Shown here piece after piece: positions 1 through 64,000 of a DNA stretch of 64,000 nt. Position 1 is the first letter of the stretch. Each line of letters opens with the position of its first letter. The notes beneath the pieces are model-generated. The model was not told where the DNA came from. It worked only from the letters and a program-made list of their open reading frames with translations, and did no database searches. Source of the stretch: Polynucleobacter sp. MG-Unter2-18 (lineage in GTDB: Bacteria; Pseudomonadota; Gammaproteobacteria; Burkholderiales; Burkholderiaceae); the NCBI RefSeq assembly GCF_018687675.1, contig NZ_CP061302.1, positions 694,192 to 758,191 on the forward strand, read 5' to 3'. The position numbers were made by a program, and so were the translations under genes.

Positions 1-157
1 TGTGAAATTCCAAGAAAAATTTGAGTCAGGGTACCCAACTGGAAACACCCAGGGGGGAGGGGGAGGAGCACCCTCTGCTTTTCTAGCATCTATTTTTTTT
101 ATTTTAGGTCGATTAGGTATATGAAATTCAACACACTTCATTTAGGGCCTTTCGGAA

Positions 158-197
158 TGTTGCATGTTGCATTGGTATAGGCATACAACATGCAACA
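158..197. repeat. 12-bp perfect inverted repeat behind the element's ATPase gene
   Basis: Two 12-base arms, 158-169 (TGTTGCATGTTG) and 186-197, are exact reverse complements separated by 16 bases. The repeat begins 10 bases beyond the stop codon of the leftward ATPase gene. No T-run follows on either strand, so it is a poor rho-independent terminator. An operator, a replication-protein site or an mRNA 3' hairpin are all possible. Positions 1-157 show no credible gene; they include a purine-only run at 51-68. Confidence 0.6.
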
Positions 198-206
198 CAA
201 TTAGAA

Positions 207-1124
207 TTAAAGTTCACCAGCATGCTTTGCATCTTGTGCATGGCGGAAAACAGTCGTCCTATCTACACCTATTTCTTTTGCAATTTCTGAATTATTTGTG
301 CATCCCCGTTTATAGGCCTCAATCACTCTGTCGCGAGTCGAGCTCTCCGAGGGGCTGGTGACCCATTGGTATTCACCAGATTCAAGCTGGGTGAGTTGTG
401 CCACGAAAGGTTTAGCCTCTTTACCAGCCCACTCCCGATTTTTCTCATAATGAACCTCAAATCTAGCCCCCATGGTTGGACAGTAATTTTCTGGCCTCCT
501 GAGATTGATGACCACATCTAGGGAGTCCTCCTTTCTAGATGTTCCTCTTTGTTGCCCGCTTTTTCCAGAGTGGTGAATAAAAATAACCGCACGGCGTTCA
601 CGCTTCATTTTTAACGACCACTCAAGTACTGTATTCCAGGATTCTGCTGAGTTTTCATCGGCTGATGAGCGGACTAGACAAGAGAGGTTATCAACGATAA
701 TTACATCGGCAAGATCAGTATGTTTTGAAATATCTAATTGGCCTTTCGCGCTGGCAAGATCAGGCATTAGACGCTCCTGTAAATCGGGTGTAATTATTGA
801 AAGATTTGTTAGGGTTGACTGGAGCAATACCGCGTCATTTAATTTTTTGTTGAAACGATCTTGCATTGCTGATGCAGTCATCTCCCCGTCTATATAGAGT
901 ACTTTCTTTGGTGAGGGCACCTTCCAGCAGAGAAATTCACCCCCAGTTGCGAGCGCATAGGCGATGCCTATTGCGACATGTGTCTTACCAATACCTCTTG
1001 GAGCATGAATCATATTTAGGCTGGATGAATCTAGCCAGGGACTCATTATTTTGTCTTTTTTGGGCAGACTGAGCTTCAGAAATGTATCAAGTCCCACCGC
1101 CTTGATCTCAGGTTGACTATACAT
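207..1124 (-). CDS. RecA-fold (RepA-like, AAA_25) ATPase with C-terminal helix-turn-helix
   Basis: Predicted 305-residue P-loop ATPase of the RepA/DnaB-like helicase type found in plasmids and satellite elements. The Walker A motif APRGIGKTHV lies near residues 41-50, a strand with LYIDGEM near 76-82, and a Walker B strand (DVIIVDNLS) near 135-145. A C-terminal segment with NNSEIAKEIGVDRTTVFRH looks like a resolvase-type helix-turn-helix. I chose the ATG at 1124 over an upstream one because GGGAGA sits six bases before it. It also gives an 8-base overlap with the stop of the AlpA-like gene, typical of translational coupling. With the neighbouring AlpA-like gene and integrase it forms the usual core of a small integrative element, where such ATPases act in element replication. 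Family assignment is good; the exact role is inferred. Confidence 0.75.
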   Translation of the reverse strand: MYSQPEIKAVGLDTFLKLSLPKKDKIMSPWLDSSSLNMIHAPRGIGKTHVAIGIAYALATGGEFLCWKVPSPKKVLYIDGEMTASAMQDRFNKKLNDAVLLQSTLTNLSIITPDLQERLMPDLASAKGQLDISKHTDLADVIIVDNLSCLVRSSADENSAESWNTVLEWSLKMKRERRAVIFIHHSGKSGQQRGTSRKEDSLDVVINLRRPENYCPTMGARFEVHYEKNREWAGKEAKPFVAQLTQLESGEYQWVTSPSESSTRDRVIEAYKRGCTNNSEIAKEIGVDRTTVFRHAQDAKHAGEL

Positions 1125-1347
1125 TCTTGATCTCCCGTAGTTGGGATTTGCTACGAGACTTCTCAAGTATCCAGTTGGTAATATCTTGCTTAAGCCATAC
1201 CCTCATCGTTGCAGAGAGTCGGGTAGCCTCGGGAAACTTTCCTCCAGCCTCCCAAGCGAGAATCGTACTTTTTCCTAGTCCTGTGAGTAACGATACCTCT
1301 GACAGTCTTATAAATTTGATGCCAATTTCATTTTGTTGCTGATTCAT
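1117..1347 (-). CDS. AlpA-like small DNA-binding protein (putative excisionase/regulator)
   Basis: A 76-residue protein with an N-terminal MerR/AlpA-type winged helix: FIRLSEVSLLTGLGKSTILAW is followed by a basic stretch and WLKQDITNWI, the usual end of AlpA/HTH_17 domains. AlpA proteins of P4-like elements activate integrase expression or act as recombination directionality factors. Here the gene lies just before the ATPase and downstream of the integrase on the same strand. The ATG at 1347 is preferred because AAAGGA ends six bases upstream; an ATG at 1353 would have almost no spacing to that site. The 70 bases between this gene and the next one upstream could hold a promoter, but I see no clear one. 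Confidence 0.75.
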   Translation of the reverse strand: MNQQQNEIGIKFIRLSEVSLLTGLGKSTILAWEAGGKFPEATRLSATMRVWLKQDITNWILEKSRSKSQLREIKNV

Positions 1348-1424
1348 TTTCATTCCTTTCTTTTAAGTGCTTGTTAGCATTTAAAAGTAGGTAATGGCCT
1401 GATGGAAGGGTGTGTACTATGCGG

Positions 1425-1976
1425 TCACCCCCTCCAGCTTTTGACCCATCCTTTAAGCGTATCTAATTTCCAGTCATGGTCTGGGTAAGATTCTATTAGG
1501 GCATTCATCAGCTTTAAATGCCCACATGATCTGCTATTTTTCTCAGATATTTCTACCCATTTATTTTTTGCCATTATTTTCCAGCTTGTCTCATGTCGCT
1601 GATTTGCTTTTTTTGCGCCTTGTCTTCTATTGGCGCTTACTTTGCTCTTATATTGTTCCTCTTTAAGCGCTAGTTCGTTTGCCGATTTCCTGTTGAAATC
1701 AAGTTTCTTTTCTTGAATTTTTGCAATGTCGAATAGAAATTCACAACCCCAAGTCAGCTTAGCAATCTCATCAAGCAACTCCTCTCTGGATAGAGGGCTG
1801 AGATCGCTATCTAATCTTTTTCTGATCTTATCAATTTGCTTATCTCTAATATTCTCATCCGCTATTGCTGAGAAGATCACATTTTTAATTTTCAGGGATG
1901 AGGCGGCTGATTTGACATGGAGAATTAATTCTTTATGCCTATGCTCCAACAAATCTTTTTCAGTTTTTTTATTCAT
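1425..1976 (-). CDS. Hypothetical coiled-coil protein of the integrated element
   Basis: A 183-residue, strongly charged, Lys/Glu-rich protein that I do not recognise. The middle (about residues 85-125) is a run of heptad-like charged residues suggesting a coiled coil, followed by a basic segment (ANRRQGAKKANQRHETSWK) that could touch nucleic acid. The end contains YPDHDWKLDTLKGWVKSW, resembling small DNA-binding or packaging-type domains, but no assignment is justified. The start codon lies two bases after the integrase stop codon on the same strand, so the two are probably co-transcribed and translationally coupled. No signal peptide or membrane segment is visible. Confidence 0.6.
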   Translation of the reverse strand: MNKKTEKDLLEHRHKELILHVKSAASSLKIKNVIFSAIADENIRDKQIDKIRKRLDSDLSPLSREELLDEIAKLTWGCEFLFDIAKIQEKKLDFNRKSANELALKEEQYKSKVSANRRQGAKKANQRHETSWKIMAKNKWVEISEKNSRSCGHLKLMNALIESYPDHDWKLDTLKGWVKSWRG

Positions 1977-1978
1977 AT

Positions 1979-3193
1979 TTATGCCACTTTTAGTGTCAAT
2001 ATATTTGATATTGCACCTTGATTGCAGTAATCCTCCCAGTCAGCCATTAAGTTGAGCCTTTTAGCCATCAAGTCTCCTCTACGATATGCCGCCTCTGATT
2101 GATTAGATATCTGGTGTGCCAAGGCTTTTTCTGCAACCTCTGAGGGGTGATCCGTGGTCTCAGCAACCCAATCCCTAAAAGTAGATCTAAACCCGTGCAC
2201 AGTAGCATTTAACCCCATCCTCTTAAGAACCGAATACATTGCCATGTTGCTAAGTTTTTTTCCATCTATTGAAAAAAGATAGTTGCTATTGGGATCAAGA
2301 TATCTTGCGATTTCAATTAGCTCTTTAGCCCTATTGGACAAGGGAACCCTATGTTCTTTACCAGCCTTCATGCGTTCTCCTGGGATAACCCAAATTCCCT
2401 CGGCAACTTCATCTCTCGTAGCCCCAATCACCTCTCCCGTTCTAGCGCAATTGAGGATGGTGAATTCAAGCGCAATTGAGGCAACTCCATCTCGATCTCT
2501 TAACTTTTGAATGAAGTTTGGCACTTGACTAAAGTGGAGCGCCTTGAAATGCTTGGTTTGCCCAGATTTATTGACTTTTGGAAGGATGGTGTCAAGATGG
2601 GATCTCCATTGGGCTGGATTAACGCCTTCCCTCAGTTTTCTCGTGGTAGCAGATGCCAGTATCCACTCTATCCGCCCCCTAAGTCTCGATGCGGTGTGAT
2701 GTTTAGTTAGCCAAATAGGTTGCAAGACCTTGAGAATATCTTCAGTAGTAATTTGATTAAGAGGTCTATCTCCAATGATTGGGTTTGCATATTCTTCTAT
2801 CGTATAGCTCCATTGGTCACCATGCTTTGAATTTCTCCATTCATGTGACTTCAATTCAATACAGTTCTTTGCAAAGTCCCGAAACTTAATCTGATCCTCG
2901 CTCGCCTTGATAGCGGCGGCTTTAAGCTTTTTTCTGGCTTCAATTGGATTTATTCCTCTGGCGAGATCAAAGCTGGCCTCCATAGCTTTTTTTCTGGCCT
3001 CTGCAAGGGTTACCCAGGGAAAGACGCCGAGAGACATGTCTTGCCGCCTTCCGGATCGCATATACCTGTAAATCCAATATTTTTTTGTTGTCTTCTTGAT
3101 TAATAGGTGGAGTCCGGTACGGCCATCAAAATATCGGCCTGGTTTATCGGTCTTCTGAACAAAGTTAGCGTTGAGTGAGGTTTTCATAGTCAT
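1979..3193 (-). CDS. P4-type tyrosine recombinase (integrase)
   Basis: A 404-residue phage-P4-like site-specific integrase. The N-terminal arm-binding domain (DUF4102 type) covers about residues 4-90, with YFDGRTGLHLLIKK and SLGVFPWVTLAEARKKA. A core-binding domain follows (about 100-190), then the catalytic domain. The catalytic set is visible: Arg251 (NCARTGEV), a Lys near 279, His333 and Arg336 (HGFR), His360, and the nucleophile Tyr370 (SEAAYRRGDLM). Length matches the family and the frame is intact. These enzymes usually recombine at the 3' ends of tRNA genes, consistent with the tRNA-Ser-like 12-mer at 3399-3410. Its promoter end faces that site. A second in-frame ATG lies two codons in, so the exact start is uncertain. 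Confidence 0.93.
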   Translation of the reverse strand: MTMKTSLNANFVQKTDKPGRYFDGRTGLHLLIKKTTKKYWIYRYMRSGRRQDMSLGVFPWVTLAEARKKAMEASFDLARGINPIEARKKLKAAAIKASEDQIKFRDFAKNCIELKSHEWRNSKHGDQWSYTIEEYANPIIGDRPLNQITTEDILKVLQPIWLTKHHTASRLRGRIEWILASATTRKLREGVNPAQWRSHLDTILPKVNKSGQTKHFKALHFSQVPNFIQKLRDRDGVASIALEFTILNCARTGEVIGATRDEVAEGIWVIPGERMKAGKEHRVPLSNRAKELIEIARYLDPNSNYLFSIDGKKLSNMAMYSVLKRMGLNATVHGFRSTFRDWVAETTDHPSEVAEKALAHQISNQSEAAYRRGDLMAKRLNLMADWEDYCNQGAISNILTLKVA

Positions 3194-3398
3194 TCCGTTC
3201 CATCAGTTGTTACCTCAAAACATCTATGTAAGACGCGAGAGGGTGTTGGTGAGAAATGTATTGCCCGAGAAACTCTTTTGGTAGGGTGAGCGCTATGTAA
3301 ACACCATACTTTTGCTCTAAAAGTGCAGCTAATATGGTTCTAGAGGATTTTCGGGTTATCCAAGACTTTCTGGGGCTATACATGCCCTCTACTAGACG
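3194..3398. other. Element end between integrase and attachment site, no confident gene
   Basis: About 200 bases between the integrase start and the putative attachment core. A 71-codon reading frame exists on the minus strand (3210-3425), but it runs through the attachment core and into the terminator, has no family resemblance I recognise, and is probably not a gene. The region would be expected to hold the integrase promoter and arm-type binding sites; I could not pick them out with confidence. Confidence 0.4.
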
Positions 3399-3410
3399 CC
3401 TCTTCCGCCA
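3399..3410 (+). other. Putative attachment site: tRNA-Ser 3'-end core
   Basis: The 12-mer CCTCTTCCGCCA is identical to the last 12 bases (acceptor strand plus CCA) of the tRNA-Ser at 19080-19169. It has no tRNA body in front of it and is followed nine bases later by a strong terminator, as expected for the displaced end of a tRNA gene split by integration. The intact tRNA would then lie at the other, left end of the element, outside this window. The orientation is unusual for P4-type elements, where the integrase normally sits next to the intact tRNA. Confidence 0.55.
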
Positions 3411-3418
3411 GTAGTTCG

Positions 3419-3443
3419 AAACCACCTTCGGGTGGTTTTTTCT
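3419..3443 (+). terminator. Rho-independent terminator with UUCG loop
   Basis: Eight-base stem AAACCACC/GGTGGTTT closed by a TTCG tetraloop and followed by a T-rich tail. It directly follows the tRNA-Ser-like 12-mer and is best read as the terminator of the disrupted tRNA gene. Confidence 0.85.
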
Positions 3444-3546
3444 TTGCTTTTCTATGATTTTTACCCTAAATCATCACTTCAGTCAGAATATTTTAGATAC
3501 TCAACCCTCTGTTTTTAATCAAAAAATGGGGTTTTTGGTGTTTTTG

Positions 3547-3609
3547 TTGCATTGCCGCAAATAAATCTTGCACTGCAATAAAAAACTTTTTAGAATGGTG
3601 CATTGCAAT
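3547..3609 (+). promoter_or_regulatory. Three phased TTGCAYTGC repeats before the phasin gene
   Basis: Three near-identical motifs lie at 3547-3555 (TTGCATTGC), 3568-3576 (TTGCACTGC) and 3598-3606 (GTGCATTGC). The second and third are followed by AAT. Start-to-start spacings are 21 and 30 bases, about two and three helical turns, so all lie roughly on one face of the DNA. AT-rich -10-like sequence follows at 3612-3629 and an AGGA ribosome site at 3634-3637. PhaR, the PHA-granule repressor of betaproteobacteria, is known to bind short TGCA-rich sites at phasin promoters; assigning these repeats to PhaR is inference. Confidence 0.6.
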
Positions 3610-3644
3610 ACATTTATTAATTTTATAAAAGTTAGGAAAACACC

Positions 3645-4217
3645 ATGTTCCAGAATCAATTAAACGACCAAATGACACAAGCTCAAACTAAAGCTGTTGA
3701 AAACGCCAAGTTCTTGGCTCAAGTAGCTGTTGAAAGCGCAAAAGAATTAGCTGAAATCAACCAAGCTGCCGTTAAAGATGCTTTAGTAGTTGCTCAAGAT
3801 GCAAGCGCTCAGTTGTTGGCAATTAAAGATGCACAACAGTTGGCAAAATTGGCTCAGCCAGAAACTGCACAAGAAGCTGCTAAGTACGCTGCTGCTTACC
3901 AAGCTAAAGTAAACAAGGTAGTGCGTAACAGCAACAAAGAAGTTGCTCAAGTAGTTGACGCATCTATTGATGACGCACGTGCTGATATGGTGAAGTTTGT
4001 TAAAGAAGCCACTAAGACAGCCCCTGCTGGTTCTGAGGCATTTGTATCTGCATTCAAAACTGCATTCGAAACTTCACTCCAACAGTTTGACCAAGTTCGC
4101 GCTTCAGCAACTGATGCTTTCGCAAACTTTGAGAAAAGTGTTGATGCTGCAATGGCTAACTTTCAAGGCCAATACGCAGTAGCTAAGCCAGCTGCAAAAA
4201 GCCGTAAAGCTGCTTAA
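3645..4217 (+). CDS. phaP: Phasin family protein (PHA granule-associated)
   Basis: A 190-residue, Ala/Lys-rich, almost entirely helical protein matching the betaproteobacterial phasin family (TIGR01841/Phasin_2 type). FQNQLNDQMTQAQTKAVENA near the start and the repeated Ala/Val/Gln helices are characteristic, and the tail ends in the basic AKPAAKSRKAA. Phasins coat polyhydroxyalkanoate granules and control their size. There is no signal peptide or membrane span, as expected for a cytoplasmic granule protein. AGGA lies eight bases before the ATG. The gene stands alone between two strong terminators, so it is probably monocistronic and highly expressed. No PHA synthase or phaR is in the window. 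The repeats upstream suggest repression by PhaR. Confidence 0.88.
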   Translation: MFQNQLNDQMTQAQTKAVENAKFLAQVAVESAKELAEINQAAVKDALVVAQDASAQLLAIKDAQQLAKLAQPETAQEAAKYAAAYQAKVNKVVRNSNKEVAQVVDASIDDARADMVKFVKEATKTAPAGSEAFVSAFKTAFETSLQQFDQVRASATDAFANFEKSVDAAMANFQGQYAVAKPAAKSRKAA

Positions 4218-4241
4218 TTCGTTTTAAAAGCTTTGCACAAG

Positions 4242-4270
4242 AAACCGCCTTCGGGCGGTTTTTCTTTTTT
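4242..4270 (+). terminator. Phasin terminator
   Basis: Stem AAACCGCC/GGCGGTTT with TTCG loop followed by TTTCTTTTTT. It closes the phasin transcription unit. Confidence 0.9.
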
Positions 4271-4314
4271 CACTTGCCGTAAGATGGATGCTTTAGAGCT
4301 AACGAGGAGTACAC

Positions 4315-4620
4315 ATGGTCTTTGCAATCCTTTTAATGGATCGTCCTGGCACCGCAGAATTACGTATTCAGGTACGACCAGAGCATCGCGCTTACTTGGG
4401 TAAGCTCGCCGACAAGATGGCTTTTGCCGGCCCACTGACCTCAGAAGATGGCAAGACGACAGTAGGCAGTTTGTTAGTCATGGATTTTCCTAGCAAGGCG
4501 GACGTTGAAGCTTGGCTAGCAGATGAGCCGTTTACCAAAGCAGGGGTCTATGAAAAGCCGGTCATTCACGTGTTTAACAATAGCTGGCAACAACAGGTTG
4601 GGTTTCCACCAGTTAAGTAA
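4315..4620 (+). CDS. YciI family protein
   Basis: A 101-residue protein of the YciI/YCII family, small ferredoxin-like alpha-beta-barrel proteins whose members often have unclear function. Visible family features are the N-terminal strand MVFAILLMDRPG, RPEHRAYLGKLADKMAFAGPL (conserved His and helix), the strand GSLLVMDFPSKADVEAWLADEPF and a C-terminal strand with PVIHVFNN. GAGGAG sits upstream of the ATG. It follows the phasin terminator and precedes a small lipoprotein gene by 17 bases, so these two may be co-transcribed. The real substrate, if any, cannot be read from the sequence. Confidence 0.85.
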   Translation: MVFAILLMDRPGTAELRIQVRPEHRAYLGKLADKMAFAGPLTSEDGKTTVGSLLVMDFPSKADVEAWLADEPFTKAGVYEKPVIHVFNNSWQQQVGFPPVK

Positions 4621-4637
4621 TCAAGTAGACTTGAGCT

Positions 4638-4862
4638 ATGAATTCAACTACATTGCGCCCTTTAGCTATCCTTGTTTCTATTGTCGCCATTGCCCTAACG
4701 GGATGCGGCTCTATTGAGTCAGCAGCCCAAGAGGATTGCACTTCTATTGGCTGGCAAATCGGCAGCAAAGGTTACAACGATTGCTTTAAGGCTCGTGTTT
4801 ACGAACGCAAGCTTGATTACGCTCCGCCACCCGGCAGCAAACCATCCCCATCAGTTATTTAA
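4638..4862 (+). CDS. Small predicted outer-membrane lipoprotein
   Basis: A 74-residue protein with a lipoprotein signal: NSTTLRPLAILVSIVAIAL is followed by the lipobox LTGC, so lipidation is predicted at about Cys23. The mature part is only some 50 residues, contains two further cysteines (EDCTSIG and NDCFKA) that could form a disulfide, and ends in a Pro-rich tail. I do not recognise a family. It lies 17 bases after the yciI-like gene. A short hairpin (TTAGGG/CCCTAA, 4864-4879) follows the stop codon without a T-run. Confidence 0.75.
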   Translation: MNSTTLRPLAILVSIVAIALTGCGSIESAAQEDCTSIGWQIGSKGYNDCFKARVYERKLDYAPPPGSKPSPSVI

Positions 4863-5062
4863 TTTAGGGTTTACCCTAATTAAATTCACTTGAGCGCCGT
4901 CAAGGACTTGAGTGCAGAAATAACCCAAAATCATCCTTGATCTTGGGAATTTCCTATATAGAGCGAGCTCAGTTATTTCTTGCCTATTCGGACCTTCTTA
5001 AGCCCGGTTTTAGACATAAAAAATAGCATCATTATTGCGACTAGAAATTAGAGATTAAAACT
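4863..5062. promoter_or_regulatory. Upstream region of the formate dehydrogenase operon with repeats
   Basis: Two hundred bases without a gene. They contain a direct repeat ACTTGAGYGC at 4888-4897 and 4906-4915, and an inverted pair TCAAGGA (4900-4906)/TCCTTGA (4934-4940). No clear -35/-10 pair could be assigned. These are candidates for operator sites of the operon that starts at 5063, but nothing in the sequence identifies the regulator. Confidence 0.35.
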
Positions 5063-6865
5063 ATGAATCACCCAAAACCCTCGGATGAAGTCAAGGCTGT
5101 TGCCGTAGCAACAGCAGATGATTTAAGGGAAACCATTCGTCGCAAGAGCAAACTCAAAGGGCGTCAAGCAGACGATGTGTCCTTGGCAGAAGTTCGCCAG
5201 TTAATTGGTGCTGCAGCTGACCGTCGCGATTTGCTGATTGAGAATTTACACAAGCTCAATGATGAATACCGCGCTTTGCATGATCGTCATTTGGTTGCCC
5301 TCGCAAAAGAAATGAATTTGCCGATGGCGGAAGTTTATGAGGTTGCCACTTTTTATCACCACTTTGAAGTGGTGCGTGGCAATGATCCCGTTGCAGATAT
5401 TACTCTGCGTGTTTGTGATGGTATCGCCTGTGAGCTTGCTGGCGCACAAAATCTATTAGCAAAGTTACCAGTAATTTTGGGTAACCCAAAAATTAAGGTG
5501 GAGGCCGCTCCCTGTGTGGGCCGTTGTGAACAGGCTCCAATAGCAGTTGTGCATCAGTACCCAGTATTGTTCGCAACTACTGATAAGGTTGCCGCAGCCG
5601 TCAAAAATAATTTGACGACTCATCCGATGGCTAAGGACAGTGCGATTTTTGATCCCGCAGCTTTAGCTGAACAGGGCGTATCTCCACAGGGTGACAATCA
5701 AGCAGTTTCACCGGACTATGTAGGCTATGAGTCCTATCGCGCGCAGGGTGGTTACTCCCTAGCAAAAGAAATTGTTGAAGGTAAAAAAGATGGCGAGAGC
5801 ATCGTCAAGATCATGGAAAGCTCGGGACTCCGCGGCCTAGGTGGCGCGGGCTTCCCAGCGGGACGTAAGTGGCGCATTGTGAGAGATCAAGTCGCTCCAA
5901 AGTTGATGGCAGTGAACATTGACGAAGGTGAGCCAGGGACATTTAAGGACCGCACCTATTTGGAGCGCGACCCACATCGTTTTTTAGAGGGTTTGTTAAT
6001 TGCCGCTAATGTAGTCGGTATAGATGCTTGCTATATTTATTTACGCGATGAGTATCATGGTTGCCGTGAATTACTCGAATTGGAGCTAGCAAAGCTCATA
6101 GCAAATCCGCCATTTAAATTGCCATTGATTGAGTTGCGACGTGGCGCGGGCGCGTATATCTGCGGCGAAGAATCCGCCATGATTGAAAGTATCGAAGGTA
6201 AACGGGGCGAGCCTCGTATGCGTCCTCCGTACATAGCTCAAGTTGGATTGTTTGGTCGTCCAACGTTAGAGCACAACTTTGAAACTCTCTACTGGGTGCG
6301 CGATATTGTTCAGCGTGGTCCTGAGTGGTTTAGCTCCTTCGGTCGCCATGATCGCAAAGGCTTGCGCAGCTATAGCGTTAGTGGCCGAGTTAAAAACCCA
6401 GGTGTGAAACTGGCTCCAGCCGGTATTACGATTCAGGAGTTGATTGATGAATATTGTGGCGGCATGCAAGATGGCCATAAGTTCTACGGTTATCTACCGG
6501 GTGGCGCATCTGGTGGCATCTTGCCAGCAACCATGAATGACATTCCATTGGACTTTGATACCTTGCAGCCTTATGGTTGTTTCATTGGTTCAGCTGCGGT
6601 GATGGTGTTTGGCGATCAAGACAAGGCGCGCGATATGGCGCTCAACGTAATGCATTTCTTTGAACATGAGAGCTGCGGTCAATGTACGCCATGTCGTGTA
6701 GGCACCAGCAAAGCTGCCAAGTTAATGCAGTCATCAACTTGGGATCAAGATACTTTAGAAGACTTGGCAACTGTGATGGTTGATGCTTCTATCTGCGGTC
6801 TAGGTCAAGCTGCACCCAATCCAATTCGCTGTATTGCAAAATATTTCCCAGAAGAAGTTGCTTAA
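5063..6865 (+). CDS. NAD-dependent formate dehydrogenase, fused gamma-beta (NuoE/NuoF-like) subunit
   Basis: A 600-residue diaphorase subunit that passes electrons from formate oxidation to NAD+. Residues ~30-180 are a NuoE/FdsG-like thioredoxin-fold [2Fe-2S] domain with ligands Cys118, Cys123, Cys151 and Cys155. Residues ~215-600 are a NuoF/FdsB-like domain with the glycine-rich GLRGLGGAGFPAGRKW at 256-270, [13 protein letters not shown] for FMN, and [4Fe-4S] ligands Cys538, Cys541, Cys544 and Cys578. In Cupriavidus-type enzymes these are two proteins, FdsG and FdsB; here they are one continuous frame. The next gene, 37 bases on, is the molybdenum subunit, which rules out complex I itself; the real nuoE and nuoF are at 62.1-63.9 kb. 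The enzyme should be soluble. Confidence 0.9.
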   Translation: MNHPKPSDEVKAVAVATADDLRETIRRKSKLKGRQADDVSLAEVRQLIGAAADRRDLLIENLHKLNDEYRALHDRHLVALAKEMNLPMAEVYEVATFYHHFEVVRGNDPVADITLRVCDGIACELAGAQNLLAKLPVILGNPKIKVEAAPCVGRCEQAPIAVVHQYPVLFATTDKVAAAVKNNLTTHPMAKDSAIFDPAALAEQGVSPQGDNQAVSPDYVGYESYRAQGGYSLAKEIVEGKKDGESIVKIMESSGLRGLGGAGFPAGRKWRIVRDQVAPKLMAVNIDEGEPGTFKDRTYLERDPHRFLEGLLIAANVVGIDACYIYLRDEYHGCRELLELELAKLIANPPFKLPLIELRRGAGAYICGEESAMIESIEGKRGEPRMRPPYIAQVGLFGRPTLEHNFETLYWVRDIVQRGPEWFSSFGRHDRKGLRSYSVSGRVKNPGVKLAPAGITIQELIDEYCGGMQDGHKFYGYLPGGASGGILPATMNDIPLDFDTLQPYGCFIGSAAVMVFGDQDKARDMALNVMHFFEHESCGQCTPCRVGTSKAAKLMQSSTWDQDTLEDLATVMVDASICGLGQAAPNPIRCIAKYFPEEVA

Positions 6866-6902
6866 TCAGCAATCAAAAAACTAAGGGAAAAACGAGACAA
6901 AT

Positions 6903-9797
6903 ATGAACGCACCAGTAAATCCTAAAGAACTTGAATTGCAAACCGTTGAGTTCAAACTTGACGGCAAAACCATCGTTTCTTACGAAGGCGAGACTATTCT
7001 CAAGGCCGCTAAGCGCCACGGGATCGATATTCCTCATTTGTGTTTTAAAGATGGTTACCGCGCTGATGGTAATTGCCGTGCTTGCGTAGTAGAAATTAAT
7101 GGTGAGCGTACTTTGGCACCTAGTTGCTGTCGTAGCGCAACTCCAGGCATGGATGTCAAAGCCAATAGCGAGCGTGCACTAAAGAGTCAAAAGCTAGTGC
7201 TCGAGATGTTGTTATCAGACATGCCTGATGAAGGATTTAAGTGGGTTGGTGATAGCAAAGAAGAAGAGCAAAAAAAACAACATGGTGAATTGAGTACTTG
7301 GGCTGCTCGCTTAGATGTCACGGTTCGACCTGAGCTTAAAGCCTTACGTCGTGAAAAAGTCACTCATGATATATCTCACCCAGCCATGGCAGTGAATCTA
7401 GATGCCTGCATTCAATGTAATCGTTGTGTGCGCGCTTGTCGTGAAGAGCAGGTCAATGATGTGATCGGCTATGCAATGCGCGGTTCTCATAGCGAGATCG
7501 TATTCGATCTAAATGACCCCATGGGCGATAGCACTTGCGTTGCTTGTGGTGAGTGCGTACAAGCTTGCCCAACAGGCGCATTAATGCCTAAGGGTTTAAT
7601 TGGCTCGCAAACGGTTGACCGTAAGGTGGATTCAGTTTGTCCATTCTGCGGCGTAGGCTGCCAAATTACTTACAACGTAAAAGATGAAAAGATTGTTAGC
7701 GTAGAAGGTCGTGATGGCCCGGCCAATCACAATCGTCTTTGCGTGAAGGGTCGCTTCGGTATGGATTACATCCATAACCCACAGCGCTTAACCAAGCCGC
7801 TAATTCGTAAAGCAGGAGTTGCTAAAGATGAAGCTTTATTAGAAGGTAAGCAAGATTGGTCCGACATCTTCCGTGAAGCTACTTGGGAAGAAGCTTTGGA
7901 ACTTGCTGGTGGTGGCCTCAAAAAGCTAAAAGATCAATACGGTAACAAGGTACTTGCAGGTTTTGGCTCTGCAAAAGGCAGCAATGAAGAAGCTTACTTG
8001 TTCCAAAAACTGGTACGCACCGGTTTTGGTAGCAATAACGTTGACCATTGCACGCGCCTTTGCCATGCATCTTCTGTAGCTGCATTGCTCGAGGGTGTTG
8101 GTTCGGGTGCCGTTAGTAACCAAGTCAACGATGTTGAGCATTCAAGTCTTATTTTCTTGATCGGTTCAAATCCAACAGCAAATCACCCTGTTGCTGCTAC
8201 CTGGTTTAAGAATGCGGCTAAACGTGGCGCCAAAATTGTCTTGTGCGATCCACGTGCGACTGAAATCAGTAAGCATGCTTGGCGTACGATGCAGTTCAAG
8301 CCAGATACTGATGTGGCAATGCTCAACGCCATGATCTTCACAGTTATTGAAGAGGGCTTAGTTGATGAAGACTTTATTAAGAACCGCTCCAATAATTTTG
8401 AAGCTCTTAAAGAAAATATCAAGGGCTATAGCCCAGAAGCGATGGCACCTATCTGCGGTATCCCAGCGGAAACCTTGCGTGAGGTAGCTAGGGAATTTGC
8501 TACTACTAAATCTGCCATGATTTTGTGGGGAATGGGTATTAGTCAGCACGTTCATGGCACTGATAATGCCCGTTGCTTAATTGCTTTGGTCAGTATTACT
8601 GGTCAAATTGGTAAGCCTGGTTCTGGCTTGCATCCACTACGCGGACAAAATAACGTGCAGGGTGCAAGTGATGCCGGATTAATCCCGATGATGTTCCCGA
8701 ACTACCAACGCGTAGACAATCCGGAAGCGCATGCCTGGTTCGAAAAATTCTGGGATACCCCATTAGATAAAAAGCCAGGTTATACCGTAGTGGAGATCAT
8801 GCACAAGATCACTGCGCCCGATAGCGATCCAGACAAGATTCGTGGCATGTATGTGGAGGGCGAGAATCCTGCGATGAGTGATCCCGACTTGAATCATGCC
8901 CGCCATGCTTTAGCTTCTTTGGATCTATTGGTCGTACAAGATATTTTTATGACCGAGACTGCGCTCCTAGCCGATGTGGTATTGCCAGCAAGTGCATGGC
9001 CTGAGAAAGTCGGTACTGCCAGCAATACCGATCGTATGGTTCAGATGGGCAAGAAAGCGATTAATCCTCCAGGGGACGCCAAGCCTGATTTGTGGATCAT
9101 TCAACAAATTGCTAAACGCATGGGTCTGAACTGGAACTACCAAGGTGCTGACGACGGTGTTGCAGAAGTGTATGACGAGATGCGTCAAGCAATGCATGCA
9201 GCCATTAACGGCATTACTTGGGAGCGTTTAGAAAAAGAGTCTAGCGTGACTTACCCATGCTTATCCGCTGAAGATCCAGGTCGCCCCATTGTGTTTGATG
9301 ACAAGTTTGATACTAAAGATGGCAGAGTCAAGTTAGTGCCAGCCGATATCATTCCTGCGAATGAGCGTCCAGATGCGGAGTATCCATTTGTATTGATTAC
9401 AGGTCGTCAGCTAGAGCATTGGCATACCGGTAGCATGACGCGCCGTGCAACTGTCTTAGATGCGATTGAGCCAATGGCTACTGTGTCGATGCACGGTGAA
9501 GATATGACCCAGTTAGGTGTATCTGCTGGTGATGTCATTAAGGTTCAGTCTCGTCGTGGCGAAGTCGCTATTCACGTTCGACGAGATGACGGAACTCCCC
9601 GTGGCGTGATCTTTATTCCGTTTGCATACTATGAGGCTGCAGCCAACCTCATTACCAACTCAGCCTTAGATCCATTTGGCAAGATTCCTGAGTTTAAGTA
9701 CTGCGCGGTCAAACTTGCTAAAGGTGGTCAAGCCGCTCCAGTAATGGGCTATGGCACCAATGATCCCCAACGGCAGAAAGTGGAGCCGATTCACTGA
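6903..9797 (+). CDS. fdsA: NAD-dependent formate dehydrogenase, molybdopterin alpha subunit
   Basis: A 964-residue catalytic subunit oxidising formate to CO2. In order: an N-terminal [2Fe-2S] ferredoxin domain (Cys47, Cys58, Cys61, Cys75), [4Fe-4S] clusters from CIQCNRCVRAC (169-179) and CVACGECVQAC (212-222), the molybdopterin-domain cluster CPFCGVGC with Cys280, and the active-site Cys387 in HCTRLCHAS. Cys387 replaces the selenocysteine of FdhF-type enzymes and matches the cysteine of FdsA enzymes. The C-terminal molybdopterin-dinucleotide binding domain includes LITGRQLEHWHTGSMTRR. It is co-transcribed with the fused gamma-beta gene. A terminator follows directly, so no fdsC (FdhD-type sulfurtransferase) or fdsD is linked here. 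Confidence 0.93.
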   Translation: MNAPVNPKELELQTVEFKLDGKTIVSYEGETILKAAKRHGIDIPHLCFKDGYRADGNCRACVVEINGERTLAPSCCRSATPGMDVKANSERALKSQKLVLEMLLSDMPDEGFKWVGDSKEEEQKKQHGELSTWAARLDVTVRPELKALRREKVTHDISHPAMAVNLDACIQCNRCVRACREEQVNDVIGYAMRGSHSEIVFDLNDPMGDSTCVACGECVQACPTGALMPKGLIGSQTVDRKVDSVCPFCGVGCQITYNVKDEKIVSVEGRDGPANHNRLCVKGRFGMDYIHNPQRLTKPLIRKAGVAKDEALLEGKQDWSDIFREATWEEALELAGGGLKKLKDQYGNKVLAGFGSAKGSNEEAYLFQKLVRTGFGSNNVDHCTRLCHASSVAALLEGVGSGAVSNQVNDVEHSSLIFLIGSNPTANHPVAATWFKNAAKRGAKIVLCDPRATEISKHAWRTMQFKPDTDVAMLNAMIFTVIEEGLVDEDFIKNRSNNFEALKENIKGYSPEAMAPICGIPAETLREVAREFATTKSAMILWGMGISQHVHGTDNARCLIALVSITGQIGKPGSGLHPLRGQNNVQGASDAGLIPMMFPNYQRVDNPEAHAWFEKFWDTPLDKKPGYTVVEIMHKITAPDSDPDKIRGMYVEGENPAMSDPDLNHARHALASLDLLVVQDIFMTETALLADVVLPASAWPEKVGTASNTDRMVQMGKKAINPPGDAKPDLWIIQQIAKRMGLNWNYQGADDGVAEVYDEMRQAMHAAINGITWERLEKESSVTYPCLSAEDPGRPIVFDDKFDTKDGRVKLVPADIIPANERPDAEYPFVLITGRQLEHWHTGSMTRRATVLDAIEPMATVSMHGEDMTQLGVSAGDVIKVQSRRGEVAIHVRRDDGTPRGVIFIPFAYYEAAANLITNSALDPFGKIPEFKYCAVKLAKGGQAAPVMGYGTNDPQRQKVEPIH

Positions 9798-9813
9798 TAG
9801 GGGTCTACTTGAG

Positions 9814-9840
9814 AAAAGGCCGCCTTCGGGCGGTTTTTTC
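9814..9840 (+). terminator. Terminator of the formate dehydrogenase operon
   Basis: Stem CCGCC/GGCGG with TTCG loop at 9820-9833, preceded by A-rich sequence and followed by TTTTTT. It separates the operon from the following toxin-antitoxin pair. Confidence 0.9.
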
Positions 9841-9904
9841 TTATGAAATAACCTTTTTTTCTATCTTGCTACTTTTGTAGTAAAATGATTCAAAAGGGAG
9901 ATTT

Positions 9905-10135
9905 TTGATGGGCGTGCCAGTCAGAATTGATGAAAATCTATATGAAGCAGCGAAATCAGAGGCCAAGTCTGAGCATCGGACTATTGCCGGCCAGCTTGAG
10001 TTTTGGGCTACGGTAGGCAGGGCTGCAATTGATAATCCCGACCTCCCAATTTCATTTATTACTGCCTCTTTGGCATCATTAGCAGAGCCTAGGGCAGATG
10101 CCACTCCATTCATTCCTCGCTCTAAGAAGGTTTGA
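9905..10135 (+). CDS. ParD-like antitoxin
   Basis: A 76-residue protein resembling the ParD-like antitoxin family: the N-terminal strand VPVRIDENLYEAAKSEA with RTIAGQLEFWATVGRAAIDNPDL forms a ribbon-helix-helix domain. The tail (RADATPFIPRSKKV) would be the toxin-binding part. Such antitoxins neutralise RelE/ParE toxins and repress their own promoter. GGGAGA is well placed before the ATG. The stop codon TGA overlaps the toxin ATG by one base (TGATG), the usual coupling. Short A/T-rich sequence between the preceding terminator and this gene could be its promoter. Confidence 0.8.
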   Translation: MMGVPVRIDENLYEAAKSEAKSEHRTIAGQLEFWATVGRAAIDNPDLPISFITASLASLAEPRADATPFIPRSKKV

Positions 10136-10413
10136 TGGCGCATTCTGTTATTCAAACGCGCCGATTCGCCAGACAATATAAAAAGCTAAATGACAATACC
10201 GCCAAGGATGTGGATGGCGCTGTAGGAATTATTTCAAATAAACCTTCAATTGGCGAAAGAAAGAAGGGTGATTTAGCAGCATTGTTAGTCTATAAGTTCA
10301 AAAGCAAGGATCAACTCTATTTGCTTGGTTACTCTATTGATGACGGCTTGAGCTTGATCTATCTCGAGGCGATCGGCTCACATGAAAACTTCTATCGAGA
10401 CATCAAGAGATAA
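10135..10413 (+). CDS. RelE/ParE-family toxin
   Basis: A 92-residue basic protein of the RelE/ParE superfamily: HSVIQTRRFARQYKKLNDNTAKDVDGAV is the paired N-terminal helices, followed by GERKKGDLAALLVYKFKSKDQLYLLGYSI and a final strand (LSLIYLEAIGSHENFYRDIKR). RelE-type members cut mRNA on the ribosome and ParE-type members poison gyrase; the sequence does not decide between them. The ATG at 10135 overlaps the antitoxin stop codon, and a TTG one codon earlier is less likely. The frame is intact, so the module may be active. Confidence 0.8.
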   Translation: MAHSVIQTRRFARQYKKLNDNTAKDVDGAVGIISNKPSIGERKKGDLAALLVYKFKSKDQLYLLGYSIDDGLSLIYLEAIGSHENFYRDIKR

Positions 10414-10452
10414 TCAACGCAATATTGCATTGCCCTTTAGAATTGAATCTAC

Positions 10453-12114
10453 ATGGCTAGTTCAAAACCCCAAACCCCGCCAACCGACTCCAAAGCAGAA
10501 TTACCTGTCCTAATTATTGGAGCAGGTTTAGCAGGTCTGACCGTAGCTCTTCATATGGCAGAGACGCAACCGGTCATTGTGATGGCCAAGCGCGGTCTGG
10601 GTGAGGCTGCAACCGCTTGGGCTCAAGGTGGCATCGTTGGAGTGGTTGATAAAGTACATGACAGCGTTGATTCTCATGTTGCTGATACTTTAGATGCTGG
10701 TGCAGGACTCGTGGTGGAGTCTACTGCTCAATACATCGCCGAAGAAAGCGCTGAAGCCATTCGTTGGCTTGTTGATCAGGGCGTTCCGTTTACCGCCGAT
10801 GAGACTGGTCCCATGGGTTTGCATCTGACTCGTGAAGGTGGTCACAGTCAGCGTCGGATTGCACACGTTGCGGATGCTACTGGTAAGGCTATTCATGAGG
10901 TGTTGTTAGATAAAGCGCGAGCTCATAAAAATATTCAATTACTAGAGCACTGGATTGCTTTAGATCTCATTACCAATCGTCACCTAGATGCGAAGACGCA
11001 ACGGACTAAGCCGAATCGCTGCTATGGCGTATATGCCCTGGATATTAACAATAATCGCGTCGAAACAATTGAAGCTAAGTCAGTTGTATTGGCTACGGGT
11101 GGTGTTGGTAAGGTATACAAATACACCAGTAACCCCGATACCGCCACAGGAGATGGTATTGCTATGGCTTGGCGTGCAGGCTGCCGCGTCGGTAATATGG
11201 AATTTATTCAGTTCCATCCAACGTGTCTGTATCACCCTAGTGATAGAACCTTTTTAATTACTGAGGCGATGCGCGGTGAAGGTGGTCTGCTCAAGCTGCC
11301 TAATGGCACTCGCTTTATGCCCGAGCATGACGAGCGCCATGAGCTAGCGCCGCGTGATATTGTGGCCAGAGCAATCGACTTTGAGATGAAAAAGCATGGT
11401 CTCGATTATGTACACCTCGATGCCACTCATTTAGGTGAAGCTTTTATTCAAGAGCATTTCCCAATGATCTATGCGCGCTGTATGAGTTTGGGATTGGATA
11501 TCACTAAAGAGTCAATACCTGTTGTACCAGCAGCGCACTATACCTGCGGTGGTGTTGTTACTGATCTCAAAGGCCGCACTGATTTACCTGGTCTATATGC
11601 GGTAGGCGAAGCTACTTATACAGGCTTGCATGGCGCCAATCGCTTGGCAAGCAATTCATTATTGGAGTGCATCGTTATTGGTAAATCTGCTGCTGCAGAT
11701 ATCTCTGCTATGAAAACACCAGCAATGCCCAATTTACCTTTATGGGACGAGAGTCAGGTTGAGGATGCGGATGAACAAGTGGTGATTGCCCACAACTGGG
11801 ATGAGTTACGCTCATTGATGTGGAATTACGTCGGTATTGTAAGAACCAATCGAAGACTAGAGCGTGCATTACATCGCATCAAACTCCTCAGATATGAAGT
11901 GCAAGAGTATTACGCAAACTTTAAAGTGACGCGAGATCTGATTGAGCTACGTAACTTACTTGAGTGTGCAGAGTTGATTGTGAGATCAGCGCTCATGCGC
12001 CGAGAGAGTAGGGGGCTACATTACAGCCGCGATTACCCAGGCACTTGGGCAGTTTCTTATCCAACTATTTTGACGCCTCAGGCAGAAGGTACCTCAGAAA
12101 ATCCTGAGACCTAA
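10453..12114 (+). CDS. nadB: L-aspartate oxidase
   Basis: A 553-residue FAD enzyme making iminoaspartate from L-aspartate, the first step of quinolinate and NAD synthesis. The dinucleotide-binding motif [13 protein letters not shown] is at 23-35, followed by [10 protein letters not shown], the succinate-dehydrogenase/fumarate-reductase-type HPTCLY and EAMRGEGG segments, and [20 protein letters not shown] for FAD. The C-terminal helical domain carries the [24 protein letters not shown] stretch. Length is usual for the family. It faces nadC and nadA, which are transcribed toward it, and the two toxin-antitoxin modules flank it directly. It is probably transcribed from its own promoter in the 39 bases after the toxin gene or by read-through from it. 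Confidence 0.95.
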
Positions 12115-12387
12115 TTAAAGGTCGCCTTTTAAAACGGCCTCTTTAATGTAATTGTGGAGTCGGGTTTGCCAGCCTTTACCACTCGCCCGCAGTTTTTCAA
12201 GAACATCAAAGTCCATTCTGAGACTGAGCATCTCTTTAGTATTTTGTATGGGTGGTCTACCAACACCTCTCTTAATCAGGGTGTCGCCAACATAGACGTG
12301 GGCATCTCGAAACCACTGCTCATCTGCTTCTGGTGCATCATCTGGATCAACCCAATCTTCCTTCATATTTTTTAATTTCACGTTCAT
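12115..12387 (-). CDS. brnA: BrnA antitoxin
   Basis: A 90-residue BrnA antitoxin. It has an acidic N-terminal half (KEDWVDPDDAPEADEQWFRDAHVYVGD) that would bind the toxin, and a C-terminal ribbon-helix-helix DNA-binding domain (LSLRMDFDVLEKLRASGKGWQTRLHNYIKEAV). GAGGAA lies close before the ATG at 12387, which makes it overlap brnT by 41 bases; a later ATG at 12366 is possible but has no better ribosome site. BrnA homologues autorepress the operon. It abuts the nadB stop codon tail to tail with no terminator visible between them. Confidence 0.9.
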   Translation of the reverse strand: MNVKLKNMKEDWVDPDDAPEADEQWFRDAHVYVGDTLIKRGVGRPPIQNTKEMLSLRMDFDVLEKLRASGKGWQTRLHNYIKEAVLKGDL

Positions 12388-12616
12388 TTGCTTTCCTCAT
12401 ACTGATGATTCTTTTGATGTTGCCCCTATAAGTCCAAACAACAAATACTGGTTGTTTGTCTAAATAGCCAAAAGTTCTAATCCTTGCTTCACCATAATCT
12501 TTTCTGACATCGATTTGATCCAAGTGAGATTTATCAAATACTTCGTTTGCCTTAGCCATATCAAGACCGCGCGTAAATAAGGTTATCTGTCGCTTTGCAT
12601 CGTCAAATTCAATCAC
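12347..12616 (-). CDS. brnT: BrnT toxin (RelE-fold ribonuclease)
   Basis: An 89-residue BrnT-family toxin, a RelE-fold ribonuclease that halts translation. Family features are the N-terminal IEFDDAKRQITLFTRGLDMAKANEVF, the strand EARIRTFGYLDKQPVFVVWTYRGNIKRIISMRKANEREIKKY and the terminal basic helix. It starts with GTG at 12616, with AGGA upstream, and is the first gene of the toxin-first brnTA operon, as usual for this family. The promoter and repeats lie just upstream at 12628-12659. Confidence 0.92.
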   Translation of the reverse strand: MIEFDDAKRQITLFTRGLDMAKANEVFDKSHLDQIDVRKDYGEARIRTFGYLDKQPVFVVWTYRGNIKRIISMRKANEREIKKYEGRLG

Positions 12617-12627
12617 GAAGTCATCCT

Positions 12628-12659
12628 ATTAATGTATATACAAAAATAATTAATGTCAA
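12628..12659 (-). promoter_or_regulatory. brnTA promoter with paired direct repeats
   Basis: On the minus strand a consensus -35 (TTGACA, 12654-12659) is followed after 17 bases by TACATT (12631-12636). A direct repeat ATTAATGT occurs at 12628-12635 and 12649-12656 on the plus strand, exactly 21 bases apart, covering both promoter elements. This fits cooperative binding of a ribbon-helix-helix repressor such as BrnA; the binding itself is inferred. Confidence 0.65.
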
Positions 12660-12721
12660 TACATAAATTAAGGCCCTAAAAACTGAAATGCCTCTAAATG
12701 TATGTGCTCAGTCTAGAAAAG

Positions 12722-12752
12722 AAAAACCCCGCCGAATATCAGAGGGGTTTTG
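12722..12752 (-). terminator. Terminator of the nadA-nadC operon
   Basis: AAAACCCC/GGGGTTTT stem at 12723-12752; read on the minus strand it is followed by TTTTTCTTTTC. It ends leftward transcription from nadC before the brnT promoter. Confidence 0.8.
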
Positions 12753-12793
12753 TAATGGTGTCAGCAGTAGGCTGACATTGCCTAGTAGATTGC

Positions 12794-13648
12794 TTACGAG
12801 ATTCTCATAGAGAAATCCACTGCCCTAATATCTTTAGTCAGCTTGCCAAGGGAGATGCGATCAACACCTGTAGCAGCAATGGCACGCATCTGATCTAGGT
12901 CGATACCACCAGAGGCCTCCAATAAGGCGCGACCATTAGTAAAGGCGACCGCTTCTTTCATTTGCTCGGTGGTGAAGTTATCAATCAAGATGCTTTTTGC
13001 ACCAGCATCCAAAGCCTCTTTTAATTCAGTAAAGTTCTCCACTTCAACCTGAATATCCACCCCAGAATTTAAAGCCTGTGCAGCTTTCACTGCAGCAGCA
13101 ACACCTCCTGCAGCAGCAATATGATTCTCTTTAATTAAGATGCCATGCCAAAGTGCAAGACGTTGGTTTTGACCACCGCCAATACGTACTGCATATTTCT
13201 GCGCCTGACGTAAGCCTGGAATGGTTTTGCGTGTATCGAGTACAGCACAACCCTTTGGATTTGGGCTGACGCCTGCGATGGCATCAACGTGTTGACGAGC
13301 AATGCTAGCTGTCCACGATAGTGTTTGTAAGAAGTTAATACAGGGACGCTCAGCAGAGAGTAGGGCACGAGAGTTTGCTTCAATATCGCAAACTTTGGTA
13401 TCGGACTTCATCAAGTCACCCTCTAGGTAGCACCAAGTCACCTTTGCTGCAGGATCTAACTTCTTGAGGGTGCCTTCAAACCAATCTACCCCACACAGAA
13501 CAGCTTCTTGACGAACAATCAGTTGTGCATGTACGGGTTTGCTGGGAACTAGTTGCGCAGTCCAATCGCACTTGCCAATATCCTCCATTAGCGCATCAGC
13601 GATATTGCGTTGGCGTGCCTGCTCCAAGGTTTCGTTGTAATCAAACAT
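12794..13648 (-). CDS. nadC: Quinolinate phosphoribosyltransferase (carboxylating)
   Basis: A 284-residue cytosolic enzyme converting quinolinate and PRPP into nicotinate mononucleotide. Recognisable parts are the N-terminal helical domain with EDIGKCDWTAQLVP, the barrel motif GCAVLDTRKTIPGLRQAQKYAVRIGGGQNQR, LALWHGILIKENH, the KSILIDNFT strand and EASGGIDLDQMRAIAATGVDRIS near the end. It follows nadA by 23 bases on the same strand and is followed by a terminator, so nadA-nadC form one operon. Length is usual for the family. Confidence 0.95.
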   Translation of the reverse strand: MFDYNETLEQARQRNIADALMEDIGKCDWTAQLVPSKPVHAQLIVRQEAVLCGVDWFEGTLKKLDPAAKVTWCYLEGDLMKSDTKVCDIEANSRALLSAERPCINFLQTLSWTASIARQHVDAIAGVSPNPKGCAVLDTRKTIPGLRQAQKYAVRIGGGQNQRLALWHGILIKENHIAAAGGVAAAVKAAQALNSGVDIQVEVENFTELKEALDAGAKSILIDNFTTEQMKEAVAFTNGRALLEASGGIDLDQMRAIAATGVDRISLGKLTKDIRAVDFSMRIS

Positions 13649-13671
13649 AGGTGTGCAGTCAAAAATTTGAA

Positions 13672-14799
13672 TTAAGCGACGCCAATATTTTTCACAAAGC
13701 CATGTTGAGCCTTGGCCAGAAGATCGGGATGATTTTGTGTGAAATCTAACATTCGCTCGATACAGCCCAATGCTTTCACTCGAATATCTTCTTTGATAAA
13801 AATTTCACCAGAGGCGTTCTCAAGGCAATTCAGAATACCTTGCAAGCCATTCATGGCCATCCAAGGGCAATGAGCGCAACTCTTGCAGGTAGCACTATCA
13901 CCAGCAGTAGGGGCCTCGATTAACACTTTATTGGGGGCCAATTGGCGCATACGATGCAAGATACCATTATCAGTAGCCACAATATATTCAGTAGCAGAGC
14001 CTTCAACCACGGCTTTAATCATGGCAGATGTGGAGCCAACGACATCTGCTAAATCTACAACTGCTTGTGGAGACTCAGGGTGAACCAGAACCATGGCATT
14101 GGGATGTGCTGCCATTAACATTTCTAATTCAACGGCTTTAAATTCATCATGAACAATGCACGCACCATTCCATAACAGCATATCAGCGCCAGTCTGCTCT
14201 TGAATGTAGCGACCTAAGTGACGATCAGGTGCCCACAAGATTTTTTTGCCCTCAACTTTGAGTTGATGAACAATAGCTAAAGCGCAAGAGCTAGTTACCA
14301 TCCAATCGGCTTGGGCTTTAACGGCAGCACTCGTATTGGCATAGACAACCACTGTGCGATCTGGATGCAGGGCTCTAAACGCAGCAAAGTCAGCAGCATC
14401 ACAGCCCAAGTCTAGAGAGCAACTTGCTTCTAGGTCTGGCATGAAGACGCGCTTTTCTGGACTCAAAATTTTGGCAGATTCACCCATAAAGCGCACGCCA
14501 GCCACAATCAAGTTTTTGGCTGAGTGATTCTTACCAAAGCGGGCCATCTCTAGAGAGTCGGCTACGTAACCACCAGTCTCCATCGCTAAATCCTGAATAT
14601 CACCATCGACGTAGTAATGGGCAACTAAAGCAGTATCTTTCTCAATCAGCAGTTGCTTAATGCGAGCAATAACAGCGGCATTCTCAGTGCCATGAAGTTG
14701 GGGAGGTGTTTTGGCCCAAGCTTGAGCGGTGCAGGTAGCTCCGGCAGCATTCTGCTGAGGGTAATCATAGGCTATAGGGGTGCTAACAGTGGAAGTCAT
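13672..14799 (-). CDS. nadA: Quinolinate synthase A
   Basis: A 375-residue [4Fe-4S] enzyme condensing iminoaspartate with dihydroxyacetone phosphate into quinolinate. Family motifs are [13 protein letters not shown] near 60-72, [22 protein letters not shown] near 101-122, and cysteines at 127/133, 172 (TSSCALAIV) and in [18 protein letters not shown] near 314-320. Three of these are the cluster ligands, the last one in the CAHCPWM segment. The N-terminal 30 residues are a poorly conserved extension; the ATG at 14799 is the only reasonable start. It lies 50 bases downstream of the phosphomannomutase gene on the same strand, so it may be read together with it. Confidence 0.95.
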
Positions 14800-14849
14800 G
14801 AGTAATTTTATCTCTATTGCGCTAGCTGGTGACAGCCGACCTCAATTAC

Positions 14850-16235
14850 TTAAAACGGTAGCTTTGCTTCCGGCTTTACAGCCAACAGCACCGCTTTGAA
14901 TTCCGCCTGTATACGCTTGATAGCCTCTTCACTATCAGCCTCGAAGCGCATCACCACAACTGGTGTTGTATTGGATGGTCGGGCCAGACCAAAGCCATCG
15001 GCGTATTCCACTCGCACGCCATCAATCGTATTGATTGATTCTGAGCTTGGGAACTTCGCATTGGCTTTAATAGTTTCAAGAAGTGCGAATGGTTCGCCTT
15101 CAGCGCAAGCGAGTTGCAATTCTGGTGTGCAGATGGCATTGGGTAAGTTATTGAGGGTATCACTTGGATTCTTCTCTTTGCTCAGAATTTCTAGTAAGCG
15201 AGCACCTGTATAAAGCCCATCATCAAATCCAAACCAACGATCCTTAAAGAAGATGTGACCGCTCATCTCACCAGCTAGTGGAGCACCAGTTTCTTTGAGC
15301 TTAGCTTTGACCAAAGAGTGGCCAGTTTTCCACATGATGGGTTCGCCACCATACTCTTTAACGTAGGAGGCTAAATTGCGAGTGCACTTCACATCGTAAA
15401 TAATTTGACCGCCAGGATTGCGGGAGAGCACATCTTTAGCAAAGAGCATCATTTGACGATCGGGAAAAATCACCTGACCATCTTTAGTGACCACACCCAA
15501 ACGATCGGCATCACCATCAAAGGCGAGACCCAATTCATTATCGGTAGTCTGGAGATTCTTGATGAGGTCTTGCAGATTCTCAATATGAGCGGGGTCTGGA
15601 TGGTGATTGGGAAAATGCCCATCAACTTCGCAGAACAACTCTTGAACTTCGCAACCTAAAGCTCTGAAAAGCTTGCCAGCAAAAGCGCCACCAACACCAT
15701 TGCCACAATCCACTGCAATCTTCATGGGGCGAGCCAGCTTCACATCGCCGACGATATAGTTGAGATACATCGGGAAAATATCAAAGCTACTTCGATTCCC
15801 TTGACCTGTGACAAATTTCTTAGCGTCAATGCGTTTACGTAAGTCCTTAATCTTTTCACCATAAATCGCCGCTGTACCCAAGACCATTTTGAAACCGTTG
15901 TAATTCGGGGGATTATGGCTTCCGGTAATCATGATCCCGGATTTCGGTGTTTTGCCATTGATGGTGTGATTAGCCGCAAAGTACACCATTGGAGTTGCCA
16001 CCATACCTAAATCGATCACATTAATACCAGTAGAGAGTAGGCCTTCTGTTAACGCTTCAATCAAACTAGGGCCAGATAGGCGGCCATCGCGACCAATGAC
16101 GATCTCTGTCTCACCAAGCTCACGCATTTCAGTACCAAAGGCTTGACCAATCAGTTTGGCGATAGAAGGATCTAAAGTCTCATCAATAATGCCGCGGATG
16201 TCATAAGCTTTAAAAATAGATGGAGACAATTGCAT
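14850..16235 (-). CDS. Phosphomannomutase/phosphoglucomutase
   Basis: A 461-residue alpha-D-phosphohexomutase of the AlgC/ManB type, interconverting hexose 6- and 1-phosphates for polysaccharide and nucleotide-sugar synthesis. The four classical motifs are present: the N-terminal FKAYDIRGIIDE, the phosphoserine loop MITGSHNPPNYNG, the metal loop DGDADRLGV, and the sugar-binding GEMSGHIFF, with a C-terminal phosphate-binding domain ending in RPSNTTPVVVMRFEA. I chose the ATG at 16235 because it gives the family's usual length and has GAAAG upstream; an upstream start at 16283 would overlap pgi's end region and add an unconserved leader. It follows pgi. Confidence 0.9.
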   Translation of the reverse strand: MQLSPSIFKAYDIRGIIDETLDPSIAKLIGQAFGTEMRELGETEIVIGRDGRLSGPSLIEALTEGLLSTGINVIDLGMVATPMVYFAANHTINGKTPKSGIMITGSHNPPNYNGFKMVLGTAAIYGEKIKDLRKRIDAKKFVTGQGNRSSFDIFPMYLNYIVGDVKLARPMKIAVDCGNGVGGAFAGKLFRALGCEVQELFCEVDGHFPNHHPDPAHIENLQDLIKNLQTTDNELGLAFDGDADRLGVVTKDGQVIFPDRQMMLFAKDVLSRNPGGQIIYDVKCTRNLASYVKEYGGEPIMWKTGHSLVKAKLKETGAPLAGEMSGHIFFKDRWFGFDDGLYTGARLLEILSKEKNPSDTLNNLPNAICTPELQLACAEGEPFALLETIKANAKFPSSESINTIDGVRVEYADGFGLARPSNTTPVVVMRFEADSEEAIKRIQAEFKAVLLAVKPEAKLPF

Positions 16236-16286
16236 TGCAGATCTTTCAGTAAAGAGGCCCAGGCCTAGGCCTTGCTTGGGCAATAA

Positions 16287-17783
16287 CTAGTTATTTGAAT
16301 TTAATAAATTAACACGAGCGGCAGTAATAGCATCAATATCTGCACTAGCAGCAATATCAGTCTGATGACTTGCGAGCGCCTTCTCAATTGGCTTTGCTAA
16401 TACTTTGCCGTACTCAACGCCCGGCTGGTCAAAGCTATTGATATTCCACAAGGCGCCTAATGTCGCAGTGCGATTTTCATACAAAGCAAGTAAGGCGCCA
16501 AGATAAAACGCATTGAGCTTGGGTAGTAACAAGAGGTTGCTAGGACGCTTACCTGGATAAATATCATTTGGATTTGCAGCAGTCTTACCATTGGCTAGCG
16601 CTTGCGCTTGCGCCAAGCAATTGGATAGCAAAATGCGATGGTGCGCAATAGCCTCGGGTCGATCACTCATCGGTTCACGCACGGCAATGAAATCAATCGG
16701 AATGATTTCTGTACCCTGATGAAAGAGTTGAAAATAGGAATGCTGCGCATTACTACCAGCGCTACCAAAGACTACTGGAGAAGAATGCTTCACTGGCTTG
16801 CCATCACGATCTACGCTCTTACCATTGCTTTCCATATCGAGCTGTTGTAACCACTTCGGAAACCAATCCAAAGCATCCGCATAGGGGATGGCGGCATAAG
16901 CCTTAATGTCATACTTCTCTTGCTGGTGTAGCAAAGCGAGTGCCATGATGACTGGCAGGTTTTCTTCGAGGGGTACATTCTTAAAATGCAAGTCCATGGC
17001 TTCGGCGCCAGCTAAAAACTGTTTGAATGTTTCAAAGCCATATTGCAGAGCAATCGGCATACCTACGGCTGACCATACAGAGTAGCGACCACCAACCCAA
17101 TCCCAGAAGGGAAAGATATTGTCTTCGTTTACACCAAAGTCTTTGGCGGCAGGGATATTAGCAGTGACTGCATATAAAGAATCAGTAATTTGGCTGGTAG
17201 AACAACCGCTGTCTTTAAGCCAGGCAACAACGGCTTTAGCATTCATGGAAGTTTCAAGTGTAGTGAATGACTTTGAGACCACAATCACGCGAGTGCTATG
17301 AGCTTGGGCACGCGCCAAGATGCGCGCTAACTCAGCGGTATCAATATTGGCCAAGAAATGCATCCGCATGCCACGGCTTTCAATACCAGGAACATGAGCT
17401 AAAGCTTCAATCGCTAAGCGAGGACCAAAGTCTGATCCACCAATACCAATATGAATGACATCAGTAACGCCAGCCCATTTATTGCAGAGCGCATCAATCC
17501 GATGCCAAACTTCAGAAACGGCAGGCATCACATCTTTGCCATCGATCATGACTGGCGTTTTGCTTAAGTTGCGGAGCGCAGAGTGAAGGGCGGGGCGATC
17601 TTCACTATTGTTGATGTGCTTGCCCGCAAACATATCTGCAATAAATTGCTCTAGATGACTTTGACGAGCAGAAGCAAAGAGCTTTTTCCAGTCAGCTGCA
17701 TCAATTCCTTGATAGGCGGTATCGAGCACCACATTAAGGGCAGAGTGGGTGCTTTGGTTAGCTAATTGGGCTTGCTCAGACAT
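16287..17783 (-). CDS. pgi: Glucose-6-phosphate isomerase
   Basis: A 498-residue cytosolic enzyme interconverting glucose 6-phosphate and fructose 6-phosphate. Family signatures are DVIHIGIGGSDFGPRLAIEAL, VVSKSFTTLETSMNAKAV, WDWVGGRYSVWSAVGMPIAL, the catalytic segment GSNAQHSYFQLFHQGT and the C-terminal SFDQPGVEYGKVLA. Length is shorter than the ~550 of E. coli Pgi but usual for this branch. It is the first gene of a leftward group with the phosphohexomutase. The divergent gene starts 140 bases to the right, leaving room for two promoters. Confidence 0.95.
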   Translation of the reverse strand: MSEQAQLANQSTHSALNVVLDTAYQGIDAADWKKLFASARQSHLEQFIADMFAGKHINNSEDRPALHSALRNLSKTPVMIDGKDVMPAVSEVWHRIDALCNKWAGVTDVIHIGIGGSDFGPRLAIEALAHVPGIESRGMRMHFLANIDTAELARILARAQAHSTRVIVVSKSFTTLETSMNAKAVVAWLKDSGCSTSQITDSLYAVTANIPAAKDFGVNEDNIFPFWDWVGGRYSVWSAVGMPIALQYGFETFKQFLAGAEAMDLHFKNVPLEENLPVIMALALLHQQEKYDIKAYAAIPYADALDWFPKWLQQLDMESNGKSVDRDGKPVKHSSPVVFGSAGSNAQHSYFQLFHQGTEIIPIDFIAVREPMSDRPEAIAHHRILLSNCLAQAQALANGKTAANPNDIYPGKRPSNLLLLPKLNAFYLGALLALYENRTATLGALWNINSFDQPGVEYGKVLAKPIEKALASHQTDIAASADIDAITAARVNLLNSNN

Positions 17784-17922
17784 GACTGGATTTTATCAAT
17801 AAGGACATCAAAATCCCCTTAAAACGCTGAAAATGTTACGATTTGATCAATATTAGTGCTTTAGCTTAGCTAAAAGTCATTACAAAATTGAGGTATATCT
17901 GAAATCAGGTCAGGAATAGCGG

Positions 17923-19059
17923 ATGGAGCAGGTTGATTGCGTCGTAGTAGGCGCTGGAGTTGTTGGTTTAGCAGTTGCTCGCGAGATGGCTTTGCAAGGC
18001 CGAGAAACGATTTTGCTCGAGCGTGAAGATTCTTTTGGAACCATCAGTAGTGCGCGCAATAGTGAGGTGATTCATGCAGGTATTTATTACCCCAAGGATT
18101 CCCTAAAGGCTAAGCTTTGTGTAGAAGGCAACCCCCTCTTGTATGAATACTGCCGTAGCCATCAAGTGAGTACGCAAGCCTACGGTAAGTTAATCGTTGC
18201 TGCAGATGCGAGTCAGCTAGATGATCTTCAGGCTATTTTGTATAAAGCCCAAAACAATCAAGTCCCTGATATCAAGATGATTTCAGGGGCGCAAGCTAAA
18301 GCCTTGGAGCCGGAACTGCAGTGCGAGGCTGCAGTGCTCTCAAGTTCAACGGGTGTAGTCGATAGTCATGGATTGATGCTGTCATTGTTGGGTGGGTTTG
18401 AGGATGCAGGCGGTATGGTCGCTTATCAATCTCCCTTGCTCAGCGCAAAGCCCATTAGTAATGCTGCTGAAGGCGGGTTTGAGCTTACGATTGGTGGCGC
18501 AGATGGCATGACTATTCAGACCAAGTTACTAATTAATTGCGCAGGACTTAGCGCCCCAGCGCTTGCCCAAAAAATTGAAGGACTCTCAAAAGAGCGAATA
18601 CCCAAAGCCTACTTCGCAAAAGGCAATTACTTCTCCTTATCTGGTAAATCCCCATTCAGTCATTTGATATATCCAATACCTGAACCGGGTGGACTAGGCG
18701 TTCATCTGACTCTCGATATGGGGGGTCAGGCAAAGTTTGGTCCAGACGTGGAATGGCTTGATATCGATGAAGAAAGCCAGATTAATTACACAGTTGATCA
18801 AGGGCGGGGAGATAACTTTTATGCAGCCGTCAGAAAATATTGGCCAGGCCTAAAAGATGGCTCTTTACAAGCCGATTACTCTGGCGTCAGAGCCAAAATT
18901 GTCCCGCCAAACGCCCCAGCAGGAGATTTTTACTTTGAAGGACCACAACAGCATCAACTGAATGGCTTATTTAACCTCTATGGCTTTGAGTCCCCAGGAC
19001 TCACCTCTTGTTTAGCCATTGCCCAGCATTTAGAGGCGCAAATCAAAAGTTCTCTATAA
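17923..19059 (+). CDS. FAD-dependent oxidoreductase, L-2-hydroxyglutarate oxidase (LhgO)-like
   Basis: A 378-residue DAO-fold flavoprotein. The N-terminus VDCVVVGAGVVGLAVAREMALQGRETILLE is the FAD dinucleotide fold, followed by SSARNSEVIHAGIYYP (conserved substrate/FAD loop with His). GLGVHLTLDMGGQAKFGPDVEW and the C-terminal LNGLFNLYGFESPGLTSCLAIA are typical of the LhgO/L2HGDH family, which oxidises L-2-hydroxyglutarate. Other 2-hydroxyacid or glycerol-3-phosphate-like substrates are possible. The ATG at 17923 follows AGGAATAGCGG. A TTTAGC/GCTAAA inverted repeat with a three-base centre lies 50 bases upstream (17860-17874). The gene ends 20 bases before the tRNA-Ser. Confidence 0.85.
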   Translation: MEQVDCVVVGAGVVGLAVAREMALQGRETILLEREDSFGTISSARNSEVIHAGIYYPKDSLKAKLCVEGNPLLYEYCRSHQVSTQAYGKLIVAADASQLDDLQAILYKAQNNQVPDIKMISGAQAKALEPELQCEAAVLSSSTGVVDSHGLMLSLLGGFEDAGGMVAYQSPLLSAKPISNAAEGGFELTIGGADGMTIQTKLLINCAGLSAPALAQKIEGLSKERIPKAYFAKGNYFSLSGKSPFSHLIYPIPEPGGLGVHLTLDMGGQAKFGPDVEWLDIDEESQINYTVDQGRGDNFYAAVRKYWPGLKDGSLQADYSGVRAKIVPPNAPAGDFYFEGPQQHQLNGLFNLYGFESPGLTSCLAIAQHLEAQIKSSL

Positions 19060-19079
19060 TCTAGGACTCAAATCGCAAA

Positions 19080-19169
19080 GGAAGAGTGGCAGAGCGGTTG
19101 AATGCACCAGTCTTGAAAACTGGCGAGGATGAAAGTCCTCCGTGAGTTCGAATCTCACCTCTTCCGCCA
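19080..19169 (+). tRNA. tRNA-Ser (UGA)
   Basis: Ninety bases including an encoded CCA. The acceptor stem GGAAGAG/CTCTTCC is perfect. The anticodon arm CCAGT-CTTGAAA-ACTGG shows anticodon TGA. A long variable arm (CGAGGATGAAAGTCCTCCG) marks a class II serine tRNA. The T loop reads GTTCGAATC. It is followed by a bidirectional terminator. Its last 12 bases recur at 3399-3410. Confidence 0.97.
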
Positions 19170-19174
19170 AATAA

Positions 19175-19204
19175 AAAACCCCAGCAATTACTCGCCGGGG
19201 TTTT
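19175..19204. terminator. Bidirectional terminator between tRNA-Ser and the convergent gene
   Basis: AAAACCCC/GGGGTTTT stem with a T-run on the plus side (TTTTGTCTTT) and TTTTTTATTT when read on the minus strand. It can end both the tRNA transcript and the leftward gene ending at 19237. Confidence 0.85.
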
Positions 19205-19236
19205 GTCTTTCTAGTAACTAGAAAAGCGTTATTGCA

Positions 19237-19818
19237 TTACTTCTTAGCAGCTGGTGCACTTACAACTGCAGCAATCGCTTCTGTGTAAACCACTTTAACT
19301 TGGTCATTTACAGCGATATCTTTCATCAAGTCAGGATTCTGAACTTTCACTTTGAAGATATTTCCCTGGGGACCTTTTAAAGAAACGATGTTCTTAGTCG
19401 TATCAATTGCTTCAACATTAGCGGTAGCAGTGATAGTGTTGGTAGTGATTACACCTGGCTTGTCGCCTTGTGGAGCAGTTGCGGTAGTAGTAGTAACTTG
19501 CTCGCCAGTAACACCTGGGTTTTTAACTTTAACCAATTCAACAGCAACAGCGAGTTCATAAACCACGTCAAAACGATCACCTACTTTAATCTCAGCAAAG
19601 TTCTTTACTTCAGGACCAGCAACGATAGTGGATACACCATCTTGATTTTTGAGGGTAACGGTACGGGTTGCAGCATCAATGTTGATAACTTCTCCGTCAT
19701 AAAGGAGGGCAGTTTCTTGAGCAGCTACAGCAGCAACAGGAGCTTTTGGTTGATTGAGTACGAAGTAGGCGCCGATAGCGATAGCAGCAAGAACAACAAC
19801 AATGAGTATTTTTTTCAT
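19237..19818 (-). CDS. Exported or membrane-anchored protein with an internally duplicated beta domain, function unknown
   Basis: A 193-residue protein with an N-terminal signal or anchor helix (KKILIVVVLAAIAIGAYFVL) and no lipobox. The rest holds two copies of the same ~55-residue module: residues ~41-95 (GEVINIDAATRTVTLKNQDG, then IKVGDRFDVVYELAVAVE) and ~133-187 (ANVEAIDTTKNIVSLKGPQG, then IAVNDQVKVVYTEAIAAV). A Thr/Pro-rich linker joins them. The modules resemble small OB/SH3-like beta barrels that sit in periplasmic proteins, but I do not recognise a named family or ligand. AAGGA precedes the ATG. The gene is transcribed alone toward the tRNA-Ser and is closed by the shared terminator. 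Confidence 0.75.
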   Translation of the reverse strand: MKKILIVVVLAAIAIGAYFVLNQPKAPVAAVAAQETALLYDGEVINIDAATRTVTLKNQDGVSTIVAGPEVKNFAEIKVGDRFDVVYELAVAVELVKVKNPGVTGEQVTTTTATAPQGDKPGVITTNTITATANVEAIDTTKNIVSLKGPQGNIFKVKVQNPDLMKDIAVNDQVKVVYTEAIAAVVSAPAAKK

Positions 19819-20055
19819 AACAGTATTAATCCTTAATAAATTGAATCACATTACCTATAGGCGGCAATGGGGTAATTGATAAATGTAGTTGACTTAACAA
19901 TTATGGAGATTGTATTACTCATGTTATTAATCAGAATGAATTTCTGGGTCAAATTCGGCTAAAAAAGGCTTAATTCCTCACTATTTATTGATCTATCGCA
20001 ATTCCCCGTTTTTTAAGGGGCTCATACTCAGATAGTGCAATCTATAGGAATACAT
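19819..20055. promoter_or_regulatory. Divergent intergenic region before the cytochrome cluster
   Basis: About 240 bases carrying the promoters for the leftward duplicated-domain gene and the rightward cytochrome genes. A TTGACT at about 19891 is a candidate -35. A GC-poor CCCC/GGGG hairpin around 20003-20019 lies just before the cytochrome gene. No RNA gene is apparent. Confidence 0.35.
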
Positions 20056-20439
20056 ATGTTTTGGAGCTTATTTTCAGGAATTATCCTAATGTGCCTGGCT
20101 TTTACAGTCAGTGCAGCAACGCCACAAGACTTGCTGAGATCCTATGAGTCTCAATCGGGCAAGGCATCATCGGCTCGTGGAGAGCAGTTTTTCAATGCCA
20201 AGCACGGTAAGGAATGGAGTTGTGCTTCCTGCCATGAAAATCCCCCGAACCACGACACTAAACATATAGTTACTGGAAAGGTAATCAAGCCACTAGCGCC
20301 TAGCGCTAATCCCGCCCGTTTTACTGATGAGGCCAGAGCTGAGAAATGGTTTAAACGTAATTGCAATGATGTACTTGGCAGGGACTGCAGCGCGCAAGAA
20401 AAAGCAGATGTCCTCTCTTGGCTTATGACCGTTAAATGA
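20056..20439 (+). CDS. SHP-type (DUF1924) monoheme cytochrome c
   Basis: A 127-residue periplasmic c-type cytochrome resembling sphaeroides heme protein (SHP, DUF1924). The signal peptide FWSLFSGIILMCLAFTVSAA ends near residue 21. One heme site WSCASCH is present. Downstream, WFKRNCNDVLGRDCS carries the Asn and the two cysteines that in SHP form the unusual heme ligand and a disulfide. SHP binds oxygen and nitric oxide and can be reduced by a diheme partner. The ATG at 20056 with ATAGGAA upstream is preferred over a GTG at 20035, because it places the signal peptide correctly. Its stop overlaps the next gene by four bases. Confidence 0.85.
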   Translation: MFWSLFSGIILMCLAFTVSAATPQDLLRSYESQSGKASSARGEQFFNAKHGKEWSCASCHENPPNHDTKHIVTGKVIKPLAPSANPARFTDEARAEKWFKRNCNDVLGRDCSAQEKADVLSWLMTVK

Positions 20440-20912
20440 ATCCCATCAAAATGAAAAAAACTATATTCATTGCCACTACTTTTCTATTGGCGTCTCCATT
20501 TACATTCGCAGGAAAAATGACCATGCCTACAGATGCTCCAGCTTCTTATGAAGCCGAGTGCGCAAGTTGTCATATGGCCTATCCGCCAGCACTCTTAAGT
20601 CAACAGAGTTGGAAGAATGTCATGTCTGGTCTATCAAAGCACTTCGGTACTGATGCTAGTGTGGATCCTAAGACCCAGACTGAGCTGACTAACTGGCTAG
20701 TGAAGAATGCGACCACTAGACAAAAGTACAGCGAGACCGCTCCAGAAAACCGTATTACCAAAACATCTTGGTTTATTCGTAAGCATGATGAGGTGAGACC
20801 TGAGGTTTGGAAGCGAGCAAGTATTAAGAGCCCAGCTAATTGTGGCGCTTGTCATAGCGATGCTGCTAATGGCATCTTTAGCGAGAAAAATATCAAGATC
20901 CCTGCGAAATGA
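20436..20912 (+). CDS. Diheme cytochrome c (DHC family)
   Basis: A 158-residue exported diheme cytochrome. After the signal peptide (MKKTIFIATTFLLASPFTFA, starting at the second Met) come two heme attachment sites, ECASCHMAYPPALL near residue 42 and NCGACHSDAANG near 137. WLVKNATTRQKYSE and ITKTSWFIRKHDEV sit between them, as in the DHC family. DHC is the known electron donor to SHP. The ATGA overlaps on both sides (with the SHP gene and the cytochrome b561 gene) make one tightly coupled operon. Confidence 0.88.
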   Translation: MNPIKMKKTIFIATTFLLASPFTFAGKMTMPTDAPASYEAECASCHMAYPPALLSQQSWKNVMSGLSKHFGTDASVDPKTQTELTNWLVKNATTRQKYSETAPENRITKTSWFIRKHDEVRPEVWKRASIKSPANCGACHSDAANGIFSEKNIKIPAK

Positions 20913-21583
20913 ACAATTCCCTAAATGACGCAGTTGGTGCTACGGGCAGGGTCAGGCAAGCCATTATGGTTTGGGATATACCGGTCAGAGTGTTTCATTG
21001 GCTGTTAGTCATTTGTTTTGCCGGTGCTTGGCTCAGCTCAGAGAGTGAGCGCTGGGCCCTGATTCACTATGCGTTCGGCTATACCGCATGTCTTTTGGTT
21101 CTGATCCGATTGGTATGGGGCTTGATTGGTACTCGTTACGCCAGATTTAGTCAATTTCTCAAAAGTCCCAAAGCTGTCATTGGACACTTTATGTCCATGT
21201 TACGCGGCCATCTCCATCACGATGTGGGTCACAATCCAGCGGGTGGTTTGGTGATGTTTGCGCTGATGTTACTAATACTATTCATTGGCTTCACGGGTTA
21301 TCTATCGGTTAAAGAGTTTTTAGGTGATATTGCATCAGAGGCTCATGAGGTAGTGGCAAACGTGGTGCTTGGCATAGTCATCATCCATATCATTGCGGCA
21401 ATTGGCATGAGCTTGATCGAAAGACAGAATCTAGTGAGATCCATGGTGAATGGTAAAAAACAGGGTATGCCAGAGCAGGGGATTCGTTATCCGCAATACC
21501 TGATTGGCAGCCTGATTTTTCTCAGTGCGCTTTACTTTTTCTATTTAACGTTGAGCGGTAGCTTGCCTAGCCTGACGCAGTAA
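20909..21583 (+). CDS. Cytochrome b561-type membrane protein
   Basis: A 224-residue four-helix di-heme cytochrome b (Ni_hydr_CYTB type) that would carry quinol electrons across the membrane to the periplasmic DHC. The N-terminus has VWDIPVRVFHWLLVICFAGAWLS with a heme His, followed by WALIHYAFGYTACLLVLIRLVWG. A later helix contains AHEVVANVVLGIVIIHIIAAIGMS with two more histidines, and the end has a further membrane helix (YLIGSLIFLSALYFFYLTL). Histidines for two b hemes are plausible. It completes the SHP-DHC-cytochrome b module. Confidence 0.88.
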   Translation: MNNSLNDAVGATGRVRQAIMVWDIPVRVFHWLLVICFAGAWLSSESERWALIHYAFGYTACLLVLIRLVWGLIGTRYARFSQFLKSPKAVIGHFMSMLRGHLHHDVGHNPAGGLVMFALMLLILFIGFTGYLSVKEFLGDIASEAHEVVANVVLGIVIIHIIAAIGMSLIERQNLVRSMVNGKKQGMPEQGIRYPQYLIGSLIFLSALYFFYLTLSGSLPSLTQ

Positions 21584-21643
21584 TAAGCTGCCTGATTCCA
21601 GAGGTAGTTCGCAAGATCTATCCCTCGTTGTACGATAGATGCC

Positions 21644-23089
21644 ATGAAGCTTCTGATAGCCCTTTATTTCTTTATGCTCGGCACCATTCAGTTGGGCTTA
21701 TTGATTGGAATGTTGCGTTATTTTCTAGAGAAACGCGGTGTTAAACCCAGTACATACTGGATATCTTCGCTCGGAACTAGTGTTTTAGCCCTTTTCATAT
21801 TTGGCTTTGGCGTGGCCACAAATAGCGCTGGGACAAAAAATCCAGAGTTTAATTTCACAATTGCGAATAGCCTTTTTTATATCGCAGGAGTACTGCAATT
21901 TCTTTTTTGCAGATCTCTCAATGGCCCAATTAGTCCACGCCTTAAATATTTTTTTATAGGCTCGGTCATTCTGTTTGTGCCCATTTTTGAATACATGCGT
22001 CAACATGGCACATTTGAAATGCGCACTTCCTTCATTGTCGCTATCATCAGCATCTTTTTTACATGGCAAATTATTGAGCTCAATATAAAGAAAAAAACTG
22101 ATCCATCTAAGCAACTTTTATATATCCAATTTGCTACAGGTGCTGAACTATTTTTGGCGCTAGGGCGCTTAACGATTTTGTTAGCCTCGGGCCTTGTTAT
22201 TAGAGAAGTTGAGCAACTCCCGCAAGCGTTGATATTTTTAACCATCTTTCAGATTGTGATGAATACCTTATCTTATATTGCGATTGGCGCGTACTGGTCT
22301 GAGAAGATAACCCAAGCAAATACTAAATCTGAGGTTGAAAACCTAGAGATTAAAAAATTACTGAGAGAGCGTGAGGGTCTGATTGCCTCCTTGCTAAAGG
22401 CTAATAAAACTGCGGCAACAGGAGCGTTATCAGCCTCTATAGCCCATGAGCTTAACCAGCCTTTAGGAGCATCGCAGCTTAATATTCAGTTTCTGCAGAA
22501 GAAGTTAGCAGAGGGACATTTAACTACTGAGCAAAACCAAGAAATACTGAACGCGTTGCTAGAAGATAACCAGCGGGCCACCACTATCATTCAATCTCTG
22601 CGCTCCATATTTTCAGATGGAAAGATTGGGGTAGAGAGGATTGATATTGTGGAGTTGATTGAATCAGTTCTCAAAATTGCTAAACCTGAAATTCAGGCAA
22701 AGAATCTTCAAGTGGCTCTTCGGCTAGAGTCAAAGTCTTTTATCAATGCCAATCGCGGTGAAATTCAGCAAGTACTGTTGAACCTGATTAATAATGCAAT
22801 TCAAGCTCTTGGTGAATCCACTCGGTCTCCTCGAATGCTTCAGATTAAGAGCCATGATGTATCCGAGGGTATTCAACTCCTGGTGTCTGACAATGGGGGT
22901 GGCGTTGCAATTGATGCCCAAGTGCACTTATTTGAATTACTCTCTGGAAGTCATAAGCGCTCTGGCATGGGCTTAGGTTTATGGCTTTGCCAACACATTG
23001 TGTCTCGTCATGGCGGTTATCTCCGATATCAAGATGCTCCTGGCGGAGGTGCTCAATTTATCGTTTTCTTACCCTCTATTCAGCATTAG
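21644..23089 (+). CDS. Membrane sensor histidine kinase
   Basis: A 481-residue kinase with about seven N-terminal membrane helices (residues ~1-218), a short coiled coil (~225-260) and a kinase core. The H box is ALSASIAHELNQPLGASQL with His268; the N box is LLNLINNAIQAL, followed by DNGGGV and GMGLGLWLCQHIVSRHGG. HELNQPLG is typical of kinases related to the RegB/FixL/DctB group. No PAS domain is seen and no response regulator gene lies nearby, so its partner is elsewhere. It starts 60 bases after the cytochrome b gene on the same strand, which suggests, but does not prove, a link to redox sensing. Confidence 0.88.
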   Translation: MKLLIALYFFMLGTIQLGLLIGMLRYFLEKRGVKPSTYWISSLGTSVLALFIFGFGVATNSAGTKNPEFNFTIANSLFYIAGVLQFLFCRSLNGPISPRLKYFFIGSVILFVPIFEYMRQHGTFEMRTSFIVAIISIFFTWQIIELNIKKKTDPSKQLLYIQFATGAELFLALGRLTILLASGLVIREVEQLPQALIFLTIFQIVMNTLSYIAIGAYWSEKITQANTKSEVENLEIKKLLREREGLIASLLKANKTAATGALSASIAHELNQPLGASQLNIQFLQKKLAEGHLTTEQNQEILNALLEDNQRATTIIQSLRSIFSDGKIGVERIDIVELIESVLKIAKPEIQAKNLQVALRLESKSFINANRGEIQQVLLNLINNAIQALGESTRSPRMLQIKSHDVSEGIQLLVSDNGGGVAIDAQVHLFELLSGSHKRSGMGLGLWLCQHIVSRHGGYLRYQDAPGGGAQFIVFLPSIQH

Positions 23090-23185
23090 GTATTAGCTCC
23101 ATGGCTAATTGCCTATAGGTGAAGCAGTCTTTACATTCATAAGATGTCTTTTTTTTGCCAATATATGTATTACTTCAAGGCTTTC

Positions 23186-25288
23186 ATGAAAACCAAAATC
23201 TCCCTGCTTGTCCTATCTATTGCCTTTATGTGCGGTAATTCCGCCATTGCCGCAGGCGGCGGTGGCGTGGTCGCCGACCCTGGCGCAATGCAGGGCAAAC
23301 ACTTTGACCCAAAGGGTAAGGCGCCATCTACATTTACGGTTGAGCTACAAAATGGCTTGCGTAAAACCTTGCCGTTTGAAGATAAGCGTGACTTTGAAGA
23401 ATCCAAGAGGGGGTTTATTGCGGCGCCTACTTATAAAACCATCATGGCAGATGCCGGTAACGTTGCTTGGGATATGGGTAGTTATGACTTCCTGTTGCAA
23501 GGCAAGGACTTTGATAGCGTTCACCCATCATTACAGCGTCAAGCGATTCTCAATATGGGCTACGGTCTCTATGGAGTGGTCCCCGGAAAGATTTATCAAG
23601 TGCGCGGCTTTGACTTATCGAATATCAGCTTTGTCAAAACAAATACCGGTTGGATTGTCTTTGATCCCTTAACTTCAAAAGAAACTGCTAGAGCAGCTTT
23701 AGAGTTGGTTAATGAGAAGTTAGGTAAACGCCCAGTGGTTGCAGTGGTCTATTCCCATTCTCATGCTGACCATTTTGGTGGTGTGCGTGGCGTAGTGGAT
23801 GAAGCGGATGTGAAGAGTGGCAAAGTGAAGATTATTGCTCCAGCTGGTTTCATGGATCACGCGGTAGCAGAAAACGTCTATGCGGGTAATGCCATGACGC
23901 GTCGTTTGTATTTCCAGTACGGCGTTTTATTGCCACGTAGCCCATTTGGTCACGTTGACCAGTCGATTGGTAAAAATACTGCGGCCGGTAACCTAGGTCT
24001 AATTGAGCCAACCATTCTCATTAATGAGCCATTTGAAAAAATGACGGTAGATGGCGTGGAGATGGAGTTCCAGAACACACCGGGCACAGAAGCGCCAGCG
24101 GAGATGAATACCTATTTCCCGCAGATGAAAGCATTCTGGGCCGCTGAAAATATTACGGGCACCATTCACAACATCTATACCTTGCGTGGCGCATTAGTAC
24201 GTGATGCTTTGGCATGGTCTAAAAATATTAACAATGCCTTGTACCGTTATGGCAATGAAGCACAAGTGATGTTTGCTTCACATTCTTGGCCACGTTGGGG
24301 TAATGATCGTGTGCAAGAAGTGATGCGCACACAGCGTGATAGCTATGCACATCTGAATAATGAGGTTCTGCACTTAGCAAATAACGGTGTGACCATCAAT
24401 GAAGTGCATAACGTCTATAAGCAACCTGATAGCCTAAAGTCTCAATGGGCTGCTCACAGTTACCATGGCTCAGAGGAGCACAATAGCCGCGCCGTCATTA
24501 ATCGTTACTTGGGCTACTGGGATGCCAATCCTGCTACCTTGATCCCTTTATCGCCTAAAGATTCTGCGCCACTCTATGTAGAGATGATGGGTGGTTCAGG
24601 CAAGATCATGGCTAAGGGCAAGCAACTCTATAAACAGGGTAAGTACCGTGAAGCAATGGAGATCGTCAATAAATTAGTTTATGCAGAACCAAACAACACG
24701 GCAGCTAAAGATTTATTGGCAGATATTTTTGAGCAAATTGGCTATCAAAAAGAAAGCCCAAGCGTACGCAATAGTTTCTTAGGCGCTGCCTATGAGCTGC
24801 GTCATGGCATGCCTTCTGGAGCATCGCCAAAGACCAATGGTCCTGACATGATTAAGGCAATGACTACAGAGCTTTGGTTAAATGCCTTAGCCATCAGCAT
24901 GGACAGTAAAAAAGCTGCTGGCATGAAGTTCACCATTAACCTTAGCACTCCTGATAACGGTGAAAAGTTTGTCGTGGAGATGAGTAATTCTACGCTGAGC
25001 AATATCAAGGGTTATCAAGATAAAAATCCAAACCTGACTATCACTGTAAATCGTAGCGACTTGGAAAAAGTCATGGGCGGACAAACTACTTTTGAAAAAC
25101 TACAAGCTGAAGGCAAGGCCAAGTTTGAAGGTGATCGCAAAGCATTTGAGCAACTGCGAAGCACGCTGACTACATTTACTCCAGATTTTGAATTGATGCC
25201 TGGTACAAAAGCTAAAAAAGCGCCTCCTGCTAAACCAAGCAAAGATCCGTTTGAAGCTCCTCCAATCGCCAACTCAGATGGTGCGTAA
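23186..25288 (+). CDS. Secreted alkyl sulfatase (SdsA1/BDS1-like metallo-beta-lactamase fold)
   Basis: A 700-residue exported zinc hydrolase that should remove sulfate from primary or secondary alkyl sulfates. The signal peptide is MKTKISLLVLSIAFMCGNSAIA. The metal-binding HSHADH is at 191-196 in YSHSHADHFGGVRG. NTPGTEAPAEMNTYFPQMKAFWAAENI and MFASHSWPRWGND are typical of the SdsA1 family. A helical dimerisation region follows (YKQGKYREAMEIVNKLVYAEPN), then a C-terminal SCP2-like domain and a Lys/Pro-rich tail. I chose the ATG at 23186 because it places the signal peptide at the start and has AAGG before it; the frame is open for 14 more codons upstream. It stands alone with its own terminator. 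Confidence 0.9.
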   Translation: MKTKISLLVLSIAFMCGNSAIAAGGGGVVADPGAMQGKHFDPKGKAPSTFTVELQNGLRKTLPFEDKRDFEESKRGFIAAPTYKTIMADAGNVAWDMGSYDFLLQGKDFDSVHPSLQRQAILNMGYGLYGVVPGKIYQVRGFDLSNISFVKTNTGWIVFDPLTSKETARAALELVNEKLGKRPVVAVVYSHSHADHFGGVRGVVDEADVKSGKVKIIAPAGFMDHAVAENVYAGNAMTRRLYFQYGVLLPRSPFGHVDQSIGKNTAAGNLGLIEPTILINEPFEKMTVDGVEMEFQNTPGTEAPAEMNTYFPQMKAFWAAENITGTIHNIYTLRGALVRDALAWSKNINNALYRYGNEAQVMFASHSWPRWGNDRVQEVMRTQRDSYAHLNNEVLHLANNGVTINEVHNVYKQPDSLKSQWAAHSYHGSEEHNSRAVINRYLGYWDANPATLIPLSPKDSAPLYVEMMGGSGKIMAKGKQLYKQGKYREAMEIVNKLVYAEPNNTAAKDLLADIFEQIGYQKESPSVRNSFLGAAYELRHGMPSGASPKTNGPDMIKAMTTELWLNALAISMDSKKAAGMKFTINLSTPDNGEKFVVEMSNSTLSNIKGYQDKNPNLTITVNRSDLEKVMGGQTTFEKLQAEGKAKFEGDRKAFEQLRSTLTTFTPDFELMPGTKAKKAPPAKPSKDPFEAPPIANSDGA

Positions 25289-25320
25289 GAAAAATAAAAC
25301 AGTAGTTAGGTATTAGAAAG

Positions 25321-25350
25321 ATGGGCTCCTGAGAGCCCATTTCTTTTTCT
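25321..25350 (+). terminator. Alkyl sulfatase terminator
   Basis: Perfect ATGGGCTC/GAGCCCAT stem with a short loop followed by TTCTTTTTCT. It lies between two convergent genes. Confidence 0.88.
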
Positions 25351-25367
25351 AGGAAGCGATAAATGAC

Positions 25368-26585
25368 TCAGGCTAGGAAAGCGCCGCCATCCTCTAGCAC
25401 CTTGAGCTCATCGCCAGCAATACCCAATTCCCTGAGTACCTCAGCCGTATGTTCGCCGAGTAAAGGCGGGTGACGAGAAACTTGTTGCGGCGTACCCATC
25501 ATCTTGACTGCAAAGCCAATATTAGGAACCTTACCTTCAATCGGGTGATCAATTTCCATGCGCATCTGGCGATGCTGCCCATGCTCACTATCAAATGCCT
25601 GTGGGTAAGTATTGATCGGCCCAGCCGGAATGCCTGCTGCCAAGAGCAGATCCACCCATTCTTCACTAGTTTTGTTGATAAAAGTTTTCTCTAACTCAGC
25701 AGCTAGTATCAAGCGATTAGCTAAACGCAGTGGATTGGTTCTAAACAGTGGATCTTCAAATAATTCTGGGCGATCAATTTTGTCGCAGAGAAGTTTCCAG
25801 AGTTTTTGATTGGTGGCGCCCATAACAAAGTAACCATCGGATGCTTTCATAGCTTGATAGGGTGCGCTCATATGATTAGCTGTACCCAACTTGTAAGGCT
25901 CAACACCAGTGCCCCAATATTGCGCTGTATCCCAGATCGAAAAGGCTAAAGCAGAATCAAATAGGGAGGCATCAATAAATTGACCTTCACCCGATTTAGT
26001 CTTGCCAATATAGGCTGACAAAATTCCATAGACGGCAAAAAGGGCACAACCAATATCTGCCACCGGAACACCTGCCTTTACAGGAGGACCATCTGGATAA
26101 CCGGTAACACTCATAACGCCAGACATAGCTTGTGCCATCAGGTCAAAGCCGGGGCGATCTGCCCATGGACCTGTTTGTCCGAATCCCGAGATGCTGGCAT
26201 AGACCAATCCAGGATTGATGTCTTTCAGGGAGGGGTAATCGATGCCCAGTTTTTTCATGACGCCGGGGCGATAGTTCTCGACCAAAATATCGGCAGTCTT
26301 CACTAGCTCAAAAAATACTTTTTTTCCGGCTTCTGTTTTGAGGTTGAGGGTCACGCTACGTTTATTGCGATTCATATTCAAAAAGCCCATGCTATCTGAA
26401 CCTTTCATCTTGAATCCCATGGCCCCGCGAGTTTGATCTCCAGTACCGGGCGGCTCAATTTTGATGACATCAGCACCTAAGTCAGCTAACAACATGCAGC
26501 AGTAGGGGCCGGCCATTACTTGACTTACGTCAAGAACTCGAACGCCAGCCAGGGGCAAAGGCTTGCTGATAGGTGTTTTCATCAT
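25368..26585 (-). CDS. CaiB/BaiF family (class III) CoA-transferase
   Basis: A 405-residue class III CoA-transferase, moving CoA between carboxylic acids. Family features are LAGVRVLDVSQVMAGPYCCMLLADLGADVIKIEPPGTGD, NKRSVTLNLKTEAGK, DILVENYRPGVMKKLG, ASISGFGQTGPWADRPGFDLMAQAMSG with the catalytic Asp in the GFDLMAQ segment, and FIDASLFDSALAF. The acceptor and donor cannot be read; succinyl-CoA-dependent activation of dicarboxylic or hydroxy acids is common. ATG codons at 26585 and 26582 follow TTGAGACA and fit better than the first in-frame ATG. It is divergent from a Bug-type binding protein, a common pairing in Burkholderiales. Confidence 0.9.
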   Translation of the reverse strand: MMKTPISKPLPLAGVRVLDVSQVMAGPYCCMLLADLGADVIKIEPPGTGDQTRGAMGFKMKGSDSMGFLNMNRNKRSVTLNLKTEAGKKVFFELVKTADILVENYRPGVMKKLGIDYPSLKDINPGLVYASISGFGQTGPWADRPGFDLMAQAMSGVMSVTGYPDGPPVKAGVPVADIGCALFAVYGILSAYIGKTKSGEGQFIDASLFDSALAFSIWDTAQYWGTGVEPYKLGTANHMSAPYQAMKASDGYFVMGATNQKLWKLLCDKIDRPELFEDPLFRTNPLRLANRLILAAELEKTFINKTSEEWVDLLLAAGIPAGPINTYPQAFDSEHGQHRQMRMEIDHPIEGKVPNIGFAVKMMGTPQQVSRHPPLLGEHTAEVLRELGIAGDELKVLEDGGAFLA

Positions 26586-26662
26586 TGTCTCAATAGTTTT
26601 TATATGTTTATATTGCAAAGTTCATTTACAGCATTGAATATAAAACAAAAAATGGAGACCGT

Positions 26663-27661
26663 ATGACCAATCAAGCCCCCAAACAGATTTTGCGCAGATT
26701 CGCTTTCTTGGCGCTGGGTATCTGCAGCGCTTTTTCATTAACTGCTAATGCTCAGCAAGCCTTCCCAACAAAACCGATTCGCTTAATTGTTGGCTTTGCT
26801 CCTGGTGGCGGCACAGATATTGTGGCTCGTGCTATTGCTCCTAAGATGGGTGAGATCTTAGGCCAAAGCATCATCATTGAAAATAAATCGGGTGCAGCTG
26901 GAACTATTGGCGCAGACCTAGTTGCCAAATCGAATCCGGATGGCTACACCTTGCTGATGGGGCATTCCAACTCGAATGCGATTTCACCATTTGTGCTTAA
27001 GAATGTACCTTACAACCCAGCGACTGACTTCACGCCAATCACTTATTTAGGTTATGTCCCAAACGTGTTGGTAGTTAAATCTTCCCTGCCAGTAAACTCG
27101 GTAGCGCAATTGATTTCCTTGGCGAAGCAAAATCCAGGCCAGATGACTTATGGCTCTTCTGGTATCGGTAGTACTCAGCATTTAGCTGGCGCCTTGTTCT
27201 CGAAGATTGCTGGCGTAGAAATGAATCACGTTCCTTACAAAGGTAGCGGTCAGGCGATTGTGGATTTATTGGGTGGTCAAATCACAATGAACTTTGATAC
27301 TTTGCCGCCAAACTTGCAACAGATTCGTCAAGGTAATTTAAAAGCTTTAGCTATCTCCACACCGAAGCGCTTGGCATTGCTACCTAACGTCCCTACATTT
27401 AATGAGGTAGGTATTGTTGGCTTTGATGTGACCAACTGGTATTCCGTGATGGGACCTAAAGGTATGGATCCTGCAGTTGTGAATAGAATTGATCAGGCCG
27501 TAAAAGCAGCTACTAATGATCCAGAGATTAAGAAAACATTGGATGCTCAAGGCTTGCAACCAGAAGGTCCAGCAACACCGGCAGCTTTTAATTTGTTCCT
27601 GGCAGCTGAGTTGGCGAAGTATCAGCGCTTGGTCAAGAGCTTAAATATCAAGGCTGAATAA
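26663..27661 (+). CDS. Bug-family (TctC-type) periplasmic solute-binding protein
   Basis: A 332-residue tripartite tricarboxylate transporter receptor of the Bug family, abundant in betaproteobacteria. The signal peptide ends around [21 protein letters not shown]. Family motifs are [56 protein letters not shown], and [44 protein letters not shown]. Bug proteins bind carboxylates or other small organic anions; the ligand here is unknown. No TctA/TctB membrane genes are adjacent, as is usual for orphan Bug genes. GGAGAC precedes the ATG. It is read away from the CoA-transferase gene with 77 bases between. Confidence 0.92.
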
Positions 27662-27698
27662 TTCAACTAAGCTATCTAATTGGGCTATAGTATTCATT

Positions 27699-27729
27699 AA
27701 CCCTCTCTCTGATATGAGGGAGGGTTTTT
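27699..27729 (+). terminator. Terminator between the Bug gene and the enoyl-CoA hydratase gene
   Basis: An 11-bp stem (AACCCTCTCTC with its complement, one G-T pair) and a TTTTT tail at 27725-27729. It ends only six bases before the next start codon. Its 3' arm contains GAGGGAGGG, the only Shine-Dalgarno-like purine run before that gene. Confidence 0.8.
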
Positions 27730-27735
27730 CATTTC

Positions 27736-28539
27736 ATGACAACAGCCATAGACTCCACTCCAGATCGTATTGCCGAAGTTCGCTTAGAGCTTTGCAATAA
27801 TATTGCGCACATTACTTTTGACCATGTTGCTGCTCGTAATGCAATGACAGTAGGAATGTATCAAAGTCTCAAATCGATTTGCGAGGATTTGACTCACAAT
27901 TCATCGGCGAGGGTTGCTATTCTGAGGGGTGCTGGCGGTAAGTCCTTTGTCTCGGGCAGTGATATCGCCCAGTTCTCTGGTTTTAACTCTGGTGAAGATG
28001 GCATTCGTTACGAGGAGGGTATAGATGCTTATCTCGCACCTTTGGCCATGTTGCCCATTCCAACGATTGCAGTCATTGATGGCATGGCGGTTGGCGGAGG
28101 TCTTGCAATTGCTAGTTGCTGCGATTTTAGAATTTCCACACCCGATGCGCGCTTTGGAGTGCCTATTGCCAAAACACTGGGTAATTGTTTATCTGCTGCT
28201 AATGTTGCTTGGCTCGTTGCGCATCTGGGTATCAACATCGTCAAGCGCATGTTATTACTAGCGGAACTCGTGACGGCACCTGAGTTACTCAAACAGGGTT
28301 ACCTCTTAGCGACCCATCCTGCTCAAGCGCTGGAGAGTGAGTCTAATCAGTTGGCTGAGCGCTTAATGGGTTTAGCGCCTATCACGCAAAAATCTAGCAA
28401 ACAAACTCTTGCAAGAATCATTAAAAACAATTTACCCGATTGCAATGATCTAATCCGAGAGTGCTATGGCAGCGATGACTTTAAGAATGGAGTTGCATCG
28501 TTTCTAGATGGCAAGCCACCAAGCTGGCTAGGAAAATAA
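27736..28539 (+). CDS. Enoyl-CoA hydratase/isomerase family protein
   Basis: A 267-residue crotonase-fold protein. Features are ITFDHVAARNAMTVGMYQSL, the oxyanion-hole segment VAILRGAGGKSFVSGSDIAQF, and PTIAVIDGMAVGGGLAIASCCDFRISTPDARFGVPIAKTLG. The second catalytic Glu of classical hydratases (usually after the GGG segment) is not evident: the DARFGVPIAKTLGN segment carries no Glu at the expected place. It may therefore be an isomerase, hydrolase or decarboxylase relative rather than a hydratase. It follows a CoA-transferase/Bug pair, consistent with a small catabolic group. A terminator sits directly before it, so it is either separately transcribed or relies on read-through. Confidence 0.85.
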   Translation: MTTAIDSTPDRIAEVRLELCNNIAHITFDHVAARNAMTVGMYQSLKSICEDLTHNSSARVAILRGAGGKSFVSGSDIAQFSGFNSGEDGIRYEEGIDAYLAPLAMLPIPTIAVIDGMAVGGGLAIASCCDFRISTPDARFGVPIAKTLGNCLSAANVAWLVAHLGINIVKRMLLLAELVTAPELLKQGYLLATHPAQALESESNQLAERLMGLAPITQKSSKQTLARIIKNNLPDCNDLIRECYGSDDFKNGVASFLDGKPPSWLGK

Positions 28540-28555
28540 TTCCAGAGCTAGTAGT

Positions 28556-29773
28556 CTACAAAAATAGCTCTTGTAAGTTATTAAGATAGCGTAAACCTTG
28601 CTCAGTCGCTTTTAGTTTATTAGGGTCTGCATCTAATAAACCTTTTTTACTTGCCTCATCCAATCCTTTTGACACTACATTGAGTGGCAAGCCAGTGCGC
28701 TCTCCGAATGTAACGGTATCTACGCCATCAGTCAGGCGCAAGGTATTGAGCATGAATTCAAAAGGAAGATCTTTAGCCGAAATCTCTCTCGCTTCGATCA
28801 AGGCATCGCCCTTAGTCTCCATCGCTTGCATATAGGTTTCTGGATGACGTTCTCGCACCTGACGCGTAATTTTGTCAGGGAATGAAATCTTCCCATGCGC
28901 ACCTGCGCCAATCCCAATGTAATCTCCAAAGCGCCAGTAATTGAGATTATGTTTGCACTCCTGATCTTTTTTGGCGTACGCCGATACTTCATAACGTCGA
29001 TAGCCTTCTGCCTCTAGAAGTTTCAAGTTCTGCTCAAAGATCGCATCAATTTCATCTTCGCTAGGAAGTTTTGGTGGAAAGTTCGCAAAGTAGGTATTGG
29101 GTTCTAGCGTCAGGTTATAGAAGGATAGATGGGGAGTCTTAAACGAGAGGGCGGTTTCAATATCGGATCTTGCGGCCTCTAAACTTTGATTGGGTAAGCC
29201 GAACATGAGATCCAGATTGACGGATTTAAAGTGTTGTAGAGCAATCGCAATTGCGCGCTTGGCTTCTTCACCATTGTGTATGCGCCCTAAGGCTTTGAGT
29301 TGTGCATCTTGAAAACTCTGAATCCCTAAAGAGACGCGATTGATTCCTGCTTTTGCAAAGCCAGCAAACTTCTCGGTCTCGACAGATCCAGGATTAGCCT
29401 CCATAGTGATTTCACAATCGGGTTCTAGGTTCACACGTGCCCGAACGGCTGAAAGGAGTTCATTCATACCATTGGCAGATAACAGGCTGGGAGTACCGCC
29501 ACCAATAAAGGTGCTGTGCACTTGACGACCCCAGATGCGAGGTAGTTCTGTCTCTAGGTCGGCAATGAGCGCCTTGATGTAACGCGCTTCATCAAACCCT
29601 TGATTGCCATCTTTAATTTGATGCGAGTTGAAGTCACAATAGGGACATTTCTTTTCACACCACGGAAAGTGAATGTACAAAGACAGCGGGGGTAAGGCAG
29701 TAAGCTTTGGCTGCGTAGCCAAAACAGAATTAAGCGTATTGAGCACGGATTTGGAGTTGGGTAATGAGTTCAT
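28556..29773 (-). CDS. hemW: HemW, radical SAM heme chaperone (coproporphyrinogen oxidase-like)
   Basis: A 405-residue radical SAM protein of the HemW family, formerly annotated as oxygen-independent coproporphyrinogen III oxidase. It has SLYIHFPWCEKKCPYCDFNSH with the cluster-binding CxxxCxxC, IGGGTPSLLS, EITMEANPGSVE, GINRVSLGIQSFQDAQLKALGRIH and DLMFGLPNQS. HemW lacks the extra cysteine of true HemN after the CxxxCxxC motif and carries a C-terminal HemN_C domain (residues ~330-400). I chose the ATG at 29773, which overlaps rdgB by 44 bases; a later GTG at 29707 would reduce the overlap and cannot be excluded. It is the third gene of rph-rdgB-hemW. Confidence 0.9.
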   Translation of the reverse strand: MNSLPNSKSVLNTLNSVLATQPKLTALPPLSLYIHFPWCEKKCPYCDFNSHQIKDGNQGFDEARYIKALIADLETELPRIWGRQVHSTFIGGGTPSLLSANGMNELLSAVRARVNLEPDCEITMEANPGSVETEKFAGFAKAGINRVSLGIQSFQDAQLKALGRIHNGEEAKRAIAIALQHFKSVNLDLMFGLPNQSLEAARSDIETALSFKTPHLSFYNLTLEPNTYFANFPPKLPSEDEIDAIFEQNLKLLEAEGYRRYEVSAYAKKDQECKHNLNYWRFGDYIGIGAGAHGKISFPDKITRQVRERHPETYMQAMETKGDALIEAREISAKDLPFEFMLNTLRLTDGVDTVTFGERTGLPLNVVSKGLDEASKKGLLDADPNKLKATEQGLRYLNNLQELFL

Positions 29774-30332
29774 GCAAGGCTTGGCCTCGATGGCTGATCT
29801 GGTTTTTCTCAACAGGCTCTAATTGAGCGACGGTTTTGCCCAGCTCGGGTATTAAAAAGTGCGGGTCATAACCAAAACCACGATCACCCTGAGGCTCATC
29901 AACGATCTGACCATACCATCGGGCCTGAACAATCAGCGGCTCTGGGTCATTGGCGCTATTGACCATCACCAGAGCACAAACATAGTGCGCTCCACGATCA
30001 GATTTGCCCTGCAATGCTACAATCAGTTTTTGATTATTGGCCGCATTATCACCATCAAGTCCTGCATAACGGGCTGAGTAAACTCCAGGCGCCCCATCTA
30101 AGGCATGCGCGCAAATTCCGGAGTCGTCCGCGAGTGCAGGTAAGCCACTCGCAGCGCTAGCATGACGTGCCTTAGCAAGGGCATTTTCAATAAACGTATG
30201 GTGCGGCTCTTCTGCTGCCGGAATGCCTAACTCGCCTTGAGGGATGACTTGAAAGTGAAACGGCGCCAAGAGTTCCTGAAATTCACGGACTTTGCCAGCA
30301 TTGTTAGAGGCGAGAACGAGCTTTTGCACCAT
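29730..30332 (-). CDS. rdgB: dITP/XTP pyrophosphatase (RdgB/HAM1)
   Basis: A 200-residue nucleotide pyrophosphatase that removes ITP, dITP and XTP from the pool. Motifs are QKLVLASNNAGKVREFQELLAP at the start, TFIENALAKARHASAASGLPALADDSGICAHALDGAPGVYSARYAG, and GDRGFGYDPHFLIPELGKTVAQL and KNQISHRGQALHEL near the end. Length is usual. It begins 14 bases after the rph stop codon on the same strand and overlaps the start of hemW. Confidence 0.95.
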   Translation of the reverse strand: MVQKLVLASNNAGKVREFQELLAPFHFQVIPQGELGIPAAEEPHHTFIENALAKARHASAASGLPALADDSGICAHALDGAPGVYSARYAGLDGDNAANNQKLIVALQGKSDRGAHYVCALVMVNSANDPEPLIVQARWYGQIVDEPQGDRGFGYDPHFLIPELGKTVAQLEPVEKNQISHRGQALHELITQLQIRAQYA

Positions 30333-30346
30333 CTACCTTTGATCTT

Positions 30347-31078
30347 TTATTTAAAGGCTTCTTTTTGTAACTGAGTTAAATCACGAATACCTTCTTCTGC
30401 CAGATCTAACAAAGCATTTAATTCAGTGCGGGAGAAAGCAGGGCCTTCTGCAGTGCCTTGTACTTCAATCATGCCGCCTTTGCCTGTCATAACCACATTC
30501 ATATCCGTATCGCAAGATGAGTCTTCTGGGTAATCCAAATCCAGTACAGGTACACCTTGGTAGATGCCAACAGAAATCGCTGCAACGCTGTCGATGATGG
30601 GGTCAGTTTTCAATGCACCACTTTCAAGCAGGGTGTTAATCGCATCACGTGCCGCAACATACGCGCCGGTAATCGATGCAGTTCGTGTTCCACCATCAGC
30701 TTGCAAAACATCACAATCTAAATGAATTGTTCTTTCACCCAAGACTTTCAAATCAAAGACGCTACGCATCGCGCGGCCGATCAAACGTTGGATCTCTTGT
30801 GTGCGACCGGATTGTTTGCCCCGAGCGGCCTCACGGTCACTACGGGTATGAGTAGAGCGCGGCAGCATGCCGTACTCGGCAGTAACCCAACCTTCACCAG
30901 AACCTTTTTTATGGGGAGGTACCTTTTCAAGGACGCTGGCTGTACAGAGCACTTTGGTGTCACCAAAGGCAATCAGGACTGAGCCTTCGGCATGCTTGGT
31001 AAAAGCGCGGTTGATACTCACAGGGCGTAACTGAGCTGGGGCGCGGCCACTAGGGCGGGTGATGTTGGGCTGAGTCAT
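30347..31078 (-). CDS. rph: Ribonuclease PH
   Basis: A 243-residue phosphorolytic 3'-exoribonuclease acting on tRNA precursors. Family motifs are [78 protein letters not shown], and [34 protein letters not shown]. It heads the rph-rdgB-hemW group and is divergent from yicC with only about 30 bases between them. Length matches the family. Confidence 0.96.
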
Positions 31079-31110
31079 GGGGCATGGTCCTAAAGATCTA
31101 CAATACTCAC

Positions 31111-32052
31111 ATGATATCGAGCATGACTGGTTATGGCAGCGCTTCTCGCCAAGTCTCCCTAGGAGCTGGCGTTGTAGCTGATCTGCAAGTGGAATGTCGG
31201 GCTGTGAATAGCCGCTTTCTGGATTTGGGCTTTCGTCTTCCGGATGAGTGCCGCGGGGCTGAGCCTGCCTTACGAGAGCTGGCTACGCAAAGCCTTTCTC
31301 GAGGTAAGGTCGAGTTTCGGGCAGCATGGCGCGTTAATTCGGGTGCTGCTGGGGCGGCGAAGGCTAACCCCCATGCTTTAGGTGCCCTGAATAAGGATCG
31401 CTTAGATGCTCTCTACACCCTGCAAGAGCATGCCCAGACAGCCTTTCCGAATGCAGAGGCTTTACGCATCGCCGATATTTTGCGTTGGCCTGGGATTGTT
31501 TCTGAGCCAAGAGGTGAAGAAGAGGGCTGGATTGCTGCTACCGTAGAAGCTGGTCGCGCTGCCCTAGCTGCCCTAATGGATAGTCGCCATGCTGAAGGCA
31601 AGGCCTTGACCACAGTGCTAAGCGATATTACTAGCAAGATGCGTGAGATTGTGAAAGTGATCGAGCCAAAGGTCCCACTTTACGCAGCTCAGTATCAAGA
31701 AAAACTCACTGAGCGCCTATCTGAGGCCTTAGCTGCTCAAGAGCAAGGAAAGGGTAGTGGCGGATCTGGTACCGAGTTGATGGAGCGTATCCGTCAAGAG
31801 GTTGTGCTCTATGCCGTACGTATCGATGTGGCAGAGGAGTTTGCACGCTTAAAGACCCATCTTCAAGTAGTTGACACTGCCTTAGCAGGTAAGGGCCCAG
31901 TGGGTAAACGTTTGGATTTCTTAATGCAGGAATTAAACCGTGAAGCCAACACCTTGAGCTCCAAATCGGTTTCAGAAGAATGCACCCAAGCTGCTCTAGA
32001 GCTCAAGCTCCTGATTGAGCAAATGCGTGAACAAGTGCAAAATTTAGAGTAA
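31111..32052 (+). CDS. yicC: YicC family endoribonuclease
   Basis: A 313-residue YicC-like protein (YicC_N plus DUF1732), a family shown to have endoribonuclease activity on small RNAs. The start [13 protein letters not shown] and the segment [32 protein letters not shown] are characteristic. So are the C-terminal [26 protein letters not shown] and [17 protein letters not shown] set the start at the ATG of MISSMTGYG (31111) because the nine-codon upstream extension does not fit the family and would run into the rph start region. It is followed 34 bases later by gmk on the same strand. Confidence 0.93.
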
Positions 32053-32086
32053 CGATTACTTAATTCAATCATTTACCTCAATCACC

Positions 32087-32737
32087 ATGGCCAGCCCTAA
32101 ATCAAAAGCAAATTTATCTCCTGCCTACCAAGGCAGTATGTTGATGATCGTTGCTCCATCAGGCGCCGGAAAATCTTCTTTAGTCAATGCCTTATTGCAA
32201 GAAGATACTGCGCTCAAGCTGTCGCTTTCAACCACAACGCGCGCGCCAAGACCGGGCGAGGTAGATGGCAAGGACTATCGCTTTATTAAAAGAGCAGAAT
32301 TTATTGCAGAGCGGGATCAGGGTAATTTTTTAGAGCATGCTGAAGTGCATGGTAATTTTTACGGCACATCCAAAGCCTGGATTGAGACTCAGATGAAAAC
32401 CGGGCGCGATGTGATGTTAGAAATCGACTGGCAGGGGGCACAGCAGATTCGTCAAATCATCCCTGAAGTGCAATGGATCTTTATCTTCCCGCCTTCATTT
32501 GAGGCTCTTGAGGAGCGTTTGCGCAAGCGAGGCCAGGACGATGAGGCCACTATTGAGAGAAGATTGGCTGCAGCGCATTTAGAGCTCCAGCATGCTCACG
32601 AAGCAGATTTTATTGTGATCAATGATGATTTTGAGCGTGCTCTGATTGATTTAAGACAGGTGGTCGCAGCCAGTCGCTTGCGCTCAGGGCCGATTATGGC
32701 TCGCAACCCTGCACTTTTAAAGCGTCTTGGAGTCTAA
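32087..32737 (+). CDS. gmk: Guanylate kinase
   Basis: A 216-residue enzyme phosphorylating GMP to GDP. The P-loop is MIVAPSGAGKSSLVNALL near residue 20, followed by LSLSTTTRAPRPGEVDGKDYRF for GMP binding, FLEHAEVHGNFYGTSKAWIE, DVMLEIDWQGAQQIR and a lid with RLRKRGQDDEATIERRL. A 16-residue extension precedes the P-loop domain. It lies before rpoZ and spoT, the conserved gmk-rpoZ-spoT order that links GMP supply and ppGpp metabolism. Confidence 0.96.
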   Translation: MASPKSKANLSPAYQGSMLMIVAPSGAGKSSLVNALLQEDTALKLSLSTTTRAPRPGEVDGKDYRFIKRAEFIAERDQGNFLEHAEVHGNFYGTSKAWIETQMKTGRDVMLEIDWQGAQQIRQIIPEVQWIFIFPPSFEALEERLRKRGQDDEATIERRLAAAHLELQHAHEADFIVINDDFERALIDLRQVVAASRLRSGPIMARNPALLKRLGV

Positions 32738-32782
32738 TCAGTTATCCTATGGGTATTAAAGCTAAATTGAAGTGAGTCCAGC

Positions 32783-32986
32783 ATGGCCCGTATTACTGTA
32801 GAAGATTGTCTAAAAACTATCCCCAATCGTTTTGAGCTGGTATTGGCTGCGACTTATCGCGCACGTCAATTAGTTCAAGGTCACTCCCCACGTGTTGAGT
32901 CCAGAGATAAAGCAACCGTAGTTGCGTTGCGCGAAGTTGCTGCTGGACTAACCGACCGTGACATGTTGACCAAAGTACCTTTGTAA
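32783..32986 (+). CDS. rpoZ: RNA polymerase omega subunit
   Basis: A 67-residue omega subunit assisting RNA polymerase assembly. The sequence [20 protein letters not shown] and [11 protein letters not shown] is the conserved N-terminal core with the helix that holds beta'. The family's ppGpp-binding residues are at the N-terminus. It sits between gmk and spoT, 45 and 15 bases apart, and is almost certainly co-transcribed with them. Confidence 0.96.
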
Positions 32987-33001
32987 TTCCGGAGTTCCGT
33001 T

Positions 33002-35347
33002 GTGGAGCTCCCCTTAGGCGACCCAAACACATCGGAACTCAAAGGCCAGATCTCGCCTAGAGAGATCGCTAACAGCGATAAGTCTTCCATCATTGCAACT
33101 CTGTTGGCTCAGTCGAGTCGACACCTATTTGGCCCAACCTCTGCGCCTGCATTACCCTTAAAGCACCAAGTTGTTTCAATTGATGGACTGATTTCTAAAT
33201 TGGGCTATCTCAAGCCTGATGAAGTTACCCTCATTAAGCAAGCCTTTCATTTTGCTGATGCGGCCCACCTTGGGCAATACCGCCATAGTGGCGAACCTTA
33301 CATTACTCATCCGGTAGCAGTTGCTGAGCTTTGCGCTACTTGGCGCTTAGACGCGTCTTCCATCATGGCAGCTTTAATGCATGATGTGATTGAGGATACG
33401 GGTTGTACTCAAGCAGACCTAGTGGGTAAGTTTGGTAGCAAAGTAGCTGAACTCGTAGAGGGTTTAACTAAGCTCGATAAGTTGGAATTTCAAAGTCATG
33501 CAGAAGCGCAAGCCGAAAGCTTTCGCAAGATGTTTATGGCAATGGCGCGCGATGTCCGGGTGATTTTGGTGAAGCTTGCTGACCGCACTCACAATATGCG
33601 CACACTCGATGCCGTCCCAATGGAAAAGCGTCGCCGGGTAGCCGCTGAAACGATTGAGATTTATGCCCCGATTGCACACCGTCTTGGTCTAAATATTATT
33701 TATCGCGACCTGCAGGACTTGAGTTTCCGTTACTCTATGCCCATGCGCTTTAGGGTGATTGAAGGCGCTGTAAAGCGGGCGCGTGGAAATCGTAAAGAGA
33801 TGGTAGAGAAGATTTTGCAGAATGCTCGGATGGCATTTGCAAAAGCCAATCTCGAGGTAGATCTGCAGGGCCGAGAAAAAACCCTTTTTAGCATCTACAA
33901 CAAAATGCGTAACAAACATTTGAGCTTTTCTCAGGTACTCGACGTATATGCATTTAGAGTGACAGTCCATTCAATTGACGAGTGCTATCGTGCGCTCGGT
34001 CTTTTGCACGCACTCTATAAGCCGATGCCTGGAAAGTTTAAGGATTACATTGCTATTCCTAAACTCAATGGGTATCAGTCTTTGCATACAACGCTACTAG
34101 GGCCATCAGGGGTGCCGGTAGAGTTTCAGATACGTACTGGTGATATGCATGCAGTTGCGGAAGCTGGGGTTGCTGCGCATTGGGCCTATAAAGATGGTGG
34201 CCCTGATATGAGTGAAGTGCAAAACCGTGCACATCAATGGCTTCAATCCTTAATTGATATTCAAGATAGCAGTGGCGATTCTCAAGAATTCTTGGAGCAC
34301 GTCAAAATCGATCTGTTCCCAGATGCGGTTTATGTCTTTACTCCGAAAGGGCAGATTAGGGCCTTGCCACGTGGCGCTACTGCTCTTGATTTTGCTTACT
34401 CCATCCATAGTGATGTAGGTAATACCTGCGTAGCAGTCAAGATTAACGGCATGCAGTTACCTTTACGTAGCGAGTTAAAGAACAGCGACATTGTGGAGGT
34501 GGTGACCTCTGCCAACTCTCAGCCTAATCCAGGATGGCTAGCATTTGTGAGAACGGGTAAGGCCCGCGCCTCGATTCGTCATTCACTCAAGACCAAGCAC
34601 TATGCCGAGTCTTTACAGTTAGGCGAACGTCTTTTGGCTAGCGCATTACGTCAGCAGGGAGTGGACGCTGGACTTCTCTCACCAGAGCTTTGGGAAAAGT
34701 TACTGCACTGGACTGGCGATAAAACGCGAGAAGAAGCTTGCGTCAATATTGCTTTGGGCCGCAGATCCTCTCAAGAGTTGGCAATTCGCTTAAATATTTT
34801 GATAGATGATGAAGGCGGCTCTGATCAAATGCGCTTGGGCGCGGCAGATTGGGTATCACCTCAACAAGAGATAGCTTCCCACCACCATCAGCGTCAGGCT
34901 ATCTTAGTTGATGGTCGTGAGGGAAATTCGATTCACTTTCAAACCTGTTGTCACCCCATTCCAGGAGACAGCATTATTGGCTATCTTGGTAAAGGCGAGG
35001 GTTTGCAGGTACATACCAATGACTGCCAAATAGCCCTCAGAATGCTTTCTAAGGACAGTGATAAGTGGGTAGAGGTCGAGTGGGGTAAGGAGGTTAATCG
35101 GGAGTTTGAGGTTGACCTTGCAATTGATACACGCCAGGGCAAAGGCGTATTAGCCAGAGTGGCAAGCAGTGTGACTGCTGCAGATTCCAACATCATGAAT
35201 GTATCGATGGATGATCGCTACAAAGAAGATGCCGTCACTATTCGTTTCACTATTCAAGTTTCAGACCGCCTGCATCTCTCTAAAGTCATGCGTAGTTTGC
35301 GTGCAAATCATGATGTGATGCGCGTGACCCGCGTTCGGGTGAGCTAG
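33002..35347 (+). CDS. spoT: Bifunctional (p)ppGpp synthetase/hydrolase
   Basis: A 781-residue RelA/SpoT enzyme. The N-terminal HD hydrolase domain contains YRHSGEPYITHPVAVAELCA, MAALMHDVIEDTG and VKLADRTHNMRT, so the metal-binding His and Asp are present and hydrolase activity is expected. The synthetase domain contains EKTLFSIYNKMRNKHLSF, DVYAFRVTV and KPMPGKFKDYIAIPKLNGYQSLHTT. A TGS domain follows (DAVYVFTPKGQIRALPRGATALDFAYSIHSDVG), then a zinc-finger-like CCHPIPGDSI segment and a C-terminal ACT domain. It starts with GTG. Both activities in one protein mark it as SpoT-type rather than RelA. Confidence 0.95.
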   Translation: MELPLGDPNTSELKGQISPREIANSDKSSIIATLLAQSSRHLFGPTSAPALPLKHQVVSIDGLISKLGYLKPDEVTLIKQAFHFADAAHLGQYRHSGEPYITHPVAVAELCATWRLDASSIMAALMHDVIEDTGCTQADLVGKFGSKVAELVEGLTKLDKLEFQSHAEAQAESFRKMFMAMARDVRVILVKLADRTHNMRTLDAVPMEKRRRVAAETIEIYAPIAHRLGLNIIYRDLQDLSFRYSMPMRFRVIEGAVKRARGNRKEMVEKILQNARMAFAKANLEVDLQGREKTLFSIYNKMRNKHLSFSQVLDVYAFRVTVHSIDECYRALGLLHALYKPMPGKFKDYIAIPKLNGYQSLHTTLLGPSGVPVEFQIRTGDMHAVAEAGVAAHWAYKDGGPDMSEVQNRAHQWLQSLIDIQDSSGDSQEFLEHVKIDLFPDAVYVFTPKGQIRALPRGATALDFAYSIHSDVGNTCVAVKINGMQLPLRSELKNSDIVEVVTSANSQPNPGWLAFVRTGKARASIRHSLKTKHYAESLQLGERLLASALRQQGVDAGLLSPELWEKLLHWTGDKTREEACVNIALGRRSSQELAIRLNILIDDEGGSDQMRLGAADWVSPQQEIASHHHQRQAILVDGREGNSIHFQTCCHPIPGDSIIGYLGKGEGLQVHTNDCQIALRMLSKDSDKWVEVEWGKEVNREFEVDLAIDTRQGKGVLARVASSVTAADSNIMNVSMDDRYKEDAVTIRFTIQVSDRLHLSKVMRSLRANHDVMRVTRVRVS

Positions 35348-35361
35348 ACCCTTTAAATTCA

Positions 35362-35862
35362 TTATCGATACTGAATGTCCAAGATTTCAATCTCAGTTGG
35401 GCCAGTTGGTGTCTGAATTTTGACGCAATCACCTAGGCGCGACTTGATTAAGGCTTTGGCTATGGGTGATATCCAACTGACGTGACCTAGATCTAAATTC
35501 ACCTCATCGACACCGACAATCGTAATGCTTGTCTTTTTGCCAGCATCGATGCCTTCCAAGTTTTCATAAGTCACGGTAGCTCCAAAAAAGACCTGATCAG
35601 CATCTGCTTCACCCGATTTTCGGGCCTGGTTATCGACTACTACAGCAAATTCAAGGCGCTGATTGAGGAAGCGAATCCGGCGATCTATCTCCCGAAGTCG
35701 TTTTTTTCCATAAATGTAGTCGCCATTCTCGGAGCGGTCGCCATTGGAGGCAGCCCAGTGAACAACCCTGACAACCTCTGGCCGATCAAGGTTTAGGAGC
35801 TGTAAAAGCTCACTTTTGATACGTTCGTGACCAGCAGGTGTGATGTAGTTCTTCTCTTCCAT
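35362..35862 (-). CDS. greB: Transcription elongation factor GreB
   Basis: A 166-residue transcript-cleavage factor that rescues backtracked RNA polymerase. The coiled-coil domain has YITPAGHERIKSELLQLLNLDRPEVVRVVHWAASNGDRSENGDYIYGKKRLREIDRRIRFL with the acidic tip residues in DRSENGDY. The FKBP-like C-terminal domain has FFGATVTYEN and ISPIAKALIKSRLGD. The true start is the ATG at 35862. The reading frame stays open 32 codons upstream, but that part is simply the antisense of the tRNA-Arg gene. It is convergent with spoT, 14 bases apart. Confidence 0.93.
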   Translation of the reverse strand: MEEKNYITPAGHERIKSELLQLLNLDRPEVVRVVHWAASNGDRSENGDYIYGKKRLREIDRRIRFLNQRLEFAVVVDNQARKSGEADADQVFFGATVTYENLEGIDAGKKTSITIVGVDEVNLDLGHVSWISPIAKALIKSRLGDCVKIQTPTGPTEIEILDIQYR

Positions 35863-35880
35863 GGCATAATTATGGCTGTT

Positions 35881-35957
35881 GCGGCTGTAGCTCAGCTGGA
35901 TAGAGTACTTGGCTACGAACCAAGGGGTCGTGGGTTCAATTCCTGCCAGCCGCACCA
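35881..35957 (+). tRNA. tRNA-Arg (ACG)
   Basis: Seventy-seven bases with encoded CCA. Acceptor stem GCGGCTG/CAGCCGC is perfect. The anticodon arm CTTGG-CTACGAA-CCAAG shows anticodon ACG, whose A34 would be deaminated to inosine. D and T arms are normal (GGGTTCAATTCC). It is divergent from greB with 18 bases between and is followed by a terminator. Confidence 0.96.
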
Positions 35958-35965
35958 AGCCTTAC

Positions 35966-36001
35966 AGGGCCTAGTTGAAAAACTGGGCCCTTTTTCTTTT
36001 T
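35966..36001 (+). terminator. tRNA-Arg terminator
   Basis: AGGGCC/GGCCCT outer stem and AGTT/AACT inner stem followed by TTTTTCTTTTTT. Confidence 0.88.
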
Positions 36002-36046
36002 TAAGCATTTCAGAGTGGTTTCATATAGATCCCTTATAGTTTGCCT

Positions 36047-37219
36047 ATGAGCATTTTGGACCCTAATTCTTTAAATTCACTCACTCCGGTGGCAGTTTGG
36101 TCGCAAGTGGATGTAGCTCATGCTGAGGTCAGATTGAGTGGTGCAGTCAATGTGTATTCCTTGGCTGGAGTGTGGAGTGATGTTCGGAAAAAACAAAATC
36201 AGTGGTTAGAGCAGGGTAGTACAAAGGTGCACTCACTGATTTTTGACGCATCGAAAGTCAGATCTCTGGATGGATCGGCGTTTGCATTTTTGATTGATGT
36301 GCAAGAGGCGCAGAACAAAGCGGGGGGACAGTTTGATATTCAAGGTTTAGATCCTAAATATCAGCCGCTTTTACGTGAATTCGATCCGATTAATAACTTA
36401 TTCCCAGTACCTGCCGAAAAACAAAAAAGAAGTTTTGTCGTCAGTACTGGTATGGCTGCGCAGAATTTGATTGATGATGCGCGCAGCTTAATAACATTTA
36501 CTGGCCATCTATCGGCAGATTTAGTATGGTCAATACGAAATATCAGGCAAGTTCGCTGGGGTGACTTTGTGAATGCTGCTGTAGAGGCGGGCATCTCTGC
36601 ATTGCCTATCGTTGGTCTAGTTGCTTTTTTGATTGGTGTCATTCTGTCCTTTCAAGCTGCGATTGGTATGCAGCAATTTGGCGCTGTTTCATTCGTTGGA
36701 CCACTCGCTGCGCTAGGTATTGTGAGAGAGATGGGCCCGCTGATTACTGCGATCCTACTCGCCGGCCGCTCATCAGCAGCATTTGCAGCTGAGATTGGTA
36801 CGATGACCGTGAACAGTGAAGTTGATGCATTGGTTACTGGCGGCTTAAGCCCGATCCGCTTTCTAGTGGTACCAAGAGTGCTGGCAGGAATATTGGTAGC
36901 GCCAATATTGACCCTGTTTGCCGATATCGTCAGTATTTTTGCTTCCATGCTGACGATGCAAATTTATGGCATTCCCTTTATTAATTTCTACAACGGCATG
37001 TTAACTGCTGTCGGTGTTGAGGATGTTTTATCTGGTCTTGTAAAGGCTACTCTCTTCGGTGTGGTTGTCTCTTCAATGGGTTGTTTGCGGGGCATGCAAA
37101 CTGGTACCGGTGCGGCGGCAGTAGGCATCTCTGCAACTCGAGCAGTGGTCAGCAGTATTGTCATGATTGTGTTGGTAGACGGCGTCTTTGCTTACATTTC
37201 TTACAGGACAGGTTTCTGA
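36047..37219 (+). CDS. MlaE-type lipid ABC permease with N-terminal STAS domain
   Basis: A 390-residue inner-membrane protein. Residues ~15-115 form a STAS (MlaB-like) domain with EVRLSGAVNVYSLAGVWSDV and LIFDASKVRSLDGSAFAFLID. The rest is an MlaE permease with about five or six membrane helices and the family's EMGPLITAILLAGRSSAAFAAEIGTMTVNSEVDAL motif. Together with the next three genes it forms an MCE phospholipid transporter. In E. coli MlaB is a separate protein; here it is fused to the permease. The ATG at 36047 is preferred over an upstream TTG. The stop overlaps the ATPase start (TGATG). Confidence 0.92.
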   Translation: MSILDPNSLNSLTPVAVWSQVDVAHAEVRLSGAVNVYSLAGVWSDVRKKQNQWLEQGSTKVHSLIFDASKVRSLDGSAFAFLIDVQEAQNKAGGQFDIQGLDPKYQPLLREFDPINNLFPVPAEKQKRSFVVSTGMAAQNLIDDARSLITFTGHLSADLVWSIRNIRQVRWGDFVNAAVEAGISALPIVGLVAFLIGVILSFQAAIGMQQFGAVSFVGPLAALGIVREMGPLITAILLAGRSSAAFAAEIGTMTVNSEVDALVTGGLSPIRFLVVPRVLAGILVAPILTLFADIVSIFASMLTMQIYGIPFINFYNGMLTAVGVEDVLSGLVKATLFGVVVSSMGCLRGMQTGTGAAAVGISATRAVVSSIVMIVLVDGVFAYISYRTGF

Positions 37220-37986
37220 TGGATGCACTAGGCAAAGCACTTGATGTGCAAAACCTCACTGTGGGATATGGCTCAAAAGTGCTGTTACAGAACCTGAATT
37301 TCTCCGTCGAGAGCGGCGAGATCTTTGTAATTTTGGGTGGATCAGGTTGTGGTAAATCGAGCCTCTTAAAGAATTTATTCGGCTTATATCAACCGCTTGC
37401 TGGGGATGTGTTGGTAGAGGGTCAAAATATCACTCGCGCTCAAGGTGCTGAGCGCCAAAAAATTATGACGAGCTTTGGGGTTATGTATCAACAAGGTGCT
37501 TTATTTGGCTCCATGAATTTGCTAGATAACGTGACACTCTTTATGGAAGAGTACACCGAGCTAACTAGAGATCAGATGAATTTATTGGCCAGATGTAAGC
37601 TTGATTTGGTAGGCTTACTTCCATATGAAGCGTATATGCCTAGCGAGATTAGCGGTGGAATGCAAAAGCGGGCTGCGATCGCACGTGCGATGGCTTTAGA
37701 TCCTAAAATACTCTTCTTAGATGAGCCTTCAGCAGGCCTTGATCCGATTACGTCAGCTGATCTGGATAGCACGATATTAGACCTCTCAAAAAACTTAGGA
37801 TTTACTTTTGTGATCGTCTCTCACGAGCTAGCAAGTATTTATTCTATTGCCGACAAAGTCATTATGTTGGATAAGGATGCCAAAGGCATTATTGCCGAGG
37901 GTGATCCAAAAGTATTAAGGGATAGCAGCAAAGACCCTCGAGTACATCAATTTTTTAATCGCATCATGAGCAAGGACGCAGCATGA
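37219..37986 (+). CDS. MlaF-type ABC transporter ATP-binding protein
   Basis: A 255-residue cytoplasmic ATPase driving the MCE lipid transporter. Walker A is LGGSGCGKSSLLKNLFG, followed by a Q-loop in FGVMYQQGALFGSMNLLDNV, the signature EISGGMQKRAAIARAMAL, Walker B ILFLDEPSAGLDPITSADLD and the switch His in VIVSHELASIYSIADKV. The real start is the ATG at 37219 overlapping the permease stop; the longer upstream frame is out-of-frame permease coding sequence. The stop overlaps the mlaD-like gene by four bases. Confidence 0.94.
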   Translation: MDALGKALDVQNLTVGYGSKVLLQNLNFSVESGEIFVILGGSGCGKSSLLKNLFGLYQPLAGDVLVEGQNITRAQGAERQKIMTSFGVMYQQGALFGSMNLLDNVTLFMEEYTELTRDQMNLLARCKLDLVGLLPYEAYMPSEISGGMQKRAAIARAMALDPKILFLDEPSAGLDPITSADLDSTILDLSKNLGFTFVIVSHELASIYSIADKVIMLDKDAKGIIAEGDPKVLRDSSKDPRVHQFFNRIMSKDAA

Positions 37987-38897
37987 GTAATAACTCCAAT
38001 CCTAATTATTTCCGTTTAGGAATTTTTGTTCTCGCGGCAATCGGTGCATTGCTTACTATCATCTTGATCTTTGGCTCAGGTCAGTTTTTTAAAAAATCAT
38101 TCATGGTTGAAACCTATGTCAAGCAATCGGTGACCGGTTTGGATGCTGGAGCTGCGGTACGCTTTCGGGGTGTCAAGATTGGACAGGTGACATTAATTGC
38201 TTTATCGGGTGACTTGTATGAGAAACAAGTTCCGATGATTCAGAAGCAAGAGTATGTTGTTGTGAGAATGCAGATTTATGGCGACTCTTTAGAGAAGAGC
38301 CACCTAGAATCATTCATTAAAGATAACTTGCGTGCGCGCATTCGGTCGATGGGTATCACTGGCGTCAATTATGTGGAGCTGGATTTTTATCCTAAGTCGG
38401 ATCAGAATTTCACTCTGAAATACTCATGGCAGCCAGAATATCCAGTAGTGCCATCAATGCCCAATCAGGCAGATGAAATCATTTCAGGCATTCAAAAGAT
38501 GATTAGCTCTCTTAACGGTCTGGATGTTGAGGGAACGCAGAAGAAGTTTGATGCTTTATTGGGTAATCTAAATCAATTGATGGCTGGCGACGGTAAAAAT
38601 AACTCGGGCCTAATCAATTCGGTTCAAGATCTCAATGTCTTATTGGATCGAATTGCTAAAGTCACGGACAAAGATCAGCTCAATATTCTGATGCGTGAAT
38701 TAGTTGCCACCATGGTTTCTTTACGTCAGACCATCACCAGTGTTCAGGGTGACACTACTGCGACCTTGGAGAACCTTCGTCAGGCCAGTGAGCAGTTAAA
38801 TGAATTTACTCGGGTCGCAAGTCAATCGCCGTCTACTCTGATTTGGGGTGAGCCACCTGCACGTATTACGCCTCCAATGAATGGAGTTCAAAAATGA
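37983..38897 (+). CDS. MlaD-like MCE-domain lipid-transport protein
   Basis: A 304-residue protein with one N-terminal membrane anchor (YFRLGIFVLAAIGALLTIILIFG) and a single MCE domain at about 40-155 (VETYVKQSVTGLDAGAAVRFRGVKIGQVTLI, LRARIRSMGITGVNYVELDF). It has a longer C-terminal helical tail than E. coli MlaD (residues ~160-300). MCE proteins form hexameric rings that carry phospholipids across the periplasm. ATGA overlaps with both neighbours make a tightly coupled operon. Confidence 0.92.
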   Translation: MSNNSNPNYFRLGIFVLAAIGALLTIILIFGSGQFFKKSFMVETYVKQSVTGLDAGAAVRFRGVKIGQVTLIALSGDLYEKQVPMIQKQEYVVVRMQIYGDSLEKSHLESFIKDNLRARIRSMGITGVNYVELDFYPKSDQNFTLKYSWQPEYPVVPSMPNQADEIISGIQKMISSLNGLDVEGTQKKFDALLGNLNQLMAGDGKNNSGLINSVQDLNVLLDRIAKVTDKDQLNILMRELVATMVSLRQTITSVQGDTTATLENLRQASEQLNEFTRVASQSPSTLIWGEPPARITPPMNGVQK

Positions 38898-39550
38898 AAA
38901 TTCAGATGACCAATAACTTAAGTTTCATTCAGTTTGCCTCCTTGGTATTCATAGCGGCTGCATTAAGTGCATGCTCATTACCCAAAAGACCAGCATTAGA
39001 GACTAGTACTTGGATGGTTGCACCGGAGCGTACTGGTACCCCTTATAAGCCCCGTAGTGATTTGTGGCTCAAGATGGGTTCAGTATCAACAACGCCACCT
39101 TTTGATGGCAGGTCTTTGGTTTATCGCTTAGGTGATCAGCGCTATGAAAAGGATTTTTATAATACGTACTCTGCGTTACCAAATGAGATGGTCGGTAATG
39201 CGACACGCCAATGGTTGAACAATGCTCAGATCTTCTCTATGACCGTAGGTCAGGGCAATAGCTTCTTTCCGTATTACAGCTTGCAGACATCTATAGAAGA
39301 GTTTTATGGTGATTACCGAGTTCGTCCAGAAGCTGTTGTAACGGTAGAATTTTTCCTTACCGCAACTGACCCTCAAAAGCGTAATCCAGTAATTGGTAAA
39401 AATCGCTATACCAAGAGAGTTGTACTTAAAGACAACACTCCTCAGGCATTGGTGAAAGGCCAGCAGGAAGCTTTGGCGCAAATTTTGAAAGAGTATGAGG
39501 TGGCGCTTTATAAGTACGCTGGCAATCTGCCTCCACCTTTAGGGCAGTAA
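38894..39550 (+). CDS. ABC-type transport auxiliary lipoprotein (PqiC-like)
   Basis: A 218-residue outer-membrane lipoprotein: signal segment LSFIQFASLVFIAAALSACS with the lipobox LSAC. The mature part resembles the ABC_trans_aux/PqiC family (LKMGSVSTTPPFDGRSLVYRLGDQRYEKDFYNTYSALPNEMVGNATRQWL, then YSLQTSIEEFYGDYRVRPEAVVTVEF). It would serve as the outer-membrane partner of the MCE transporter. The operon has no mlaC-type soluble carrier, so this lipoprotein takes that position. The last gene of the operon. Confidence 0.88.
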   Translation: MKIQMTNNLSFIQFASLVFIAAALSACSLPKRPALETSTWMVAPERTGTPYKPRSDLWLKMGSVSTTPPFDGRSLVYRLGDQRYEKDFYNTYSALPNEMVGNATRQWLNNAQIFSMTVGQGNSFFPYYSLQTSIEEFYGDYRVRPEAVVTVEFFLTATDPQKRNPVIGKNRYTKRVVLKDNTPQALVKGQQEALAQILKEYEVALYKYAGNLPPPLGQ

Positions 39551-39592
39551 GCATTCTAGAATGACAGTACAGATAACAATATTGGAGAAGAC

Positions 39593-40378
39593 ATGGATTT
39601 AGGGCTCAAAGGTAAAGTTGCTTTAGTGATGGCATCTAGCCGAGGTTTAGGGCAGGCGATGGCTGTTTCCTTGGCACGTGAGGGTGTCAAGGTAGCGGTG
39701 ACTGGTCGCAGTCCCGAGGGATTAAAAAAGTCAGTTGAAATGATTGAAGCCGCCGGTGGAACAGCTTTAGCTCTGAGCTGGGATCTTTCTGATTCATCCT
39801 TGATTGATAGCTTGGTTAGTAAGGTAGAAAAAGAGCTAGGTCCGATTGATATCTTGATAAACAATACTGGCGGACCTCCTCCGACATTGGCGGTAGGGCA
39901 AGATCCTGCTTTGTGGCAAAAGAGTTTTAATGACATGGTTCTTTCACTCATCAGCATCACTGATCGAGTTCTACCAGGAATGCGTCAACGTCAATGGGGT
40001 CGTATTATTACGAGCACCACTTCAGGTGCCATTGCTCCCATTAAGAATCTTGCAATCTCCAACACCTTGCGTGCGGCATTACTGGCTTGGTCTAAAACCT
40101 TGGCAGCAGAAGTAGCGTCCGATGGAATTACCGTGAATGTGATCATGCCGGGTCGTGTGGCAACAGATCGTTTGCGTCAGCTTGATGAAGCACGTGCCCA
40201 ACGTGAAAATGTGAGCTATGAATCCGTGGTTAAAGCTAGTCAAAACCAGATCCCGATGGGTCGTTATGGTGATCCGCAAGAGTATGGAGATACTGCGGCG
40301 TTTCTGGCCAGTCAAAATGCTTCCTACATTACCGGTTCAGTGATTCGTGTGGATGGCGGCCAGATTCAGGCAATCTAA
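39593..40378 (+). CDS. SDR-family oxidoreductase
   Basis: A 261-residue short-chain dehydrogenase. The Rossmann segment is GKVALVMASSRGLGQAMAVSLAREGVKVAVTGRS, with an unusual ASSRGLG in place of the common TGxxxGxG. The NNTGG motif, a Ser in STTSGAIAPIKNL and the C-terminal YITGSVIRVDGGQIQAI are present. The usual YxxxK catalytic pair is not visible where expected: the segment after the Ser reads NLAISNTLRAALLAWSKTLAAEV, with Asn in place of the Tyr. This pattern is known from the BchG/3-oxoacyl-reductase-like atypical SDRs and leaves activity uncertain. GGAGAAG precedes the ATG. Confidence 0.85.
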   Translation: MDLGLKGKVALVMASSRGLGQAMAVSLAREGVKVAVTGRSPEGLKKSVEMIEAAGGTALALSWDLSDSSLIDSLVSKVEKELGPIDILINNTGGPPPTLAVGQDPALWQKSFNDMVLSLISITDRVLPGMRQRQWGRIITSTTSGAIAPIKNLAISNTLRAALLAWSKTLAAEVASDGITVNVIMPGRVATDRLRQLDEARAQRENVSYESVVKASQNQIPMGRYGDPQEYGDTAAFLASQNASYITGSVIRVDGGQIQAI

Positions 40379-40382
40379 ATCA

Positions 40383-42860
40383 GTGCTAACAACTTTTTTA
40401 CGGGCTATTCAGAGAGATCTTCGATCTAGCGAGTTGGTAGCTCTATTGGTCGCATTGACGCTCTCTGTAGCTGCTTTATCCAGCGTGAGTTTTTTAGCCG
40501 ACCGCATGCAGCGCGCTTTTCAGTTCGATGCACGCCAGCTTCTTGCTGCCGATTTGCTGCTCGTTTCTGATCAGCCTCTGCCTGAGCGCTTTATTCAGGA
40601 AGCTCGGGGGCGACAGCTGAGTACAGCGCAAACGATTGTCTTTCCGAGTATGGTTACGGTAGGGGCGCAAAGTAAGCTAGCTTCCCTTAAGGCTGTGAGC
40701 TCTACCTATCCCTTGCGCGGCACCTTGCAAACATCACCTTCTTCGGCGAGTGCAACACCACCAGTGGGTTCAGTTTGGGTGGATCCCGCAATGCTCAGTA
40801 CGCTAAAGGCAAAAGTTGGCGATCAGATGCTGTTGGGTGATAAGACCTTCCTCATTAGCGGTATTTTGGAGCGCGAGCTCGATCGAGGTGCCGGCTTTAT
40901 GAACTTCGCACCACGCGTCATGATGTCACTGGACGATTTACCCGCCACCGGCCTCATTGGTCTGGGTAGTCGCGTGACTTATCGACTACTTCTATCCGGT
41001 AATGATTCAGCTATTACTGATTATGAGCAGTGGGCAACACGATCGATTGCATCCGAAAGTCTCAGGGGATTGCGTATTGAGACTTTGGAAAATGCCCAGC
41101 CTGTCATGCGCAAAACTCTCGAGCGGGCAGAGCGCTTTTTAGCCTTAGTTGCCTTGCTGACAGCAATGGTAGCTGCAGTAGCGATTGCTTTGTCGGCGCG
41201 TCGTTATGTCTTAAAGCAGGCCGATGTTTGTGCTGTCATGAAATGCCTTGGTGCAAGCCAAAAGACGATTCTATTAAACCAAATCAAGATACTGGGTGCT
41301 CTGTGTATATCGGCCGCTGTGATGGGTGCCGCGATTGCTTATGGCGTTCAAGAGCTGCTGATTGGAATCTTGGGTAATTTGATATTTGCTAATTTACCCG
41401 CGCTTTCACTTTGGCCCTTGGTCTGGAGTATTTTGTTTTCTTCCTGCCTACTCATCGGTTTTGCTGGGCCGCCCTTATTTAGTTTGGTCATGATTTCACC
41501 GGTGCGACTGATTCGCAAAGAGTTGGGTTCAGTGAACATCAAAGTGCTGTGGGTCGCACTCTTTGGTTTAAGCACTTGCCTAGTCTTGATTGCGCTGGCA
41601 GCTCAAGATTGGAAGCTGGCCTCTTGGGTTGCCGCAAGCTTTGGTTTGGCCGTTGTGCTTTTTGCTGTAATTTCTTGGTCGTGCCTAGGTTTACTGAAGC
41701 TCCTTTTTTCAAGGTTGAGCAATCATCACTTCGCACTTCGCTTTGCACTAACGGCACAAGCACGGCGCTCTGGTTTTGCAGTGATGCAAATCACGGCGCT
41801 AGGGATTGCTTTGATGGCTTTATTACTTATGCTGTTGCTCCGACAGGATTTATTGGCTACCTGGCAGGGCAATATTCCAGTCGATGCACCCAATCGCTTC
41901 ATGATCAATGTTCAGGATGATCAAAAGTCTAGTATCACTCGATCACTACTAGATGCGAGTGTAGCAAAGCCGAGCTTTAGCCCTATGGTTCGTGCGCGCT
42001 TGGTCGAAGTCAATGGAAAAACTATTGGCCCCAATGACTACATTGATGAAAATGCACGTCGCTTAGTTGATCGAGAATTTAATCTCTCATATACCGAGCT
42101 GTTGCCTGAGGGCAATCGGATTACTTCTGGAAAGTGGCTTGAAGGGAGCGCCCCGCAAGTTTCTTTGGAAGCGGGAATAGCAAAGACTTTGAAGTTAAAG
42201 CTGGGCGATCAAATGACCTTTGAGATTGCCGGTGAAAAAGTCACTGCACCCATTACCTCGTTGCGTAAGTTGGATTGGAGTTCGATGAAAGTGAACTTCT
42301 TTGTCATCATGCCACCTGCAATGCTCGCAGAGATGCCCCAGTCCTGGATTACCTCGTATTACCAAAGCACTGCAATTGAAGGTCTGGATTTTCAGCTTGC
42401 ACAGACCTATCCCAATCTCACCATCGTGGATGTGGGGACATCGCTAAAACAAATTCAGGATGTGCTGGATCGACTATCTTCTGTATTGGGCCTCTTGTTT
42501 GCCTTCACAATTGCGGCAGCGATTTTAGTCTTAGTGGCTGCGATAGCGGCAACACAAGATGAGCGCTTCAGAAGTGCAGCCTTATTAAAAGCGGTAGGTG
42601 CGTCGCGCTATCTTTTAGGGAAGATAGCATTAGCTGAACTTCTGATTATTGGAACACTCGCGGGAACTTTAGCTGGACTCGCTGCCGCAATTGCGGCATG
42701 GGCACTAGGTCGATTTGTATTGGAGATTGAGTTCAATGCATTTGCGCAGTCTATGGCGATGGGTATCAGCTTTGGGGTAACTGCTTGTCTACTTGCGGGA
42801 TATCGCTTTCAGAGAAGAATTCAAACTGCTACTGCAATGGAATGTTTGCGTGAGGTCTGA
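40383..42860 (+). CDS. FtsX-like ABC transporter permease (YbbP-type)
   Basis: An 825-residue inner-membrane protein of the YbbP/lysophospholipase-linked FtsX family. It has an N-terminal helix (SELVALLVALTLSVAALSSVSFLADRM), a large periplasmic domain (~50-250), a three-to-four-helix FtsX unit (~255-400), a central group of helices, a second periplasmic domain (~520-690) and a final FtsX unit (AFTIAAAILVLVAAIAATQDERFRSAALLKAVGASRYLLGKI). Usually an ATPase (YbbA) partners it; none is adjacent. I prefer the GTG at 40383, five bases after the SDR stop. A start at 40347 would overlap that gene. Confidence 0.85.
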   Translation: MLTTFLRAIQRDLRSSELVALLVALTLSVAALSSVSFLADRMQRAFQFDARQLLAADLLLVSDQPLPERFIQEARGRQLSTAQTIVFPSMVTVGAQSKLASLKAVSSTYPLRGTLQTSPSSASATPPVGSVWVDPAMLSTLKAKVGDQMLLGDKTFLISGILERELDRGAGFMNFAPRVMMSLDDLPATGLIGLGSRVTYRLLLSGNDSAITDYEQWATRSIASESLRGLRIETLENAQPVMRKTLERAERFLALVALLTAMVAAVAIALSARRYVLKQADVCAVMKCLGASQKTILLNQIKILGALCISAAVMGAAIAYGVQELLIGILGNLIFANLPALSLWPLVWSILFSSCLLIGFAGPPLFSLVMISPVRLIRKELGSVNIKVLWVALFGLSTCLVLIALAAQDWKLASWVAASFGLAVVLFAVISWSCLGLLKLLFSRLSNHHFALRFALTAQARRSGFAVMQITALGIALMALLLMLLLRQDLLATWQGNIPVDAPNRFMINVQDDQKSSITRSLLDASVAKPSFSPMVRARLVEVNGKTIGPNDYIDENARRLVDREFNLSYTELLPEGNRITSGKWLEGSAPQVSLEAGIAKTLKLKLGDQMTFEIAGEKVTAPITSLRKLDWSSMKVNFFVIMPPAMLAEMPQSWITSYYQSTAIEGLDFQLAQTYPNLTIVDVGTSLKQIQDVLDRLSSVLGLLFAFTIAAAILVLVAAIAATQDERFRSAALLKAVGASRYLLGKIALAELLIIGTLAGTLAGLAAAIAAWALGRFVLEIEFNAFAQSMAMGISFGVTACLLAGYRFQRRIQTATAMECLREV

Positions 42861-42883
42861 TTCGACTGAGAGTCTAGATGTAC

Positions 42884-43423
42884 TTAATTTAGCTTAACTA
42901 AGTTCTTCGGTAATTCTACTAAGCGCGTTCTACTGAAACGGTCTGGCAGGCTTTGACGTAGCAAAGGATTAACGCGATCCAAGTAAATGCTCAGTGGCCA
43001 CAGAAATAAAGCGACCGCAAATAGCATTTCAATAATTTGCCATCTCTGGAGTTCGAACAGCCACTGCAAAATCACGCAAGGTAGTAGCCATAGCGACCCA
43101 AAAAAATAACGCCAAATCGCTTGCTTGCCAGTCAGATTGTGTCCGCCTGGACCAATCATGCGTACTCGCCAGGTTTGCATCGCTAGCGTCTGTCCCGACT
43201 TAGTCCAATACCAAATAAAGTAAATGCCTAGGACAGCGTAGAGATACAGAAAAGTAAGCCAACTAGGTAGGGATACGCCAAACAGAATGCCTAATCCCAA
43301 ATTGGGAAGTAGGAAGGTAAGAGCGATGACGCCTAATAAAACCAATTGCTCATACAGAATGCAAGAGACCCGTCGCCAAAACTGTGGGGCAGGGAGTAGG
43401 TCTAATTCAGCGGGACTGATCAC
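42884..43423 (-). CDS. RDD family membrane protein
   Basis: A 179-residue membrane protein with about four helices. The RDD domain is seen as PQFWRRVSCILYEQLVLLGVIALTFLLP and GIYFIWYWTKSGQTLAMQTWRVRMIGPGG, typical of the family except that the Asp pair of RDD is replaced (FWRRVSCILYEQ). Function unknown for most members. It starts with GTG three bases after the DUF3106 gene and belongs to the same operon. It is convergent with the FtsX-like gene, 23 bases apart. Confidence 0.85.
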   Translation of the reverse strand: MISPAELDLLPAPQFWRRVSCILYEQLVLLGVIALTFLLPNLGLGILFGVSLPSWLTFLYLYAVLGIYFIWYWTKSGQTLAMQTWRVRMIGPGGHNLTGKQAIWRYFFGSLWLLPCVILQWLFELQRWQIIEMLFAVALFLWPLSIYLDRVNPLLRQSLPDRFSRTRLVELPKNLVKLN

Positions 43424-43426
43424 GGC

Positions 43427-44059
43427 TTAGGGATTGCTTGAGCCACTATCGGGGCTGTTGTTCGTTGCAGGAGGCTCTGAGATAGGAGCGCTACTTGCTG
43501 CAGGAGGTGGTGCTAAGTTCGATTGTTGTTTAATCGGATGCTGTTGCAAGGTAGGCGCATTCATAGCCGTCGGTTTTTTCTTATTGATCTCTGCTTGGGC
43601 CAGCTTCTTCTTTTGCTCATCGCTCAGCTTTTGATAAGCACTCCAAGCTTCAGCTTTTTTCTCAGCGGGGAACTTAAGACTGCTTAAATAGTTTTCTCGA
43701 GCTAGGCGGCGGTCTTTTTGAGAAAGGTTAGACCAGCCCATCATGCGGGATTGGAGTCGCTGTTGGTCAGTCTCACTCATCTTAGGATACAGATTAGCAA
43801 CTTGCATCCATTTCTTACGACTGTCTGGGAGCATGTAATCCCAATCATCTTCCAATGGAGCTAGGATTTTTTGTTGCCCAGGTTTAAGACTTTCCCAAGT
43901 GCCATCGGGTTTTTTCTCTGGGATGGCACTAGTTTTTCCAGGAGCGGTTACCGATGTTTGGGCAAATAGGTCGGAACTTGGCACCGATCCTAGGACGCCA
44001 ATTACCAACATCATGCTGATGCTGAGTGAGGCGCTCAAAGACCGTCGATTCTTAAGCAT
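43427..44059 (-). CDS. DUF3106 exported protein
   Basis: A 210-residue exported protein matching DUF3106, a betaproteobacterial family. It has a signal peptide (SASLSISMMLVIGVLGSVPSSDLFA) and a helical core (KPDGTWESLKPGQQKILAPLEDDWDYMLPDSRKKWMQVANLYPKMSETDQQRLQSRMMGWSNLSQKDRRLARENY). A Lys-rich helix and a Pro/Ser/Ala-rich disordered tail follow. Periplasmic; molecular function unknown. It is co-directional with the sigma factor and DUF3619 genes. Confidence 0.88.
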   Translation of the reverse strand: MLKNRRSLSASLSISMMLVIGVLGSVPSSDLFAQTSVTAPGKTSAIPEKKPDGTWESLKPGQQKILAPLEDDWDYMLPDSRKKWMQVANLYPKMSETDQQRLQSRMMGWSNLSQKDRRLARENYLSSLKFPAEKKAEAWSAYQKLSDEQKKKLAQAEINKKKPTAMNAPTLQQHPIKQQSNLAPPPAASSAPISEPPATNNSPDSGSSNP

Positions 44060-44084
44060 GCGCTAACTGAGCTTCCTATGTCAC

Positions 44085-44549
44085 TTAGGATGGAGATTTA
44101 GCTGAACTAAGACTATCTTGATCAGACTCTGATAGGGGGCCGTTTTTGAGGAAACCCAAAAAACCACTGTCAGCATAAGCATCAGGCGGGACATCATCAG
44201 TTAAGAGGGCAACATCAAGTTCAGCAATATCGTTGATACGGGAATCTTGCTGCCATTGGGCGATGCCAATAAGACCAAACACCAATACGACTAGTGGGGC
44301 AACCCAGCCGACGTTATCCCAGAATGAGCGTGAGCCAGAAGACCAGTTTCCGCTAGAAGTTGCCAAAATATGCTGCTCAATGCGCACTTTTTCTGGTTTT
44401 TTCACAGAAAGTGCCTTGAGGCGTGCCGCATACAGACGATCTTTGATTCCCGCTGGCAAGGATTGAGTTCCTTGGCGGAGCAGGGCGGCAGCGGTAAGAC
44501 CAAATTGATCTGCTTCTGTTGTGCTGAGAGTGTCTTCGTTGCGGTTCAC
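44085..44549 (-). CDS. DUF3619 membrane protein, candidate anti-sigma factor
   Basis: A 154-residue protein matching DUF3619. Residues 1-75 are cytoplasmic and helical (AALLRQGTQSLPAGIKDRLYAARLKAL). A single membrane segment lies at about 84-103 (VGWVAPLVVLVFGLIGIAQWQ), and a short acidic tail (DIAELDVALLTDDVPPDAYAD) follows. It starts with GTG overlapping the sigma-factor stop (GTGA). This layout - short helical cytoplasmic part, one helix, small tail, translationally coupled behind a sigma factor - is that of an anti-sigma factor. The inference is mine; no zinc-binding HxxxCxxC motif is present. Confidence 0.8.
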   Translation of the reverse strand: MNRNEDTLSTTEADQFGLTAAALLRQGTQSLPAGIKDRLYAARLKALSVKKPEKVRIEQHILATSSGNWSSGSRSFWDNVGWVAPLVVLVFGLIGIAQWQQDSRINDIAELDVALLTDDVPPDAYADSGFLGFLKNGPLSESDQDSLSSAKSPS

Positions 44550-45115
44550 AGAGTAATTCCTTTTAATTTCAATGCTTTAGCTAGAGCCTGAGTGGCTCTT
44601 GAGCAGTGGGTTTTGACGCTTCCCTCGCTACAACTCATCGCAAGGGCAGTTTCAGTAATACTCAGCTCATCCCAATAACGCATCAGGAAGGCTTCTCGTT
44701 GACGGGCAGGCAATTTTGATATTTCTGACTCTAAAGCCTGTAATAGCTGACTACGTTCAAGCTTAAATGCACCATCTTGGTGAATTTCACTATTGTCTGG
44801 AGCTGAAAGAGACTCCAGGGGGTCAAAATCATCGCTTTCATCGGATTTCTTACCCATATTCGAGAACAGGGTGACCCAGGTATTACGAACCTTTTGTCGT
44901 CTGAACCAGTCATGAATGCGGTTTTGTAGAATTCTCGTGAAAACCAAGGGTAATTCTGCTGCAGGGCGGTCACCATATTTTTCGGCTAGCTTAATCATGG
45001 CGTCTTGAACAATGTCTAAGGCCGCATCGTCATCTCGCACAGCATAGACCGCTTGCTTGAAAGCGCGCTGCTCAACACTGCTCAGAAAGTCAGAAAGTTC
45101 TTGGGGTGAAGCCAT
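44546..45115 (-). CDS. ECF-type RNA polymerase sigma factor
   Basis: A 189-residue sigma-70-family ECF factor. Region 2 contains AFKQAVYAVRDDDAALDIVQDAMIKLAEKY, with FTRILQNRIHDWFRRQK for -10 recognition. A variable linker (~85-120) follows, then region 4, LPARQREAFLMRYWDELSITETALAMSCSEGSVKTHCSRATQAL. It heads the operon sigma-DUF3619-DUF3106-RDD. Divergent to ilvI with 193 bases between. Its regulon cannot be read from this window. Confidence 0.92.
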   Translation of the reverse strand: MASPQELSDFLSSVEQRAFKQAVYAVRDDDAALDIVQDAMIKLAEKYGDRPAAELPLVFTRILQNRIHDWFRRQKVRNTWVTLFSNMGKKSDESDDFDPLESLSAPDNSEIHQDGAFKLERSQLLQALESEISKLPARQREAFLMRYWDELSITETALAMSCSEGSVKTHCSRATQALAKALKLKGITL

Positions 45116-45308
45116 TCAGTAGATTAGACCTGAATCAGAGAGAATTCGTCCATTTTAGGAGATTGCTATAGAATATAGGGCTTACTACCTAGAATCTCAT
45201 TCAAGAAGTGGTTTTTTCCGGTAGCAGCGCCGTTCGAACTCGGGCCACAAGCAAGAGACAGAACAGACCAATCAATTTTTTGCCGAAAATTGCAAAGGAC
45301 GAAAGATA

Positions 45309-47096
45309 ATGAATACAAGCAGCGCCGAATTTTTAGCTTCTAAAGCTAATCAAGACACAACAAATACAAATCCCGCAGCAACTCCACCAGAAATGATTGG
45401 TGCCGAGATGTTGGTAAAGGCTTTGCACAAAGAGGGTGTTGAATACGTTTGGGGTTACCCAGGCGGTTCCGTTCTCTTTATCTACGATGAAATTTTCAAG
45501 CAGGACAAGTTTGAACATATTCTTGTTCGCCATGAGCAAGCAGCAGTTCATGCGGCCGATGGTTATGCACGTGCAACCGGTAAGGTTGGAGTTGCTCTAG
45601 TCACTTCAGGCCCTGGAGTAACCAATGCGGTTACCGGAATTGCCACTGCTTACACTGATTCGATTCCGATGGTGGTCATCAGCGGCAACGTACCAACTTA
45701 TGCGATTGGTGAAGATGCTTTCCAAGAGGCTGATACCGTGGGCATTACTCGCCCAGTGGTGAAGCACAACTTCTTGGTAAAAGATGTGAAAGACCTCCCT
45801 CTAGTAATTAAGAAGGCTTTCCATATTGCGCAGACAGGTCGTCCAGGCCCAGTATTGATTGATATCCCCAAGGATGTATCTGCAGCTAAAGGACCATTCG
45901 TCTACCCAGAAACATTGGAGATGCGTTCATACAACCCAGTAGTTAAGGGCCATAGTGGACAAATTCGTAAGGCGGTTTCTTTACTCCAAGAAGCTGAGCG
46001 CCCATTCATCTACACCGGTGGTGGTGTGATCTTGGCTGATGCCGCTCCAGAATTAAAAGAGTTTGCTGACTTGTTGGGTTATCCCGTTACCAATACCTTA
46101 ATGGGTCTTGGTGGTTTTCCAGGTACTAGCCCCCAGTTTGTGGGCATGCTTGGTATGCACGGTACGTATGAAGCCAATATGGCGATGCAACACAGCGATG
46201 TGTTGATTGCCGTTGGAGCGCGTTTTGACGATCGTGTGATTGGCAATACGGCTCACTTCGCAAGTCACCCACGCAAGATTATTCATATTGACATCGATCC
46301 ATCCGTGATTTCGAAGCGGGTGAAAGTGGATGTACCTATTGTTGGTAATCTCAAGGAAGTATTGCAAGAGATGACCGCTCAGCTCAAAGCTGCCGGCCCT
46401 CGTAAGAACGACGCCAAATTAGCGGCATGGTGGGCGCAGATTAATGAGTGGCGTAAAAAAGATTGTTTGAAGTACGACGAGGCATCGCAAATCGTCAAAC
46501 CGCAGTATGTAGTTCAGAAATTGTGGGAGCTTACTGGAGGCGATGCATTCATTACTTCTGACGTTGGCCAGCATCAAATGTGGGCTGCACAGTTCTACAA
46601 GTTTGATAAGCCGCGTCGTTGGATTAATTCCGGCGGTCTTGGCACTATGGGTGTTGGCTTGCCCTACGCCATGGGTATCAAGAAAGCATTCCCGGATACA
46701 GATGTATTTGCCATTACTGGTGAAGGCTCTATCCAGATGTGTATTCAAGAGTTATCCACTTGTAAGCAGTACAACACGCCAGTGAAGATTGTGTCATTGA
46801 ACAACCGTTACCTCGGGATGGTCCGTCAATGGCAGGAGCTGACTTATAACAAGCGTTATTCCAGTTCATATATGGATTCATTGCCAGACTTCGTGAAGCT
46901 GGCAGAAGCTTTTGGGCATGTAGGAATGCGCATCGAGAAGAAGTCTGATGTTGAAGGCGCTCTCAAAGAAGCAATCCGTTTAAAAGATCGCACAGTATTT
47001 ATGGATTTCCAGACAGATCCAGAGGAAAACGTTTGGCCGATGGTTCAGGCAGGCAAGGGTATTACTGAAATGCTTTTGGGTAGCGAGGATCTCTAA
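45309..47096 (+). CDS. ilvI: Acetolactate synthase, large (catalytic) subunit
   Basis: A 595-residue thiamine-diphosphate enzyme making acetolactate or acetohydroxybutyrate, the first common step of valine, leucine and isoleucine synthesis. Family features are GYPGGSVLFIYDEIFKQD, the catalytic Glu in ILVRHEQAAVHAADGYARATG, GVALVTSGPGVTNAVTGIATAYTDSIPMVVISGNVP, and the cofactor motif GEGSIQMCIQELSTCKQYNTPVKIVSLNN. AAGGAC precedes the ATG. The stop codon overlaps ilvH (TAATG). The 193 bases upstream hold no leucine-type leader peptide. Confidence 0.96.
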   Translation: MNTSSAEFLASKANQDTTNTNPAATPPEMIGAEMLVKALHKEGVEYVWGYPGGSVLFIYDEIFKQDKFEHILVRHEQAAVHAADGYARATGKVGVALVTSGPGVTNAVTGIATAYTDSIPMVVISGNVPTYAIGEDAFQEADTVGITRPVVKHNFLVKDVKDLPLVIKKAFHIAQTGRPGPVLIDIPKDVSAAKGPFVYPETLEMRSYNPVVKGHSGQIRKAVSLLQEAERPFIYTGGGVILADAAPELKEFADLLGYPVTNTLMGLGGFPGTSPQFVGMLGMHGTYEANMAMQHSDVLIAVGARFDDRVIGNTAHFASHPRKIIHIDIDPSVISKRVKVDVPIVGNLKEVLQEMTAQLKAAGPRKNDAKLAAWWAQINEWRKKDCLKYDEASQIVKPQYVVQKLWELTGGDAFITSDVGQHQMWAAQFYKFDKPRRWINSGGLGTMGVGLPYAMGIKKAFPDTDVFAITGEGSIQMCIQELSTCKQYNTPVKIVSLNNRYLGMVRQWQELTYNKRYSSSYMDSLPDFVKLAEAFGHVGMRIEKKSDVEGALKEAIRLKDRTVFMDFQTDPEENVWPMVQAGKGITEMLLGSEDL

Positions 47097-47587
47097 TGCG
47101 ACATATTATTTCTGTATTAATAGAGAACGAGCCAGGGGCACTATCTCGTGTGGTTGGTTTATTTTCTGCGCGTGGTTACAACATTGAGGCCTTGAGCGTT
47201 GCACCAACAGAAGATCCATCTTTGTCGCGCATGACTATTGTCACTCTTGGCTCTGAGGATGTCATTGAACAAATCACTAAACACTTAAATCGCTTAGTTG
47301 AAGTGGTTAAGGTTTTTGATTTGACTGAAGGTTCTCATATTGAGCGTGAGCTCATGATGATCAAAGTGCGCGCAGTGGGTAAAGAGCGTGAAGAGCTGAA
47401 ACGTACAACGGATATTTTCCGTGGTCGCATCATCGATGTGACTGATAAGAGTTACACCATTGAATTAACTGGTGATGGCGCCAAATTGGATGCCTTCATT
47501 GATTCCATTGATCGTGCATCCATTCTGGAAACAGTCCGCTCGGGTGGTTCTGGTATTGGGCGCGGTGAACGCATTCTGAAGGTTTAA
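47096..47587 (+). CDS. ilvH: Acetolactate synthase, small (regulatory) subunit
   Basis: A 163-residue regulatory subunit conferring valine feedback inhibition. The N-terminal ACT domain is HIISVLIENEPGALSRVVGLFSARGYNIEALSVAPTEDPSLSRMTIV, followed by the C-terminal ACT-like domain with ELMMIKV and RGRIIDVTDKSYTIELTG. The start overlaps the stop of ilvI by one base, so the two subunits are translationally coupled. It precedes ilvC by about 50 bases. Confidence 0.96.
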   Translation: MRHIISVLIENEPGALSRVVGLFSARGYNIEALSVAPTEDPSLSRMTIVTLGSEDVIEQITKHLNRLVEVVKVFDLTEGSHIERELMMIKVRAVGKEREELKRTTDIFRGRIIDVTDKSYTIELTGDGAKLDAFIDSIDRASILETVRSGGSGIGRGERILKV

Positions 47588-48652
<1,065 letters not shown>

Positions 48653-48704
48653 GTAAACAGCAGCAAGAAACTAATAGTAGTAACTAAAAAGGCTCAGAAC
48701 AAAG

Positions 48705-49352
48705 ATGATGTATCCGCACCCCATTATTGCGAAAGAAGGTTGGCCGTATTTGGCATTAGTGGGGGCTGTTACTTTGCTAGTCCACTATCTTGGTGGCATT
48801 GCATGGTCATGGCCTTTGTGGATTATCTTTATCTTTGTTCTGCAGTTCTTCCGAGATCCGCAGCGTATTGCTGCCCTAGGTCGTGATCTCGTGTTGTCTC
48901 CCGCTGATGGTCGTATCGTCGTGGTAGAAAAGGCGAACGATCCTTATGCGGGCCGTCAAGCTTTAAAGATTAGTGTTTTTATGAACGTGTTTAATGTTCA
49001 CTCCAATCGCAGTGCGGTGAATGGTTCTGTCAAAGAGATTCAGTATTTTCCTGGCAAGTTTGTTAATGCGGATTTGGATAAAGCATCCACTGAGAACGAG
49101 CGTAATGCCGTTGTGATTGACGCCAATGGTCAAATCGTGACTCTGGTTCAGGTTGCCGGCCTCATTGCCCGCCGTATTCTTTGCTATATCCATGTTGGCG
49201 ACAGACTCAAAGCGGGAGAGCGTTATGGCTTTATCCGCTTTGGCTCACGTGTCGATGTATATTTGCCTTTAACAGCCGAACCTTTAGTTAGTGTTGGTGA
49301 TAAAGTTTTTGCTACAAATACTGCATTAGCTCGCGTACCCGGCTTAGATTAA
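48705..49352 (+). CDS. psd: Phosphatidylserine decarboxylase proenzyme
   Basis: A 215-residue PSD of the short, archaeal-like class. Membrane segments are near the N-terminus ([35 protein letters not shown]). Catalytic motifs are [11 protein letters not shown] and [12 protein letters not shown]; the Gly-Ser in RFGSRVD is the self-cleavage site that makes the pyruvoyl group. It turns phosphatidylserine into phosphatidylethanolamine. It lies directly before pssA, so synthesis and decarboxylation of phosphatidylserine are encoded together. Confidence 0.94.
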
Positions 49353-49380
49353 TTAAGTCGTTTTTAACTGGGAATACTCT

Positions 49381-50244
49381 TTGCCTACATTTCGCCGTCG
49401 TGGCCGTATCGATCGCAGTCGCTTAGCAAACTCTCGTACTGATCGCACTCAAGATGAGTGGGCAGAAGACTTGGGTGATGGGATTGATTTTGAAGTCGAA
49501 GAATTACATGTAGATAAGCCACGCAAACGTAGCAAAGGCATTTACCTGCTTCCCAATGCATTTACTACCGCAGCCTTATTCTGCGGTTTCTTTGCCATCG
49601 TCAATGCGATGAACCACCAGTTTGAGATTGCTGCTATTGCCATCTTTGCATCTTTAGTTTTGGATGGCATGGATGGTCGCGTTGCTCGTATGACTAATAC
49701 CCAAAGTGCTTTTGGTGAGCAATACGATTCTTTGGCTGACATGGTGTCGTTTGGTGTGGCGCCAGCATTGGTTGCTTACGAGTGGGCCTTAAAAGACCTG
49801 GGTAAGTGGGGTTGGTTAGCTGCCTTTACTTATTGTGCAGGGGCAGCCTTACGTTTAGCGCGCTTCAATGTGAATACTGGCGTAGTAGATAAGAAGTTTT
49901 TCCAGGGCTTGCCTAGTCCAGCTGCTGGCTCCTTAATTGCTGGCTTTATTTGGCTGGCTGACGACAACAAGATCCCTGTACGCGACAGCGCTATCCCATG
50001 GATCACTTTCTTCTTAGCGGTTTATGCTGGCTTGACCATGGTATCCAATGCCCGCTTTTATAGTGGCAAGGCCTTAGATGTGCGTTATCGCGTGCCTTTT
50101 GGCGTCATGGTTCTCATGATCCTGACCTTCGTTCTGATTTCTTCTAACCCACCTTTAACTCTGTTCGGCCTCTTTGTGGTGTATTCCATTTCCGGCTATG
50201 TGATTTGGGCTTGGGAGCATCTGAGTGGCCGTCGTTTTAGCTAA
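49381..50244 (+). CDS. pssA: CDP-diacylglycerol--serine O-phosphatidyltransferase
   Basis: A 287-residue membrane enzyme making phosphatidylserine. A 50-residue basic cytoplasmic leader (FRRRGRIDRSRLANSRTDR) precedes several membrane helices. The CDP-alcohol phosphotransferase motif is DGMDGRVARMTNTQSAFGEQYDSLADMVSFG. It starts with TTG. It is 28 bases after psd. Its stop codon is immediately followed by the leader region of leuA. Confidence 0.93.
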   Translation: MPTFRRRGRIDRSRLANSRTDRTQDEWAEDLGDGIDFEVEELHVDKPRKRSKGIYLLPNAFTTAALFCGFFAIVNAMNHQFEIAAIAIFASLVLDGMDGRVARMTNTQSAFGEQYDSLADMVSFGVAPALVAYEWALKDLGKWGWLAAFTYCAGAALRLARFNVNTGVVDKKFFQGLPSPAAGSLIAGFIWLADDNKIPVRDSAIPWITFFLAVYAGLTMVSNARFYSGKALDVRYRVPFGVMVLMILTFVLISSNPPLTLFGLFVVYSISGYVIWAWEHLSGRRFS

Positions 50245-50246
50245 TT

Positions 50247-50252
50247 TATAAT
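50247..50252 (+). promoter_or_regulatory. -10 box of the leuA leader transcript
   Basis: A perfect TATAAT lies two bases after the pssA stop codon. The -35 region (about 50224-50229, inside pssA) is poor, so activation or a weak promoter is possible. Transcription would start near 50259, just before the leader peptide. Confidence 0.45.
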
Positions 50253-50272
50253 ATTTAGGTTATATTTAATCA

Positions 50273-50359
50273 ATGTTGATGAATTTCTCACTCTCTAACT
50301 TGCCTAGCGGGAAACTGCTTCTAGCGCTAAGCCTTGAGCTTGGGGCAGGTAAGGCCTGA
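50273..50359 (+). CDS. leuL: leuA leader peptide (leucine-rich, attenuation)
   Basis: A 28-codon reading frame, too short for ordinary ORF lists: MLMNFSLSNLPSGKLLLALS followed by LELGAGKA. Nine of 28 residues are leucine. Seven lie in the second half or just before it, including three in a row (CTG CTT CTA at 50315-50323) and then CTA, CTT and CTT. It ends 41 bases before a strong terminator and 154 bases before leuA. Translation would sense charged leucine tRNA. The ribosome site is weak (AGG at 50257-50259, 13 bases upstream; a second ATG is at codon 3). Function is inferred from codon content and RNA structure. Confidence 0.75.
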   Translation: MLMNFSLSNLPSGKLLLALSLELGAGKA

Positions 50360-50407
50360 GTTAATGAGATTAAAGTAATTCATTAGCCGCCACATACCAG
50401 CCCCAGC
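50338..50407 (+). promoter_or_regulatory. Predicted antiterminator pairing of the leuA leader
   Basis: GCTTGGGGCAGG (50338-50349) can pair with CCAGCCCCAGC (50397-50407), giving ten base pairs with one bulged T and one mismatch. The second strand is also the 5' arm of the terminator, so the two structures exclude each other. A small TAATGA/TCATTA hairpin (50362-50367 with 50380-50385) lies in between and would bring the arms together. A ribosome stalled at the leucine codons (50315-50340) would leave the first arm partly free; one at the stop codon would cover it. Confidence 0.65.
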
Positions 50408-50430
50408 AAATTGCTGGGGTTTTTGTTTTT
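50401..50430 (+). terminator. leuA attenuator terminator
   Basis: Stem CCCCAGC/GCTGGGG with AAATT loop (up to nine pairs) followed by TTTTTTGTTTTT. It lies between the leucine-rich leader peptide and leuA, so it is the regulated terminator of the attenuation system; it is not the pssA terminator alone. Confidence 0.85.
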
Positions 50431-50513
50431 AGGGGTAGTAACTAGTGTTTAGTAGTTAGTAAATATAAATTAGCAGTAAGCATAATGAAGCAATATTGAA
50501 CCGGAGAGTAGTG

Positions 50514-52061
50514 ATGAGCGACAAAGTAATCATTTTTGATACCACCTTACGTGATGGTGAACAATCACCTGGCGCTTCCATGACCAAGGATGAGAAGGTT
50601 CGCATTGCTCGCCAGTTAGAGCGCCTTAAGGTGGATGTGATCGAAGCTGGATTTGCTGCGAGCTCAGAAGGTGATTTTCAGGCAATCTCTGCAGTGGCGG
50701 CAGCCGTGAAGGATTCGATTGTCTGCTCACTCGCACGGGCTAATGACAAAGATATTACTCGGGCTGCTGATGCATTAAAGGCTGCAAACGCAAAACGGAT
50801 CCATGCATTTTTGGCAACTAGCCCATTGCATATGGCAGTGAAATTACGCATGTCTCCAGAAGAGGTTTTGGAGCAGGCTAAACGGTCCATTCGTTTTGCT
50901 AGAAACCTGGCCGAGGATGTGGAGTTCTCAGCAGAAGACGGCTATCGCTCAGAAATGGATTTCTTGTGCAGAGTGGTGGAAGGAGTGATTAACGAGGGTG
51001 CTACTACTATCAATATTCCGGACACCGTAGGCTACGCTACTCCAGAGTTGTATGGTGAGTTCATCAAGACTTTACGTACTCGAGTCCCCAACTCTGATAA
51101 AGCAGTGTGGTCGGTGCACTGCCACAATGACTTGGGTATGGCCGTCGCTAATTCCTTGGCGGGCGTCAAAATTGGTGGTGCACGTCAAATTGAGTGCACC
51201 GTGAATGGTTTAGGTGAGCGTGCTGGTAATACAGCATTAGAAGAAATTGTGATGGCCTTGCGTACTCGCAAAGATTATTTCGATCTGGTTTGCGGTATCG
51301 ATGCCACTCAAATTGTTCCTGCATCGAAGTTGGTTTCGCAAATTACCGGCTTTATTGTTCAACCGAACAAGGCAGTTGTGGGTGCCAATGCGTTTGCGCA
51401 TACCTCGGGAATTCATCAAGATGGCATCTTAAAGAATCGCGATACCTACGAGATCATGCGTGCAGAAGATGTGGGTTGGGCTACTAATAAGATTGTCTTG
51501 GGTAAATTATCTGGCCGTAATGCTTTCAAGCAGCGCTTACAGGAATTAGGTATTGCGATTGAAGCTGAAGCGGATTTGAACGAAGCTTTTGTTCGCTTTA
51601 AGTCATTGGCCGATCAAAAATCAGAAATCTTTGATGAAGACATTATTGCCATCATGTCAGACTCTGCTGCAGCTGAAGAAGGTGAGTTTTATAAATTCAT
51701 TTCTTTAAGTCAGCATTCTGAAACAGGTGAGCGACCACAGTCTAAAGTGACCTTCCGGGTTGGTGACAAAGAGGCTAGCTCCGAGGCTGAGGGTAATGGT
51801 CCAGTCGACGCGAGCTTGAATGCCATCGAGCAGATCGTGAAAAGCGGGGCAGAGCAATTGCTCTACTCCGTAAATGCAATTACCTCAGGCACTCAATCTC
51901 AGGGCGAGGTTACTGTCAGACTTGCAAAGGGCGGACGTATCGTGAATGGTGTTGGAACTGATCCGGACATCATTGCGGCTTCAGCGAAAGCCTATTTATC
52001 AGCGCTAAATAAATTGCACGATCCTAGCCAAGCAAAGCTCAATGCCCAGATGACACCTTAA
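50514..52061 (+). CDS. leuA: 2-isopropylmalate synthase
   Basis: A 515-residue enzyme condensing acetyl-CoA with 2-ketoisovalerate, the first committed step to leucine. The catalytic barrel has [72 protein letters not shown] (metal-binding HxH) and [11 protein letters not shown]. The C-terminal ~130 residues are the LeuA regulatory domain for leucine feedback. The ATG at 50514 is chosen for CCGGAGAG ahead of it; a TTG 18 bases upstream is open but not needed. Expression is probably controlled by the leader at 50247-50430. Confidence 0.96.
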
Positions 52062-52100
52062 GAAGTTTCCGGCGGCATCTGCAGGCCCTGTACTGATGTC

Positions 52101-52694
52101 TTATTTATTTAGATCTGTGTTTTTATAATACTTAGTGCCTTTGCCGGTGATTTCAGCGGCAAGGCCTGAGTCTGTCAATTGATACATTAATACGCCAGGT
52201 GCTACGTTAGCAGCATCTTGGTATGCACCACCATTAGCCTCATACTTAGCGGCAGCTGTAACTTGACCGCCAAATGTCCATCCAGAATTAACAAAGTCAT
52301 TCAGTGCGCTTTGTGTTTGAAATACGAAAATATTTTGGAAGGATTTAATTCCAATGCCCAGTCCAGCTTGAACTTCAGCCATGTTCATGTAAATCGGTTT
52401 GGCGCCATCCTTTAAAATGACAACACCGCTACCAGTACCGCCGCCAGCAATCAGAATCTTCATTCCAAAGTTGCTAAAGGTCGCGTAACCGACAGATTTA
52501 TCAATGACCTCTTTTGCTTTGGGTTGAGCTTGGTAAAGCGCCTTCAGAGTCTCGTCACTCTTTTTGAGGATGTCTTGGCGTTGCTGGGCAATGGTTTTTT
52601 CGGCGGCAAAAGGATTTGAAAATTGTGCAAAACTGAATGTAGAAAATAGAGTTAATAGACCAAAGGCTAATGCTTGAATGAATTTAGTTTGCAC
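52101..52694 (-). CDS. SYLF/Ysc84-domain exported protein
   Basis: A 197-residue exported protein with signal peptide MQTKFIQALAFGLLTLFSTFSFA and a SYLF (Ysc84) domain: KEVIDKSVGYATFSNFGMKILIAGGGTGSGVVILKD, then MAEVQAGLGIGIKSFQNIFVFQTQSALNDFVNSGWTFGGQVTAAAKYE. SYLF domains bind lipids or phosphoinositides in eukaryotes; bacterial roles are unclear. It is divergent from the patatin lipoprotein with 85 bases between. Both deal with lipids, so a shared membrane-stress role is possible but speculative. Confidence 0.9.
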   Translation of the reverse strand: MQTKFIQALAFGLLTLFSTFSFAQFSNPFAAEKTIAQQRQDILKKSDETLKALYQAQPKAKEVIDKSVGYATFSNFGMKILIAGGGTGSGVVILKDGAKPIYMNMAEVQAGLGIGIKSFQNIFVFQTQSALNDFVNSGWTFGGQVTAAAKYEANGGAYQDAANVAPGVLMYQLTDSGLAAEITGKGTKYYKNTDLNK

Positions 52695-52779
52695 CGATTT
52701 TTTCCTTTGCTGTATTTTCGCAATGAGTGAATTCCATCTTTATACTCCAACAAGCCTTCTTATTAAATAACAAACCAAT

Positions 52780-53985
52780 ATGACTCTGTTAGCTCGCTGT
52801 ATCTTTACTCTCTTCATACTTTCCTTGGTAGGTTGCGGCAGTTTGCAGCGCAAAGCGGTAGTGCCATCGCAGCAGATGGGTCAAGCGCAAATTGCCGGTC
52901 TTACTTGTGCGCGCTATATGGTGGCCAGTCAATCGAGCGTAGACCAGATGGCCATGGATATTCAGGCGGGATTTAAGGTGAGGGATGAAAAAACCTTAAA
53001 TGCACCGGCAAATTATTTATCCCTCTCTGGTGGTGGCGATGATGGTGCCTATGGTGCTGGATTATTAATAGGGTGGGCGGACCGCGGCGATCGCCCGCAA
53101 TTTAACTTGGTCACTGGTATCAGCACTGGCGCATTAATTGCCCCATTTGCTTTTATGGGCAAAGAATATGATCCGGTCTTACGCGATGTTTATACAAAAT
53201 ATGGCCCTCAAGATATCTTCACGGAACGTGGATTAATCTCAGGCATTTTGAGTGATGGCTTATCTGACACCACCCCCTTGTTTCAATTGATCTCAAAATA
53301 TATTGATGAAGATTTTCTGAAGAAGGTGGCAAATGAGTACACCAACAAAAACCGCTGGCTTTTGATTGGGACAACTAATTTAGATGCAGGTGTGCCTGTA
53401 GTTTGGAACATGGGCAAGATTGCCAGTATCGGTACTCCAGAAGCCTTAGAGCTCTTTAGAAAAGTCATGCTGGCTTCTGCATCGATTCCTGGGGCCTTTT
53501 CTCCGGTGATGTTTGATTTTGAGGTTTCTGGCCAGAGTTTTCAGGAGATGCATGTCGATGGCGGTGCTATTACTCAGGTATTTCTCTATCCAAGCGCCTT
53601 ATCCCAGCGAGCTCAAGATTTAAAACTCAAGCTACAAAAGCAGCGCAATGCCTACCTTATTCGCAATGCCCGCTTGGATCCTGAGTGGCGCGAGACAGAG
53701 CGGGGCACCTTAAGCATCATTCAGAGAGCGATTTCCAGCATGATTCAGACTCAAGGAATTGGCGATCTCTATCGCATTTATCACACTACCCAGCTTGATG
53801 GAGTCAGTTTCAATTTGGCTTTTATCGGGTCAGACTTTAAGTTCCCCCACAAGACTGAGTTTGACACCGCCTATATGCAAGCCCTTTTTGATTATGGTTA
53901 CAAGCAGGGGCTGGGCGGTAAGGAGTGGCAAAAGTACCCGCCAGGCTACAAAAAGGGATTTGATGGAGAAATGCCTAAAAAATAG
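52780..53985 (+). CDS. Patatin-like phospholipase lipoprotein
   Basis: A 401-residue predicted lipoprotein: ARCIFTLFILSLVGCGSLQR has the lipobox LVGC near residue 19. The patatin fold shows the oxyanion loop SLSGGGDDGAYGAGLL, the nucleophile elbow GISTGALIAPFAF, and the catalytic Asp in HVDGGAITQVF. It should hydrolyse acyl esters of lipids in the periplasm. A terminator is not obvious after it. The rightward rpsO gene is 226 bases further on. Confidence 0.9.
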   Translation: MTLLARCIFTLFILSLVGCGSLQRKAVVPSQQMGQAQIAGLTCARYMVASQSSVDQMAMDIQAGFKVRDEKTLNAPANYLSLSGGGDDGAYGAGLLIGWADRGDRPQFNLVTGISTGALIAPFAFMGKEYDPVLRDVYTKYGPQDIFTERGLISGILSDGLSDTTPLFQLISKYIDEDFLKKVANEYTNKNRWLLIGTTNLDAGVPVVWNMGKIASIGTPEALELFRKVMLASASIPGAFSPVMFDFEVSGQSFQEMHVDGGAITQVFLYPSALSQRAQDLKLKLQKQRNAYLIRNARLDPEWRETERGTLSIIQRAISSMIQTQGIGDLYRIYHTTQLDGVSFNLAFIGSDFKFPHKTEFDTAYMQALFDYGYKQGLGGKEWQKYPPGYKKGFDGEMPKK

Positions 53986-54211
53986 GCATTTTTAGTCAGT
54001 TTCTTCATTATTCTCATATAAATCAATGGCTTAAAAAGGTATCCACTGCTCAAGCCTTATTTGAGTGCCTAGCCCTAGGGTCAGGAATTTAAGGTGAATC
54101 TGCTACAATTCGAGGGCTTTGATTCTTAAAGCTTTTTTGTTTTATTTGATTAATAAATGCACGACACAAATTGGGTGAAAGCTCAGGTGTTCGCAAGTAA
54201 GGAGTATGAAA
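53986..54211 (+). promoter_or_regulatory. rpsO upstream region
   Basis: About 226 bases without a gene. A TACAAT (-10-like, 54104-54109) lies about 100 bases before rpsO and implies an untranslated leader of roughly 95 bases. In many bacteria S15 represses its own mRNA through leader structure; I could not identify the specific fold here. The ribosome site AAGGAG is at 54200-54205. Confidence 0.45.
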
Positions 54212-54481
54212 ATGGCAGTTGCTGATATTAAGACGGCGGAAATCGTCAAAGATAACGCGCGCAGCGCAAACGATACGGGTAGCCCTGAAGTTCAAGTTTC
54301 ATTACTAACAGCCCGCATCAATGAATTAACTCCCCATTTCAAAGCTAACGCTAAAGATCATCACAGCCGTCGTGGTTTGTTGAAGATGGTTTCACGCCGT
54401 CGCCGCCTTTTGGATTACCTTAAGGGCAAGGATTTGGGTCGCTATCGCGCATTGATCGAGAAATTAGGTCTCCGTAAGTAA
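54212..54481 (+). CDS. rpsO: 30S ribosomal protein S15
   Basis: An 89-residue ribosomal protein binding the central domain of 16S rRNA. Family motifs are [55 protein letters not shown] and the ending [12 protein letters not shown]. The start at 54212 gives the exact usual length; the ATG two codons earlier is an alternative. It is followed by a terminator and then pnp, the conserved rpsO-pnp order. Confidence 0.97.
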
Positions 54482-54498
54482 TTCTTATCGGTATTGCA

Positions 54499-54560
54499 AT
54501 GCCATCTATCTTAGGGTTGTTTCGTCACCGAATCAGTCTTAAGCAGATGGCATGTTTTTT
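54499..54560 (+). terminator. rpsO terminator
   Basis: ATGCCATCT (54499-54507) pairs with AGATGGCAT (54545-54553), followed by GTTTTTT. The loop is long and partly paired. It would terminate rpsO transcripts and let some read into pnp. Confidence 0.8.
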
Positions 54561-54592
54561 GGGCGCTTCAAGATTATTTGTGTAGGGGATCG

Positions 54593-54704
54593 TGTCATTC
54601 CAATGAGTTTCTGGGTTCAAAACCCCAGTGTCTCCCTGGAATGGCATCCCTTGTAATCTGCAAACGCTCCAGTGTTGTCGTGACACTGCTTTATCCCACG
54701 ACAA
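54593..54704 (+). other. Structured pnp 5' leader: long hairpin and possible pseudoknot
   Basis: A long imperfect hairpin has basal stem 54593-54602 with 54637-54646 and apical stem CTGGG/CCCAG (54611-54615 with 54624-54628). It is followed by CAGTGT/ACACTG (54670-54675 with 54683-54688) whose loop TGTCGTG (54676-54682) is complementary to CACGACA (54697-54703). The last two helices form either alternative hairpins or an H-type pseudoknot. E. coli pnp mRNA carries an RNase III-cut hairpin used for autoregulation; the same role here is inferred. Confidence 0.6.
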
Positions 54705-54752
54705 GCGTGAAATCCATGTGGCTTTTGCGTGAACAATTTGGAGAAGATCAGA

Positions 54753-56918
54753 ATGACTATGTTTAAAAAAGCAGTAAAGACGTTTCAATGGTGTAACCAT
54801 CAAGTAACAATGGAAACAGGCGAGATTGCTCGTCAAGCTGGTGGTGCTGTGATTGTTAATGTGGATGACACAGTAGTAATGGGTACAGTAGTTGCCTCTA
54901 AATCTGCTAAGCCAGGCCAGTCATTTTTCCCATTGACTGTTGATTACCTAGAGAAAACTTACGCAGCAGGAAAAATTCCTGGTGGTTTCTTCCGTCGTGA
55001 AGGTCGTCCATCAGAAGGCGAGACATTGATCTCCCGCTTGATCGATCGTCCATTGCGTCCGCTGTTCCCAGAAGGCTTCTTGAACGAAGTCCAAGTAGTG
55101 GTTCATGTGTTGTCTATCAACCCAGACGTTCCTGCTGATATCCCTGCATTGATCGCTGCTTCTGCAGCTTTAGCTGTTTCAGGTATCCCATTTGCTGGCC
55201 CAGTTGGCGCAGCACGTGTTGGTTACGCTAACGGTCAATATTTGTTAAACCCAACTCGTACAGAGCAAGCTACTAGCGAAATGGATTTGATTGTTGCTGG
55301 TACACAAGCGGCTGTATTGATGGTGGAGTCAGAAGCCAATCAGTTGTCAGAAGAAGTGATGTTGGGTGCAGTTGTATACGGTCATGACCAAATGCAAACT
55401 GCAATTAACGCTATCAATGATTTAGTGCGCGAAGCTGGCAAGCCAGAGTGGGATTGGACTGCTGCTCCTAAAGATGAGCCATTTATCGCTAAGGTCACTG
55501 CATTGGCTGAATCGCCATTGCGTGAGGCTTATCAGATTCGTCAAAAGGGCGCTCGTTCAGACAAGCTCAAAGAAATTACTAAAACAGTTGTAGCTAAGTT
55601 ACAAGAAGAAGGTGATGTTGATGCTGTTGCCGTGAACGACATCTTGTTTGAAATTGAAGCCAAGATTGTGCGTAGCCAAATCTTGAATGGCGAGCCACGT
55701 ATTGATGGTCGTGATACACGTACCGTTCGTCCGATCGAAATTCGTAATGGCGTATTGCCACGTACACACGGTTCTGCATTGTTTACTCGTGGTGAAACAC
55801 AGGCTCTCGTAGTAGCTACTTTAGGCACTGCACGCGATGAGCAGATCATCGATGCGCTCGAAGGTGAGTACCGTGATCGCTTCATGTTCCACTACAACAT
55901 GCCTCCGTTCGCTACTGGCGAAACAGGTCGTGTAGGTAGCCCTAAGCGTCGTGAAATTGGTCACGGTCGTTTAGCTAAACGTGCATTGATTCCAGTATTG
56001 CCAAGCGCAGAAGATTTTGCTTATAGTATTCGTGTAGTTTCAGAAATCACTGAGTCCAATGGCTCTTCATCCATGGCTTCCGTTTGCGGCGGCTGTTTGG
56101 CAATGATGGACGCTGGTGTTCCAGTAAAAGCTCACGTAGCTGGTGTTGCAATGGGCTTGATTTTGGATGGTAACCGTTTTGCTGTGTTGACCGATATCTT
56201 GGGTGATGAAGATCACCTGGGCGATATGGACTTCAAAGTAGCAGGTACTGCTAACGGTATTACTGCTTTGCAAATGGACATTAAAGTTCAAGGTATTACT
56301 AAAGAAATTATGCAAGTTGCATTGGCTCAAGCTAAAGAAGGTCGCTTGCACATTTTGAGCAAGATGCAAGAAGCAATGGGTTCAGTTCGCACTGAATTGT
56401 CTGCACATGCTCCACGTATGGTTTCTTTTAAGATTCATCCAGACAAGATTCGTGAAGTGATCGGTAAGGGCGGCGCAACAATTCAAGCCTTGACTAAAGA
56501 AACAGGTTGTAGCATCGACATTAAAGATGACGGCACGGTAACAATCGCCTCTACTTCTGCTGAAGGCATGGCTGAAGCAAAAGCACGTATCGAAGGCATC
56601 ACTGCTGAAGCTGAAGTAGGTAAGATCTACGAAGGCCCAGTTGTGAAGTTGCTCGAGTTCGGTGCTTTAGTAAATATTCTTCCAGGTAAAGACGGTCTCT
56701 TACATATCTCAGAAATTTCTAATGAGCGCGTAAAAGAAGTTAAGGACTATTTAGCAGAAGGCCAAGTAGTGCGCGTGAAGTTGTTGGCTGCGGATGAGCG
56801 CGGTCGTTTGCGTTTATCTCTTAAGGCTGCGATGGCTGATGAGGGCGGCACGATTGCTCCTTTAGCTGGCGCTACTGAAGCCTCTGATGCAGCCCCTGCA
56901 TCTGGCGAAAACGCTTAA
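54753..56918 (+). CDS. pnp: Polynucleotide phosphorylase
   Basis: A 721-residue phosphorolytic 3'-5' exoribonuclease. It has two RNase PH-like core domains (residues ~10-215 and ~310-550) with [31 protein letters not shown] and [32 protein letters not shown] domain (~555-615, [25 protein letters not shown]) and an S1 domain (~620-690, [34 protein letters not shown]) follow. GGAGAAG precedes the ATG at 54753; the frame opens eight codons earlier. A structured leader lies upstream. Confidence 0.97.
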
Positions 56919-56945
56919 GTAATTTAGTTAGCAAGCGGAATTCAT

Positions 56946-57944
56946 ATGCGCGTAATGGAGATCAAAGAATTTGGCGCACCAGAAATGCTGGTGGCGGCCA
57001 CTCGTCCTGACCCAGTGGCTCCGGCCGCTGGAACGGGTGAGATCTTGATTAAGGTAATCGCTGCTGGAATTAATCGTCCAGACGTTTTACAACGTAAAGG
57101 CCATTACCCAGTCCCAGCAGGCGCATCTGATATTCCGGGTCTTGAGGTAGCAGGTGAGATTGTTGGAGGTGACTTAGCTCACGCTGACAATCTGTTTGGC
57201 CTCAAAGTTGGTGATAAGGTTTGTGCGCTGGTACAGGGTGGCGGTTACGCAGAATTGTGTACGGCTCCTATTGCGCAATGCTTGCCTTACCCCAAAGGAT
57301 TTACTGATCAAGAAGCGGCATCTTTACCTGAAACTTTTTACACTGTATGGAGCAATGTCTTCATGCGTGGTGAGTTATCTGAAGGTGAAACTTTGCTAGT
57401 GCAAGGCGGCTCTAGTGGTATTGGTGTCACAGCCATTTTGATTGCAAAAGCTTTAGGTCATAAAGTATTTGTTACTGCTGGTACAGATGAGAAGTGTGCT
57501 GCTTGCGTGGCTTTGGGTGCTGACTTAGCAATCAACTATAAGACGCAAGACTTTGCAGAAGAAGTAAAAAAAGCAACTGACGGCAAAGGTGTCAATGTGA
57601 TACTCGACATGGTTACGGGCGCTTACGTACAAAAAGAAATTGATTGCCTAGCTGACGATGGTCGTATTGTGATTATTGCAATCATGGGTGGCTCAAAAGC
57701 AGAGGTGAATACGGGGCAAATTTTGCGTCGCCGTTTAACTATTACTGGTTCTACTTTGCGCCCACGTCCAGTGTCATTCAAGAAGCAGATTACCCAGCAG
57801 TTGCATGCGCGCATCTGGCCTTTACTAGATGCAGGCAAGTTAAAGCCAGTGATTTATAAAACATTCGCCTTAGACCAAGCGGCTGATGCCCATCGTTTGA
57901 TGGAGTCTTCTGAGCACGTTGGCAAAATTGTTTTGACCGTTTAA
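56946..57944 (+). CDS. NAD(P)H quinone oxidoreductase (PIG3-type zinc-free MDR)
   Basis: A 332-residue medium-chain reductase of the quinone oxidoreductase/TP53I3 (PIG3) group. Family features are MEIKEFGAPEML, VIAAGINRPDVLQRKGHYPVPAGASDIPGLEVAGEI, PETFYTVWSNVF, the cofactor motif LLVQGGSSGIGVTAILIAKALGHKVFVTAGT, and TGSTLRPRPVSFKKQI. The structural-zinc cysteines of alcohol dehydrogenases are absent. It would reduce quinones with NADPH. It follows pnp and precedes tpiA on the same strand. Confidence 0.92.
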   Translation: MRVMEIKEFGAPEMLVAATRPDPVAPAAGTGEILIKVIAAGINRPDVLQRKGHYPVPAGASDIPGLEVAGEIVGGDLAHADNLFGLKVGDKVCALVQGGGYAELCTAPIAQCLPYPKGFTDQEAASLPETFYTVWSNVFMRGELSEGETLLVQGGSSGIGVTAILIAKALGHKVFVTAGTDEKCAACVALGADLAINYKTQDFAEEVKKATDGKGVNVILDMVTGAYVQKEIDCLADDGRIVIIAIMGGSKAEVNTGQILRRRLTITGSTLRPRPVSFKKQITQQLHARIWPLLDAGKLKPVIYKTFALDQAADAHRLMESSEHVGKIVLTV

Positions 57945-57961
57945 GTATTGAGCTAGATTTA

Positions 57962-58720
57962 ATGCGCCCACTCACTGTTATCGGTAATTGGAAAATGAAC
58001 GGCAGTTTTGCTAGTAACGCAGACTGGGTTAAGACTGTTTGTCGTGGCATGGAGCAGGGAATGCCTGCAGGTCGTAAGTATGTAGTGTGTGCTCCAGCAC
58101 CTTATTTGTCACAGTGCGGTGATTTAATTCGTGACTGTTCTTTAGCTTTTTTAAGTTTAGGTGCTCAAGATGCATCAGCTTATTCAGCGGGGGCTTATAC
58201 CGGTGATATTGCAGCCTCTATGCTGAAAGAATTAGATTGTGCCTATGTCATAGTGGGGCATTCGGAGCGCCGCCAGCACCATCAGGAGGCTGATGAGCAG
58301 GTGGCAGAGAAAGCACTTCAGGTATTGGACAATGGCATGATTCCTGTGATCTGTGTCGGTGAGTCTGCGGATGATCGCAATTCTGGTCGCGAAGTTGAGG
58401 TTGTAAGGGGGCAGATTTCAAAGCAAGTTGCCATCTTGCAAGACCGTTTGGCGGATTGTCTCATTGCCTATGAGCCTGTTTGGGCTATTGGCACAGGTAA
58501 GGTGGCCAGCGCTGAAATAGCTCAGGATATGCACAGAGCGATTCGATTACAGTTGGCGGAGTTTAATGAGGATGTAGCTTCCCATGTGGGAATTTTGTAT
58601 GGCGGCAGCGTCAAGCCTGATAATGCCGTTGAACTATTTGCAATGCCGGATATTGATGGTGGATTGATTGGGGGTGCTTCATTGAACCCTCAAGATTTTT
58701 TAGCTATTTGTCAGGCCTAG
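57962..58720 (+). CDS. tpiA: Triosephosphate isomerase
   Basis: A 252-residue glycolytic enzyme. Active-site segments are VIGNWKMNGS (Asn, Lys), CAYVIVGHSERRQ (His), LIAYEPVWAIGTG (Glu) and the phosphate-binding VGILYGGSVKPDNA and GGLIGGASLNPQDF. Length is usual. It starts 18 bases after the quinone oxidoreductase gene and is followed by secG in 22 bases, the conserved tpiA-secG pair. Confidence 0.97.
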   Translation: MRPLTVIGNWKMNGSFASNADWVKTVCRGMEQGMPAGRKYVVCAPAPYLSQCGDLIRDCSLAFLSLGAQDASAYSAGAYTGDIAASMLKELDCAYVIVGHSERRQHHQEADEQVAEKALQVLDNGMIPVICVGESADDRNSGREVEVVRGQISKQVAILQDRLADCLIAYEPVWAIGTGKVASAEIAQDMHRAIRLQLAEFNEDVASHVGILYGGSVKPDNAVELFAMPDIDGGLIGGASLNPQDFLAICQA

Positions 58721-58742
58721 ATTTTTTATTTGGAGATAAGCC

Positions 58743-59090
58743 ATGGAATGGTTTAAGACTTTATTAATCGTATTACAAGTTATTTCAGCTTTGGCTGTGA
58801 TCTTGCTGGTCTTGCTTCAGCAGGGCAAGGGTGCCGATATGGGAGCTGCTTTTGGTTCTGGATCTTCCGGCAGCCTTTTTGGCGCCAGTGGATCGGCCAA
58901 CTTCCTCTCCCACACAACTGCTATCTTTGCTGCAATCTTTTTTGTTTGCACTTTAGGCATTACTTGGATCGGGAATAAAAAGGAAGTCAGTCCCGGAATT
59001 TTGTCTGGAACCGTGGCTCCCGTTGCGACTCCTGCTGTCGAGCCAGTAGCTCCAGTTCAAGATCCGACCAAGCCAGCAGTTCCAAAGTAA
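58743..59090 (+). CDS. secG: Preprotein translocase subunit SecG
   Basis: A 115-residue inner-membrane SecYEG component with two membrane helices: FKTLLIVLQVISALAVILLVLLQQGKGADMGAAFGSG is the first plus the conserved cytoplasmic loop (GSSGSLFGASGSANFLSH), and TTAIFAAIFFVCTLGITWIG is the second. The C-terminal tail is Pro/Val/Ala-rich, as common in betaproteobacterial SecG. It is followed by the tRNA-Leu gene. Confidence 0.95.
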   Translation: MEWFKTLLIVLQVISALAVILLVLLQQGKGADMGAAFGSGSSGSLFGASGSANFLSHTTAIFAAIFFVCTLGITWIGNKKEVSPGILSGTVAPVATPAVEPVAPVQDPTKPAVPK

Positions 59091-59175
59091 AAAATAGGGT
59101 TTTAAGTAGTTTCTAGCGCTATTTTTGCGGTAAATGAGTGGTGCAATGCAGTAGAATTGACAAGTTTTACAAGAT

Positions 59176-59260
59176 GCCGACGTGGTGAAATTGGTAGACA
59201 CGCTATCTTGAGGGGGTAGTGGCTTAGGCTGTGCGAGTTCGAGTCTCGCCGTCGGCACCA
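59176..59260 (+). tRNA. tRNA-Leu (GAG)
   Basis: Eighty-five bases with encoded CCA. Acceptor stem GCCGACG/CGTCGGC. Anticodon stem CTATC/GGTAG (one G-U) with loop TTGAGGG gives anticodon GAG, which reads CTC and CTT. Long variable arm of a class II leucine tRNA (TGGCTTAGGCTGTG). T loop GTTCGAGTC. The conserved secG-tRNA-Leu-nuoA order is preserved. A weak TAGGG/CCCTA hairpin at 59275-59291 follows. Confidence 0.96.
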
Positions 59261-59369
59261 AATTGTAAAAATTGTAGGGTTTTATGCCCTAAATCAAGGT
59301 TTTTTGTAGTGGAGTAATTGATAATTTGGAACTTCATAGGATTTACCAGACGAACGACTCAGGGCCATT

Positions 59370-59729
59370 TTGAATCTCGCTAATTACTTTCCCGTTCTGC
59401 TTTTTATCCTCGTAGGTATTGGGGTTGGTTTAGTACCCATGTTCCTCGGAAAAATTTTGGCTCCTTCGAAGCCAGATGCTGAAAAACTGTCGCCTTACGA
59501 GTGCGGTTTTGAGGCCTTCGAAGATGCGCGTATGAAATTCGACGTACGCTATTACCTTATCGCCATCCTATTTATTTTATTTGACTTAGAAACTGCATTC
59601 CTGTTCCCATGGGGTGTGGCTCTGCGTGATATTGGTTGGTTTGGTTATGCCTCTATGGTGATTTTCCTATTGGAATTTATTGTGGGCTTTGTATATATCT
59701 GGAAAAAGGGCGCTCTCGACTGGGAGTGA
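59370..59729 (+). CDS. nuoA: NADH-quinone oxidoreductase subunit A
   Basis: A 119-residue complex I membrane subunit with three helices ([44 protein letters not shown] and [21 protein letters not shown]). Conserved segments are [34 protein letters not shown]. It starts with TTG. First gene of the nuo operon. Confidence 0.95.
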
Positions 59730-59734
59730 TCGAT

Positions 59735-60217
59735 ATGGCATTAGAAGGCGTTCTCAAAGAAGGATTTGTTACCACTACTGCGGACCAGTTAATTAACTGG
59801 ACTCGTAATGGTTCTTTATGGCCAATGACATTCGGCCTCGCTTGCTGCGCTGTAGAAATGATGCATGCAGGCGCATCCCGTTATGACTTGGATCGTTTTG
59901 GCGTGGTATTCCGCCCATCTCCTCGCCAGTCAGATTTGATGATTGTGGCCGGCACCTTGTGCAACAAGATGGCACCGGCCCTTCGCAAGGTCTACGATCA
60001 AATGCCTGAGCCACGCTGGGTGATCTCGATGGGCTCTTGTGCCAATGGTGGTGGTTACTACCATAACTCGTATTCAGTAGTTCGCGGCTGTGACCGCATC
60101 GTGCCAGTCGATATTTATGTTCCTGGTTGCCCTCCTACTGCAGAAGCTTTGATCTACGGAATTATTCAGTTGCAATCTAAGATCGCTCGAACCAGCACGA
60201 TTGCGCGGAAGGCTTAA
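59735..60217 (+). CDS. nuoB: NADH-quinone oxidoreductase subunit B
   Basis: A 160-residue subunit holding the terminal [4Fe-4S] cluster N2 of complex I. Conserved cysteines are in [37 protein letters not shown] and [14 protein letters not shown]. The ATG at 59735, five bases after the nuoA stop, gives the usual length; the longer upstream frame runs out of frame through nuoA. Confidence 0.96.
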
Positions 60218-60220
60218 ACC

Positions 60221-60820
60221 ATGTCAGATCGTTTAGTTCAACTTGTTGCTAATTTAGAAAAAGTTCTAGGGAAGCGCGCTCAGTCAATTGAAGTTGCTTT
60301 GGGTGAAGTAACTGTAGTTGTTAATGCAGAAACTTACTATGAATCCGCTGTGTTGTTGCGTGATGAGCCTTCATTGGCCTTTGAGCAATTAATCGATTTA
60401 TGCGGCGTGGATTACCAAGACTACCGGGACGGGCAGTGGGGTGGTCAGCGTTTTGGCGTAGTGACACATCTTTTGTCTGTGGCTCATAACTGGCGTTTGC
60501 GCGTGCGCGTATTTGCAGCAGAAGATGCTTACCCAGTAGTTGCTTCTCTAACACCGGTATGGGCCTCAGCAAATTGGTTTGAGCGTGAGGCATTTGACCT
60601 TTACGGTATCTTGTTTGATGGTCACGAAGACTTGCGTCGCATTTTGACTGACTACGGTTTCATCGGTCACCCATTTAGAAAAGATTTCCCAATCTCAGGT
60701 AACGTAGAAATGCGTTATGACCCAGAGTTAAAGCGTGTGGTGTATCAGCCCGTTACGATCGAAGCGCGTGAAATCACTCCACGTATCGTGCGCGAAGAGC
60801 AGTACGGAGGCTCGGTTTAA
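60221..60820 (+). CDS. nuoC: NADH-quinone oxidoreductase subunit C
   Basis: A 199-residue hydrophilic subunit of the peripheral arm. Family motifs are [80 protein letters not shown]. It is separate from NuoD, unlike the E. coli fusion. Three bases separate it from each neighbour. Confidence 0.96.
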
Positions 60821-60823
60821 GTC

Positions 60824-62077
60824 ATGGCACAAATTAAGAACTACACCCTCAACTTTGGTCCTCAGCATCCTGCTGCGCACGGCGTCCTTCGTCTCGTGTT
60901 AGAGCTCGATGGAGAGGTGATCCAGCGTGCTGATCCGCATATTGGTTTATTGCATCGCGCTACAGAAAAATTAGCAGAGACACGTACTTGGATTCAGAAC
61001 GTTCCATACATGGATCGTCTGGACTATGTATCCATGATGGCAAACGAGCATGCCTACGTGATGGCGATTGAGAAGTTGCTTCAAGTGGACGTGCCTTTGC
61101 GTGCTCAGTACATCCGGGTGATGTATGACGAGTTAACCCGTTTGCTAAATCACCTCTTGTGGATCGGCTGTCACGGTTTAGACGTTGGTGCTATGGCCGT
61201 ATTTTTGTATGCCTTCCGTGATCGTGAAGATATTTTCGACATGTACGAAGCTGTATCCGGTGCGCGTATGCATGCTGCCTACTACCGACCAGGTGGTGTC
61301 TATCGCGATCTGCCAACACAGATGGCGCAGTACTCTAAGTCTAAGATTCGTAGTACCTCTGCCATTAAGCGCTTGAATGAAAACCGCAGCGGTACATTGC
61401 TTGATTTCATTGAGCAATTCTCCAATGGCTTTGACGCTAACGTAGATGAATATTGCAATCTTTTAACCGATAACCGTATTTGGAAGCAACGCTTGGTGGG
61501 TATTGGTGTCGTGACTCCTGAGCGTGCTTTGCAACTCGGCTTCACTGGCCCTATGTTGCGTGGTTCTGGTATTGAATGGGATTTACGTAAGAAGCAGCCG
61601 TACGAAACTTACGACAAACTTGACTTTGATATTCCTGTTGGCGTTAATGGCGACTCTTATGACCGCTATTTAGTTCGTATGGAAGAGATGCGTCAATCGA
61701 ACCGCATCATTAAACAGTGCGTAGCTTGGCTCAAAGCAAACGATGGTCCTGTCATGAGTGACAACCATAAGGTATCTCCGCCAAAGCGTGTGGATATGAA
61801 AACCAATATGGAAGAGTTGATTCACCATTTCAAACTCTTCACTGAAGGTATGCACGTTCCTGATGGTGAGGCTTATTCTGCAGTTGAGCATCCAAAGGGT
61901 GAGTTCGGAATTTACTTCATTTCTGATGGTGCAAATAAGCCATATCGTATGAAGATTCGTGCGCCAGGTTTTGTACATCTTTCTGCAATGGATGAGATGT
62001 CACGTGGCCACATGTTAGCTGATGCTGTAACAATTATTGGAACCCAAGATATCGTGTTCGGGGAGATTGACCGCTAA
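60824..62077 (+). CDS. nuoD: NADH-quinone oxidoreductase subunit D
   Basis: A 417-residue subunit forming the quinone pocket with NuoB. Motifs are [24 protein letters not shown] (quinone-binding His), [53 protein letters not shown], and the C-terminal [26 protein letters not shown]. Usual length for the unfused form. Confidence 0.97.
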
Positions 62078-62100
62078 TACAGCGCGCCAAGGATGAATTC

Positions 62101-62607
62101 ATGACAACAACTCTTCAACTATCTGATAAAACGCTGGCAGATATCGCACGTAACGTTGCGAAGTACCCTCCAGAACAAAAGCAATCTGCTGTGATGGCAT
62201 CTCTAATTGCCGCGCAAACCGAAGTGGGTTGGGTTTCACCTGAGGTGATTGAAACAGTTGCCCAAATTTTAGAAATGCCAACCATTGCAGTAGATGAAGT
62301 AGCCACTTTCTACAACATGTATGACACCAAAAAAATTGGTAAGTACAAGTTGGTGATTTGTACAAATCTACCTTGCCAACTGATGCATAGCGAGACTGCA
62401 GCAAGCTATTTAAAAGAAACGCTCGGCATTGGTTACAACGAGACAACGCCTTGTGGGACCTTCACCTTGAAAGAGGGTGAGTGTATGGGTGCTTGCGGTG
62501 ATTCTCCAGTGTTATTGGTGAACAATAAGCGCATGTGTAGCTTTATGAGTAAAGAAAAAATTGATGCGCTATTAAGCGAACTCCGTGCAGAAGGGAAGTC
62601 AGCATGA
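62101..62607 (+). CDS. nuoE: NADH-quinone oxidoreductase subunit E
   Basis: A 168-residue [2Fe-2S] thioredoxin-fold subunit. The cluster cysteines are in [15 protein letters not shown] and [22 protein letters not shown]. It is the separate counterpart of the N-terminal domain of the fused protein at 5063-6865. Its stop overlaps nuoF by four bases. Confidence 0.96.
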
Positions 62608-63902
62608 CCAGCTTGCACGATAGACACATTAAGCCTTTGATCCTGGCAGGATTGAATGGTGAGAACTGGCGTTTAAAAGATTACGAAAGCCGCGGCGGTT
62701 ATCAGCAGCTGCGTCGCATCATCAATGACAAGATTGCACCAGATGCCATCATTGCTGAATTAAAAGCATCTTCATTGCGTGGTCGTGGGGGCGCAGGCTT
62801 TCCAACTGGATTGAAGTGGAGCTTTATGCCCCGCCAATTTCCCGGCCAAAAGTATTTAGTTTGCAATAGTGACGAAGGTGAGCCGGGTACATTTAAAGAC
62901 CGCGACATCATGCGTTACAACCCGCATGCGTTGATTGAGGGCATGATTATTGGTGCCTACACTATGGGTATCTCTGTAGGCTACAACTATATCCACGGTG
63001 AAATTTGGGAAGTCTATTCTCGCTTTGAAGAGGCGCTTGAAGAAGCCCGTGCTGCCGGATATCTAGGTGACAAAATCATGGGAAGTGATTTCAACTTCCA
63101 GCTACATGCTTCTCCGGGTTGGGGTGCTTATATCTGCGGTGAAGAAACTGCACTTTTGGAGTCACTTGAAGGCAAGAAGGGTCAGCCACGCTTTAAGCCA
63201 CCTTTCCCTGCCAGTTTTGGTTTGTATGGCAAGCCAACTACGATCAATAACACTGAAACATTTGCTGCTGTGCCATTCATCATGGCAATCGGTGGCCCAG
63301 CGTATTTAGAGTTGGGCAAGCCGAATAATGGTGGTACGAAGATTTTCTCTATCTCTGGTGACGTGACTTATCCAGGTAACTATGAAATTCCATTGGGAAC
63401 TCCATTCGCTGATTTGCTCAAGCTTGCTGGTGGCATGCGTGATGGCATTCCACTGAAGGCTGTGATTCCCGGAGGATCATCTGCCCCAGTAATCCCCGGT
63501 GCGGAGATGATGACGCTCACGATGGATTACGACAGCATTGCAAAAGCGGGTTCCATGTTGGGATCTGGCGCAGTCATTGTCATGAATGAAACACGCTGTA
63601 TGGTTCGCGCCTTAGAACGCCTTTCCTATTTCTATCATGAAGAATCTTGTGGTCAGTGCACCCCATGTCGTGAAGGTACTGGTTGGTTATGGCGCATCGT
63701 CAGTCGTATTGAGCACGGCGAGGGTCGTCCAGAAGACTTGGATTTATTGAATGATGTAGCAGCCAATATTCAAGGCCGTACGATTTGCGCCTTGGGTGAC
63801 GCAGCTGCCATGCCAGTTCGGGGCATGTTGAAGCATTACATGGATGAGTTTGTGTATCACGTAGAACATAAGCGCTGCTTAGATTCTGTTAAACCTTTAT
63901 AA
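62604..63902 (+). CDS. nuoF: NADH-quinone oxidoreductase subunit F
   Basis: A 432-residue NADH- and FMN-binding subunit with cluster N3. Motifs are [21 protein letters not shown] (NADH), [16 protein letters not shown] (FMN), [20 protein letters not shown], and [15 protein letters not shown] with the fourth cysteine in [11 protein letters not shown]. It is clearly related to, but distinct from, the C-terminal domain of the fused formate dehydrogenase subunit. Confidence 0.97.
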
Positions 63903-63933
63903 GACATTGAGCACGGGACATCTTAAAGTGAGC

Positions 63934-64000
63934 ATGGTTGAAATCGAATTAGATGGTAAGTTAGTAGAGGTTCCGCAAGGTTCGATGGTGATGCACGCCG
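63934..64000 (+). CDS. nuoG: NADH-quinone oxidoreductase subunit G (start only)
   Basis: Only the first ~22 codons are in the window (MVEIELDGKLVEVPQGSMVM followed by HA), the start of the N-terminal [2Fe-2S] ferredoxin domain of NuoG. Position in the operon after nuoF supports the call. The ATG at 63934 follows AAGTGAG; a GTG two codons earlier (63928) is an alternative. Confidence 0.85.
   Translation, partial: MVEIELDGKLVEVPQGSMVMHA

Follow-up and report, generated by a model that had tools for sequence, protein, structure and literature searches.

A probable leucine attenuator with a putatively leaderless leader peptide upstream of leuA in Polynucleobacter

How is transcription into leuA, the gene for 2-isopropylmalate synthase, regulated at a Polynucleobacter locus that places a leucine-rich open reading frame and a strong terminator directly in front of it? 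The window analyzed here, a 64,000-nucleotide stretch of the Polynucleobacter sp. MG-Unter2-18 genome, carries leuA with ilvB, ilvN, ilvC, psd and pssA on its upstream side, all six matching NCBIfam models above cut-off, and the interval from the end of pssA (50244) to the start of leuA (50514) holds the leader frame followed by the terminator. We consider it probable, with a rough probability of 0.85, that leuA is controlled from this interval by classical ribosome-mediated transcription attenuation and that the leader peptide is translated from a leaderless mRNA. The features around the leader are as follows, in window coordinates.

49381-50244, + strand: pssA, the upstream neighbor (NCBIfam TIGR00473, above cut-off)
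50247-50252, + strand: TATAAT, probably not a promoter (not conserved among relatives)
50261-50266, + strand: TATATT, conserved -10 element (comparison of relatives)
50273-50359, + strand: leader peptide frame of 28 codons, from ATG at 50273 to TGA at 50357-50359 (read directly; kept in relatives)
50315-50329, + strand: candidate control codons CTG CTT CTA GCG CTA (read directly; folding; CTA enriched in leaders)
50503-50506, + strand: GGAG, Shine-Dalgarno-like motif of leuA
50514-52061, + strand: leuA, the putatively regulated gene (NCBIfam above cut-off; Pfam HMGL-like and LeuA_dimer)

At the head of the ilvB-ilvN-ilvC-psd-pssA run, the region upstream of ilvB (44700-45309) contains no leader discernible by eye, and a terminator scan lists no terminator-like site on its + strand. 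Beyond leuA, the neighborhood includes a SYLF/Ysc84-domain protein on the - strand (52101-52694; Pfam above cut-off, an NCBIfam lipoprotein model below cut-off) and a patatin-like phospholipase (52780-53985; Pfam above cut-off), which also gives a weak match, far below cut-off, to a CBASS phospholipase model.

The leucine-rich leader and its promoter

The search for LeuA covered 121 genus genomes, 150 from the family and 200 from the order, as well as a wider collection of genome contigs from which the best 80 loci were taken. The genus set draws on 110 of the 121 genomes (30 loci and 80 regions), the remaining 11, eight of them with partial leuA matches only, being left out; together with L001 and 16 genome-contig loci among the best 80, it yields 127 loci that collapse to 116 distinct upstream regions. 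These represent the window's genus and its closest relatives, and the named close relatives among the best 80 contig loci are Polynucleobacter.

As the earlier note had read directly from the DNA, the leader frame runs from ATG to TGA over 28 codons, encodes nine leucines (MLMNFSLSNLPSGKLLLALSLELGAGKA) and includes the consecutive leucine codons CTG CTT CTA (50315-50323). A further CTA stands at 50327. A leucine-rich leader (6-12 Leu) is retained between pssA and leuA in all 116 distinct upstream regions, and it is enriched in CTA. This codon accounts for 341 of the 1021 leader leucine codons in these regions, whereas seven genes of the window use it for 8 of 208 leucines. In leaders of other Burkholderiales (best 80 contig loci) its share is 90 of 181, versus 17 of 2383 in the corresponding leuA genes. 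The note had set beforehand, as its own check, that the leucine codons and an alternative helix be conserved, and both, together with the terminator, are kept across the 116 regions. Between Leu10 and the leucine run, the window leader also carries four codons, CCT AGC GGG AAA (PSGK, 50303-50314), that are absent from most relatives; a similar insert is found in at least nine relatives' rows, spread over more than one subgroup.

A -10 element ahead of the leader start is likewise conserved. In the window, 6 nt separate the TATATT hexamer from the leader ATG, and an in-frame ATG preceded by a -10 element (at least 4/6 matches) at 5-8 nt is found in 115 of the 116 rows, the sole exception (L138) having ATA in place of ATG. 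The element reads TATATT or TATAGT in 113 of these 115 rows, and the spacing is 6 nt in 102 of them, 7 nt in 12 and 8 nt in one. With leaders picked by leucine content only, a stricter rule (at least 5/6, 6-7 nt) detects the -10 before 114 of 116 leader ATGs versus none of 373 other ATGs in the same regions. A Shine-Dalgarno-like motif is present ahead of 109 of 116 leuA starts but of just 6 of 115 leaders. Speaking against a promoter at this place, the -35 element is weak in most rows, with a best match of 3/6 in 79 of 115 rows and of 5 or 6 in 14 of 115; a two-hexamer sigma-70 scan of the window lists no promoter at the leader, and the + strand site nearest to the terminator lies within leuA (50536-50565).

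The earlier note had pointed to the TATAAT that follows pssA. The hexamer is indeed present and is a perfect -10 in the window, and the leader ATG lies just 28 nt past the end of pssA, so that the same attenuator could be imagined on an RNA that starts near 50259, or that reads through from pssA, with the leader translated either behind a short 5′ UTR or through reinitiation past the end of pssA. We regard such an upstream start as unlikely: TATAAT is matched at 5/6 or better in 6 of 115 relatives, whereas TATATT or TATAGT is kept at its fixed distance from the ATG, and the near-absence of Shine-Dalgarno-like motifs likewise speaks against an RNA with a 5′ UTR. TATAAT is thus probably not the promoter.

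If TATATT, 14 bases beyond TATAAT, is the promoter, then the leader mRNA would be leaderless. In Burkholderia cenocepacia, a TAnAAT-containing motif averages -8 to -16 from the transcription start (PMC4603805, in the part available), and given this distance and the spacing of the window's -10, the first base of the leader RNA would be expected to be the A of the ATG or one of its neighbors. We therefore strongly infer a leaderless mRNA, with a predicted 5′ end on or directly beside the first base of the leader frame (50273). Burkholderiales do produce leaderless mRNAs: the same source, as far as available, places the primary start exactly at the annotated start for 72 B. cenocepacia genes and within 10 nt for 42 more, 24 of these 114 near-start genes being tRNAs, and the available part of a Cupriavidus metallidurans study classes 4.67% of primary starts as leaderless (PMC7563307). 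Start-site maps for Burkholderiales exist, which makes the predicted start testable at single-base resolution. A leaderless start would also mean that RNA reading through from pssA should initiate the leader poorly, so that attenuation may act mainly on RNA made from the leader's own promoter.

RNA helices and the predicted switch

Four RNA regions, numbered 5′ to 3′, can be delineated from the last control codon onward.

50327-50332, + strand: region 1 (R1), pairs with 50338-50343 (covariation analysis, folding)
50338-50351, + strand: region 2 (R2), within the last codons of the peptide, partner of R1 or R3 (covariation analysis, folding)
50395-50406, + strand: region 3 (R3), pairs with R2 as the putative antiterminator or, through its 3′ part, with region 4 (covariation analysis)
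50399-50430, + strand: intrinsic terminator, stem 50399-50408 with 50412-50421 (region 4), T-rich to 50430 (116 of 116 rows)

The predicted fold of this region is more stable than all of 200 dinucleotide shuffles, both for 50258-50440 (z -3.2) and for 50330-50420 (z -3.4). For the covariation analysis, each of the 116 rows was reduced to three segments, one around R1-R2, one around R3 and one around region 4, giving 86 distinct triples. The earlier note had proposed an alternative helix between 50338-50349 and 50397-50407, with one arm overlapping the last codons of the peptide. Such a helix is present and R2 does lie in those codons, but the conserved register is slightly wider: 50340-50346 and 50348-50351 pair with 50400-50406 and 50395-50398, respectively, for a total of 11 pairs with one G-U and one internal mismatch. 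In most rows, TTGGGGC[A/G]GGTA faces TACC[A/G]GCCCCAG, and among the 86 distinct rows 912 of 946 cells are paired in this register versus 259-441 when it is slid by one or two positions. The compensatory changes that the note had asked for in this helix are seen among the relatives, with C-G (71 rows) replaced by T-A (13) at one pair and A-T (64) by G-C (11) at another. Seven chosen pairs are intact in 568 of 602 cells. When partners were exchanged at random between rows 2000 times, the mean was 532 and the highest value 547, a comparison that gives no probability because the rows are related. Furthermore, RNAalifold recovers the identical 2:3 helix from a structure-free alignment of 27 distinct rows, with a linker between R2 and R3, again with compensatory changes (G-C in 18 rows to A-T in 7; T-A in 13 to C-G in 5).

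A second conserved hairpin, which the note had left unnamed, joins R1 to the 5′ part of R2 (50327-50332 with 50338-50343). Its six pairs form in 81 of 86 rows when the best-fitting of three registers is taken for each row; with no choice of register, RNAalifold predicts a hairpin of five pairs, and for one of these the pairing is kept in 53 of 63 distinct rows. The terminator pairs, in the strong terminator that the note had placed before leuA, are nearly invariant (85 rows). At the level of sequence comparison, then, the relatives support the 1:2, 2:3 and 3:4 helices along with the leucine codons, the -10 spacing and the lack of a Shine-Dalgarno motif.

To model the RNA ahead of a translating ribosome, we folded the sequence beyond the ribosome's edge, assumed to lie 12 nt 3′ of the first base in the A site, up to R3. 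The predicted probability of the 2:3 helix is 1.00 as long as the A site holds any of codons 12-20, which include leucine codons 15, 16, 17 and 19, and drops to 0.00 for every position from codon 21 to the stop, so that the predicted switch point falls between codons 20 and 21. The note's expectation that stalling and completion would give opposite structures is thereby borne out by folding, but only until the 3′ arm of the terminator is made. Once region 4 is included, the terminator wins at equilibrium whichever of the tested codons the ribosome occupies (P 0.72-1.00), and the switch must therefore be kinetic and act during RNA synthesis. Such kinetic switching is usual for attenuators. The naked leader folded to R3 forms the 2:3 helix with a probability of 0.605, and 2:3 still prevails over 1:2 when R1 is exposed (codons 12-14); the folds thus fail to show 1:2 protecting R2.

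We propose the following sequence of events. RNA polymerase would start on the leader ATG or no more than a base or two away from it. Under a shortage of charged leucine tRNA, a ribosome would be expected to stall on CTG CTT CTA GCG CTA and leave R2 free to pair with R3 before region 4 is made, which would block the terminator and allow transcription of leuA. When leucine is plentiful, the ribosome would reach the stop codon and cover R2, R3 would pair with region 4, and transcription would end near 50421-50430. The 1:2 hairpin may serve as a protector when the leader is not translated. The earlier note's reading of the locus as ribosome-mediated attenuation is supported by both conservation and folding, and classical leucine attenuation can be considered well supported by the comparison of relatives.

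Two other readings of the same elements deserve consideration. Termination would free an RNA of ~150 nt, and the peptide end LGAGKA is common within the genus, so that the leader RNA or its peptide might act in trans, perhaps alongside attenuation, as has been proposed for rnTrpL and peTrpL of Sinorhizobium meliloti (PMC7298713, in the part available); however, the conserved end of the peptide falls on R2, other groups have a different one, and we consider a role in trans improbable. Still less probable is that the hairpin is a plain terminator of the ilv-psd-pssA operon, with an incidental frame and a leuA promoter further downstream. The strength of the terminator between pssA and leuA (-16.4 kcal/mol) would suit such an arrangement, yet a conserved leucine-rich frame enriched in CTA, pairing of R2 and R1 with compensatory changes and a -10 element tied to the ATG would all be unexpected in it.

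One locus of the genus search (L167, genome G102) has a leuA with eight internal stops, yet its leader, -10 and terminator are intact. A role in trans for this particular leader was considered and dropped, as a recent frameshift would look alike.

Relation to described leader systems

The proposed leucine attenuator resembles that of the enterobacterial leu operon, where leuL of Escherichia coli and Salmonella is a leucine-coding leader before leuA with alternative antiterminator and terminator structures. E. coli leuL is likewise 28 residues long, but it has four leucines (PMC6123439, in the part available) versus nine in the window leader. Unlike its enterobacterial counterpart, the window leader lacks a Shine-Dalgarno sequence and has a -10 element 6 nt before its ATG, and leuA follows alone, next to pssA.

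Leaderless attenuator peptides are already known outside Burkholderiales (PMC7298713, in the part available). According to this source, the 5′ end of the S. meliloti trpL RNA (rnTrpL) coincides with the leader ATG, as predicted in the window, although that system responds to a different amino acid, tryptophan, belongs to the Alphaproteobacteria and encodes a peptide of 14 residues. From another phylum, the Actinobacteria, the accessible text on Corynebacterium glutamicum describes a leuA leader with a short frame and four consecutive leucine codons (PMC4046766), and mycobacterial polycysteine frames and C. glutamicum ilvBNC, of that same phylum, are reported to have leaderless or RBS-less leaders, short frames with codons for the regulated amino acid.

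For Betaproteobacteria, we found no description of a leucine attenuator in the literature searched, although one could be contained in the survey of Vitreschak et al. (2004), which that literature did not cover; the main text of another attenuator survey (PMC2965389), in the part available, makes no mention of leuA. The present locus would thus add a leucine attenuator, well supported by comparison, to a lineage for which the literature searched describes none. In database searches, the window leader has no Rfam match at gathering score and, with E up to 5, just six matches below gathering score, all to unrelated families, while the peptide matches nothing in Pfam and NCBIfam up to an E of 10, short peptides being hard to match.

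Leaders across Burkholderiales and a C-rich second class

Outside the genus set, leaders were sought by the leucine rule in three samples. The rule misses some leaders (L214, for example, has one), and the family- and order-level regions were chosen by hand and are no random sample. Among the best 80 contig loci, 62 other distinct regions remain after L058 and L084 are excluded as too short, and 38 of them have a leader; a -10 (at least 4/6) lies 6-8 nt before 37 of these 38 leaders, with an extended TGn in 34, versus 2 of 288 control ATGs, and four of the 38 pass the stricter rule of 5/6 at 6-7 nt. At the family level, a leader is found in 8 of 19 regions, 7 of the 8 with a -10. At the order level, 55 of 80 regions have a leader and 25 do not; a -10 at 6-8 nt precedes 45 of the 55 at a threshold of 4/6 and 42 at 5/6, versus 7 and 4, respectively, of 258 control ATGs. 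Many related bacteria thus appear to share the unusual start proposed for the window leader.

What follows the stop codon differs between these groups. A single lenient rule detects an intrinsic terminator in 116 of 116 genus rows and in 35 of 35 chosen contig loci, mostly comamonads, from the best 80. Of the 45 order-level leaders preceded by a -10, it detects one in 12 and none in the other 33. In these 45, the 30 nt after the stop contain 0.41 C and 0.14 G, with C exceeding G in every one, versus 0.16 for both bases in the genus rows. The order-level loci L212-L251 and L253-L292 include, on this evidence, a second leader class that is C-rich and G-poor after the stop, often with a hairpin that lacks a U tract. 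Some C-rich loci carry a stretch like CCCC-ACAATTCGAGTAGTA, and many order-level leaders share the peptide end LLLR..AR.

Of 36 loci, 26 were examined for hairpins after the stop: the best one begins at +30 to +41 in 17 of them, and for 12 of these 17 no more than 5% of 60 shuffles fold equally well. Within the same 26, L223, L213 and L217, among others, have no hairpin after the stop that is better than chance. As a guess, the C-rich class may be a Rho-dependent version of the attenuator.

Taken together, these data allow a tentative reading that we hold as somewhat short of an even chance, in which a leaderless leucine attenuator is old in Burkholderiales, only RNA from its own promoter is attenuated, and the switch exists in intrinsic and in Rho- or pause-dependent versions. 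The -10, the start codon, the leucine codons and the antiterminator strand would in that case share ~90 bases; the intrinsic version would be that of the window's genus and of the contig loci drawn mostly from comamonads, and the other would be marked by the C-rich stretch after the stop, often with a hairpin lacking a U tract. Related families would then display intrinsic and possibly Rho-dependent versions of one switch side by side.

When 12 relatives' loci were searched against Rfam, none of the C-rich class members among them matched. The single match is to ilvH RNA (RF02993), a described cis-regulatory RNA that gives no hit in the window and lies upstream of leuA at a comamonad-type locus (L074:19-86).
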